A DNA stretch of 36,091 nucleotides, from positions 1 to 36,091 of IMG/VR virus record IMGVR_UViG_3300032291_000263. One strand, 5' to 3'. Numbering within the stretch: the first letter of the stretch is position 1; each line of letters starts with the position of its first letter. The notes under the pieces are model-generated. The model was given only the letters and a program-made list of their open reading frames with translations, was not told where the DNA came from and did no database searches. Source of the DNA: a virus. Made by a program: the position numbers and the translations under genes. Shown here one piece after another: positions 1 through 36,091 of this stretch.

Positions 1-1
1 A

Positions 2-679
2 GGCATGAAAGGTCTGTTCAATCCTACAGACACTATCAGCAAGCAATTCAAGAACGGCATGATGGGCACTGGCGTGTTGGGCTTTGACGAGATCAACATG
101 TCTCAGTCTATCAAGCAACACACAACTGGCTCTCGCGTTGCCACCGGCAACTCTGTGACCACCACTGTGACTTCTCAAGGTGCTTCTAGCATTGCTTTGA
201 CTATCGGCTCTGGCCTGACAGTTAAAGCCGGTGACGTGTTCACTGTTGCTGATTGCTTCGCTGTGAACCCACAGACCCGTGAATCCACTGGTTCGTTGTT
301 CCAGTTCGTTGCTTTGGCTGACGCCACTGCCAGCGGCACTGCAATTGTTGTGAACGTTGCTCCTATCTACACTGCCGCCAATGCTTTGGCTACCGTTGAC
401 AGCTTCCCTGTCTCTGGTAAGGCTGTTGTGTTCGTAGGCGCTGCTTCTAGCCAGTACGCACAGAACTTGGTCTACCACAAGGACGCCATCACCTTCGCAA
501 CTGCTGACTTGCTGTTGCCACAAGGTGTTGACATGGCTGCTCGCGCAGTCCACAACGGTATCTCTTTGCGTGTCGTGCGTCAGTATGACATCAACAATGA
601 CCGTATGCCTTGCCGTATTGACGTTTTGTACGGCTTCAACACGATCCGCCCACAAATGGGCTGCCGTATCTGGGGCTAA
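2..679 (+). CDS. Major capsid (coat) protein, P22 coat family, C-terminal part
   Basis: This is the C-terminal 226 codons of the coat protein that forms the head shell. The frame is open from base 2 and the first in-frame ATG at 5 is internal, because the text before and after it reads like the P22-coat family (KGLFNPTDTISKQF, then a threonine-rich beta region, ending MGCRIWG). The N-terminal 97 codons are at the other end of the window (35800-36091). Base 36091 followed directly by base 1 would shift frame and hit a stop, so sequence is missing between them. P22 coat is about 430 residues; 97 plus 226 leaves roughly 100 missing if the length is typical. Family assignment is from recognised sequence style; the gap size is inferred. 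Confidence 0.88.
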   Translation, partial: GMKGLFNPTDTISKQFKNGMMGTGVLGFDEINMSQSIKQHTTGSRVATGNSVTTTVTSQGASSIALTIGSGLTVKAGDVFTVADCFAVNPQTRESTGSLFQFVALADATASGTAIVVNVAPIYTAANALATVDSFPVSGKAVVFVGAASSQYAQNLVYHKDAITFATADLLLPQGVDMAARAVHNGISLRVVRQYDINNDRMPCRIDVLYGFNTIRPQMGCRIWG

Positions 680-685
680 TTGATT

Positions 686-699
686 GGGGCTTCGGCCCC
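686..699 (+). terminator. UUCG-capped hairpin after the coat gene
   Basis: A perfect 5-bp GC stem (GGGGC/GCCCC) with a TTCG tetraloop starts seven bases after the coat stop codon. The following bases are not a clean T-run, so it may be a partial terminator or an mRNA 3'-end stabiliser. Confidence 0.6.
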
Positions 700-732
700 T
701 ATCTCTGTTATTAACATTGAAAGGAAATTATC

Positions 733-1140
733 ATGGCATTACCTAATGGCGCAGGCGGTTATCAAATTGGTGACGGCAACCTGACAGAAGCACAACTGAC
801 GGTTCAAACTATTCCTACAACCTTGACTGGCGACACCACGTTGACCGCTGATCAAGTGGTTGTTGGTTTGGTTGTTTGCAACAAAGGCAGCGATGCTACA
901 TTGACCGTGACTCTGCCCACAGCAGCGTTGCTCGATGCAGCCGTTCCTAGCGCAAAAGTTGGCTCTGCTTTTGAGTTGACTATCTGCAACAACAACAACA
1001 CCGGCGCTTCGTCTACTGTTCCTGTCACCACAGGCACTGGTATCACGATCTTCGGTTCTGTGACTGTTCCACGTTTCGGCGCACACACATACCGTTTTGT
1101 GCGTACCGGTGACGCTGCCTACTCGGCCTTCTTGAAGTAA
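733..1140 (+). CDS. Small structural protein, possible head decoration protein
   Basis: A 135-residue protein starts at ATG 733 after a good AAAGGAA ribosome site. It is rich in Thr, Val, Gly and Ala, has no charged clusters and reads like a single beta-sandwich domain, with an alternating valine/threonine pattern in the middle and a TVPRFGAHTYRFV stretch near the end. It sits directly after the coat gene, between two hairpins. I do not recognise a named family. Position and composition suggest a virion surface or decoration protein, which is an inference. Confidence 0.75.
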   Translation: MALPNGAGGYQIGDGNLTEAQLTVQTIPTTLTGDTTLTADQVVVGLVVCNKGSDATLTVTLPTAALLDAAVPSAKVGSAFELTICNNNNTGASSTVPVTTGTGITIFGSVTVPRFGAHTYRFVRTGDAAYSAFLK

Positions 1141-1143
1141 ACA

Positions 1144-1167
1144 ATGGGGGCTTCGGCCCTCATTTTT
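1144..1167 (+). terminator. Intrinsic terminator, UUCG loop plus T-run
   Basis: An 8-bp stem with one G:T pair (ATGGGGGC with GCCCTCAT) encloses a TTCG loop and is followed by TTTTT at 1163-1167. This is the best formed of the three rightward hairpins in this module. It starts four bases after the preceding stop codon and 13 bases before the next gene's start. Confidence 0.72.
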
Positions 1168-1179
1168 AAAGGAACAATT

Positions 1180-1593
1180 ATGACCTCTAATACCAAACCA
1201 ATTGGTGTTGCTTTTGAAGACCAAGACATCATTGGGTCTAACTTTGTACTGTCTGGTGGCGAGTTGGGCTACACCGCAGAAGCAAGCGGCACAGTGACTC
1301 AATTGACAGACAAGTCCACAGGGGTAACTCTGAACAAGTCTGCTGGTCAGATCACTACAAACAACGCTGCGTTGGCTAACGCCACAAACGTCACGTTCAC
1401 TTTGACTAACAGCACAATCAGCGCAAAAGACGTTATTATTTTAAGCGTGTCTTCTGGCGCTACTGCTGGTGCTTACAATTGCTGGATTTCTAGCAAGGCT
1501 ACTGGAAGTTGCACAATCACATTGCGTAACATTTCAGCCAGCCCGCTGTCTGAAGCTGTTGTGATTAACTTTGCAGTTATCCACGTTCTGTAA
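1180..1593 (+). CDS. Small virion-associated beta protein
   Basis: A 137-residue protein. I take ATG 1180 as the start because AAAGGAAC precedes it; the upstream ATG at 1144 would translate through the terminator hairpin. The sequence is Ser/Thr/Ala-rich with a repeated beta pattern (LTNSTISAKDVIILSVSSG) and ends in hydrophobic strands. It resembles the many small beta-sandwich proteins found beside phage coat genes. No named family recognised. It is flanked by hairpins on both sides, which suggests its dosage is tuned separately. Confidence 0.72.
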   Translation: MTSNTKPIGVAFEDQDIIGSNFVLSGGELGYTAEASGTVTQLTDKSTGVTLNKSAGQITTNNAALANATNVTFTLTNSTISAKDVIILSVSSGATAGAYNCWISSKATGSCTITLRNISASPLSEAVVINFAVIHVL

Positions 1594-1597
1594 ACCA

Positions 1598-1620
1598 AAT
1601 GGGGGCTAATCACCCCCATT
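1598..1620 (+). terminator. Hairpin between structural genes
   Basis: An 8-bp perfect stem (AATGGGGG with CCCCCATT) encloses a 7-nt loop four bases after the stop codon at 1593. The tail is only T/A-rich, so termination is probably partial. Confidence 0.58.
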
Positions 1621-1628
1621 CTTAAATT

Positions 1629-1814
1629 ATGATCATTTATCTTGAACATCCCGAACATGGCGCCAAAGTGGCGACTATGGATTTAGAAGCTGAGATGGAT
1701 GAAAGAAATGGCTGGACTCGTTATAATCCAGACACGCCTTCTGAAACTGAAGAAGCGGCTCCCGTGAACGTGCTGGAAGTTAAACGCCGTAGAAAAACCA
1801 CTGCAGAGGTTTAA
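1629..1814 (+). CDS. Small hypothetical protein of the head-tail cassette
   Basis: A 61-residue protein beginning MIIYLEHPEHGAKVA with an acidic middle (DLEAEMDERNGW) and a basic tail (VKRRRKTTAEV). Short proteins of this style sit just before the gp4-like gene in many podophage head modules, but I know of no assigned function. It ends two bases before the next start. The separation of acidic and basic parts would suit a protein-protein linker or assembly factor; that is speculation. Confidence 0.7.
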   Translation: MIIYLEHPEHGAKVATMDLEAEMDERNGWTRYNPDTPSETEEAAPVNVLEVKRRRKTTAEV

Positions 1815-1816
1815 AA

Positions 1817-2530
1817 ATGACAACGTACACCGCTGGCCAACAAATCGAACGGGCGCTTAGACTTCTCGGTGTGCTTGCTGAAGGTGAAACGCCCTCTGCG
1901 GCTACGTCACAAGACGCCTTGATGGCGTTCAATCAAATGATTGATTCGTGGAACACAGAGCGTTTAGCCGTGTTTTGCACACAAGATCAAGTCTTTACAT
2001 GGCCAGCAGGCTTAATTAGCCGCACCCTTGGCCCAACTGGTGACTTTGTTGGCCTTCGCCCCATTTTGCTTGATGACGCTACATACTTTAAAGCAAACAA
2101 CGGCGTGTCTTATGGCATCAAAATGATTAACCAACAGCAGTACAACGGTATTGCTGTTAAGACCGTAACGTCCACCTACCCACAAGTGATGTGGGTCAAC
2201 ATGACGTTTCCTGATATTGAGATATATCTCTATCCAAGGCCAACGCAAGACTTGGAATTTCACTTTGTATCGGTTGAAGAGCTAAACCGCCCCGCCACGC
2301 TATCCACGGTGCTGTACTACCCACCAGGCTATCTGCGGGCGTTTACATACAACTTGGCCATGGAGTTTGCCCCTGAGTTTGGCGTTGAGCCAAGCCCACA
2401 AGTGCAGCGCATTGCGATGACTTCTAAGCGTGACCTCAAACGCATCAACAACCCTGATGATGTGATGGCACTGCCTTACGCATTGGTGGCCAACCGCCAG
2501 CGTTTCAACATCTATGCCGGTAACTACTAA
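1817..2530 (+). CDS. Head-completion / tail accessory factor, P22 gp4-like
   Basis: A 237-residue protein with the N-terminal helical signature of the P22 gp4 family: GQQIERALRLLGV, then QDALMAFNQMIDSWN and a strand segment. In P22, gp4 binds below the portal after packaging, starts tail assembly and helps hold DNA inside. P22 gp4 is 166 residues, so this member is longer, with an extra C-terminal half that ends in a helical region. Start at ATG 1817 has GAGG seven bases upstream. It is followed by a gp10-like gene in TAATG overlap, the same order as in P22. Confidence 0.82.
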   Translation: MTTYTAGQQIERALRLLGVLAEGETPSAATSQDALMAFNQMIDSWNTERLAVFCTQDQVFTWPAGLISRTLGPTGDFVGLRPILLDDATYFKANNGVSYGIKMINQQQYNGIAVKTVTSTYPQVMWVNMTFPDIEIYLYPRPTQDLEFHFVSVEELNRPATLSTVLYYPPGYLRAFTYNLAMEFAPEFGVEPSPQVQRIAMTSKRDLKRINNPDDVMALPYALVANRQRFNIYAGNY

Positions 2531-3969
2531 TGAAGACGCCGATTCTTGGCTCTACTTATGTAGCGCGTTCTGTCAATGCGGCAGACGCTCGGATGGTCAA
2601 TCTGTTTCCAGAGATCGTCCCAGAGGCTGGTAAAGAGCCTGCATTCCTAAACCGCGCCCCTGGCCTCAAACTGCTTAACACCATTGGCAACGGCCCGATC
2701 CGTGGCTTGTGGGCGTTCTCGTCTAGCGACAGCACAGCCTTTGTTGTTTCTGGCACACAACTGTACAAGATCACCACATCGTATACCGCCACGCTAATTG
2801 GCACGGTGGCCGGCACTGGCCCCGTCAGTTTGGCTGACAACGGCACGCAGCTGTTCATTGCGGCCAATGGCCCCAGCTACATTTATAACAACACGACAAA
2901 CGCCTTTGGCCAGATCACTGATCTGGACTTCCCAGGCGCTGTGACTGTCTGCTATCTGGACGGCTATTTTGTGTTCAACGAACCAAACAGCCAGAAGCTG
3001 TGGATTACTGCACTGCTAGACGGCACATCCATTGACCCGCTTGAGTTTGCCAGCACTGAAGGCTCGCCTGACGGCTTGGTGGCCGTGGCCGCCAACTTCC
3101 GCGAGGTCTGGGCGTTTGGCACTAACTCAATTGAAGTCTGGTATGACTCTGGCGCAACCGACTTCCCATTACAGCGCATCCAAGGCGCGTTTAACGAGTT
3201 GGGCTGTGCTGCCCCTTACTCTGTGGCCAAGATGGACAATGGCTTGTTCTGGCTTGGCCGTGACCGCCGTGGTGAGGGTATTGTCTACCGCGCCAACGGC
3301 TACACCGGCGTTCGCATTTCCACACACGCTGTTGAGTGGCAAATCCAACAATACGATGATATATCGGACGCTATTGCGTACACATATCAGCAAGACGGCC
3401 ACAGCTTTTATGTACTGGTTTTCCCTAGTGCTAACACCACTTGGGTTTATGATGCAGCCACACAAGCCTGGCATGAGCGTGCAGGGTTTACTGACGGCAA
3501 CTTTACACGCCACCGTGGCAACTGCCAGATGGCGTTTAACAACAAAATTGTTGTGGGCGACTTTGAGAACGGCAACATCTATGCGTTTGACTTGGATGAC
3601 TATTCCGACAACGGTGGCATCCAAAAGTGGCTGCGTTCATGGCGCGCGCTACCGACTGGCCAGAACAATCTGCGCCGCACGGCCCAACACACACTGCAAC
3701 TTGACTGCGAATCTGGCGTTGGCCTAAATCTTGGTCAGGGCAGTAATCCTCAAGTCATGCTCCGCTTCTCAGATGATGGTGGTCATACATGGTCTAACGA
3801 ACATTGGAAGTCCATGGGCAAGATTGGCGAGTACTACAAGCGCGTGCTGTGGCGCAGGCTTGGCATGACAACTAAGTTGCGTGACCGTGTTTATGAAGTG
3901 TCTGGCACTGACCCTGTGAAGATTGCAATCATGGGCGCAGAACTTATTCTGAGTCCAACGAATGCCTAG
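2530..3969 (+). CDS. Packaged-DNA stabilisation protein, P22 gp10-like tail hub
   Basis: A 479-residue protein (P22 gp10 is 472) with the family opening GSTYVARSVNAADARMVNLFPEI. The body is a series of beta repeats with aromatic/Gly turns (AFGTNSIEVWYDSG, GLFWLGRDRRGEGIVYRANG), consistent with a propeller-like hub. In P22, gp10 joins gp4 to the needle and plugs the exit channel. The start codon overlaps the upstream stop (TAATG) and the stop overlaps the next gene by 8 bases, so the three tail genes are coupled. Confidence 0.85.
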   Translation: MKTPILGSTYVARSVNAADARMVNLFPEIVPEAGKEPAFLNRAPGLKLLNTIGNGPIRGLWAFSSSDSTAFVVSGTQLYKITTSYTATLIGTVAGTGPVSLADNGTQLFIAANGPSYIYNNTTNAFGQITDLDFPGAVTVCYLDGYFVFNEPNSQKLWITALLDGTSIDPLEFASTEGSPDGLVAVAANFREVWAFGTNSIEVWYDSGATDFPLQRIQGAFNELGCAAPYSVAKMDNGLFWLGRDRRGEGIVYRANGYTGVRISTHAVEWQIQQYDDISDAIAYTYQQDGHSFYVLVFPSANTTWVYDAATQAWHERAGFTDGNFTRHRGNCQMAFNNKIVVGDFENGNIYAFDLDDYSDNGGIQKWLRSWRALPTGQNNLRRTAQHTLQLDCESGVGLNLGQGSNPQVMLRFSDDGGHTWSNEHWKSMGKIGEYYKRVLWRRLGMTTKLRDRVYEVSGTDPVKIAIMGAELILSPTNA

Positions 3970-4654
3970 CCCTAACGCTACGCCAACGCCGATCACGCCG
4001 CCACGGGTGCCGTTGATTGACCCTCGCACGGGTTTGATTGACCGCGCTTGGTACATGTTCTTTTTGTCGTTGCTAGATGCCGCCACGATTGTGGATGATG
4101 GTAATCTTGGCCCTGACTCCATATCTTTGATTGCGTCTTACGATGCGGCTTTGCTCTCGGTCAATCAGGAGTTGCAGACCCTACCGCCAGTGGTCACCTT
4201 ACCAATTCCTGACGTATTAACTGACTGCTGCTCGGCCTTAGAGTCCCAAGTGGCCGAAATGCAAAAGCAGATCGAGGCGTTGCAAGTGCAACCGATTGTT
4301 GACACCGCAGCTATCACTGCCGCCATTAGCGCCGCATCATCAGCGCCTGTTACCAAGACCGCTGACTTTACGGTAGCTGACAATGAGACTTGGATTATTA
4401 ACAACAAGTCAGGCTCGACATGTACGGTAACTTTGCCCACAGCAAGCGCATGGACTGGTAGGTATCTGACTTTTAAGAATTTGCAGGCTCAGACCTTGGT
4501 GTCTGCGTCTAGCAATGTTGTGTTAATTGACGGCACAGTCGCTGGCACAGCAATCCTCTTGGCAGTTGTAGGAAATTGGGCGACAATGGTGTCTGACGGC
4601 ACTAATTGGGTCATCATGCAACAAGCCGCTAACAATTGCCTCTTATTGGAGTAA
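3962..4654 (+). CDS. Probable tail needle or plug protein (gp26 position)
   Basis: A 230-residue protein. The N-terminus is proline-rich (PTPITPPRVPLIDPRTGLIDRAWY), a motif common in phage tail proteins that dock on the hub. Residues about 88-105 form a short coiled coil (SALESQVAEMQKQIEALQ). The C-terminal 100 residues look like a beta tip domain with repeated strand pattern and a TNWVIMQQ ending. P22 gp26 is 233 residues, follows gp10 and is a trimeric coiled-coil needle. Length, position and the coiled coil agree, but I see no clear sequence similarity and the coil is short. A short fibre is the alternative. Confidence 0.6.
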   Translation: MPSPNATPTPITPPRVPLIDPRTGLIDRAWYMFFLSLLDAATIVDDGNLGPDSISLIASYDAALLSVNQELQTLPPVVTLPIPDVLTDCCSALESQVAEMQKQIEALQVQPIVDTAAITAAISAASSAPVTKTADFTVADNETWIINNKSGSTCTVTLPTASAWTGRYLTFKNLQAQTLVSASSNVVLIDGTVAGTAILLAVVGNWATMVSDGTNWVIMQQAANNCLLLE

Positions 4655-4657
4655 ACC

Positions 4658-4993
4658 ATGACAGTCACCGTCAAAGTCCTCGTACCGGCTAAATTTGCCG
4701 AAAACGCTCAAACAACCCAGTACACCGCGACTGGCGTTACGGCCATCATCGACAAATTCACCGCAACTAACATCAGCGCGTCTGCCGCTACGATCAGCGT
4801 CAACTTGGTCACATCCGCAGGCTCTGCCGGTAACACCAACTTGATCACCAAGACCAAGACCTTGCAGGCGTCTGAGGTCTATACGTTCCCTGAACTGGTT
4901 GGCCAAGTGCTTGGCGTGGGCGACTTTATCAGTACAATTGCAGGCACAGCCAGCGCAATCAACATTCGCGTTTCTGGGCGTGAGGTGACCTAA
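4658..4993 (+). CDS. Small virion beta-domain protein
   Basis: A 111-residue protein, almost wholly beta in pattern: MTVTVKVLVPAKFA, then TNISASAATISVNLV and INIRVSGREVT. It carries few charges and no cysteines. It lies between the needle-like gene and the SET-domain gene, three bases after the former, and overlaps the latter as TAATG. Similar short proteins occur in tail modules of podophages; I do not know a name for the family. A tail-tip or fibre accessory role is an inference from context. Confidence 0.7.
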   Translation: MTVTVKVLVPAKFAENAQTTQYTATGVTAIIDKFTATNISASAATISVNLVTSAGSAGNTNLITKTKTLQASEVYTFPELVGQVLGVGDFISTIAGTASAINIRVSGREVT

Positions 4994-5841
4994 TGCGTGT
5001 AACCTACGGCAAAGGTTTTGCACCAGCTTTGTCCATGACGGGCAAGGTTTTGGCGTTGCAGAATGAACTTTTAAAAATGCCGCAGGCCAACATTGTTACC
5101 GAGCATATTTTTAAGCCAGGTGTTTACGAGCGCAAGATTACGATTCCAGCTTGGACTGTTTTGACTGGCGCAGAACATAAGACGCCCTACCACGTCCGAG
5201 TCGAAAAGGGTACGATTGCAGTCAACACAGATGACGGCGTTAAAGTGTTTACTGGCCCATGCGACTTTCCCGCCAAGGCTGGAATGCAACGCGCAGGCCG
5301 TGTGTTTGAAGAAGAAGTGGTTTGGGTGGACGTGTACGACAACCCAGACGACTGCAATGATTTGGCAGTGCTAGAAGACCGTTTGTATGTCGTGCCTGCT
5401 TGTGGCCTTGCCGACAGCCGGACTGACGTACAAAGAGCGCAGATTGATTACGGCGCCTTTCTTTATCAGATCGGTATGACTCAGAATGAAATGGACACGA
5501 TTGTCCATAACGAGTCTGATTTGATGGAGATGCCTGAAGGCGTAGCTGTGGAATTGCGCGATTCGCCGATCCACGGCAAGGGGTTGTTTGCAACCCGCAA
5601 TTTTGAGGCAGGGGAAGTTGTTTGCCCAGGCCGAGTGGATGGTAAAAGAACCCCAGGCGGGCGCTTTATCAATCACTCATTTAACTGCAATATCAGACCC
5701 GAAAAAGTAGGGGATGACATTTATGCAATTGCTGCGCGTAAAATATGCGCTGGCGATGAATTACTGGTAGATTACAGAGCATCAATGCGAGTCAATTTTG
5801 GACTCACGTTACAAGGAGAATTGCCATGTCTGGATGGGTAG
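4993..5841 (+). CDS. Cupin-like plus SET-domain lysine methyltransferase fusion
   Basis: A 282-residue two-domain protein. Residues about 38-116 form a cupin-like beta barrel (ITIPAWTVLTGAEHKTPYH, GTIAVNTDDGVKVFTG), with His62 and His67 but without the full metal-binding set. Residues about 186-263 are a compact SET domain: IHGKGLFA at 193-200 (SAM-binding loop), RFINHS at 224-229 (the NH motif of the active site) and GDELLVDY at 254-261, whose last Tyr is the catalytic residue in SET enzymes. Pre- and post-SET zinc cysteines are absent. SET proteins transfer methyl groups from SAM to lysine. The gene lies inside the virion cassette, overlapping both neighbours, so the substrate may be a phage or host protein; none is shown by the sequence. 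Confidence 0.85.
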   Translation: MRVTYGKGFAPALSMTGKVLALQNELLKMPQANIVTEHIFKPGVYERKITIPAWTVLTGAEHKTPYHVRVEKGTIAVNTDDGVKVFTGPCDFPAKAGMQRAGRVFEEEVVWVDVYDNPDDCNDLAVLEDRLYVVPACGLADSRTDVQRAQIDYGAFLYQIGMTQNEMDTIVHNESDLMEMPEGVAVELRDSPIHGKGLFATRNFEAGEVVCPGRVDGKRTPGGRFINHSFNCNIRPEKVGDDIYAIAARKICAGDELLVDYRASMRVNFGLTLQGELPCLDG

Positions 5842-6527
5842 CAGGAGCCACGGTTGTTAGTAGTTTAGTAGGCGCACGCACAGCAAAAAAAGCTGGAGAA
5901 ACGCAAGCAGCTGCGGCTGACCGCGCTTCTGAACTTCAAAAAGAACAGTTTGAACGGCAAGTAGAGCTACAAGCCCCGTTCCGTGAGGCAGGCGTCCGCG
6001 CGTTGCCAGAACTGGAAGCAGCCTCTAGATACACGCCGTTTGGCATGGGTCAGTTTCAGCAAGACCCAGGCTACGGATTTCGTTTGGCGGAAGGCCAAAA
6101 AGCTCTTGACCGCCAAGCCGCCGCCCGTGGCGGTTTAATATCTGGTGGCGCGTTAAAAGCCGCACAACGCTACGGCCAAGAAATGGGTAGCCAAGAATAC
6201 ACAAACGCTTTTAATCGTTACCAGATTGAACGCAACGCTAGACTTAACCCGTTGCAATCTTTGGCTGGTTTTGGTCAAACTTCTGTAAATCAACTAGGCC
6301 AAGCTGGTCAGAACTACGCATCCAATGTTGGCAATCTAATGACTGGCGGTGCAGCGGCTCAAGCAGCTGGTCAAGTAGGCGCTGCCAATGCAATTACTGG
6401 CGGTTTGGGTACTTACTTAAATTACTCTCAAAATAATGCTTTGCTTAACGCATTAAAAAATCGTGGCTCTACTTATAGTGGGCCATCAAATGCGGCCATT
6501 GAGCGACAAATTTACGGAGAAGATTAA
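5826..6527 (+). CDS. Probable ejection (internal virion) protein 1
   Basis: A 233-residue protein of a type common in podophage ejection modules. The N-terminus has a short hydrophobic stretch (WVAGATVVSSLVGA), then a helical Ala/Gln/Glu-rich region and the motif RQVELQAPFREAGVRAL. The C-terminal half is Gly/Ala/Gln-rich and of low complexity. In P22-like phages three such proteins leave the head with the DNA and form a conduit through the envelope. It overlaps the SET gene by 16 bases and is followed two bases later by the next ejection gene. The start has AAGGAGAAT upstream at 5811-5820. Confidence 0.78.
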   Translation: MSGWVAGATVVSSLVGARTAKKAGETQAAAADRASELQKEQFERQVELQAPFREAGVRALPELEAASRYTPFGMGQFQQDPGYGFRLAEGQKALDRQAAARGGLISGGALKAAQRYGQEMGSQEYTNAFNRYQIERNARLNPLQSLAGFGQTSVNQLGQAGQNYASNVGNLMTGGAAAQAAGQVGAANAITGGLGTYLNYSQNNALLNALKNRGSTYSGPSNAAIERQIYGED

Positions 6528-6529
6528 CT

Positions 6530-7804
6530 ATGGCACTTAATCCAAACATTGCTCTTGGCGTTAGGCCACTTGAGGTTCCTAATCAGTTGGCGCAGTACGG
6601 TCAAATGCAACAAATCATGGCCGCACAAGACGCGCAACAACTTAACGCTCTTAAAATGCAAGAGGCGCAAGCGGGGCTAGAAGAACGCAACAAATTACGC
6701 GCGTTAAACCCCGCAGCGGCTGATTACGAGGCACAACTTTTTAAAGTTAACCCTCAGCTAGGCATCAGCTATCGCAAAGAAAGAGCCACTACTGAAGCGC
6801 AAGAAGCTGCCAAAACTAAATCTCTAGCCGAAGCGGCAGCGGCGAAACAAAAAATGATGGGTCAAGCATACCGCGACATTAGTGGTCGCCCTTCAGACGC
6901 TAATATCACCGCGCATTTGGAAGATGTTGCAGAGTCAACGTTGTATAGCGATGCTGAAAAAGCGTCCATTACAAAACGAGGGCTTGACCTTTTAGCAATG
7001 CCGTTTGCAGAGCGCCAGATGTTTTTGGCACAGCAAGGCGCTAGTGCAAGCGAATTGAAACCCTCAACGCAAACAGTCAACCGCGCCGGTGCTACGGACA
7101 TTGTGCGGGTGCCTGCCTTTAGCGGCGCGCCCGCCACAGTTGGCACTTACGCAGATGTACCTTTGCCCGCTAACGTGCAAGCGCAAAAGATACAGATCGC
7201 CCGCGAAAGCCGCCCACCGCGCGCTGAACCAGCACCTCGCACGCAACAAGTAACGATGAGCGACGGCACGTTGGGTATTATGAACATGGATACCGGCGTG
7301 GTTACGCCTAGTACTATGGCTGGCGCTCCCGTTAAAGGTAAGCCGTCAGCGTTTGCAGAAAAGACTGCGGCGCAAAAAGTGCAAATGGGTAAAGACCTTA
7401 ACTTTGCGATTACACAACTAAGTGACATCACAAAAGATGGTGGTTTGATTGACCAATCTACTGGTAGCGGTATAGGTCGAGGCGTTGACATCGGCGCAGG
7501 ACTTTTTGGCCAAGCAACAAAAGGTGCAATCGCCATTGGAAAGATTGCGCCAGTTGCAGATTTAGTGCTAAAAATGGTTCCTCGATTTGAAGGCCCGCAA
7601 TCAAATAAAGACACTCAATCTTACAAAGAAGCCGCTGGTCAATTAGCAGATCCTACATTGCCAACAGCAATCAGAAAAGAAGCAGGTAAAACTGTTCTTC
7701 GTTTGATGAAAGAACGTCAAGGTCAATTTGTAACATCTGACATGGCTGTTGAAGGCGTGGGCGGTGGCGGCGGTGGCGTTGTTGAATTTGGGAGTCTAAA
7801 ATAA
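6530..7804 (+). CDS. Probable ejection (internal virion) protein 2
   Basis: A 424-residue protein with long helical, Ala/Gln/Glu/Lys-rich stretches in residues 20-110, a Pro/Arg-rich linker near residues 222-240 (RESRPPRAEPAPRTQQ) and a helical C-terminal domain that contains one apolar segment near residue 330. It ends in a run of six glycines followed by VVEFGSLK. No enzymatic motif seen. Its place as the middle of three ejection-type genes, with the stop and the next ATG overlapping as TAATG, supports a channel-forming internal virion role. Confidence 0.72.
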   Translation: MALNPNIALGVRPLEVPNQLAQYGQMQQIMAAQDAQQLNALKMQEAQAGLEERNKLRALNPAAADYEAQLFKVNPQLGISYRKERATTEAQEAAKTKSLAEAAAAKQKMMGQAYRDISGRPSDANITAHLEDVAESTLYSDAEKASITKRGLDLLAMPFAERQMFLAQQGASASELKPSTQTVNRAGATDIVRVPAFSGAPATVGTYADVPLPANVQAQKIQIARESRPPRAEPAPRTQQVTMSDGTLGIMNMDTGVVTPSTMAGAPVKGKPSAFAEKTAAQKVQMGKDLNFAITQLSDITKDGGLIDQSTGSGIGRGVDIGAGLFGQATKGAIAIGKIAPVADLVLKMVPRFEGPQSNKDTQSYKEAAGQLADPTLPTAIRKEAGKTVLRLMKERQGQFVTSDMAVEGVGGGGGGVVEFGSLK

Positions 7805-9924
7805 TGGACGTCCGTTTACCCGATGGCACAATCATTAAGGGTGTGCCTGATAACATATCTAAGGCCGACCTTACGGCTAAATTAAAAGCTAACGGATATG
7901 ACGTTTCTAAATTAGAAGCGCCTACTGTTGCGCCAAGCGAAATTCCAGCGCCGCGCAAAGAACGCGGCTTTTTTGGCACTATTGGCGCGCCAATTCAGGC
8001 CGCGTCTGAAGGTATTATCAGCGGTGGCGGCAATGTCATGTTCGGCGCCCAAAGATTACTTGGCATGGGTTTGGAAAAAGTTGGTGGTGCTGATGCTAGT
8101 TCCCTAGGTCGAGCAGGTCAATTTTTGCAAGAAGATGCCGCCCGCCGTCTAGCAGAATCACAAGGGCGTGTAGCGCCTTTCAAACAAGAGTTTCCAGTTT
8201 CTACTGGCGCGGGTGAGTTGGGCGCTGAGGTTGTTGGCACGCTTCCTGTTGGCGCCGTAATTGCCGCGCCTTTAAGAGCAATTCCAGCCGCCGCACCGTT
8301 ATCACAAGCCATTCGCACTGGCGGGTTTTCCAAAGGCAACATAGCCACACGCGCAACAGGTGGTGCAACTTTAGGCGGCGCGTCTGCCGCAGTAATTAAT
8401 CCTGAAGATGCGGCGCTTGGCGCAACTATTGGCGGTGCAGTACCGTTTGCTGGCCCAGCACTCGGTTACGTTGGCGGTAAAGTTGCAAACATGCGAACCA
8501 TGCCGCAAAATCGTGCGGCTAGTTTGGCCCAACAAGCGGCTGGCGCTGATCTTAAAGAAGTAGTCAACGCATTGCGTAACGCGCCGCCCGGTGTTGGTGT
8601 TGCTCAAACGCTCGCACGGTTTGAGAACCCAGCACTTCAAGCCCTTGTAAGAGACTCTTTGGAGTCCACGCCTGAAGGCGCTCAATATTTGAGCAAGCTA
8701 GGAACTATGACGGAGAAGCAAGCTGTCAACGAGCTTGCAAAAATTGCAGGCGGCGTGTCTGCTGCTGAAACGCGGGCGACTGCTGAGTTGGCCAAAAACA
8801 ACCTCAACGTCATTACTACGCCAATGCGTGAGGCGTCCCTTGGCCGCGTCAACCTTGGTAAGTTTGTCGCAGACGAAGCGGCGTCCAGAGAAGCAAATGA
8901 CTTGGCTGTTTTAATGGGTTCTGGTTCTGAAATTGATCCTGCCCGTTTTATATTGCAAGCAACTGGCGCAGAGAAAGCCTTGCGCTCTGTTGGCATCAAA
9001 CCATTAGAAGGCGCTCCGCTTGCCAATCAAATTGCCGCTATCTCAAAAAATCCATCTTTTGCTGGGAATGATTTGGTGGAAGGCTCGGTTCAACGTGTAG
9101 CAGAAGACATTGCTAGATGGACTTCTAGCAACGGCGTTATTGACGCCAATGCTTTAGAAGCCATTCGTAAAAATGCAGTCAACGCTGCAATTGCTAAATT
9201 GCGACCAGGCGCTGATGCTACCGCCCAACGCAATTTGGCGGCGGGAGTTATGTCAAACATCAAACCGCTGATTGACAAAGCAATTGAAGACGCAGGCGGC
9301 GCTGGCTGGCGCGAGTATCTGACGACGCACGCCAAAGGAATGCAAAAAATTGCGGAAAAGAAATTAACAGGCGAAGCCCTTGCTTTGTTTAAAAACAACA
9401 AAAATGAATTTGTACGTTTGGTGCAAAACGAATCGCCTGAAACTGTAGAAAAGTTCCTTGGCCCTGGCAATTACAACATTGCATTAGAACTAGCAGATAG
9501 CACAATGGATGTGTTGAGAAAACAAGCAACTGGTCATTTAGACCGCGTTGCGGCCAGCAAGCAAGCTACTGAAGGTCAAAAAGCATTAGCTACTTTGGTG
9601 TCTCAAAATACATCAATGCTTCGTTTTCCAAACCTTATAAACGCATGGGCTGCGGCAGGTAACAAGACAATCAGCGAGTTGGAAAAACGCATAGGAGTTA
9701 AGACAACAAAAACATTGTCGGACGCTATGCAAGACCCCCAAACTGCTGCAAACTTGTTGGAGTCAATACCCGCATCTGAACGAAATAAAATTATTCAGTT
9801 GCTTAACAATCCTTCTGTACTGGGGCTTAAAGGCGCTGCTGTTACTCGTGCGGCTGCAATGCCCGCCGCGCCCATAAATGCGCTTGCGCCTCAATCTGAA
9901 AACCAAAACGCATTGGCACGGTGA
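7804..9924 (+). CDS. Probable ejection (internal virion) protein 3, large
   Basis: A 706-residue protein. The opening MDVRLPDGTIIKGVPDNISKAD is a short N-terminal module found at the start of large phage ejection and virion proteins. Residues about 55-220 are Gly/Ala-rich with several moderately hydrophobic segments (GTLPVGAVIAAPLRAIPAAAP; LGATIGGAVPFAGPALGYVGG), suited to membrane insertion; the remainder is long and helical. I see no transglycosylase glutamate motif. It is the largest of the three ejection-type proteins and the last gene before the lysis cassette, whose first ATG overlaps its stop (TGATG). Confidence 0.75.
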   Translation: MDVRLPDGTIIKGVPDNISKADLTAKLKANGYDVSKLEAPTVAPSEIPAPRKERGFFGTIGAPIQAASEGIISGGGNVMFGAQRLLGMGLEKVGGADASSLGRAGQFLQEDAARRLAESQGRVAPFKQEFPVSTGAGELGAEVVGTLPVGAVIAAPLRAIPAAAPLSQAIRTGGFSKGNIATRATGGATLGGASAAVINPEDAALGATIGGAVPFAGPALGYVGGKVANMRTMPQNRAASLAQQAAGADLKEVVNALRNAPPGVGVAQTLARFENPALQALVRDSLESTPEGAQYLSKLGTMTEKQAVNELAKIAGGVSAAETRATAELAKNNLNVITTPMREASLGRVNLGKFVADEAASREANDLAVLMGSGSEIDPARFILQATGAEKALRSVGIKPLEGAPLANQIAAISKNPSFAGNDLVEGSVQRVAEDIARWTSSNGVIDANALEAIRKNAVNAAIAKLRPGADATAQRNLAAGVMSNIKPLIDKAIEDAGGAGWREYLTTHAKGMQKIAEKKLTGEALALFKNNKNEFVRLVQNESPETVEKFLGPGNYNIALELADSTMDVLRKQATGHLDRVAASKQATEGQKALATLVSQNTSMLRFPNLINAWAAAGNKTISELEKRIGVKTTKTLSDAMQDPQTAANLLESIPASERNKIIQLLNNPSVLGLKGAAVTRAAAMPAAPINALAPQSENQNALAR

Positions 9925-10145
9925 TGGACACCCAAGTTTTATTTAACATCGCGGTTAGTCTGGCGGGGTTCTTAGGTGGCTGGGTGTTGAACAACATCTA
10001 CCGTTCCTTGGAGCGCCTAGACATGGACGTTCGGGCGATGCCTTTGAACTACGTTGGCCGCGATGACTACCGTGCCGACATGCGCGACGTTAAAGACATG
10101 CTCGGCAAAATATTCGATAAACTAGATAGCAAGGTTGACAAATGA
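9924..10145 (+). CDS. Small single-TM protein of the lysis cassette
   Basis: A 73-residue protein: one N-terminal membrane segment at residues about 5-22 (VLFNIAVSLAGFLGGWVL), then a charged helical tail ending DMLGKIFDKLDSKVDK. I use ATG 9924 (overlapping the upstream stop as TGATG) rather than the adjacent GTG at 9921. Proteins of this form recur next to 3-TM holins in phages of Gram-negative bacteria, but their role, for example a holin partner, antiholin or spanin-like part, is not established from sequence. Confidence 0.75.
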   Translation: MDTQVLFNIAVSLAGFLGGWVLNNIYRSLERLDMDVRAMPLNYVGRDDYRADMRDVKDMLGKIFDKLDSKVDK

Positions 10146-10430
10146 ATGCGAGTACTGCTTTTTCTACTGCTGTTGCTGCTATCAAGGGCTACGGCCAAAG
10201 AGTCATGTCTCGTCTCCGACTTCTATGGTCTAAGCTGGCTCGGAAACCCAAGTGAGCGCCACCAGCGTTTGTCTGAGTGGCTAATCACCAACGGCGACGC
10301 ATGTAGATCAGAGCAACTGGTAGGTATTTGGAATAACTTGGCGCTGTGGGCTGGCACAGCAGATAGTGCAGACTTAAGAGGCAAGGTGTTGTTCTATTAC
10401 GCTAGAGCAATAGAGAGGGAAAAGAAATGA
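10146..10430 (+). CDS. Exported small protein with signal peptide, lysis cassette
   Basis: A 94-residue protein with an obvious N-terminal export signal (MRVLLFLLLLLLSRATA), probably cleaved before KES. The mature part has two cysteines (Cys20 and Cys52) that could pair in the periplasm and a conserved-looking stretch (LVGIWNNLALWAGTADSADL). No lipobox is evident, so a classical outer-membrane spanin is not supported. Position between membrane genes and holin suggests a periplasmic lysis or superinfection role, which is inferred. An overlapping 37-codon frame starts four bases earlier at 10142. Confidence 0.72.
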   Translation: MRVLLFLLLLLLSRATAKESCLVSDFYGLSWLGNPSERHQRLSEWLITNGDACRSEQLVGIWNNLALWAGTADSADLRGKVLFYYARAIEREKK

Positions 10431-10663
10431 TCACTCTAAACAAATGGTATCCGTTAGTTCAACCCACTCACACTGCTAGAGAATTGGCGTTTGACAAGGC
10501 AGTTGAGAAAGTTCAAGAAGATTACAGATATGCAATGGAATGTCTTAAACAAGTTAAAAAAACTGAAGATTTGGAACTGGAACTTTACGACAAAAGGGCT
10601 AGGCAGAACACCATTGAACTTGGATCCTTTGAAGACCGCAGACGATTCCAAATCTTTGTATGA
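10427..10663 (+). CDS. Small helical protein, lysis cassette
   Basis: A 78-residue, charged, mostly helical protein (AVEKVQEDYRYAMECLKQVKK followed by Glu/Leu-rich residues; C-terminus FEDRRRFQIFV). Its ATG overlaps the previous stop (ATGA). No membrane segment and no family recognised. The lysis-cassette context is the only hint of function. Confidence 0.62.
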   Translation: MITLNKWYPLVQPTHTARELAFDKAVEKVQEDYRYAMECLKQVKKTEDLELELYDKRARQNTIELGSFEDRRRFQIFV

Positions 10664-10670
10664 GGGCAAT

Positions 10671-10913
10671 ATGGAAAACACAACAAGCACTAAAGAAAAA
10701 CTGACGCTGTATGTGACCCTAATGGTCAGCACCACATTGTGCATTTCTGTTCTGTCAATGGTCTTTGCATTTATGTTGGGTTTGTGGGCCAAGGAAGTGG
10801 ACAACGCTGAGATATTCAAGATGATTAGCCCCGCCTTTAGCACTCTGATTGGCGGCATGATTGGCTTTCTGAGTGGTATCAAACTAATGCAGAATGAGGA
10901 TGACAAGAAATGA
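10671..10913 (+). CDS. Two-TM membrane protein, candidate holin partner
   Basis: An 80-residue protein. ATG 10671 follows GAGG and lies seven bases after the previous stop; an in-frame ATG at 10491 would overlap the previous gene almost completely and encode a lysine-rich extension, so I reject it. Two membrane segments are visible: LYVTLMVSTTLCISVLSMVF and MISPAFSTLIGGMIGFLSGI, with a charged tail MQNEDDKK. The topology fits a small holin, an antiholin or a membrane accessory. It overlaps the next holin gene by ATGA. Confidence 0.72.
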   Translation: MENTTSTKEKLTLYVTLMVSTTLCISVLSMVFAFMLGLWAKEVDNAEIFKMISPAFSTLIGGMIGFLSGIKLMQNEDDKK

Positions 10914-11317
10914 TCGGACTAGACGCACTCCTGAACGTGGGCGGCAAGCTCATCGACAAGTTAATCCCTGACCCAGAGGCCAAAGCCAAAGCGCAGCTTG
11001 AGTTGCAAAAGATGGCGCAGGATGGTGAACTGGCCAAGATGGCCAACGAAACTGAACTGTACAAAACTGAGCAAAACAACCTCACACAGCGTATGCAAGC
11101 CGACATGGGGTCTGACTCTTGGCTGTCCAAAAATATACGCCCTATGACGCTTATATTCCTTTTGGCGGCCTATTCTGGCTTTGCTGTTGCTTCCATCTTT
11201 GAATACGAGACGCGCGGCGCCTATGTTGAGCTGCTTGGGCAGTGGGGCATGCTCGTTATGTCGTTCTATTTCGGTGGACGCACTATGGAAAAAATTGCAG
11301 ACAGGATTAAAAAATGA
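10910..11317 (+). CDS. Holin of the 3-TM superfamily (GTA_holin_3TM-like)
   Basis: A 135-residue protein with the typical opening GLDALLNVGGKLIDKLIPDPEAKAKA, a helical linker, the block SDSWLSKNIRPMTLIFLLAAY and then hydrophobic segments ending GRTMEKIADRIKK. This arrangement is characteristic of the 3-TM holin family known from gene transfer agents and many phages. Holins collect in the inner membrane and open it at a set time, letting the endolysin out. The gene overlaps both neighbours by ATGA, the endolysin following directly. Confidence 0.85.
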   Translation: MIGLDALLNVGGKLIDKLIPDPEAKAKAQLELQKMAQDGELAKMANETELYKTEQNNLTQRMQADMGSDSWLSKNIRPMTLIFLLAAYSGFAVASIFEYETRGAYVELLGQWGMLVMSFYFGGRTMEKIADRIKK

Positions 11318-11736
11318 CACCGCACTTTACTTTAGAAGAACTAACGCACACAGACCACCGTGAGTTAGACAACACGCCAAATGAATCTGAAATCGCAAAC
11401 ATCCAAAGACTTGCTGAGTTCCTTGAGCAAGTCAAAGAGGTCTTGGGCGGCAAGCCCATCATGGTCAACTCAGCTTTCCGATCAAAGGCTGTCAATGACG
11501 CTGTGGGCAGTAAAGATACTTCTCAGCATCGTATCGGCTGCGCTGCTGACATTCGTGTACCCGCTATGACGCCAGACGAAGTGGTGCGCGCAGTCATTGC
11601 TTCGGGTTTACCCTATGACCAGATCATTCGTGAGTTTGACCGCTGGACGCATGTGAGCATACCCAACACGCCAGAGGCCAAACCACGCAAGCAAGCGCTG
11701 ATCATTGATCGGACTGGGACTCGGGCATTTGCATAG
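11314..11736 (+). CDS. Endolysin, M15-family peptidase
   Basis: A 140-residue peptidoglycan peptidase of the M15 (M15_3, D-Ala-D-Ala carboxypeptidase/endopeptidase-like) family. Visible motifs are TLEELTHT at the N-terminus, VNSAFRSKAVNDAVG, the zinc motif SQHRIGCAADIR (His and Asp ligands) and the later WTHVS with the third ligand His. It cuts the peptide part of the host cell wall at lysis. No signal peptide, so it depends on the holin. Its last 35 bases overlap, tail to tail, the end of the leftward gene at 11702-11887. Confidence 0.9.
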   Translation: MTPHFTLEELTHTDHRELDNTPNESEIANIQRLAEFLEQVKEVLGGKPIMVNSAFRSKAVNDAVGSKDTSQHRIGCAADIRVPAMTPDEVVRAVIASGLPYDQIIREFDRWTHVSIPNTPEAKPRKQALIIDRTGTRAFA

Positions 11737-11887
11737 TCAGCGTGCGGTACGCCTCAATCGCAGTCTTGAGGTCGCACTGTAAGTGCTGAATCATGTCGTC
11801 CTGTTCGCACAGTTTGGCGTAGGCTTCTTCGGCAAACTTGGCCAAGTTAGCCTGGCTCCATGTAGAAAAGTCTGGTCTGTTGGTCAT
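11702..11887 (-). CDS. Small hypothetical protein, end of leftward operon
   Basis: A 61-residue acidic, helical protein (FAEEAYAKLCEQDDMIQHLQ, then an amphipathic helix and MPESQSDQ). The start at 11887 is preferred because GAAAGAG lies just upstream and ATGA overlaps the preceding gene's stop; the longer form to 11914 lacks this. No family recognised. It is the last gene of the leftward operon and its 3' end overlaps the endolysin gene by 35 bases. Confidence 0.65.
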   Translation of the reverse strand: MTNRPDFSTWSQANLAKFAEEAYAKLCEQDDMIQHLQCDLKTAIEAYRTLTMQMPESQSDQ

Positions 11888-12513
11888 GCTCTTTCCTTGA
11901 TGTCGTAAAACCAATCGTCACCGGCAGACCACTTGCGTGTGCCGTCTACTGTCCACAGGCGCTGCGCCGCTTGGAAGTCAGGGAACTTCGTCTCGCTTGG
12001 AATTAGGCTTTGGTCATACCACAGGCATCGGTTGTTGGGCTGGCAGGCAAACTGGCCGTTGTCCAGCGCAATCCAATTAAACGACTTGTGTTCCTCGGCC
12101 TGCTCTGTGAACCCTGTATCTAAATCCATGCCCTCGGCGCAGAAGTCCACCGTGAACAAGTAGCGCCCGAAGTGCCACTCTTTGTCTTTGCCAAGGAACT
12201 TGACGCCTAGGTTGCGTAGGCCAATCTTTTCAATGACTGTGAAGCGGTAGCCCATGCAGTCCCACAGCTGTAGCGTGTCAATGGGCAGATCGCCAGCGTC
12301 TTTGTGCCAGACGTAGGCGTGGATCGGCAGCTTGTCGTACAGGGCGCCGTAGTTGGGCAACAGCGACTCGATGCGGAACACTTGGCCGCGCAGGGCTTTA
12401 AGGCTAACCCAGATGGCAGGCTCCAGTTTGTTGTGGCCTTTGTGATCGTTGTACAAGAACTCGCGCTTGACAAAGCATTTCATGGGCGGCAGTGATGCCA
12501 CGATGTAACTCAT
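11884..12513 (-). CDS. Hypothetical protein, 209 residues
   Basis: This protein has many aromatic residues and looks globular: MKCFVKREFLYNDHKGHN, then HAYVWHKDAGDLPIDTLQLW, and a C-terminal block with many Trp (LWTVDGTRKWSAGDDWFYD). The Trp/Tyr density suggests a ligand- or protein-binding beta fold. It has a good ribosome site (AAGGAAAACAC) and begins nine bases after the upstream gene ends. I recall similar proteins among phages but no assigned function. Confidence 0.75.
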   Translation of the reverse strand: MSYIVASLPPMKCFVKREFLYNDHKGHNKLEPAIWVSLKALRGQVFRIESLLPNYGALYDKLPIHAYVWHKDAGDLPIDTLQLWDCMGYRFTVIEKIGLRNLGVKFLGKDKEWHFGRYLFTVDFCAEGMDLDTGFTEQAEEHKSFNWIALDNGQFACQPNNRCLWYDQSLIPSETKFPDFQAAQRLWTVDGTRKWSAGDDWFYDIKERA

Positions 12514-12522
12514 GTGTTTTCC

Positions 12523-12714
12523 TTAGTCATTGATTTCTTTCTTTGAAGGTGCGTCTAATTCAAGGCGGTAATACTTAACGGGCATCTTGGCGTTCTTGTC
12601 TAGCTGTTTGCGTAGCCAGTCAATGCCGCCAAGTTCTTGGAAGATCATCATGTGACGATCCGTGAGCCTGATCTGGCGGCCTTTAAGGGGTTCGAGTGGT
12701 TTTGGGCGTGGCAT
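12523..12714 (-). CDS. Small hypothetical protein with possible DNA-binding helix
   Basis: A 63-residue protein starting at ATG 12714; an upstream TTG at 12777 would give 84 residues but overlap the zinc-ribbon gene by 95 bases. The N-terminus is basic and Pro-rich (MPRPKPLEPLKGRQIRLTD), followed by a helix (RHMMIFQELGGIDWLRKQLD) and a charged tail. The pattern resembles small regulatory proteins with a single helical DNA-contacting motif, but no family is certain. Ribosome site weak. Confidence 0.6.
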   Translation of the reverse strand: MPRPKPLEPLKGRQIRLTDRHMMIFQELGGIDWLRKQLDKNAKMPVKYYRLELDAPSKKEIND

Positions 12715-12841
12715 TTCTTGTATATCTACCGATTGATTGTTTAACCCAGCAGGATTGGCAATGCCATTTGTGGCCAATGCTGATCCCGCCTTCGGGCGGC
12801 TTGTCTGTCTGGCACTTGGCGCAGAGTTTGAATTTGTGCAT
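12683..12841 (-). CDS. Small zinc-ribbon protein
   Basis: A 52-residue protein with two Cys pairs, CAKC at residues 7-10 and CQSC near 29-32, spaced as in a zinc ribbon, and a basic tail (TRNATPKTTRTP). Zinc ribbons of this size bind nucleic acid or proteins such as RNA polymerase. ATG 12841 shares a base with the preceding gene's TAA (TAATG), which supports the start. It overlaps the next gene by 32 bases. Confidence 0.6.
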   Translation of the reverse strand: MHKFKLCAKCQTDKPPEGGISIGHKWHCQSCWVKQSIGRYTRNATPKTTRTP

Positions 12842-12987
12842 TATTTTTGAAGTGATATGGGCATGTAGATACACGCCTTGGACTTGCTGTTCTGCACAAC
12901 AAGAGGGGCGGCTGGCGCGCGCCGTTTGCAGTTCATGCACTTGGCGCATGGCTGCACGGGCGCGCACTTAAGGTAGTTAAAAACCAC
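12841..12987 (-). CDS. Small Cys-rich protein, GTG start
   Basis: A possible 48-residue protein from GTG 12987, preceded by AGAGAAA and overlapping the upstream gene by 11 bases. It holds four cysteines in KCAPVQPCAKCMNCKRRAP, which could bind one zinc ion, then a hydrophobic end. The stop overlaps the next ATG as TAATG. The frame was chosen because it fills the only gap in an otherwise gap-free operon; the start codon is uncertain. Confidence 0.5.
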   Translation of the reverse strand: MVFNYLKCAPVQPCAKCMNCKRRAPAAPLVVQNSKSKACIYMPISLQK

Positions 12988-13156
12988 TGGCTTTCTCTGG
13001 TGGGGGTGGTTGCATGTGTTCAGACGGTGGCGTCCAGCCGTACTCACGCCAGAGGGCTTGCACGTCTGAGCCGCGCTGATAATTAAACGTGCGGTCGTGC
13101 AGGCTCTTGCTTGGGTAAGTTATTTTAGTGCCTTGGGGTGGTGTCCAATTGATCAT
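12977..13156 (-). CDS. Small hypothetical protein, 59 residues
   Basis: Start ATG 13156 has an excellent AAAGGAG site and overlaps the previous stop (ATGA). The protein begins MINWTPPQGTKITYPSKSLH, continues with DRTFNYQRGSDVQALWREYG and ends in a proline run before KASGF. The middle reads as a short helix carrying Trp and Arg. The WREYGWTPPSE segment looks conserved in style but I cannot name a family. Easily missed because it is under 60 codons. Confidence 0.68.
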   Translation of the reverse strand: MINWTPPQGTKITYPSKSLHDRTFNYQRGSDVQALWREYGWTPPSEHMQPPPPEKASGF

Positions 13157-13344
13157 GGTTGTATTGCTCCTTTGAGTAGTTCTAGTCTCTCCCGCGCAAC
13201 GCGCAGGGTGTTGTAGCGCTGGTGAAGGCGCTGAAGCATGGAGACGCGCTTGGCGCCTTCACGTTCTTCGTTGAGCAGTCTGAGGACTTCTTCCTCTGTC
13301 AGACTGCTTAATTTGTTATTCAGGCTGCGCCAGGTGTCGTTCAA
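13153..13344 (-). CDS. Small helical protein, TTG start
   Basis: A 63-residue protein starting at TTG 13344, where GGAGAG stands five bases upstream; the frame is open further but no ATG lies at a sensible place. It is highly helical and charged (LTEEEVLRLLNEEREGAKRV, then LQRLHQRYNTLRVARERLEL) and probably forms a coiled coil. It overlaps the preceding coiled-coil gene by 29 bases and the next by ATGA. Function unknown. Confidence 0.6.
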   Translation of the reverse strand: MNDTWRSLNNKLSSLTEEEVLRLLNEEREGAKRVSMLQRLHQRYNTLRVARERLELLKGAIQP

Positions 13345-13480
13345 TTTTTCTCTCCAGTTCGTAGATTTCTTTTTTGCAGTTAGCGTAGGCGCGGGTGCTG
13401 GCGTTAAGGTTGCGCTCTCTGATACGCAGTTCAGCCTTGGCCGTTTTGAGCTTGGCCTTCCATAAGTCAAGTCTTTTCAT
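13316..13480 (-). CDS. Small coiled-coil protein, 54 residues
   Basis: Start ATG 13480 follows AAGAGAAAA and overlaps the previous gene by 14 bases. The product is basic and helical throughout (MKRLDLWKAKLKTAKAELRI, then a second helix ELERKIERHLAQPE), with heptad-like spacing of Leu/Ile. With the next gene it forms a pair of overlapping small coiled-coil proteins that could dimerise together; this is inferred from adjacency and composition only. Confidence 0.62.
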   Translation of the reverse strand: MKRLDLWKAKLKTAKAELRIRERNLNASTRAYANCKKEIYELERKIERHLAQPE

Positions 13481-13691
13481 TTTTCTCTTTCAGTTTGGCT
13501 TCGGTTTCGCGAACAACTTGCATGTAATTGCCAAGCCCCATCTGTATAATTTCTAGATGAGTTAGACCGACCCACTCACGCTTCTCAAAGTGATACGGCT
13601 GGCCAATCTCACGCAAGATTTGCTTGCCAAGGTTGCTGTGCTTCTCGACGTCGTTGAAGGCTTCGTCTTCCTCTTGTGTCCAATCAGTCAT
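13467..13691 (-). CDS. Small hypothetical protein, 74 residues
   Basis: A 74-residue protein with an acidic N-terminus (MTDWTQEEDEAFNDVEKHS), a middle block GKQILREIGQPYHFEKREWVG and a helical basic end (ETEAKLKEKNEKT). The start overlaps the preceding 31-codon gene (ATGA). No family recognised. The gene order suggests a replication accessory, since it follows the helicase, but nothing in the sequence proves this. Confidence 0.68.
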   Translation of the reverse strand: MTDWTQEEDEAFNDVEKHSNLGKQILREIGQPYHFEKREWVGLTHLEIIQMGLGNYMQVVRETEAKLKEKNEKT

Positions 13692-13783
13692 CGCGGTGCG
13701 TCCTCGTAGTTGTCAGGGTTAAACTTGGGCTGTTTAGTGCCCTTGTCCTTGGGGTTTGGGAATGGTGGGAATGGCCAGTTCAT
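13688..13783 (-). CDS. Mini-protein, 31 residues, Pro-rich
   Basis: ATG 13783 overlaps the helicase stop (ATGA) and its own stop overlaps the next ATG (ATGA). The peptide is MNWPFPPFPNPKDKGTKQPK plus 11 residues ending NYEDAPR. The perfect double coupling and the lack of any gap are the evidence for translation. The helicase's last codons, GAGGAAC, supply a ribosome site. It may act as a short linear binding motif or simply pass ribosomes on to the next gene. Confidence 0.6.
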   Translation of the reverse strand: MNWPFPPFPNPKDKGTKQPKFNPDNYEDAPR

Positions 13784-15102
13784 TTAAGTTCCTCCATAGC
13801 AATGTCAGATATGGCGCGCTTGTCATGCAAGGCCGCCCAGATTTTTTCGTCGACCGTTTTATTGGTCAGCATCACATAGCACCACACAGGGTGTTTTTGC
13901 CCGCTGCGGTGCAGACGGCCAATGGTCTGCTCGTATAGTTCCAGACTCCACGGCAGTGACAGAAACACCATGTGACAGCCGCCGTGTTGGAGGTTGAGGC
14001 CGTGGCCTGCTGACTTCGGATGGACGGCCAGTAGCCTGATCTTTCCAGCATTCCATCGCTCGATGGCGTCTGGGCTGTCAAGGGTTTGCAAACGTCCGAA
14101 GCGTCTTGTGAGTTCGGCAAGTTCTTCTTGGTAGTTGTACACAATGATGGTGTTGGCATGCTGGTTCTCGTCTAGTAATTCTTCAAGGCGTTCAAACTTG
14201 TGCAGACCGTACCAGATCGGGCGCTGGGTAGAGTTGAACTTGCCAGGCACATGCGACGGCGTGGTAACCGTGTCGTACACAAAGCCTGACGCCAGTTGTT
14301 GCAACTTGCCCGTGACAACAGCCGCGTTGACTGCCGTGATGCCGTCTAGCACGAAGTCCTTTTTCATTTTGTTGTAGGGCGTCAGATCCATGTCGCACTT
14401 GACTTCGACAGTATGCAAAGGCGGCAACTTGTCCTTATACTCACCTGCCTCCAAGACAAATGTGGCAGGCTTAATCACGTTCATAACCTTTTCAAGCGAG
14501 CCGACGCGAGGCGACCATTCGCCAAACTCTTTATTGATCAGCACAAAGTACTGCTGCATGAACGCGCCCTTAGACCGGCCAAGCAAAGACTGATCAACGA
14601 TCTTGCACTGACCGAAGACATCCTCAAGGCCGTTACTGGTAAACGAGCCAGTCAAGCCCCAGCGTGTTGTCATGGGGTCAACGACTTTCAGGAACGCTTT
14701 GAAGCGTGTGCCGGACGGGTTCTTAAGGCGCGTCAGCTCGTCAAACACCACGCCGTCAAAATTTAATTTTTGTTCGGCCAGCCACTGCAAGTTGTCGTAG
14801 TTGGTCACAACCACTTGGGCGTTGGTCTTGAGGGCGTCTAGGCGCTGCTTAGGTGTGCCAACGCACAGAGCCATGCTCAGGCGGTCTGCCCACTTAGGGC
14901 GCTCGACTGGCCACACGTCGGTACAGACGCGCTTGGGTGCCAGCACCAGCCAGCGTTTGACGTGGCCATCGCGGATCATCTCCCACATGGCTGTCAGCGT
15001 GATGGCCGTCTTACCAGCACCGACTGGCGCCAAGATCATGGCGCGGTCATGCTCGTAGAGAAAGTCAGCGGCTGTCTCTTGATACGGACGCAATGAAAGC
15101 AT
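13780..15102 (-). CDS. SNF2-like DNA helicase / translocase
   Basis: A 440-residue superfamily 2 ATPase. Motif I is APVGAGKT (residues about 25-32), motif II is VVFDELTRLKN (DEL in place of DEAH), motif III is TRWGLTGSF, and the second RecA domain carries VHPKSAGHGLNLQ (V) and EQTIGRLHRSGQK (VI), the last typical of SNF2 proteins. ATG 15102 with AAGGAA upstream is chosen over the adjacent TTG. The gene overlaps the VRR-NUC gene by 38 bases. This nuclease-helicase pair is usual in phages with a family A polymerase, and probably acts in replication or recombination. Confidence 0.92.
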   Translation of the reverse strand: MLSLRPYQETAADFLYEHDRAMILAPVGAGKTAITLTAMWEMIRDGHVKRWLVLAPKRVCTDVWPVERPKWADRLSMALCVGTPKQRLDALKTNAQVVVTNYDNLQWLAEQKLNFDGVVFDELTRLKNPSGTRFKAFLKVVDPMTTRWGLTGSFTSNGLEDVFGQCKIVDQSLLGRSKGAFMQQYFVLINKEFGEWSPRVGSLEKVMNVIKPATFVLEAGEYKDKLPPLHTVEVKCDMDLTPYNKMKKDFVLDGITAVNAAVVTGKLQQLASGFVYDTVTTPSHVPGKFNSTQRPIWYGLHKFERLEELLDENQHANTIIVYNYQEELAELTRRFGRLQTLDSPDAIERWNAGKIRLLAVHPKSAGHGLNLQHGGCHMVFLSLPWSLELYEQTIGRLHRSGQKHPVWCYVMLTNKTVDEKIWAALHDKRAISDIAMEELK

Positions 15103-15352
15103 CAACTTGTTCCTTAGTCCAAAGACATGCGTAGTTTTGACGCAACAGCATCATGTCGGTTTCAAATAATTTCTGGAGCGCAGACAGTCTGCCGCCTTTG
15201 GTTTTGACTTCCACAAACCATGTCTGCCCATCGGGTAAACACGCAATGCGATCTGCTACACCTTTGCGTCCAGGCGAAGTAAACTTCCAAGTCCTGCCGC
15301 CAATGCTTTGCACCGCCCAGTCAAAATAAATTTCAATTTCTTTTTCACGCAT
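15065..15352 (-). CDS. VRR-NUC domain nuclease
   Basis: A 95-residue single-domain nuclease of the VRR-NUC (PD-(D/E)XK) family. Visible are the GVADRIACLPDG block with the first acidic residue, EVKTKGGRLS with the catalytic E-x-K, and the following Q of the family signature (LQKLF). The start at ATG 15352 is preferred to the longer frame to 15385, whose extension is a non-typical Cys/Phe-rich stretch. VRR-NUC proteins act on branched or flap DNA. It is first in the leftward operon and coupled to the helicase. Confidence 0.9.
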   Translation of the reverse strand: MREKEIEIYFDWAVQSIGGRTWKFTSPGRKGVADRIACLPDGQTWFVEVKTKGGRLSALQKLFETDMMLLRQNYACLWTKEQVDAFIASVSRDSR

Positions 15353-15379
15353 GCCGCAAAGTATACATGTAAAAAAGAT

Positions 15380-15408
15380 TTGCACAACAATTATTTTTGT
15401 GCTACATT
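15380..15408 (+). promoter_or_regulatory. Rightward promoter with inverted repeat between -35 and -10
   Basis: TTGCAC (15380-15385) and TACATT (15403-15408) are separated by 17 bp, a sigma-70-like pair. The inverted repeat GCACAA (15382-15387) / TTGTGC (15397-15402) fills the spacer and overlaps the -35 box, as an operator would. On the other strand a TATAAT (15406-15411) and a TATACT (15362-15367) are candidate -10 boxes for the leftward operon. All are predictions. Confidence 0.5.
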
Positions 15409-15436
15409 ATAAGCTCATTAACTAAAGGACAGTAAA

Positions 15437-16564
15437 GTGCAACACTCAAACATCGTAGGCGGCTCAACAGCCAAGCGCGTCATCAACTGCCCAGGCAGTG
15501 TGGCGTTGGTGCAAAAGATGCCCCCGAAGCCCTCAAGCAAATACGCTGACGAAGGCACACTCCTACACAACGTCATGGCCGAACTCATAATGAGCGAGGA
15601 GCCGCCAGAATATTACATTGGCACACGCTATGAAGATCAAATTCTCACGTTTGAACTGGTGGAAGAAAAGATACTGCCAGCCTTGCGCGCCCTCGACGTC
15701 ATCGACCCTGAGCATAAGATGGAGATTGAAGCAGAGACTAGAGTTGGTTTTGGTGATCTGCTGCCTGGCGTGTTTGGTTCTACTGATCTTATTGGCCGCC
15801 TTGGTAATCGCGCCGTCGTTCTGGATTGGAAATTCGGTGATGGTGTCATGGTCGAGGTGGAAGAAAACCCACAGTTGATGTTTTACGCTGCTGCGGCTAT
15901 GCGTACACCTGAAGCGCAGTGGGCGTTTGAAGGTGTGACTGAGATTGAGATGGTCATTGTGCAGCCGCCTGAGATCCGCCGCTGGGTGACAACGCCTGAG
16001 CGCATCGCTAAGTTTGAACTTGAATTGGTGCAAGCAGTTAAGCAAGCAGAAAAGCCTGACGCAAAGCTGACAGTAGGTGACCATTGCCGTTGGTGCGCTG
16101 CCAAGCCAATCTGCCCCAAGATGACTGGCGCAGTAGACCGTGCCCTCAAAGTGCAATTAGATAATTTAGACGCGCCCAAGATCAGCGCCTATCTCAAGAA
16201 CGCTGACATGCTAGAAGATTGGATCAGAGACCTACGCGCCCTTGCATTGCAGATGCTTGAGTCTGGCGCTAAGTTGCCCGAATACAAACTGGTGGCCAAG
16301 CGTGCCATCAGGTCATGGTCGGATGAGGAGAAAGCCAAAGTCGCTTTGTTCGCATACGGCCTTACAGAATCTGAAGTGATGGAGACTTCTGTCGTCTCCC
16401 CTGCGAAGGCCGAGAAGGCGTTGAAGAAACGCAAGATCGGCCTACCAGAAGACCTCGTGGTCGCCATCTCGTCAGGTAACACTTTGGCAAGCGTGGATGA
16501 TCCACGACCCGAAGTGATGCTCTTGGGCAAACAGTTATCTGCTGCCCTTTCTAAAATCCAGTAA
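15437..16564 (+). CDS. DUF2800 family, RecB/Cas4-like nuclease-fold protein
   Basis: A 375-residue protein starting at GTG 15437 after AAAGGAC. It shows the DUF2800 opening (GSTAKRVINCPGSVALVQKM and ADEGTLLHNVMAELIM), a PD-(D/E)XK core with VFGSTDLIG and VVLDWKFGDG (Asp and Lys of the active site), QLMFYAAAAM, and a C-terminal Cys cluster CRWCAAKPICPKM that may hold an iron-sulfur cluster. Family members are found at the head of phage replication modules and are thought to process DNA ends. The following ssDNA-binding-like and polymerase genes agree with that role. Confidence 0.88.
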   Translation: MQHSNIVGGSTAKRVINCPGSVALVQKMPPKPSSKYADEGTLLHNVMAELIMSEEPPEYYIGTRYEDQILTFELVEEKILPALRALDVIDPEHKMEIEAETRVGFGDLLPGVFGSTDLIGRLGNRAVVLDWKFGDGVMVEVEENPQLMFYAAAAMRTPEAQWAFEGVTEIEMVIVQPPEIRRWVTTPERIAKFELELVQAVKQAEKPDAKLTVGDHCRWCAAKPICPKMTGAVDRALKVQLDNLDAPKISAYLKNADMLEDWIRDLRALALQMLESGAKLPEYKLVAKRAIRSWSDEEKAKVALFAYGLTESEVMETSVVSPAKAEKALKKRKIGLPEDLVVAISSGNTLASVDDPRPEVMLLGKQLSAALSKIQ

Positions 16565-16573
16565 AGGAAAATC

Positions 16574-17206
16574 ATGTCTAGTCTAGTAACCTTCTCTCAA
16601 GCAAACTTGCCTGCCGTTTCAACCTTGTCTAGCGCTTTGCGTTCGATCCAAGCCGAAGTCGGCCCCGCCGGTGTTGTCATCCTCAAGATGGACAAAACTG
16701 GTCACTGGGTCTTTGGTGCAGATCAAACCGAAGTCGAAGACGACGCTGTTTGGGCTGTCAATCCTTTCTCTTTTGTCCACGGCTTTATTGCTTGGGGCGA
16801 TGGCGAAGTGTTGGGCGAGAAAATGACCAGTGTTAGCAATCCGTTGCCTGCTTTGGATGAGGCACCCCCTCAAGCCAAGAAGGGCTGGGAGAGCCAAGTT
16901 GGTATGTCTCTGAAGTGCATCAGCGGCGAAGACAAGGGAATGGAAGCACGCTTCACCACCACGTCAGTGGGCGGCAAGCGCGCAGTACAAACCTTGGCTG
17001 TAGCCTTGGCCGAGCAAGTCGAGAAAGATCAAAGCAAGCCAGTGCCAGTCGTGCGTCTGAAAAAAGACCACTACGCTCACAAGTCCTACGGCAAGATTTA
17101 CACGCCAGTCTTTGAGATTGTCGAGTGGGTCAGCATGGAGGGCGAAGCGCCTGAAGTTAAACCAGAGCCAGAAGCAGCGCCTACACGCCGCCGCCGTAGC
17201 GCTTAA
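16574..17206 (+). CDS. Possible ssDNA-binding replication protein
   Basis: A 210-residue protein starting at ATG 16574 after AAAGGAAAA. The N-terminal 150 residues look like a beta-rich domain (GPAGVVILKMDKTGHWVFGAD, WAVNPFSFVHGFIAWGDG); the C-terminus is acidic and Pro-rich (EVKPEPEAAPT) and ends in TRRRRSA. An OB-fold core with an acidic tail is usual for ssDNA-binding proteins, and in related phages this slot between a DUF2800 gene and DNA polymerase holds such a protein (DUF2815). I do not see the DUF2815 signature itself, so the assignment is by position and composition. Confidence 0.55.
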   Translation: MSSLVTFSQANLPAVSTLSSALRSIQAEVGPAGVVILKMDKTGHWVFGADQTEVEDDAVWAVNPFSFVHGFIAWGDGEVLGEKMTSVSNPLPALDEAPPQAKKGWESQVGMSLKCISGEDKGMEARFTTTSVGGKRAVQTLAVALAEQVEKDQSKPVPVVRLKKDHYAHKSYGKIYTPVFEIVEWVSMEGEAPEVKPEPEAAPTRRRRSA

Positions 17207-17213
17207 CTTTCTG

Positions 17214-17234
17214 AAGCCCCGTGACAGGGGGCTT
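17214..17234 (+). other. Hairpin in the leader of the DNA polymerase gene
   Basis: A 7-bp perfect stem AAGCCCC (17214-17220) / GGGGCTT (17228-17234) with a 7-nt loop lies eight bases after the previous stop. No T-run follows, so it is more likely a processing or attenuation element than a full terminator. It ends just before the AAAGGAG ribosome site of the polymerase. Confidence 0.5.
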
Positions 17235-17250
17235 TGGAAAGGAGACGCCA

Positions 17251-19152
17251 ATGCTTTGGTTAGATTTCGAGACACGCAGTACGTGTGACTTACGCTCTAA
17301 GGGCGTATACAACTACGCGCAAGATGCCAGCACCGATGTGCTGTGCATGTCGTATGCGTTTGATGATGAGGACGTGGTGACGTGGGTGCCGTCCCAGCCA
17401 TTCCCCGAGCGCGTTCGCAACTACACCGGCCAGATCAGGGCGCATAACGCCGCGTTTGAGCGCTTGATCTTTTGGTACGTCTTACAAATAAATTTTAAGT
17501 TGGAGCAGTTTTATTGCACTGCAACACAAGCCCGCGCCAACTGTGCGCCTGGCAGTCTGGAGGACGTTGGCCGCTTTGCTGGCGCGTCTATGAAAAAAGA
17601 TCACAGGGGCGCGCAATTAATTCGCTTGATGTGTGTGCCGCCATTCAAAGACTCGCCTGAACTTATGGCCGAGATGATCCAGTACTGTGAGCAAGACGTG
17701 CGCGCCATGCGTGCAATCAGTCAGGCCATGCGTGACTTGTCTGACGAAGAACTTACAGACTATCACGTCAACGAGCGCATCAATGATCGCGGCGTGTTGG
17801 TCGATGTGCCGCTGTGCCAAGCAGCCGTTAAGTTTGCCTCCGATGAACTCATTGAGATCGAACAGATCGTCAAGGAAGTCACCGGCGGCGCAATCACTAG
17901 CGTCAGGTCGCCACGCATGCGTGAGTGGGTGCTTGAGCGCGTGGGTGATGAAGCCAAGAAGTTGATGGAGAAGGATGGCAAGTACTCTATTGACAAAACT
18001 GTACGAGCCAACCTTTTACTCATGGAGAACCCCGATGAAGTCCCTGCCGATGTCCAAGAAGTTATCCAATGCGCCGACGACCTCTGGGCGTCATCTGTGG
18101 CAAAGTTCAACCGACTTAGCTGTCTGGCGGATGAGGAGGATCAGAGGGTACGAGGAGCGTTCGTATTTGCTGGCGGTTCAGCAACAGGCCGAGCATCATC
18201 CTACGGCGCCCAAGTTCACAACTTCACACGCAAGTGCGCTGACGAACCAGAAGACGTCAGGCAAGCCATGGTCAGAGGACACGCAATCGTCCCTCGGTAT
18301 GGAAAGCGCGTTACCGATGTACTTAAGGGAATGCTTAGACCAGCGCTCATCCCTGCAACAGGCAAGCACTTTGTCGTGGCAGACTGGGCGGCCATCGAAG
18401 CGCGCGTCAACCCGTGGCTCTCAGGGCGAGGCGCCGATAAACTGGAACTATTCCGCACTGGGGAAGACGTTTATAAAGTCAATGCCGCCGCAACATTCAA
18501 TGTTCGCGTGGCAGACGTCACCAAAGACCAACGACAGATCGGAAAGGTTCAAGAGCTTGCCTGCGGATTTGCTGGCGGCGTGGGCGCTTTTGCTGCTATG
18601 GGTCGGGCTTATGGGATCAGTCTTCCTGAGCCAGTTGCCAAACGCATGGTGGATGGCTGGCGGCGTGCTAATCCTTGGAGCGTACCTTATTGGGCGGCGC
18701 TTGAGGAGTCCTACACCCGTGCAATGAGAAACAAGGGGCGTGAATTTAAGGCTGGCCGTATAACATATTTGTTTGACGGCTTGCACTTATGGTATGCCCT
18801 ACCCTCTGGCCGCATCTTGTGCTACCCCTATGCCAAATTGGAATCAGAGGGCGTCAGTTATGCCAAGGCGGCATGGAAGCCCGCGCAAGATGCAAAAGAA
18901 TGGCCACGCGCGCGCCTTTGGAAAGGCTTGGCATGTGAAAATGTGACGCAGGCGGTCGCCAATGATCTACTTCGACATTCCCTTAGACAACTCGATGACG
19001 TTGTGCTTCATGTGCATGACGAAATCGTTGTCGAAACAGCCGACCCAGAAGCGGCAGAGAATTTAAAACGTGTGATGTGTACAGCGCCAGCATGGGCAGA
19101 TGGCTTGCCCTTGGCCGCTGAAGTTGAAACTATGAAAAGGTATGGCAAATGA
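17251..19152 (+). CDS. DNA polymerase, family A, with 3'-5' exonuclease
   Basis: A 633-residue replicative polymerase. I start it at ATG 17251, which follows AAAGGAG; an in-frame GTG at 17221 lies in the hairpin. The N-terminal DEDDy exonuclease shows LDFETR (motif I), AHNAAFE (II) and YCEQDVRAM (III). The polymerase part has motif A (VVADWAAIEARV), motif B (DQRQIGKVQELACGFAGG) and motif C (VLHVHDEIVVE) with catalytic Asp residues present. The architecture matches polymerases of T7-size podophages, without a 5' nuclease domain. It overlaps the primase-helicase gene by ATGA. Confidence 0.93.
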   Translation: MLWLDFETRSTCDLRSKGVYNYAQDASTDVLCMSYAFDDEDVVTWVPSQPFPERVRNYTGQIRAHNAAFERLIFWYVLQINFKLEQFYCTATQARANCAPGSLEDVGRFAGASMKKDHRGAQLIRLMCVPPFKDSPELMAEMIQYCEQDVRAMRAISQAMRDLSDEELTDYHVNERINDRGVLVDVPLCQAAVKFASDELIEIEQIVKEVTGGAITSVRSPRMREWVLERVGDEAKKLMEKDGKYSIDKTVRANLLLMENPDEVPADVQEVIQCADDLWASSVAKFNRLSCLADEEDQRVRGAFVFAGGSATGRASSYGAQVHNFTRKCADEPEDVRQAMVRGHAIVPRYGKRVTDVLKGMLRPALIPATGKHFVVADWAAIEARVNPWLSGRGADKLELFRTGEDVYKVNAAATFNVRVADVTKDQRQIGKVQELACGFAGGVGAFAAMGRAYGISLPEPVAKRMVDGWRRANPWSVPYWAALEESYTRAMRNKGREFKAGRITYLFDGLHLWYALPSGRILCYPYAKLESEGVSYAKAAWKPAQDAKEWPRARLWKGLACENVTQAVANDLLRHSLRQLDDVVLHVHDEIVVETADPEAAENLKRVMCTAPAWADGLPLAAEVETMKRYGK

Positions 19153-21443
19153 ACTTTCTTGAATTTTTAATTTCTTTAGCACCAGAGGGTGAGACTGCGC
19201 TGATCGTGCGTCAAAAGCCCCAACTCAAAGACGGGCAGATGCAATTCCATGCGGATGGCGCGATCAAATGCACTTGGCCTGCAATGTTGCCTACCGCACA
19301 GATCAAAAAAGACTGGGCAATCTACGGCAACACCGCTTCGTTCATTATCGACCGCTTCAAGGATGGTCATGTTTCAGCGTCTGCCGCTAACTGCGAGTAT
19401 GTGCTTGTCATGGTCTTGGACGATGTGGGCACCAAGGCAGACATCCCGCCACTTGAGCCGACATGGAAGATGGAGACGTCTGAGGGTTCGTTCCAATGGG
19501 GCTATGCCTTCTCTGAGCAACCTACCAAGGCCGACTTTGCAGCCGCCATTAAAGCCATTGCCGATGCGGGCTACACCGACAAGGGCGCGATCAATGCCGT
19601 GCGTAACTTTCGTCTGCCTGACTCGATCAATCTGAAGCCCGACCGCAACAACTTTGCATCTAAGTTGGTGGAGTTTCACCCTGAACGTGACTTTACACTT
19701 GAGCAAATTTGCAAAGCCCTCAATGTAACGCCCGCGCCTGCTGACTCTGTTGGTGTGCGTCCAATCCGTTTGTCAGACGATGGCGCAGACGATGTGATGG
19801 CGTGGCTGTCGGGTCAGGGTCTGCTCTTGTCTAAACCCAACGCTGAGGGCTGGGCTGGCGTGATCTGCCCCAACTCAGCCGAGCATACTGACGGCAATCC
19901 CGAAGGCCGCTACATGCCCGCCAATCGTGCGTATTGCTGTTTGCACAGCCACTGCCTTGAGATCGACTCTAGCGTGTTCCTTAAGTGGGTGTCTGAGAAT
20001 GGTGGCCCTAAGCACGCCCCAGGTCTTCGTGATGAACTGCTGACGATGGCTATGGATGCCGCGCTATCAAAACTGACGCCCTCTGATATGTTCACCGATG
20101 ACGCTAACAGCGTGATCGCTGAGGTTGAGCGCAAGGAGTTGGGACGCATCGAGAAGTCGCAGTGGTATGAGCGTTTCGCGTACATCCAAGACGATGAGTC
20201 TTACTTTGACATGCAAGACCGCCGTGAGATTAGCAGGTCAACTTTTAATGCCTTGTATCGTCACATCGCCTGCAAGTCCATCCACGGCAAGAACCCCAAG
20301 ATCGAGGCGTCTATCTGCTTTGATGAGAACCGACAAAAGCATGGCGCGAAGGCACTTGTCGGCATCACCTATGCCGCAGGCGAGTCGGTCATTGTCGCCC
20401 GTGATGGCGACCTGTACGGCAATCGCTGGCGCGATGCCCGCCCTTCGTTCGGCTCTGGTGATGTAACACCTTGGCTTGAGCATTGCAGGACACTCGTACC
20501 TGACCCAGACGAGCTTGAACACATCTTCAATGTGATGGCGTTTAAGGTGCAACACCCCGAAGTCAAGATTAACCACGCTGTCCTGCATGGCGGTGACCAA
20601 GGCTCTGGCAAGGACACCATGTGGGCACCCTTCATCTGGGCAGTCTGTGGTGAACACCTTAAGAATCGTGGCCTCTTGGACAATGACACCATGTCGTCTC
20701 AGTTTGGTTACGCCCTTGAGTCTGAAATTTTGATTTTGAACGAGTTAAAAGAACCAGACGCGAAAGAAAGACGCGCACTTGCAAACAAACTCAAGCCAAT
20801 CATTGCCGCCCCTCCTGAGATGCTGACAGTCAACCGCAAGGGTCTGCATCCTTATCAGATGGCTAATCGCGTGTTCGTGTTGGCGTTCTCAAATGACCCT
20901 GTGCCGATTAGTTTGGACTCGCAGGATCGTAGGTGGTTTTGCGTTTGGTCGCACGCCCCGCGCATGACGCCTGCGTCTGCTGAGAAGATGTGGAAGTGGT
21001 ACAAGTCGGGCGGTTTTGCTGCGATTGGTGGTTGGCTTGCGTCCCGTGATGTGACGGCCTTCAATGCTGGCGCGGCTCCTATGATGACCGAGTTTAAGAT
21101 GAACCTTGTCGAGCATGGCATGAGCATGGCGGAAAGCTACCTTGTCGAACTCATGCGCGGGCGTTTGGGCGAGTTTTCCAAGGGCGTGGTGGCATCCCCC
21201 TTCCATGCGCTGTGTGATCGCCTTGCAGGGGCGGCTCCTAGTGGCGTGAAGGTGCCACAGCCCGCCTTGTTGCACGCGCTCAAAGAAGCAGGATGGGTTG
21301 ACATGGGTCGATTGAAGTCCCGTGAGTTTGACAATAAGAAACACATTTTCTGCGCGCCCGAGATGCGTGATGTAAGTAAGTCTGAATTGCGTAGACTTGT
21401 CGAGGATGTCCCTGCACCTTTATCTGTGAGGTTAGTAAAATGA
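19149..21443 (+). CDS. Primase-helicase, RepB-like primase plus SF3/DUF5906-like ATPase
   Basis: A 764-residue two-part protein. The N-terminal 200 residues resemble a RepB/archaeo-eukaryotic type primase region (YVLVMVLDDVGTKADIPPLE, with the DDVG acidic pair; AVRNFRLPDSINLKPD). Residues near 235-275 form a Cys/His cluster (ICPNSAEH ... YCCLHSHCLEI), possibly a zinc ribbon. The C-terminal ATPase has Walker A GGDQGSGKDT, Walker B ILILNELKE and SNDPVPISLDSQDRRW with the arginine-finger region. It would unwind the fork and prime synthesis for the polymerase before it. ATGA overlaps occur at both ends. Confidence 0.88.
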   Translation: MNFLEFLISLAPEGETALIVRQKPQLKDGQMQFHADGAIKCTWPAMLPTAQIKKDWAIYGNTASFIIDRFKDGHVSASAANCEYVLVMVLDDVGTKADIPPLEPTWKMETSEGSFQWGYAFSEQPTKADFAAAIKAIADAGYTDKGAINAVRNFRLPDSINLKPDRNNFASKLVEFHPERDFTLEQICKALNVTPAPADSVGVRPIRLSDDGADDVMAWLSGQGLLLSKPNAEGWAGVICPNSAEHTDGNPEGRYMPANRAYCCLHSHCLEIDSSVFLKWVSENGGPKHAPGLRDELLTMAMDAALSKLTPSDMFTDDANSVIAEVERKELGRIEKSQWYERFAYIQDDESYFDMQDRREISRSTFNALYRHIACKSIHGKNPKIEASICFDENRQKHGAKALVGITYAAGESVIVARDGDLYGNRWRDARPSFGSGDVTPWLEHCRTLVPDPDELEHIFNVMAFKVQHPEVKINHAVLHGGDQGSGKDTMWAPFIWAVCGEHLKNRGLLDNDTMSSQFGYALESEILILNELKEPDAKERRALANKLKPIIAAPPEMLTVNRKGLHPYQMANRVFVLAFSNDPVPISLDSQDRRWFCVWSHAPRMTPASAEKMWKWYKSGGFAAIGGWLASRDVTAFNAGAAPMMTEFKMNLVEHGMSMAESYLVELMRGRLGEFSKGVVASPFHALCDRLAGAAPSGVKVPQPALLHALKEAGWVDMGRLKSREFDNKKHIFCAPEMRDVSKSELRRLVEDVPAPLSVRLVK

Positions 21444-21706
21444 TTAGAGAAGAATTGAGTGACGAATATGGCGACCTGCTGTTTATGTCAGAGGCAGAGT
21501 TTGACGAGGCGATCATTGGCGTTGCCGAGCGCATCGGCATGGAGGCGGTCGTGGCATATGACATCGACAAGATCATTGAGATTCTGTCGCGTGACATGAC
21601 CGAGGAGGAGGCCATTGAGTATTTCGACTTTAATATCATTGGCGCGTATGTTGGCGAGCGCACACCCATCTATATAAAAAAAGCCCCCAGTGATGGGGGC
21701 TTGTGA
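21440..21706 (+). CDS. Small acidic protein of a widespread phage family
   Basis: An 88-residue, strongly acidic protein (about 22 Asp/Glu against 7 Lys/Arg). Features recall a widespread viral and prophage family of unknown role: EFDEAIIGVAERIG, VVAYDIDKIIEIL, EEAIEYFDFNIIGAYVGERTP. The gene overlaps the primase-helicase by ATGA, so it is made with the replication proteins. Its last codons (AAGCCCCC...GGGGGCTT) double as a terminator hairpin for the opposing operon, which fixes the C-terminal residues KAPSDGGL. Confidence 0.8.
   Translation: MIREELSDEYGDLLFMSEAEFDEAIIGVAERIGMEAVVAYDIDKIIEILSRDMTEEEAIEYFDFNIIGAYVGERTPIYIKKAPSDGGL
21676..21702 (-). terminator. Intrinsic terminator of the leftward small-gene operon
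   Basis: Read leftward, GC-rich arms of 8 bp (21695-21702 and 21681-21688, loop of 6) are followed by seven T residues (complement of 21676-21682). No T-run exists on the rightward side. It lies about 65 bases beyond the last annotated leftward gene and inside the rightward gene that ends at 21706. Confidence 0.82.
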
Positions 21707-21719
21707 GGTGTGGCAACTG

Positions 21720-21779
21720 CTACAAGTCAAGGAGAATGGCGAGTAGCCCTGCCAGTATAAGCGCAATTAGTAGCACCAT
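21720..21779 (-). CDS. Possible 19-residue hydrophobic peptide
   Basis: ATG 21779 opens a 19-codon frame, MVLLIALILAGLLAILLDL, which is a single ideal membrane helix. It begins inside the last codons of the previous gene and a TGGAGG lies about 11 bases upstream. It stands between that gene and the operon terminator. Such peptides can act as membrane toxins, inhibitors of host proteins or lysis modulators. Its small size makes chance possible. Confidence 0.4.
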   Translation of the reverse strand: MVLLIALILAGLLAILLDL

Positions 21780-21970
21780 CGTGACATGGCCTCCAAAGCC
21801 CCTCTGTTGAGCAATCTACGCGCCTGTGGGCCTTCGTCATAGGCGCGTTTGTATTCGTATTCCTCGGCCTTGCCTAGTTCGTGCCGATAACCAAGGTCAA
21901 CGTAATAATGCTCGGTGTAGGTGAGGGGTCTAAATGGTGCCAGTGCTTCGGCTATTACGGGGTGTGTCAT
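21767..21970 (-). CDS. Small hypothetical protein, 67 residues
   Basis: The sequence starts MTHPVIAEALAPFRPLTYTE and continues with a Tyr/Glu-rich middle (LGYRHELGKAEEYEYKRAYD), ending EAMSRWCY. The composition suggests one amphipathic helix plus a tyrosine-rich loop. It overlaps the previous gene by ATGA. No family recognised. It is the last secure gene of the 25.3-21.7 kb leftward operon. Confidence 0.68.
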   Translation of the reverse strand: MTHPVIAEALAPFRPLTYTEHYYVDLGYRHELGKAEEYEYKRAYDEGPQARRLLNRGALEAMSRWCY

Positions 21971-22185
21971 GGCAGTAACTCCTGAGCGTTCTCAAAGGCT
22001 TGCCTTTCCTCGTCTGAGGGGTCGCCCTCCACATAGTGCCCAAATTGGTACACCATAGCTTGCAAGGCGTGCTCTAGGTCGCTGATGCGGGAGAACAACG
22101 TGGCGGTGCCTGTAAAGCCCTCAGCGTAAGCGATGCGCTCGGCATCTGCGGGGGGTAGTTTGGTTAGATCAATCATGTTATACAT
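21967..22185 (-). CDS. Small hypothetical protein, 72 residues
   Basis: The N-terminus MYNMIDLTKLPPADAERIAY is followed by a helical central stretch (LFSRISDLEHALQAMVYQFG) and an acidic end (GDPSDEERQAFENAQELLP). Either ATG 22185 or ATG 22176 could start it; the first overlaps the upstream gene by eight bases. Function unknown; part of the leftward operon of small acidic proteins. Confidence 0.68.
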   Translation of the reverse strand: MYNMIDLTKLPPADAERIAYAEGFTGTATLFSRISDLEHALQAMVYQFGHYVEGDPSDEERQAFENAQELLP

Positions 22186-22393
22186 CCCAGTCTTCGGTTG
22201 TTAATTTGATGTTGCAGAAGTCCATGTGCGTCTTGTTCACATGGTCGCGTATGAGGCCGCAGATAGCATCTATCAGGTCGCGCTCAATTAGATCGTTAAC
22301 TGTGAGCGTAGCGAATGGCTCGGCCTCGATGCCTTCGGGCGTGAAGGCATTGCCCCTGTGGAAGGTCACGCGTGTGCGGTCGTAGTGTGTCAT
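22178..22393 (-). CDS. Small hypothetical protein, 71 residues
   Basis: The sequence reads MTHYDRTRVTFHRGNAFTPE followed by EAEPFATLTVNDLIERDLID and a C-terminal CNIKLTTEDWDV. It looks like a mixed alpha/beta fold of low charge, with one Cys pair (positions about 45 and 61). It overlaps both neighbours by a few bases. No known domain seen. Confidence 0.66.
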   Translation of the reverse strand: MTHYDRTRVTFHRGNAFTPEGIEAEPFATLTVNDLIERDLIDAICGLIRDHVNKTHMDFCNIKLTTEDWDV

Positions 22394-22680
22394 TTAATCC
22401 CCTTGATATATTCGTTGGCCTCTGCCTCGGTTTCAAACCCTAGATAATCGCCATTGGCGTCTATGTACTCACCTGCGCGATCTTTGCCATAAATAGCCCA
22501 CAAGTTGTCATCTACGCACTCGGCCTCCCAATACTGCGGTTTCATTAGGCCGCCATCCCTGTATATCTCATGCACTATTTTTAACACTTCGTCGTCGTCA
22601 ATGTTAAGAATGTAAGAAATGTCGTTCGGGTGGTTGTCTTCCAACAAGTCGCTGATCTTGGCTTTTAGTTCTGTGGTCAT
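22390..22680 (-). CDS. Small acidic hypothetical protein, 96 residues
   Basis: The N-terminal half is helical and acidic (LLEDNHPNDISYILNIDDDE, then VLKIVHEIYRDGG), resembling a small helix-turn-helix-like bundle. The C-terminal half reads LWAIYGKDRAGEYIDANGDY then GFETEAEANEYIKGIK, a motif style shared by many short phage proteins in which a beta hairpin is followed by a helix. It is coupled by ATGA at both ends. Function unknown. Confidence 0.7.
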   Translation of the reverse strand: MTTELKAKISDLLEDNHPNDISYILNIDDDEVLKIVHEIYRDGGLMKPQYWEAECVDDNLWAIYGKDRAGEYIDANGDYLGFETEAEANEYIKGIK

Positions 22681-22883
22681 AGCTTTTGAATCCTGTAGTC
22701 TGAGGGGTTGTAATCTTCTAAATAACCTTGCTTTACTGCGTAGGCCATAGCGCGCAAATGGTCTGCCAATTCGTCCTGCGCGGCTTCGTAGGTGTCAAAC
22801 CTAACTGGCGTGTCGTCCAGTGAGTCCGACCATGTGTTCTCCCATCTGTCAGGGTGTGTTAGCGTTTGCACTTCGTAGGTCAT
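22677..22883 (-). CDS. Small hypothetical protein, 68 residues
   Basis: The sequence is MTYEVQTLTHPDRWENTWSD, then VRFDTYEAAQDELADHLRAM and a YNPSDYRIQKL end. This strand-helix-strand layout, with FDTYEAAQDEL before the helix, belongs to a type of small protein widely seen in phages and integrative elements, without known role. ATGA overlaps at both ends. Confidence 0.72.
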   Translation of the reverse strand: MTYEVQTLTHPDRWENTWSDSLDDTPVRFDTYEAAQDELADHLRAMAYAVKQGYLEDYNPSDYRIQKL

Positions 22884-23041
22884 GACTCCTCGACCTCCGT
22901 GTCTGTGTATTCGCCCTCTAGCGGCTCAGCGTCCTTTTGCAATAGGTCATAAGCTGCATTTTCGGCATCGTCCCTGTCCTCGGCCTCGACTGTGTAATGT
23001 CTGTAAGCCTCATATTTGAATGTGACTGTGTAGGTTTTCAT
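22880..23041 (-). CDS. Small acidic protein, 53 residues, paralogue of the next gene
   Basis: The start is MKTYTVTFKYEAYRHYTVEA followed by EDRDDAENAAYDLL, and the end is very acidic (LEGEYTDTEVEES). The strand-helix motif with VEAE then D-x-A is also present, ungapped, in the adjacent 57-residue protein, so the two are likely duplicated copies. It is recalled from DpnD/PcfM-like small proteins. ATGA overlaps at both ends support both start and stop. Under 60 codons, hence easily missed. Confidence 0.7.
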   Translation of the reverse strand: MKTYTVTFKYEAYRHYTVEAEDRDDAENAAYDLLQKDAEPLEGEYTDTEVEES

Positions 23042-23211
23042 TTTGTGGCCTCCCAGATGTCTTCAATGTGCCAGTCGTCTGGGTCACATACTGTGTCGTA
23101 CACACTGCCGTCCAACTTCTTGGCGATCTCATAGGCTTCGTCTATGTTCTCGGCCTCAACCTCGGTTTCACACATGGCTGAATAAGATGCCCTTACGATG
23201 AATTTTTTCAT
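23038..23211 (-). CDS. Small acidic protein, 57 residues, paralogue of its neighbour
   Basis: The sequence is MKKFIVRASYSAMCETEVEA, then ENIDEAYEIAKKLDG and an acidic, Trp-containing end (CDPDDWHIEDIWEATK). Compared without gaps to the downstream 53-residue protein, residues 1, 2, 6, 10, 12, 18-21, 24, 26 and 30 are identical. ATGA overlaps join it to both neighbours. No function known for this small fold. Confidence 0.7.
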   Translation of the reverse strand: MKKFIVRASYSAMCETEVEAENIDEAYEIAKKLDGSVYDTVCDPDDWHIEDIWEATK

Positions 23212-23429
23212 TTTGTTCCCTTTGCGTAGTTGACGGCCTCAAGCCATAAAAGCCAAGCGTCCTCGATGTGACCCCAATAGACAATGGCGTCTCTGACGGC
23301 CTGTTGGTCTTTAAAGGTGCCCTCTTGCGTCTTGTCTTTGTTTGCAAAAAAGTACTTAACTTCTTCGTCAGGCGCGGTCGCCATGCACTTGCCATAGAAG
23401 TGCATAAAGGCTTTTTGTTGTGGTGTCAT
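23208..23429 (-). CDS. Small hypothetical protein, 73 residues
   Basis: The sequence is MTPQQKAFMHFYGKCMATAP, then EEVKYFFANKDKTQEGTFKD, with the C-terminal helix VYWGHIEDAWLLWLEAVNYA rich in Trp. The composition suggests a compact three-helix protein. Coupled by ATGA on both sides. No family with known function recognised. Confidence 0.7.
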   Translation of the reverse strand: MTPQQKAFMHFYGKCMATAPDEEVKYFFANKDKTQEGTFKDQQAVRDAIVYWGHIEDAWLLWLEAVNYAKGTK

Positions 23430-23641
23430 GCTGTGACCCTTTCAAAATGTTTCTTTGTGTCTTCGATAAATTGGGCTACTTGGTCGCAGGTGCAATCCTC
23501 GACCACCTCCCACACAGTGATGTCGTCAGCGCACCATGTGTTCTCAGGGTCGCGCAAAATGGCGATGATTTCGGCATAAGTGAGGCTGTCGGGAAAATCA
23601 GACAACCACTCATTAAGGGCAAATAATTCAGATGTTTTCAT
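23426..23641 (-). CDS. Small acidic hypothetical protein, 71 residues
   Basis: The sequence is MKTSELFALNEWLSDFPDSL, then TYAEIIAILRDPENTWCADD, continuing ITVWEVVEDCTCDQVAQFIE and ending KKHFERVTA. It is acidic in the middle, with three cysteines (one pair CTC). The WEVVED region followed by a helix resembles other small phage proteins of unknown role. It starts two bases after the previous stop. Confidence 0.7.
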   Translation of the reverse strand: MKTSELFALNEWLSDFPDSLTYAEIIAILRDPENTWCADDITVWEVVEDCTCDQVAQFIEDTKKHFERVTA

Positions 23642-23642
23642 T

Positions 23643-23975
23643 TCAATAATTCCTATAGATGATGGTGCCGGTTGATGTTTTGCCTACATAGGCGCAGTTT
23701 TCCTCAAGTGTGGCGATAACTTCCGCAATGGCCTCGTCTTCGTCCATGCCTTCGACGTCGATGCCGTATTGGTCGCGGATGCTCTCAGGGCTGTCTTCGC
23801 TGTAATCACAGCACAGCGAGACAACATCCAGTTCGATCTCCTCGCCTGTGTCCATTTCGTAGGCTTCGAGATAGTCGAACAACAGCCCGAGGGCTTCATA
23901 AGAGAATTGGTCAGCGCGCCCACAGGCGCGGAATTCGTCACGGAAACTAGATGCAGTGTCAATGGTTTGATACAT
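23643..23975 (-). CDS. Highly acidic protein of a common phage family, possible DNA mimic
   Basis: A 110-residue protein with about 27 Asp/Glu against 6 Lys/Arg, net charge near -21. The start at ATG 23975 has GGAG upstream; the longer frame to 24149 would have an Arg-rich, unrelated extension. Signature segments are RADQFSYEALGLLFDYLEAY, EIELDVVSLCCDYSED and GMDEDEAIAEVIATLEEN. The FSYE...YLE...ELDV..LCC.YSE pattern is common in phages and integrative elements, with no firm role. Its charge suggests a DNA-mimic or antirestriction function; that is an inference. Confidence 0.8.
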   Translation of the reverse strand: MYQTIDTASSFRDEFRACGRADQFSYEALGLLFDYLEAYEMDTGEEIELDVVSLCCDYSEDSPESIRDQYGIDVEGMDEDEAIAEVIATLEENCAYVGKTSTGTIIYRNY

Positions 23976-23977
23976 GA

Positions 23978-24073
23978 TTAACTCCAAAGGATGTCGAAAT
24001 AGGCGAGCGCGCCCACAGTTAATAGGATGCCGATGCACACGGCACAGGCGATGTCTAAAATTTGGTCTTTCAT
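23978..24073 (-). CDS. Mini membrane protein, 31 residues
   Basis: ATG 24073 overlaps the upstream stop (ATGA) and the frame ends two bases before the next gene's ATG. The peptide MKDQILDIACAVCIGILLTV plus 11 residues is one membrane helix with two cysteines. Tight coupling on both sides supports translation. Possible roles are a membrane anchor or an inhibitor of a host membrane protein. Confidence 0.58.
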   Translation of the reverse strand: MKDQILDIACAVCIGILLTVGALAYFDILWS

Positions 24074-24324
24074 TCAAAGATCTCCTCGACTGATATGTTG
24101 GCATTGCGTAAGGCATCAATGACAGCTTTGGGCAACGCAAACGCGCCATCGTAGTCGGTCAGGTCAAGCCGCCCATCTTCGAGGCGTTCAAACCACAGGC
24201 CGCCACCCTCGGTGCCGTCTTTGTATTCCCAAGCCCCATACATGGCAGATTCGTCAATCTCGACATTGCCAAGCTCGGGGCTTTCGCCCCAAGGGTGTAA
24301 TTTGATGTTGAATTTGTAGGACAT
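24070..24324 (-). CDS. Small acidic hypothetical protein, 84 residues
   Basis: Start ATG 24324 has GGAG upstream; the longer frame to 24354 does not. The protein reads MSYKFNIKLHPWGESPELGN, then a Trp-rich beta region (YGAWEYKDGTEGGGLWFE, LDLTDYDGAFALPKAVIDAL) and an acidic end. It seems a small beta domain followed by a helix. It overlaps the mini membrane gene by ATGA. Function unknown. Confidence 0.7.
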   Translation of the reverse strand: MSYKFNIKLHPWGESPELGNVEIDESAMYGAWEYKDGTEGGGLWFERLEDGRLDLTDYDGAFALPKAVIDALRNANISVEEIFE

Positions 24325-24326
24325 GC

Positions 24327-24545
24327 TTAATTCTCCAAGTGTTCGCGCAACCACTGGCGGGCGGTGGTTAGCTTTTTAGTGTTGAAACGTGCGACTGTGT
24401 CGCCTTCTTTGTCGGTGACCACATAAACCCACTCAGCGCGGTCGAAGGTTAGCGTATAGCCTTTATATGTGCCGTTCTTGGCCTTAGCCGCCATCTGGAT
24501 GGCTTGGTCTTGCAGTTTGTCGTAGATAGTTGAATGGGGGTTCAT
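24327..24545 (-). CDS. Small hypothetical protein, 72 residues
   Basis: The N-terminal helix IYDKLQDQAIQMAAKAKNGT is followed by a beta hairpin (GYTLTFDRAEWVYVVTDKEG) and a basic helix (KKLTTARQWLREHLEN). The helix-hairpin-helix shape with a basic end could bind nucleic acid, but no family is evident. It lies two bases after the upstream gene. Confidence 0.68.
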   Translation of the reverse strand: MNPHSTIYDKLQDQAIQMAAKAKNGTYKGYTLTFDRAEWVYVVTDKEGDTVARFNTKKLTTARQWLREHLEN

Positions 24546-24547
24546 GC

Positions 24548-24748
24548 TTAGATTTCCTCGGGTGTTGCAAAGCGGTCGAAGATGTCGCGGAATGTGGACA
24601 ACAGGCGGTCTTTGTTGCGACTGTCAGCCGCGAAATAAGCCTCAGCGATGGCGGCGGCGAAATGCCCGCCTTCCTTACGCATACGATGAGCCGCGCGGCA
24701 GTCAGCCGCCCAACGCATTTCTTGAAGGGTTTCGTAGATGTCATTCAT
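24548..24748 (-). CDS. Small helical hypothetical protein, 66 residues
   Basis: The sequence is MNDIYETLQEMRWAADCRAA, then HRMRKEGGHFAAAIAEAYFA and a helix DRLLSTFRDIFDRFATPEEI. It is all helical, with an Arg/His-rich middle, and looks like a small three-helix bundle. Coupled by ATGA to the gene before it. No family with known role. Confidence 0.68.
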   Translation of the reverse strand: MNDIYETLQEMRWAADCRAAHRMRKEGGHFAAAIAEAYFAADSRNKDRLLSTFRDIFDRFATPEEI

Positions 24749-24951
24749 GCTGTCTGCTCCTTTTGGTTAAGTGTTGCGAATTCGGTCAGGGTGACTAGGC
24801 GCACATTTTTGTCGTCAATGCGCCATCCCTTGGCGCGGGCGAATCGGATGGCTTGCATGAATGTGCAGGGCACAGTTACATCCCGCCATGTGCTGTTGTA
24901 GTCTTCAAACAGCACAATCAAATAGTCTTTTTTCCAAGCTGTGTTTTTCAT
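24745..24951 (-). CDS. Small hypothetical protein, 68 residues
   Basis: The sequence begins MKNTAWKKDYLIVLFEDYNS and continues TWRDVTVPCTFMQAIRFARA, then a basic turn (KGWRIDDKNVRLVTL) and an acidic/Gln end. The first half may be a strand-helix unit like its neighbours. GGAG is five bases upstream of ATG 24951, in a leader identical to that of the 41-residue gene upstream. Confidence 0.68.
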   Translation of the reverse strand: MKNTAWKKDYLIVLFEDYNSTWRDVTVPCTFMQAIRFARAKGWRIDDKNVRLVTLTEFATLNQKEQTA

Positions 24952-24960
24952 GTCGTCTCC

Positions 24961-25086
24961 TTAACGATAGAAATAAAGGGCGGCGTTTTGTTCTGCATCT
25001 CGAGCAGTGGCGCCCCAATACTTACGGCCTGTAATGTAGCCAGTGACATACCAAAGTTTTGTTTCTGAGCATTGTGTTAGTTTCAT
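24961..25086 (-). CDS. Small hypothetical protein, 41 residues
   Basis: ATG 25086 follows GGAGACGAC. The peptide reads MKLTQCSETKLWYVTGYITG, then RKYWGATARDAEQNAALYFY and Arg. The two-strand plus helix layout matches other strand-helix proteins of this operon, only shorter. The bases from the stop of the preceding gene through its own start (TAAGGAGACGACATG) recur exactly at the following gene. Confidence 0.62.
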   Translation of the reverse strand: MKLTQCSETKLWYVTGYITGRKYWGATARDAEQNAALYFYR

Positions 25087-25095
25087 GTCGTCTCC

Positions 25096-25290
25096 TTAAT
25101 AGTCAAAACCAATATAAACAACAGTCGTGCCTTTCAACTGCAAGCCATTGCCCCAACAGTCGAGCATGTCGCGGCAGTCATACTTCTTGGCTTCTCGGTT
25201 GTATTCGGTGCGCTGATAAACCTTGTTTGCGTCAGGCTTGCGCTTGAAAAATTCGCCCTTTGGCAAGTCTTTAATGAGTGCTGTTTGCAT
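25096..25290 (-). CDS. First gene of the leftward early operon, 64 residues
   Basis: The protein begins MQTALIKDLPKGEFFKRKPD, continues KVYQRTEYNREAKKYDCRDM, and ends TTVVYIGFDY, a small basic beta-rich protein. The block LPKGEFFKRKPDANKVYQR recalls a small phage family of unknown function. Ribosome site AAAGGAAACATC precedes ATG 25290. It lies about 50 bases downstream of a strong predicted promoter, so it should be among the first proteins made after infection. Confidence 0.72.
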   Translation of the reverse strand: MQTALIKDLPKGEFFKRKPDANKVYQRTEYNREAKKYDCRDMLDCWGNGLQLKGTTVVYIGFDY

Positions 25291-25314
25291 GATGTTTCCT
25301 TTAGGTTAGGTTTT

Positions 25315-25335
25315 ATCGACTGTTTTTGTGTCGAT
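25315..25335. promoter_or_regulatory. Inverted repeat in the early-operon leader
   Basis: ATCGAC (25315-25320) and GTCGAT (25330-25335) form a perfect 6-bp inverted repeat with a 9-nt spacer. It lies between the predicted -10 box and the first gene of the leftward operon, where a repressor could bind or an mRNA hairpin form. Confidence 0.42.
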
Positions 25336-25340
25336 GAGAA

Positions 25341-25369
25341 ATTATAGGTTATGTATATACACTACACAA
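25341..25369 (-). promoter_or_regulatory. Sigma-70 promoter of the leftward operon
   Basis: On the minus strand, TTGTGT (25364-25369) and a perfect TATAAT (25341-25346) are 17 bp apart. A 10-bp palindrome TGTATATACA (25352-25361) lies between them, in the position of an operator. Downstream begins the operon of small genes 25290-21767. Just upstream, ACCTTTTT/AAAAAGGT (25371-25388) is another inverted repeat with a 2-nt spacer. Confidence 0.72.
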
Positions 25370-25500
25370 TACCTTTTTGAAAAAAGGTCAATTTGTGGAC
25401 AATGTGGATAAATGTGTGGGCTACAAATTGACCACTGTATGACCCACGCGCGAACCTAGCAACGATGCGGTCTGCGAGGGTTTGTGGACAATGTGGACAA

Positions 25501-25551
25501 TATATTTATATAAACTAAGAAAAAATAAACTACTGTATATATAGACAGTAG
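25501..25551. other. AT-rich tract, candidate DNA-unwinding element
   Basis: Nearly all A/T from 25501 to 25545, starting right after a tandem pair of boxes at 25483-25500. It ends in a hairpin with a 7-bp stem (CTACTGT/ACAGTAG, 25530-25551). Such tracts melt first at DnaA-type origins. Confidence 0.55.
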
Positions 25552-25797
25552 GGTAATCACCTACGCTCGTCCGCCACTAATTTAAAATCGACGTCCACAT
25601 TGTCCACATTGTCCACAAATCCCCGCGCAGGGAATTCCCACGCAAAGAAAAAGCCGGAACAAAAGAAACGCATTTAAACGCGTTTTGAGCCGTTTTCTGC
25701 GTTTTGCAGGCTAACCCCTTAGCCAAAGTTGTCCACACTGCAAGTGCTACTTATCCACAGTTTCAAGTCTTATATAAGACTGAAACCTGTGCATAAC

Positions 25798-25908
25798 TGA
25801 TACCCCTCGGGGTTTGTTATCCACAGCCTGTGCATAACTTGTGGACAAGTTGGACAATGTAAAAACTGATTGTCCACATTGTCCACACTCCTACTGGTAG
25901 GGGTATCA
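25798..25908. repeat. 10-bp inverted repeats bracketing origin boxes
   Basis: TGATACCCCT (25798-25807) and AGGGGTATCA (25899-25908) are perfect inverted copies. Between them are two TTATNCACA boxes, one inverted and two direct TTGTCCACA boxes. Two short hairpins overlap the arms: ACCCC/GGGGT (25802-25813) and CCTAC/GTAGG (25890-25901). Cruciform formation is possible. Confidence 0.55.
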
Positions 25909-25977
25909 ACTAAAAACTAGTTGTCCACATTGTCCACATGACCCACAGGCAAAGACCCTGCAAACATTGTGGCCATG

Positions 25978-26010
25978 CGGCAAAAATTGCCGAGGGGGAG
26001 GGGGTAGGGC
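25978..26010. other. Hairpin plus G-rich tract before small terminase
   Basis: CGGCAA/TTGCCG (25978-25992, 3-nt loop) is followed by two G5 runs and a G3 run. This lies between the origin boxes and the terminase genes; the bases from here to 26112 hold only a T/A-rich stretch (26050-26080), which may carry the rightward promoter, with no clear -35/-10 pair. Candidate packaging or replication-fork barrier site, unproven. Confidence 0.4.
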
Positions 26011-26112
26011 CGAGCGCAAAGGGCCAGCAAAAACGTAGCGTTCACGAACAATTTTTATTTTTAAATTTTTTGTTGTAAACTCACAACCACTCGCAAACGC
26101 GCAGGAGAACAC

Positions 26113-26562
26113 ATGTTCCATTCGATTCCATTTACACCGCGCAAGGTCGAAGCGACAGAGTCGCGCTTGAAGGCGATATATGATGCGGCCAAGCTGGGCC
26201 TCAAGGGAGATGCCTTAGCCTTAGCGGCGGGCATGCTGCCTATTGAATACAGACAACTCACGCAACTTGACCCTGTGGTGGAACTCGCCGCGCAGAAGGG
26301 CAAAGCGGATGGTGAGATAGAGTTGTCTCGCACACTACATACGGCGGCCCTCAACGGCGACGCCAAGGCAGCGTTAGAAATCCTCAAACATCAACACGGC
26401 TGGGTGGCCAAGCAGGCCATATCTGTCGAGGTCGATCAGCGCATCTCCATCACTGGCGCGCTGGCCGAAGCGCAAAAGCGTGCCCTCGAGGTACTGGATG
26501 TGGAAGACGCCCAAGTAATAGAACCATCGGTACAACATGCAATCGACCATATACAGCGCTGA
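26113..26562 (+). CDS. Terminase small subunit
   Basis: A 149-residue helical protein directly before the large terminase. The N-terminus reads like a helix-turn-helix DNA-binding region (RLKAIYDAAKLGLKGDALAL, then AAGMLPIEYRQLTQLDPVVE), followed by an oligomerisation helix (TAALNGDAKAALEILKHQHG) and a C-terminal tail. Terminase small subunits recognise the packaging site and bring in the large subunit. The start at ATG 26113 has CAGGAGAAC upstream. It overlaps the large-subunit gene by 26 bases. Sequence of this family varies greatly, so position carries much of the weight. Confidence 0.78.
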   Translation: MFHSIPFTPRKVEATESRLKAIYDAAKLGLKGDALALAAGMLPIEYRQLTQLDPVVELAAQKGKADGEIELSRTLHTAALNGDAKAALEILKHQHGWVAKQAISVEVDQRISITGALAEAQKRALEVLDVEDAQVIEPSVQHAIDHIQR

Positions 26563-28063
26563 AGACGAACAGGAACTCATGGCGCGACTGTGGGCGCCAG
26601 CAATCAAGGACAACCCTTTGGCGTTTGTAATGTTTGCATTTCCTTGGGGTCAGTCTGGCACACCGCTAGAACATTTCAAAGGCCCACGCAAATGGCAGCG
26701 TGAGGTGCTGACGCATATTGCCGACCACATCACCCAGAACAAAGGCCAGCTAGACTTCAACACCCTACGCCACGCTGTCTCATCTGGCCGTGGTATTGGC
26801 AAGTCAGCGTTAGTGTCATGGATCACGATCTGGATGCTCACGACCAGAATAGGCTCGACGACCATCATTTCGGCCAACAGTGAGTCACAGCTCAGAAGTG
26901 TCACATGGGCCGAGATTACCAAGTGGCTGGCGATGGCGCTTAACAGCCACTGGTTTGAGGTGTCGGCAACCAGGCTGATGCCCGCCAAGTGGCTCACGGA
27001 ATTGGTCGAGCGTGATCTTAAGAAGGGCACACGCTACTGGGGCGTCGAGGGACGGCTGTGGTCAGCGGAGAATCCCGACGCTTACGCTGGTGTCCACAAC
27101 TTTGACGGTGTGCTAGTCGTGTTTGACGAGGCGTCTGGTATTGACGACAGCATCTGGGCAGTGACAAGTGGATTCTTTACCGAGAACACACCCAACAGAT
27201 TCTGGATGGCGTTCAGTAACCCACGGCGCAACACTGGGTACTTCTACGAAGCGTTCAACAGCAAACGGGAGTTCTGGACTACAAAAGTAGTTGACGCCAG
27301 AACAGTTGAAGGGACGGACAAGCAGGTTTACCAGCAGATTATTGACGAATACGGCGCTGACTCATCACAGGCGCACGTCGAGGTGTACGGTCAGTTTCCG
27401 TCCGAGGGCGACGATCAGTTCATATCGGCAAGTTTGGTAGATGAGGCGATGAAGCGGCCTAAATATCAAGACCAATCAGCCCCTATTGTGATTGGTGTTG
27501 ACCCCGCCCGCTTTGGCGCGGATGCAACAGTTATTGCTGTCAGGCAGGGGCGGGACATTATTGCCATTCAGCGCCACAGGGGCGACGACACAATGACTGT
27601 CGTTGGCCATGTAATTGAGGCGATTGAGGAATACAAGCCTGCATTGGTCGTGATCGACGAAGGTGGGCTTGGGGCTGGTATTGTGGATCGCTTGAAAGAG
27701 CAAAGGTACAAAATCAAAGGTGTCAACTTTGGCAATAAATCATCAAATCCGGTCATGTATGGCAATAAAAGGGCCGAAATGTGGGGCAAAATGAAGGATT
27801 GGCTGAAAACTGCTTCAATCCCGCTTGACAGGTTTCTTAAAACTGATTTAATTTCGCCTATGATGAAGCCCGACTCCAAAGGGACTATCTTTTTGGAGTC
27901 GAAAAAGGACATGAAGGCACGCGGATTGGCCTCGCCTGACGCGGCTGACGCTATTTGCGTCACGTTTGCCTTCCCAGTAGCCCACCGTGAGGCGCGTGAA
28001 TCCACGCAGCGCCGCACGTACAATGGCAGAGGCGTGGTTGCAACTTCTTGGATGGGATCGTAA
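26537..28063 (+). CDS. Terminase large subunit, ATPase and nuclease
   Basis: A 508-residue packaging motor. The ATPase shows GRGIGKSALVSW (Walker A variant, residues about 84-95), VLVVFDEASG (Walker B with the catalytic Glu) and the coupling motif region WMAFSNPRRNTGYF. The nuclease domain, RNase H-like, has IVIGVDPARFGAD, LVVIDEGGLGAG and SPDAADAICVTF with the metal-binding Asp residues in their usual spacing. It cuts concatemeric DNA and drives it through the portal. The stop shares bases with the next ATG (TAATG). Closest type by feel is the Terminase_6 group. Confidence 0.92.
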   Translation: MQSTIYSAEDEQELMARLWAPAIKDNPLAFVMFAFPWGQSGTPLEHFKGPRKWQREVLTHIADHITQNKGQLDFNTLRHAVSSGRGIGKSALVSWITIWMLTTRIGSTTIISANSESQLRSVTWAEITKWLAMALNSHWFEVSATRLMPAKWLTELVERDLKKGTRYWGVEGRLWSAENPDAYAGVHNFDGVLVVFDEASGIDDSIWAVTSGFFTENTPNRFWMAFSNPRRNTGYFYEAFNSKREFWTTKVVDARTVEGTDKQVYQQIIDEYGADSSQAHVEVYGQFPSEGDDQFISASLVDEAMKRPKYQDQSAPIVIGVDPARFGADATVIAVRQGRDIIAIQRHRGDDTMTVVGHVIEAIEEYKPALVVIDEGGLGAGIVDRLKEQRYKIKGVNFGNKSSNPVMYGNKRAEMWGKMKDWLKTASIPLDRFLKTDLISPMMKPDSKGTIFLESKKDMKARGLASPDAADAICVTFAFPVAHREARESTQRRTYNGRGVVATSWMGS

Positions 28064-28320
28064 TGGCTAAAAAGAGTGTGTCTCTCAGCGTTGGTCGCGG
28101 TGAGAAGTTGCCGGTCAGCAAAGGTGCTGGTTTGACGGCCAAAGGACGCGAGAAGTACAATGCCGCAACGGGTTCTAACTTGAAGGCGCCAGCGCCTAAC
28201 CCCAAGACCAAGGCAGATCAGGGGCGCAAGGATTCATTTTGTGCAAGAATGGGCGCAGTAGCGGCCAACGCCAAAGATGGCGAACGCGCTAAAGCAGCTC
28301 TTAAACGATGGAAGTGTTGA
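28063..28320 (+). CDS. Small Lys/Ala-rich protein (DUF6321-like)
   Basis: An 85-residue basic protein. The block GLTAKGREKYNAATGSNLKA and the later RKDSFCARMGAVAANAKDG with the end ALKRWKC are a recognisable phage family, recalled as DUF6321. I start it at ATG 28063 (TAATG with the terminase stop), not at the TTG at 28048. It may act in packaging or associate with DNA, since it is basic and lies between the terminase and portal in many phages. Function unknown. Confidence 0.78.
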   Translation: MAKKSVSLSVGRGEKLPVSKGAGLTAKGREKYNAATGSNLKAPAPNPKTKADQGRKDSFCARMGAVAANAKDGERAKAALKRWKC

Positions 28321-28321
28321 T

Positions 28322-28474
28322 ATGGCTACCAAACCCGGCTTATATGCCAATATCCATGCAAAACGTGAGCGCATAGCCGCTGGCAGCAAAGAGAAAATGC
28401 GCCAGCCAGGCGACAAGGGCGCGCCGACTGCCAAAGCGTTTAAAGAATCTGCCAAAACAGCGAAGAAGAAATAA
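28322..28474 (+). CDS. Small Lys-rich protein, 50 residues
   Basis: The sequence is [20 protein letters not shown], then [20 protein letters not shown] and a run of Lys/Ala to the end. This [13 protein letters not shown]...GS.EKM..PG..GAPTA style recurs next to DUF6321-like genes in phages. It is highly basic and lacks acidic patches, so it could bind DNA or capsid interior. The start at 28322 is one base after the previous stop; longer frames are less likely. Confidence 0.75.
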
Positions 28475-28476
28475 TC

Positions 28477-28614
28477 ATGCCACTGGTTAAATCAAAATCA
28501 CCCGAAGCCTTTCGCAAGAACGTCAAAGCTGAAGTCAAAGCTGGCAAGCCCGTCAAGCAGGCCGTGGCCATCGCGTATTCAGTCAAACGTGAAGCAGAAA
28601 AGAAGAAAAAATAA
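28477..28614 (+). CDS. Small Lys-rich protein, 45 residues (DUF6496-like)
   Basis: The sequence is [20 protein letters not shown], then [20 protein letters not shown] and EKKKK. The pattern N-x-(K/R)-x-E-(V/I)-x-A-G-x-P-x-K-Q-A-V-A-I-A is a well-known small phage motif (DUF6496-like). The stop overlaps the portal start (TAATG). Too short for many gene finders. Together with the two genes before it, it forms a trio of basic mini-proteins at the packaging/portal junction. Confidence 0.75.
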
Positions 28615-30803
28615 TGGCTGATCCAACCGGAATGGTCGCGGCGGCTAATGTAGCCGCTGGCGGCAGACCACCAAAGTCTGACTCAGACATATTGACAACC
28701 GCCCGCGCGCGGTTGGACATGGCAGTCGCTGCACTAGCCGAGAGCCGTGAAGACGAAATTGACGATCTGCGCTTTTATGCCGGATCACCTGACAATCACT
28801 GGCAGTGGCCTGCTGACGTGTTGGCTACTCGCGGTGCGGTGCAGGGTCAGACGATCAACGCACGCCCGACACTGACAATCAACAAACTGCCGCAGCATGT
28901 TCGTCAAGTGACGAATGATATGCGTCAGAATCGCCCAGGCGCCAAGGTCATCCCCGTTGATGACAACGCTGACGTGGAAGTGGCTGAGATTTTCAATGGC
29001 ATGATTCGCCACATTGAATACATCTCTGACGCTGACGTGGCATACGACACGGCTTGCGAGAATCAGGTGTCCTACGGCGAAGGTTACATCACCCTGATGA
29101 CCGAATACTGTGACGAAAACACATTCGATCAAGACATCAAGATTGGCCGTATTCGCAACAGCTTCTCGGTCTACATGGATCCGCTGATTCAAGACCCAAC
29201 TGGTGCAGACGCCAAGTATTGTTTCATTACCGAAGACCTGACCAAAGCAGAATATGAGCGCCAGTATCCAGATGCTGCGCCTATCTCTACATTGCAATCC
29301 CTTGGTGTAGGTGACCAGTCGATCAGCAACTGGCTCAATGAAGACACAGTGCGTATCGCCAGTTATTACTACATTGACTACGACAAAACCAAGCTGAATT
29401 TGTACCCTGGCAACCAGTCGGCCTTTGAAGGCACGCCTGAAGACAAGATGCTCAAGGACATGTTTGGCAAGCCAATCAAAAGCCGCATCTCTGAGCGCCC
29501 ACGGGTGATGTACTGCAAGATCAACGGTTACGAAATTCTTGAACAAAAAGAGTGGGCTGGCAAATGGATCCCCGTGATCCGTGTGATCGGCAACGAGTTC
29601 GAGGTTGACGGCCGTATTTACATCTCTGGCCTTGTGCGAAACGCCAAAGATGCTCAGCGCATGTACAACTACTGGGTTAGCCAAGAAGCTGAGATGCTGG
29701 CTTTGGCGCCCAAAGCCCCGTTCATTGGCTACGGTGGCCAGTTTGAGGGCTATGAAGACAAGTGGAAGACAGCCAACACAAACAACTGGCCGTACCTTGA
29801 GGTTAATCCTGACGTTACAGACGGCCAAGGCGCGGTTCTGCCACTACCCCAGCGGGCACAGCCGCCAATGGCCTCCAGCGGGCTATTGCAGGCCAAGGCA
29901 GGCGCATCTGAGGACATCAAGTCCACAACTGGCCAATACAATGCCAGTTTGGGCATGGGTTCTAACGAACGCTCTGGTAAAGCCATTCTGGCTCGCCAGC
30001 GTGAGGGTGACGTAGGTACTTTCCATTATGGTGACAACCTAACCCGTGCCGTGCGCCATGTGGCTCGTCAGTTGGTGGACTTGATCCCCAAGATTTACGA
30101 CACACAGCGTATTGCCCGCATCATTGGTGAAGACGGCGAGACTAAGATGGTCAAGATCAATCCTGATCAGCCTCAACCCGTCAACAAGATCGTCAATGAG
30201 CAGGGCATTGTGATTGAGAAAATCTACAATCCAGGCGTGGGCAAGTACGATGTGGTGGCCACAACTGGCCCAGGCTACGCAACCAAGCGCCAAGAGGCAT
30301 TGGAAGCCATGGCTCAACTGCTTCAGGGTAATCCACAACTGTGGTCTGTGGCTGGCGACTTGTTTGTCAAGAACATGGACTGGCCTGGCGCACAAGAGAT
30401 GGCCAAGCGCTTTGCCAAGACCATTGATCCCAAGTTCTTGGAAGATGGTGACGAAGACCCAGCATTGCAGGCAGCGCAGCAACAGATTCAGGCCATGGGC
30501 GCTGAAATGGAGCAGATGTACCAGATGATCCAGAATGTCGGCAAATCAATTGAGATGCAAGACTTGGAGCGCAAGGACTTTGAGGCTCAGATCAAGGCGT
30601 ATGACGCCGAAACCAAGCGCATTGCCGCTGTGCAGGCCGGTATGACTGAAGAACAGATTCAAGACATTGCCATGGGTGTTGTCGCTGCGGCCATGGAATC
30701 GCAGAGCATGATGAACCAGATGCCTGAGATGCGTGAAGCGCCGATGGCCATGGAAGAACAACAAATGCCTCCCCCACAACAACAAATGGGAATGCCACAA
30801 TGA
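28614..30803 (+). CDS. Portal protein, P22 gp1-like
   Basis: A 729-residue protein (P22 portal is 725). Characteristic segments are DLRFYAGSPDNHWQWP at the N-terminus, RPTLTINKLPQHVRQVTNDM (typical of P22-type portals), SYGEGYITLMTEYCDENTFD and SKSTTGQYNASLG-like (here IKSTTGQYNASLGMGSNERS) around residue 440. The C-terminus is helical and Gln/Met-rich (MEEQQMPPPQQQMGM), the barrel-type extension inside the capsid. It forms the dodecameric DNA channel at one vertex and docks terminase, then gp4-like tail factor. TAATG coupling with the upstream gene, ATGA with the next. Confidence 0.93.
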   Translation: MADPTGMVAAANVAAGGRPPKSDSDILTTARARLDMAVAALAESREDEIDDLRFYAGSPDNHWQWPADVLATRGAVQGQTINARPTLTINKLPQHVRQVTNDMRQNRPGAKVIPVDDNADVEVAEIFNGMIRHIEYISDADVAYDTACENQVSYGEGYITLMTEYCDENTFDQDIKIGRIRNSFSVYMDPLIQDPTGADAKYCFITEDLTKAEYERQYPDAAPISTLQSLGVGDQSISNWLNEDTVRIASYYYIDYDKTKLNLYPGNQSAFEGTPEDKMLKDMFGKPIKSRISERPRVMYCKINGYEILEQKEWAGKWIPVIRVIGNEFEVDGRIYISGLVRNAKDAQRMYNYWVSQEAEMLALAPKAPFIGYGGQFEGYEDKWKTANTNNWPYLEVNPDVTDGQGAVLPLPQRAQPPMASSGLLQAKAGASEDIKSTTGQYNASLGMGSNERSGKAILARQREGDVGTFHYGDNLTRAVRHVARQLVDLIPKIYDTQRIARIIGEDGETKMVKINPDQPQPVNKIVNEQGIVIEKIYNPGVGKYDVVATTGPGYATKRQEALEAMAQLLQGNPQLWSVAGDLFVKNMDWPGAQEMAKRFAKTIDPKFLEDGDEDPALQAAQQQIQAMGAEMEQMYQMIQNVGKSIEMQDLERKDFEAQIKAYDAETKRIAAVQAGMTEEQIQDIAMGVVAAAMESQSMMNQMPEMREAPMAMEEQQMPPPQQQMGMPQ

Positions 30804-31162
30804 AAGCCGCAGACTTTATCGGAATCTTATTCCTAGCTCGTGATGTCACTCACTCGGTGCATTTGAACACCCGCAGTTACAGCAAGCATGTGGCTTTGAA
30901 TGCTTTTTATGATGGCATTATTGACCACGCTGACGCATTTGCTGAAGCCTACCAAGGCCGTCATGGCCTGATTGGCCCTATCACTCTGCATTCGGCCAAA
31001 AAGACGGCCAATGTGATTGAGTTTTTGCAAGATTCACTTGCCGAAATCGAAGCCGCAAGATACGATGTGTGTGATAAATCTGATTCATCCTTGCAGCAAT
31101 TGATAGATAATATCGTTGAGCTGTATCTGACAACTTTGTATAAGCTCAAATTCTTGGCATAA
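30800..31162 (+). CDS. DUF5856-like protein, ferritin-like helical bundle
   Basis: A 120-residue helical protein with the family signature ADFIGILFLARDVTHSVHLN near the start, then ALNAFYDGIIDHADAFAEAY and QGRHGLIGPITLHSAKKTAN. His17, His20, Glu and His residues at regular spacing recall a ferritin/Dps-like bundle. This family (recalled as DUF5856) recurs next to portal genes in tailed phages; the role is unknown, possibly head-associated. Its ATG overlaps the portal stop (ATGA). Confidence 0.78.
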   Translation: MKAADFIGILFLARDVTHSVHLNTRSYSKHVALNAFYDGIIDHADAFAEAYQGRHGLIGPITLHSAKKTANVIEFLQDSLAEIEAARYDVCDKSDSSLQQLIDNIVELYLTTLYKLKFLA

Positions 31163-31168
31163 GGAAAC

Positions 31169-31480
31169 ATGATGGAACTTCTCAACCCAATGAGCAAAGC
31201 GGATTTCCCCGCTTTTACCGCAACAGCTGGCGCAACTGCTGGCAACACAACCGCATGGAATGCAGGCCCACAAGGCGTTTTGGTTTGGAGCGAGGTGCCC
31301 TGCTATGTTGAAGTCGGTGTTGGTGCTGTTGCCACTAACGCTAGCACACCGATCCCTGCTTACACGCCAATTCCTTTTGTTCTGACACTCAGTTCAAACG
31401 GATCCCCTTGGCGCGTCAGTGTGCTGCGAATTGGTAGCACAGACGGCACTGCATACTGCAAACCGATCAATAAGCAATGA
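31169..31480 (+). CDS. Small structural protein, head or tail-associated
   Basis: A 103-residue beta-rich protein: MMELLNPMSKADFPAFTATA, then a strand region (VLVWSEVPCYVEVGVGAVAT) and an end INKQ. AAGGAAAC precedes ATG 31169. Similar short proteins precede tail-fibre genes in podophages. I know no specific name. It is coupled by ATGA to the next mini-gene and probably a virion component or attachment-module adaptor. Confidence 0.68.
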   Translation: MMELLNPMSKADFPAFTATAGATAGNTTAWNAGPQGVLVWSEVPCYVEVGVGAVATNASTPIPAYTPIPFVLTLSSNGSPWRVSVLRIGSTDGTAYCKPINKQ

Positions 31481-31641
31481 GCTTTGGTGTCGCCCTTCGC
31501 AATTCGGTGGCCATTGGCCTAGCCGGTATTGCCACGTTGTTTTCAGGCACACGCGACAGCGGTGCTTCAGTGGGCAACCTTCTCACCGAGTCTGGCGACA
31601 ACCTTGTCCAAGAGGACGGTGGACAAATTCTTTTGGAGTGA
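31477..31641 (+). CDS. Small protein, 54 residues, tail-fibre module
   Basis: ATG 31477 overlaps the preceding stop (ATGA). The product is MSFGVALRNSVAIGLAGIAT, then LFSGTRDSGASVGNLLTESG and DNLVQEDGGQILLE. The ending repeats a LLTESGDNLVQEDG... pattern that occurs as short beta turns in many phage tail proteins. It ends six bases before the spike adaptor gene. Missing from length-limited ORF calls. A structural role is inferred. Confidence 0.65.
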   Translation: MSFGVALRNSVAIGLAGIATLFSGTRDSGASVGNLLTESGDNLVQEDGGQILLE

Positions 31642-31646
31642 CCTAA

Positions 31647-32126
31647 ATGGCCGTATTTCTCTCCCCAGTGGGCGGCGTTGCGGCCCAGTTTTTTACAAAC
31701 ACCGGCGCAGTACTGACTGGTGGTAAGCTGTACACCTACCTTGCTGGTACAACTACGCCTGCAGCCTCGTACACAACTAGCGCAGGCACTACCGCCCGTA
31801 CTAATCCTGTTGTTTTAGATGCTGCTGGTCGAGTGCCTAGTAGCGGTGAAATTTGGATTTTGCCCGTTTCGTACAAATTTGTATTAACAGATTCAAATGA
31901 TGTACTAATTGCAACTTATGACAATGTTTTTGGCTCTGGCGCGTTCGCGGTAACAAATTACACGGGAAATGGATCAACTGTTGCTTACGCCGTTTCAGGG
32001 AATGTGGTTGCTGTTTACATTAACGGTGTATATCAAAACAGAAATACGTATTCTGTTGCAAGCAGCACTTTGACATTTAGTCAAGCTCCTCCGTTTAATT
32101 CTTTAATTGAAATTCTGTACAACTGA
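31647..32126 (+). CDS. Tail-fibre/spike adaptor, head-binding domain
   Basis: A 159-residue protein of the type found at the N-terminus of podophage tail fibres: GGKLYTYLAGTTTPAASYTT, then TNPVVLDAAGRVPSSGEIWI and PVSYKFVLTDSNDVLIATYD. These residues match the head-binding motif in which the polypeptide caps the tail hub. The C-terminal part is a small beta domain (YINGVYQNRNTYSV). Here it is a separate protein, not fused to the spike, suggesting a branched receptor-binding apparatus with this as a docking subunit. Confidence 0.78.
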   Translation: MAVFLSPVGGVAAQFFTNTGAVLTGGKLYTYLAGTTTPAASYTTSAGTTARTNPVVLDAAGRVPSSGEIWILPVSYKFVLTDSNDVLIATYDNVFGSGAFAVTNYTGNGSTVAYAVSGNVVAVYINGVYQNRNTYSVASSTLTFSQAPPFNSLIEILYN

Positions 32127-32138
32127 TAAGGAATCATC

Positions 32139-32753
32139 ATGGCAGATAAAAAGATTTCCGCGCTAACCGCAGCATCTACCCCACTGGCAGGAACCGAGGT
32201 ACTGCCAATTGTTCAATCTGGCGCAACTGTTAAAGTTGCTGTATCTGATTTAACTGCTGGCCGCGCAATTAGTGCGACTGCTGTAACTGCGTCAACAGGT
32301 AATTTTGTGGTTGGCACATCTGGTCAAGGCATTGATTTTTCTGCCACACCAGGCACAGGCACAAGCGAGTTGTTGGCTGACTATGAAGAAGGAACATGGA
32401 CACCAACAATTTCAGGCTTGACTTTAGGTAATGCTAGTGGTGTTGCATTTGATTATGTAAAAGTTGGCGACATTGTTACGGTCACTTTGGGTTTTGTTTG
32501 GGGTTCAACAACATCATCATCTGGTACTTGGGAATTTAGTGTGCCGTTTGCCGCAAGTACAGGTGGTGGTGGTTCAGCATATTTGCTTGACATTAGTTCA
32601 GCCGAATACATGGTAAACGCTGGAATTGCCACGATTTCTTTTGGTGGCGTAAGAGTGGGAACTAATACTACTGGTTTTGTAAGTGGCACAACGCCATTTA
32701 CTTGGGCTGTGAATGATCGTTTTAGTTGCGCTGTTACATACCGTTCTGCTTAA
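32139..32753 (+). CDS. Tail fibre protein
   Basis: A 204-residue protein with the fibre-type N-terminus MADKKISALTAASTPLAGTE followed by VLPIVQSGATVKVAVSDLTA, a short connector region (GIDFSATPGTGTSELLADYE then EGTWTPTISG) and a beta-rich C-terminal domain ending CAVTYRSA. The opening and the EGTWTP motif recur in phage fibres that carry variable tips. It lacks an obvious catalytic site. It follows the adaptor and precedes the tailspike, so a secondary receptor-binding fibre is likely. Confidence 0.78.
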   Translation: MADKKISALTAASTPLAGTEVLPIVQSGATVKVAVSDLTAGRAISATAVTASTGNFVVGTSGQGIDFSATPGTGTSELLADYEEGTWTPTISGLTLGNASGVAFDYVKVGDIVTVTLGFVWGSTTSSSGTWEFSVPFAASTGGGGSAYLLDISSAEYMVNAGIATISFGGVRVGTNTTGFVSGTTPFTWAVNDRFSCAVTYRSA

Positions 32754-32768
32754 AACAAAAGGTTAAAA

Positions 32769-34439
32769 ATGGCACTTACTAAAGTCACTTATTCGATGAT
32801 TCAGGGCGCGGTAGTTAACGTGCTTGACTATGGTGCGACTGGCAACGGGTCAACTGATGACCGCACAGCAATTAACTTGGCTTTTGCGGCTTGTATTGCC
32901 AATGGCGGTGGGACAGTTTATTTCCCAAAAGGAACTTATTTTGTCACCGAATTTGTGGGCAACACAAACTATGCTGGCGTAACTCAAAACATATCCATTG
33001 CAGTTGAAGCTGAAGTTGGAACAGTGCTAAATTGCAACCCGTCTGTTTACGCAAATACAGCCTTGTTTTTAAGGTTTCAAAACCTTATTATGTGTACTGT
33101 TCGAAATTTAAAAGTGCAGTGCAACGACAAAACATCTGCTGCAATTTTTATTAGCGGAACAAACCAAGTCCAATCAGTCATTGTTGATAATTGTCAAACT
33201 CTTGATTGTTTTGGCGTAAATAATGCTGGCGCTACAACAAGCGTTTTTGGCATTGTGGTTTCATCAGCCCTTGGCTATGCTTGCTCAATCACCAACTGCC
33301 AAGCAATTAATGTACGTAGGGCCAAAACAACACTGTCGTGTCAAGCAATTGCTGTAACAGGGTTTATCAACACATGGATTGAAAACAATTCTGTGTTTAA
33401 TGTGCGACATGATGGCACAGCGTTGCAAGATGCTGATGGTATTGTTGTGTTTAGCCACAACGATGGCACTGGTCGTTATTATCGACCCTCTACAGCAACT
33501 ATCATCAACAACCGAATTATTGACTGCGAAGGTCGGTTTATAAAATTACAGACACATGGTAGTGCCTTGGTTGAAGGTAACACCATGACCATCGTAAACG
33601 CAATTACGTTAATTGTAGATTTTCAATTTGTTGACAGTCAAGTGGCACAGGCAACCATCATCAACAACAAAATTGACGCTGGTTCAACTTGGACAGGTGG
33701 TGCATCTAGCACTGTTTGTTCTTTCCAGTTGCCACTTGCAGCAAACGTTGAAAACTCTTATGAGACGTTTACACAAAAGTTTAGCAACAATGAAGTTTAT
33801 TTGAAAAAATTATTTACATATGGTTTTACAGTCACACCATTTCAATCTGGATCAGATATTGTTGCAAACTTAGAAATTTCTAACAACACAATTTTGCGAG
33901 ACGCTGATTTAATTTCAACTACAAATTACGCCATTAATAGGTTTTTGTACTTCAGCAGCATTGTTGCCGTGGGCAGCGTAACTGGTCGTGCCATTTGGAA
34001 AATTTTTGGCAATACAGTGTCGGCTGCTGAATTTATTTCTGTTGGCCCAACTCGTGCGGATTACACAGATAAATGGTGGCTGTATGTTTACAACAACATC
34101 AAATATGGGGCATTTAACTTTTTGATTCGCAATTCTGGCGCAAGCCCATATGACTTTCCGTACACATCAAACTCAATGATTCGGGACAACCAAATGGGAA
34201 CTGATCCAAGCCAAATATCTGATCTGTTTGGTGCTCCGATCAACTCTGCAAAGTTGATCAATGGTTCAGACTTTTCCACTGGTGATGGTTCTGCTGGCAC
34301 TATCTCGCCTGCACCTGCCAACTGGAATAATGGTCACTTTGGTCGCAATGGTGGCGTATTGTTTGCTGAAACAGTTTCTGGTGCAACAGCGTTTCGTTAC
34401 ATTTCCCGTGACAACGGTGCAAACTGGTATCAGGTCTAA
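32769..34439 (+). CDS. Tailspike with pectate-lyase-type beta helix
   Basis: A 556-residue receptor-binding spike. The start of the beta helix shows the common VVNVLDYGATGNGSTDDRTA motif and AACIANGGGTVYFPKGTYFV; the body repeats the Asn/Ile/Val ladder of right-handed beta helices (SITNCQAINV, ATIINNRIIDCEG, TIINNKIDAG). The C-terminus is Gly/Asn-rich and ends SRDNGANWYQV. Such spikes bind and often cut capsule or O-antigen polysaccharide. Catalytic residues cannot be assigned from the sequence. The lack of a long N-terminal anchor suggests it docks via the separate adaptor. Confidence 0.85.
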   Translation: MALTKVTYSMIQGAVVNVLDYGATGNGSTDDRTAINLAFAACIANGGGTVYFPKGTYFVTEFVGNTNYAGVTQNISIAVEAEVGTVLNCNPSVYANTALFLRFQNLIMCTVRNLKVQCNDKTSAAIFISGTNQVQSVIVDNCQTLDCFGVNNAGATTSVFGIVVSSALGYACSITNCQAINVRRAKTTLSCQAIAVTGFINTWIENNSVFNVRHDGTALQDADGIVVFSHNDGTGRYYRPSTATIINNRIIDCEGRFIKLQTHGSALVEGNTMTIVNAITLIVDFQFVDSQVAQATIINNKIDAGSTWTGGASSTVCSFQLPLAANVENSYETFTQKFSNNEVYLKKLFTYGFTVTPFQSGSDIVANLEISNNTILRDADLISTTNYAINRFLYFSSIVAVGSVTGRAIWKIFGNTVSAAEFISVGPTRADYTDKWWLYVYNNIKYGAFNFLIRNSGASPYDFPYTSNSMIRDNQMGTDPSQISDLFGAPINSAKLINGSDFSTGDGSAGTISPAPANWNNGHFGRNGGVLFAETVSGATAFRYISRDNGANWYQV

Positions 34440-34448
34440 GGAACAATT

Positions 34449-34631
34449 ATGAAAATTCTTTACAAAGACGGTGTAAAAACTATTTGCCGTGATGATCATC
34501 CTGATGCCGAAGGTTACGAGCGCATTGACATCCCTGAAAACTACTCAATCGTTAAAATGGTTGAAGTTGACGGTATTGCAATTGAAGTCGTCAAAGACAT
34601 AGACCAAATAAAAAGTGAGTTAGGTCTTTAA
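34449..34631 (+). CDS. Small protein after tailspike
   Basis: A 60-residue protein MKILYKDGVKTICRDDHPDA, then EGYERIDIPENYSIVKMVEV and VVKDIDQIKSELGL. It is acidic and beta/helix mixed. AAGGAACAATT precedes the start. Position after the spike could indicate a fibre assembly factor, but no family is recognised. Confidence 0.62.
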   Translation: MKILYKDGVKTICRDDHPDAEGYERIDIPENYSIVKMVEVDGIAIEVVKDIDQIKSELGL

Positions 34632-34675
34632 AGTTAGGCTAAATTGCCTGTGTTGAAACAAAGAAAGGAAATATC

Positions 34676-34930
34676 ATGGCTCTTGAAAAAGTTATCTCTG
34701 TTGATCTGATTGAAGTTGTTGAAAACGGCTCACTTCAGGTTCGCACTAAGACCACTATCAAAGAAGATGGCGTTGAAATCAGTAACAAGTTACACCGCCA
34801 CGTTGTTGTGCCTGGCGCCAACGTAAGCGGTGAAGATGCCAAAGTGCAAGCAATTGCCGCCGCTGTCCATACACCTGAAGTTATTGCTGCTTATCAAGCA
34901 CTTGCACAAGTATCACAAATTCCAGCATAA
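34676..34930 (+). CDS. Small conserved structural-module protein
   Basis: An 84-residue protein: MALEKVISVDLIEVVENGSL, then QVRTKTTIKEDGVEISNKLH and RHVVVPGANVSG with a helical C-terminus (VHTPEVIAAYQALAQ). AAAGGAAAT gives a strong start. Small proteins with this V.G..L.VR..T.I.EDG......HR..V.PG pattern are frequent in phage structural modules, with unknown role. It precedes scaffold and coat. Confidence 0.72.
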   Translation: MALEKVISVDLIEVVENGSLQVRTKTTIKEDGVEISNKLHRHVVVPGANVSGEDAKVQAIAAAVHTPEVIAAYQALAQVSQIPA

Positions 34931-34965
34931 TGCTGAAAACAACCGTATCGGCGAGGTTCACCGAG

Positions 34966-34979
34966 GAATCTTAGGATTC
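34966..34979 (+). promoter_or_regulatory. Hairpin covering the scaffold ribosome site
   Basis: GAATC/GATTC with a TTAG loop (34966-34979) ends seven bases before the scaffold ATG at 34987. The only Shine-Dalgarno-like AGGA (34973-34976) is partly in its 3' arm. Translation of scaffold could be limited by folding; weak prediction. Confidence 0.35.
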
Positions 34980-34986
34980 AGAAAAC

Positions 34987-35778
34987 ATGACTGAAGAAGT
35001 CCAAGCCCTAGCGGAAGTAGACTCCGCGCCAACCACGGATGTGACGGCCACACCTGAAGTTGCTGAAAGTACGCCGGAAGTCGCTGAGAACCAAGTTGAT
35101 CAGGCCACAGAGGAAAAGAAGTACTCCCAGGCTGAAATTGATGCGATGATCGGCAAACGCCTCGCAAGAGAGCAACGTAAGTGGGAAAGAGAGCAAGCAA
35201 ATCGGTCTGCGGAATCGCAAATCGTGAAAGCTGCACCAACTGCGTCCGTTGACCAGTTTGAAAGCCCTGAAGCCTATGCGGAAGCAATGGCCTATCAGAA
35301 AGCTGAAGAACTATTGGCCAAACGTGAAGCAGCCAAGCAGCAATCAGCCGTTCTCGAAAGCTATCAAGAGCGTGAAGAAGCAGCGCGGGACAAGTACGAT
35401 GACTTTGAACAAGTCGCTTACAACCCCAAGCTACCGATCACAAACGTGATGGCTGAAACGATCCAGTCTTCGGACATTGGGCCTGAGTTAGCGTACTACC
35501 TTGGCTCAAATCCAAAAGAAGCAGATCGCATCTCACGCATGACGCCACTCGGTCAGGCGAAAGAGATTGGGAAAATTGAAGCCAAATTGGCATCAGCGCC
35601 CCCAATCAAGAAAACAACATCTGCGCCCGCGCCGATTTCTCCTGTCACTGCACGCTCCGCTGGAGCAGCAACTTTGGACACTACAGACCCTCGCTCTATC
35701 AAGAGCATGACGGCCTCGCAGTGGATCGAAGCTGAACGTGCAAGGCAGATTAAGAAGCTACAAGCACAGAACCGCTAA
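34987..35778 (+). CDS. Scaffolding protein, P22-type
   Basis: A 263-residue protein just before the coat gene, where P22-like phages carry scaffold. The N-terminal 45 residues are acidic and of low complexity (Glu/Val/Thr/Ala repeats), the middle is a long charged helix (YSQAEIDAMIGKRLAREQRK, then EREQANRSAESQIV and AEELLAKREAAKQQS), and the C-terminus is basic and helical (ASQWIEAERARQIKKLQAQN). The basic C-terminal helix is the coat-binding part in P22. Scaffold directs coat assembly and leaves before maturation. Length is shorter than P22 gp8 (303). Confidence 0.85.
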   Translation: MTEEVQALAEVDSAPTTDVTATPEVAESTPEVAENQVDQATEEKKYSQAEIDAMIGKRLAREQRKWEREQANRSAESQIVKAAPTASVDQFESPEAYAEAMAYQKAEELLAKREAAKQQSAVLESYQEREEAARDKYDDFEQVAYNPKLPITNVMAETIQSSDIGPELAYYLGSNPKEADRISRMTPLGQAKEIGKIEAKLASAPPIKKTTSAPAPISPVTARSAGAATLDTTDPRSIKSMTASQWIEAERARQIKKLQAQNR

Positions 35779-35799
35779 TTTTTTTAAAGGACTTTTGAA

Positions 35800-36091
35800 A
35801 TGTCAAACAGTATTCTGACGATTGATATGATCACAAGAAAAGCTCTCGAAATTCTTGAGAACAACCTTGTGCTTACCCGTAACGTGAACCGCCAGTATGA
35901 CGACAGCTTTGCTGTTGAAGGTGCTAAGATTGGTTCAACCCTCCGTATCCGTTTACCTGACCGCGCTCTGGTAACTGACGGCGCCGCCTTGCAAGTGCAA
36001 GACGACAACGAGCAGTTCACCACTTTGACCGTTGCCAGCCAAAAGCACATCGGTGTCAACTTCACATCTGCTGAATTGACCATGCAATTGG
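35800..36091 (+). CDS. Major capsid (coat) protein, P22 coat family, N-terminal part
   Basis: The first 97 codons of the coat protein, cut by the window end. AAAGGACTTTTGAA precedes ATG 35800. The sequence MSNSILTIDMITRKALEILE, then NNLVLTRNVNRQYDDSFAVE and GAKIGSTLRIRLPDRALVTD, matches the N-terminal arm and first core strands of the P22 coat family. The rest appears at 2-679 after a gap of probably about 100 codons that is not in the window. Confidence 0.9.
   Translation, partial: MSNSILTIDMITRKALEILENNLVLTRNVNRQYDDSFAVEGAKIGSTLRIRLPDRALVTDGAALQVQDDNEQFTTLTVASQKHIGVNFTSAELTMQL

Follow-up and report, generated by a model that had tools for sequence, protein, structure and literature searches.

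Candidate origin iterons of a freshwater phage covary with the C-terminal domain of its primase-helicase

The window analysed here, the whole 36,091-nucleotide stretch of viral record IMGVR_UViG_3300032291_000263, carries an array of 9-mers that is very probably the phage's own replication origin, with iterons that would be read by a winged helix predicted at the C-terminus of the phage primase-helicase, in the manner of P4 alpha and SaPI Rep. The array comes in different types with a conserved pitch and layout, and its type covaries with the primase C-terminus and with residues 723 and 728. From these patterns we infer protein-DNA binding, origin activity, unwinding, and module exchange as the route of type switching.

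By letter count, the 545-bp array (Table 1) contains exactly 11 TTGTCCACA and five TTATNCACA sites, the latter comprising three copies of TTATCCACA and two of TTATGCACA; TTGTCCACA differs from TTATCCACA by one base, and occurs only once in the other 35.5 kb, at position 24593. Five pairs of sites abut head to tail at a 9-bp pitch. Dinucleotide shuffling of the window, repeated 200 times, never put more than 2 sites into a 545-bp stretch, and 500 shuffles of the array region itself yielded a mean of 0.05 sites and a maximum of 2. The initial annotation, which reported 16 DnaA-box-like 9-mers in 545 bp with five abutting pairs, was therefore exact in its counts, and its description of a gene-free region adjoining an AT-rich stretch is borne out as well: no ORF with family support was found in the gap at 25290-26113, which is flanked by small leftward ORFs and by the rightward terminase genes, and the AT-richest 50 bp falls between the innermost pairs. 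The cumulative GC skew, proposed as a check, revealed no minimum at the array; skew across the window tracks the coding strand.

Table 1. Coordinates of the array, its parts and the genes considered here.
Feature	Position	Strand	Remarks
Primase-helicase, proposed initiator	19149..21443	+	PHROG DNA primase; DUF5906 NTPase aa 479-595
Primase-helicase aa 701-764, predicted winged helix	21249..21440	+	Wing loop aa 723-730 (KSREFDNK); K723 and D728 track array type
Type A iteron array, proposed replication origin	25394..25938		11 TTGTCCACA units, mainly abutting pairs, 9-bp pitch
Left-arm iteron pair, TTATCCACA + TTGTCCACA	25394..25411	-	Sites at 25394 and 25403
Left-arm iteron pair adjoining AT-rich core	25483..25500	-	Sites at 25483 and 25492
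AT-rich core, proposed unwinding element between inverted iteron arms	25494..25549		About 16% GC
Right-arm iteron pair adjoining AT-rich core	25600..25617	+	Sites at 25600 and 25609
Insert of about 190 bp	25665..25860		TTGTCCACA at 25729, 25840; TTATNCACA at 25751, 25788, 25817, 25829; TCTTATATAAGA palindrome
Right-arm iteron pair	25870..25887	+	Sites at 25870 and 25879
Right-arm iteron pair	25921..25938	+	Sites at 25921 and 25930
TerS candidate, by position	26113..26562	+	Just right of array; does not track array type
Large terminase subunit (TerL)	26537..28063	+	Relatedness yardstick

Relatives were collected in two ways. A scan of viral contigs with TTGTCCACATTGTCCACA, a sample biased by the query, yielded at least 119 loci, and about 100 among the matches listed code for homologues of this phage and have the array immediately before TerS-TerL; the unrelated contigs carrying the 18-mer (L019, L036 and L089) have no array, only a few ORF-overlapping sites common to related contigs. 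The second set came from a TerL search, which is blind to the repeat: of the 73 loci in it that had 700 bp or more upstream, 21 showed three or more DnaA-like boxes, and several phages with 97-99% identical TerL had none at the array site. The initial annotation had named replacement of the boxes by unrelated repeats in relatives as an outcome that would refute its reading. Relatives do replace them by other repeats: where the terminase is 92-99% identical, an array still occupies this position, but its unit varies, including TTGTCCACA, TGACYCACA, TGACCCAAA, TAGCCMACA, TTGCYTACA, and others, all of which fit the frame T-NNN-Y-N-A-M-A. The same-strand pitch is 9 bp in all types, with 10 bp in many arrays of type B. 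Across all types, 118 of 144 arrays have minus-strand repeats to the left and plus-strand repeats to the right of the AT-richest stretch, which is flanked by the innermost of them (p<1e-45 against an expectation of 25%, the arrays being partly non-independent). One subgroup (L187, L188, L185 and L058) has a second repeat upstream of TerS, ACTAACTTA/TAAGTTAGT, in 5-6 copies near the array.

Within the close clade, the gene that splits by array type is the primase-helicase. For example, a type B phage has identities of 99.2% in PolA, 95.3% in TerS and 99.2% in TerL, and only 71.3% in the primase. Type B, C, D and E primases were used to collect further loci, resulting in 158 distinct phages, on which array type requires 21 parsimony changes on the tree of primase residues 601-764, as opposed to 48 for primase residues 1-300, 59 for TerS and 61 for TerL. 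For phage pairs with TerL at least 95% identical (367 same-type, 607 different-type), sequence identity separated the two kinds of pair with an AUC of 0.949 for primase 701-764, 0.743 for primase 1-300, 0.559 for TerS and 0.509 for PolA. Nearest-neighbour agreement in a 60-aa sliding window along the primase climbs from about 0.4-0.5 to a peak of 0.84 at 701-760; residues 1-300 hold little type signal, as opposed to the C-terminal half. The NTPase core is common to types A and C, whose main differences fall at 301-325, at 426-475 and in parts of 601-764. Array type follows the C-terminal part of the primase-helicase, and not the terminase, polymerase or portal; iteron type thus appears, by covariation, to be specific to the C-terminal domain of the proposed initiator.

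Linkage to the array was considered as a cause of this covariation and rejected. In the same phages, the primase C-terminus scores 0.90-1.0 and the ORFs between primase and array 0.61-0.74. The small ORF o21767, adjoining the primase end, has an AUC of 0.877, as would be expected from its linkage to the primase, and ORFs further towards the array drop to 0.63-0.70. Since the small ORFs and TerS, which are closer to the array, track its type less well, linkage does not explain the pattern.

The highest mutual information with array type was found in column 728, which was selected out of 764 columns after seeing the data. Aspartate or glutamate occupies it in 57 of 57 phages with A/F (TTGYCCACA) arrays versus 1 of 101 others, and all 57 have K723. 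All 15 of the supported independent pairs that the TerL tree provides show residue 728 and array type in agreement (p=6e-5), and the association holds in 62 phages outside the main set (p=8e-7). Thirteen phages outside the main set carry D728 without at least three exact TTGYCCACA sites: four have GTCCACA-type arrays, three have TTGTCCATA arrays, and another six fail to fit, namely L346 and L557-L561, the latter a deep branch. One phage has an A-like array without D/E728.

A model of residues 440-764, built from a 50-sequence alignment (pLDDT 83), predicts a winged helix at the C-terminus, with the order beta-alpha-alpha-beta-wing-beta and residues 723-730 forming the loop between the two wing strands; a single-sequence model of the whole primase was unusable (pLDDT 37). 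Foldseek matched the model to the C-terminal region of the NrS-1 primase-polymerase, to PriRep1 with dsDNA, and to D5-type proteins of poxviruses and ASFV (D5/E5), and, together with the DUF5906 domain, these matches place an SF3/D5-type helicase in the proposed initiator. A PDB sequence search with the C-terminal domain found no significant match to a solved chain.

The resemblance of the type A unit to the DnaA box had led to the proposal that the array recruits host DnaA for phage replication, or titrates it, as datA does, to block host initiation. As the main function this is improbable. The TTATNCACA boxes are exact and TTGTCCACA is the near-match noted above, but the likeness to a DnaA-dependent origin or sink is one of letters, and the boxes are not conserved as such in relatives: upstream of TerS, close relatives of types B-E average 0-0.1 TTATNCACA and show hardly any TTGTCCACA, yet keep the layout with other units, and two or more TTATNCACA occur in only 7% of the type A members of the test set. 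With types B-E practically devoid of DnaA boxes, DnaA cannot be the common reader, and, unlike in oriC or datA, the unit covaries with a phage protein. The likeness is probably incidental, with the exception of the insert of about 190 bp, for which a minor DnaA role is possible.

This insert, which is present in only some type A relatives, holds four of the five TTATNCACA boxes in the window, and may represent a genuine DnaA-box cluster. Its left part is homologous to positions 20168-20302 of Limnohabitans phage DC31 (L124 8001-8135), a 76-kb phage otherwise unrelated to this one, in which all the boxes are TTATCCACA. In insert-bearing relatives three of the four TTATNCACA boxes are conserved, and the fourth alternates between TTAT and TTGT. 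A search for a host-chromosome source in 200 genomes of one host order gave just two matches of about 25 bp. In this respect, it is worth mentioning four sister phages (L206, L180, L205 and L564; TerL about 84% identical) that lack this primase, their replication module being replaced by one with Toprim and a RecA-like AAA_25 protein: they have small mixed TTAT/TTGT box clusters at the place of the array, which are possibly truly DnaA-dependent. Another relative, L566 (MW202483), encodes at 31423-31719 a 98-aa protein consisting of little beyond the DnaA C-terminal DNA-binding domain (Bac_DnaA_C), and its array unit is different (GTTTACRTAAAC-like).

With a cluster of leftward small ORFs on one side and rightward late genes on the other, the array is placed as would suit an operator array through which the primase-helicase, or some other regulator, works the early/late transcription switch. 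We regard this as very unlikely to be its primary role: a Pfam search of the small ORFs revealed no regulator above the cut-off, origins typically show such a symmetric arrangement around an AT-rich core, and the array covaries with a helicase; operator function could be an additional role. Least credible of all is a packaging site (pac or cos) recognised by TerS, for although terS adjoins the array in relatives and here starts 175 bp away, TerS as the array binder was rejected because it fails to follow array type on either measure given above, and near-identical TerS proteins occur with different arrays.

The reading as a phage origin, called probable in the initial annotation, is well supported by layout and covariation. 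Under it, the 9-mers would be iterons to which the primase-helicase binds through its C-terminal winged helix, the inverted arms would load the helicase on either side of the AT-rich core, and the core would melt, after which the phage primase and family A polymerase would unwind, prime and copy it. Iterons in the family fall into at least five main types, and recombination would swap the array jointly with its cognate C-terminal domain, leaving the N-terminal domain, polymerase and terminase almost identical.

Among known systems, phage lambda differs in that its O protein is not a helicase. Its O-bound iterons lie, as here, beside an AT-rich unwinding region, but inside the O gene (PMC7466680). 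As described in PMC6092414 and PMC7581432, SaPI/PICI elements have a self-encoded initiator helicase and two iteron sets flanking an AT-rich region, and E. coli PICIs have allelic variants of Pri-Rep (PMC6092414). Our arrays share the two flanking sets, and the proposed initiator is likewise self-encoded, with a modelled fold matching PriRep1 bound to dsDNA. They differ in being carried by a family of phages that have their own capsid and terminase, in their 9-bp iterons, and in falling into at least five main types among phages whose terminase and polymerase are nearly the same; a point against our reading is that the array is some 4 kb from the helicase gene, unlike in SaPI/PICI, where it is directly 3'. 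Neither an origin immediately 3' of rep nor helper dependence, which mark satellites, was found, and terminase, portal and further structural genes are present on the element itself. By analogy, array and initiator would work like the known satellite and P4 systems; the phage itself is not a satellite.

P4 alpha is a primase-helicase that binds the origin repeats through a winged helix at its C-terminus (Yeo et al. 2002, as cited in PMC4234260). The architecture predicted here is alike, but the P4 primase is of the Toprim type (PMC4234260), and the C-terminal domain in our phage resembles no solved chain significantly in sequence. In PLE satellites of Vibrio cholerae, the origin and the RepA_N DNA-binding domain covary and are exchanged as modules, and the ICP1 nuclease Odn targets one PLE origin type (PMC8263062), providing a reason for origin/initiator exchange there. 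The covariation with a DNA-binding domain of the (here proposed) initiator is shared, but PLE has another initiator family, semi-palindromic iterons of about 30 bp, and two covarying groups.

A TerL-based scan of genome contigs yielded mostly freshwater MAG contigs, several of them Burkholderiales, so that the host is only suggested. Open frames run off both ends of the window (1-679 and 35800-36091), and that on the left is homologous to an annotated capsid protein; the record may therefore represent an almost complete, permuted genome that lacks a small stretch. An ORF among the structural genes (4993-5841) has, by eye, a SET-domain-like C-terminal stretch.

In the literature searched, a type-switching initiator/origin pairing was unreported for this freshwater phage family. 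A tentative reading, to which we give somewhat less than even weight, is that this widespread family maintains the types as origin "serotypes", many and mutually exclusive, each matched to an initiator wing and swapped by recombination under negative frequency-dependent selection, for example for escape from origin-directed nucleases, origin-hijacking satellites, or co-infecting phages with the same origin. Correcting the misreading of DnaA-box look-alikes provides in its stead a testable pairing of initiator and origin, and such pairs, which nature offers by the hundreds and at several degrees of divergence, constitute, with a wing loop that follows type, a ready dataset for how winged-helix initiators choose their DNA. 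With type switching so frequent among phages that otherwise hardly differ, one may ask which selective forces in nature favour diverse origins.
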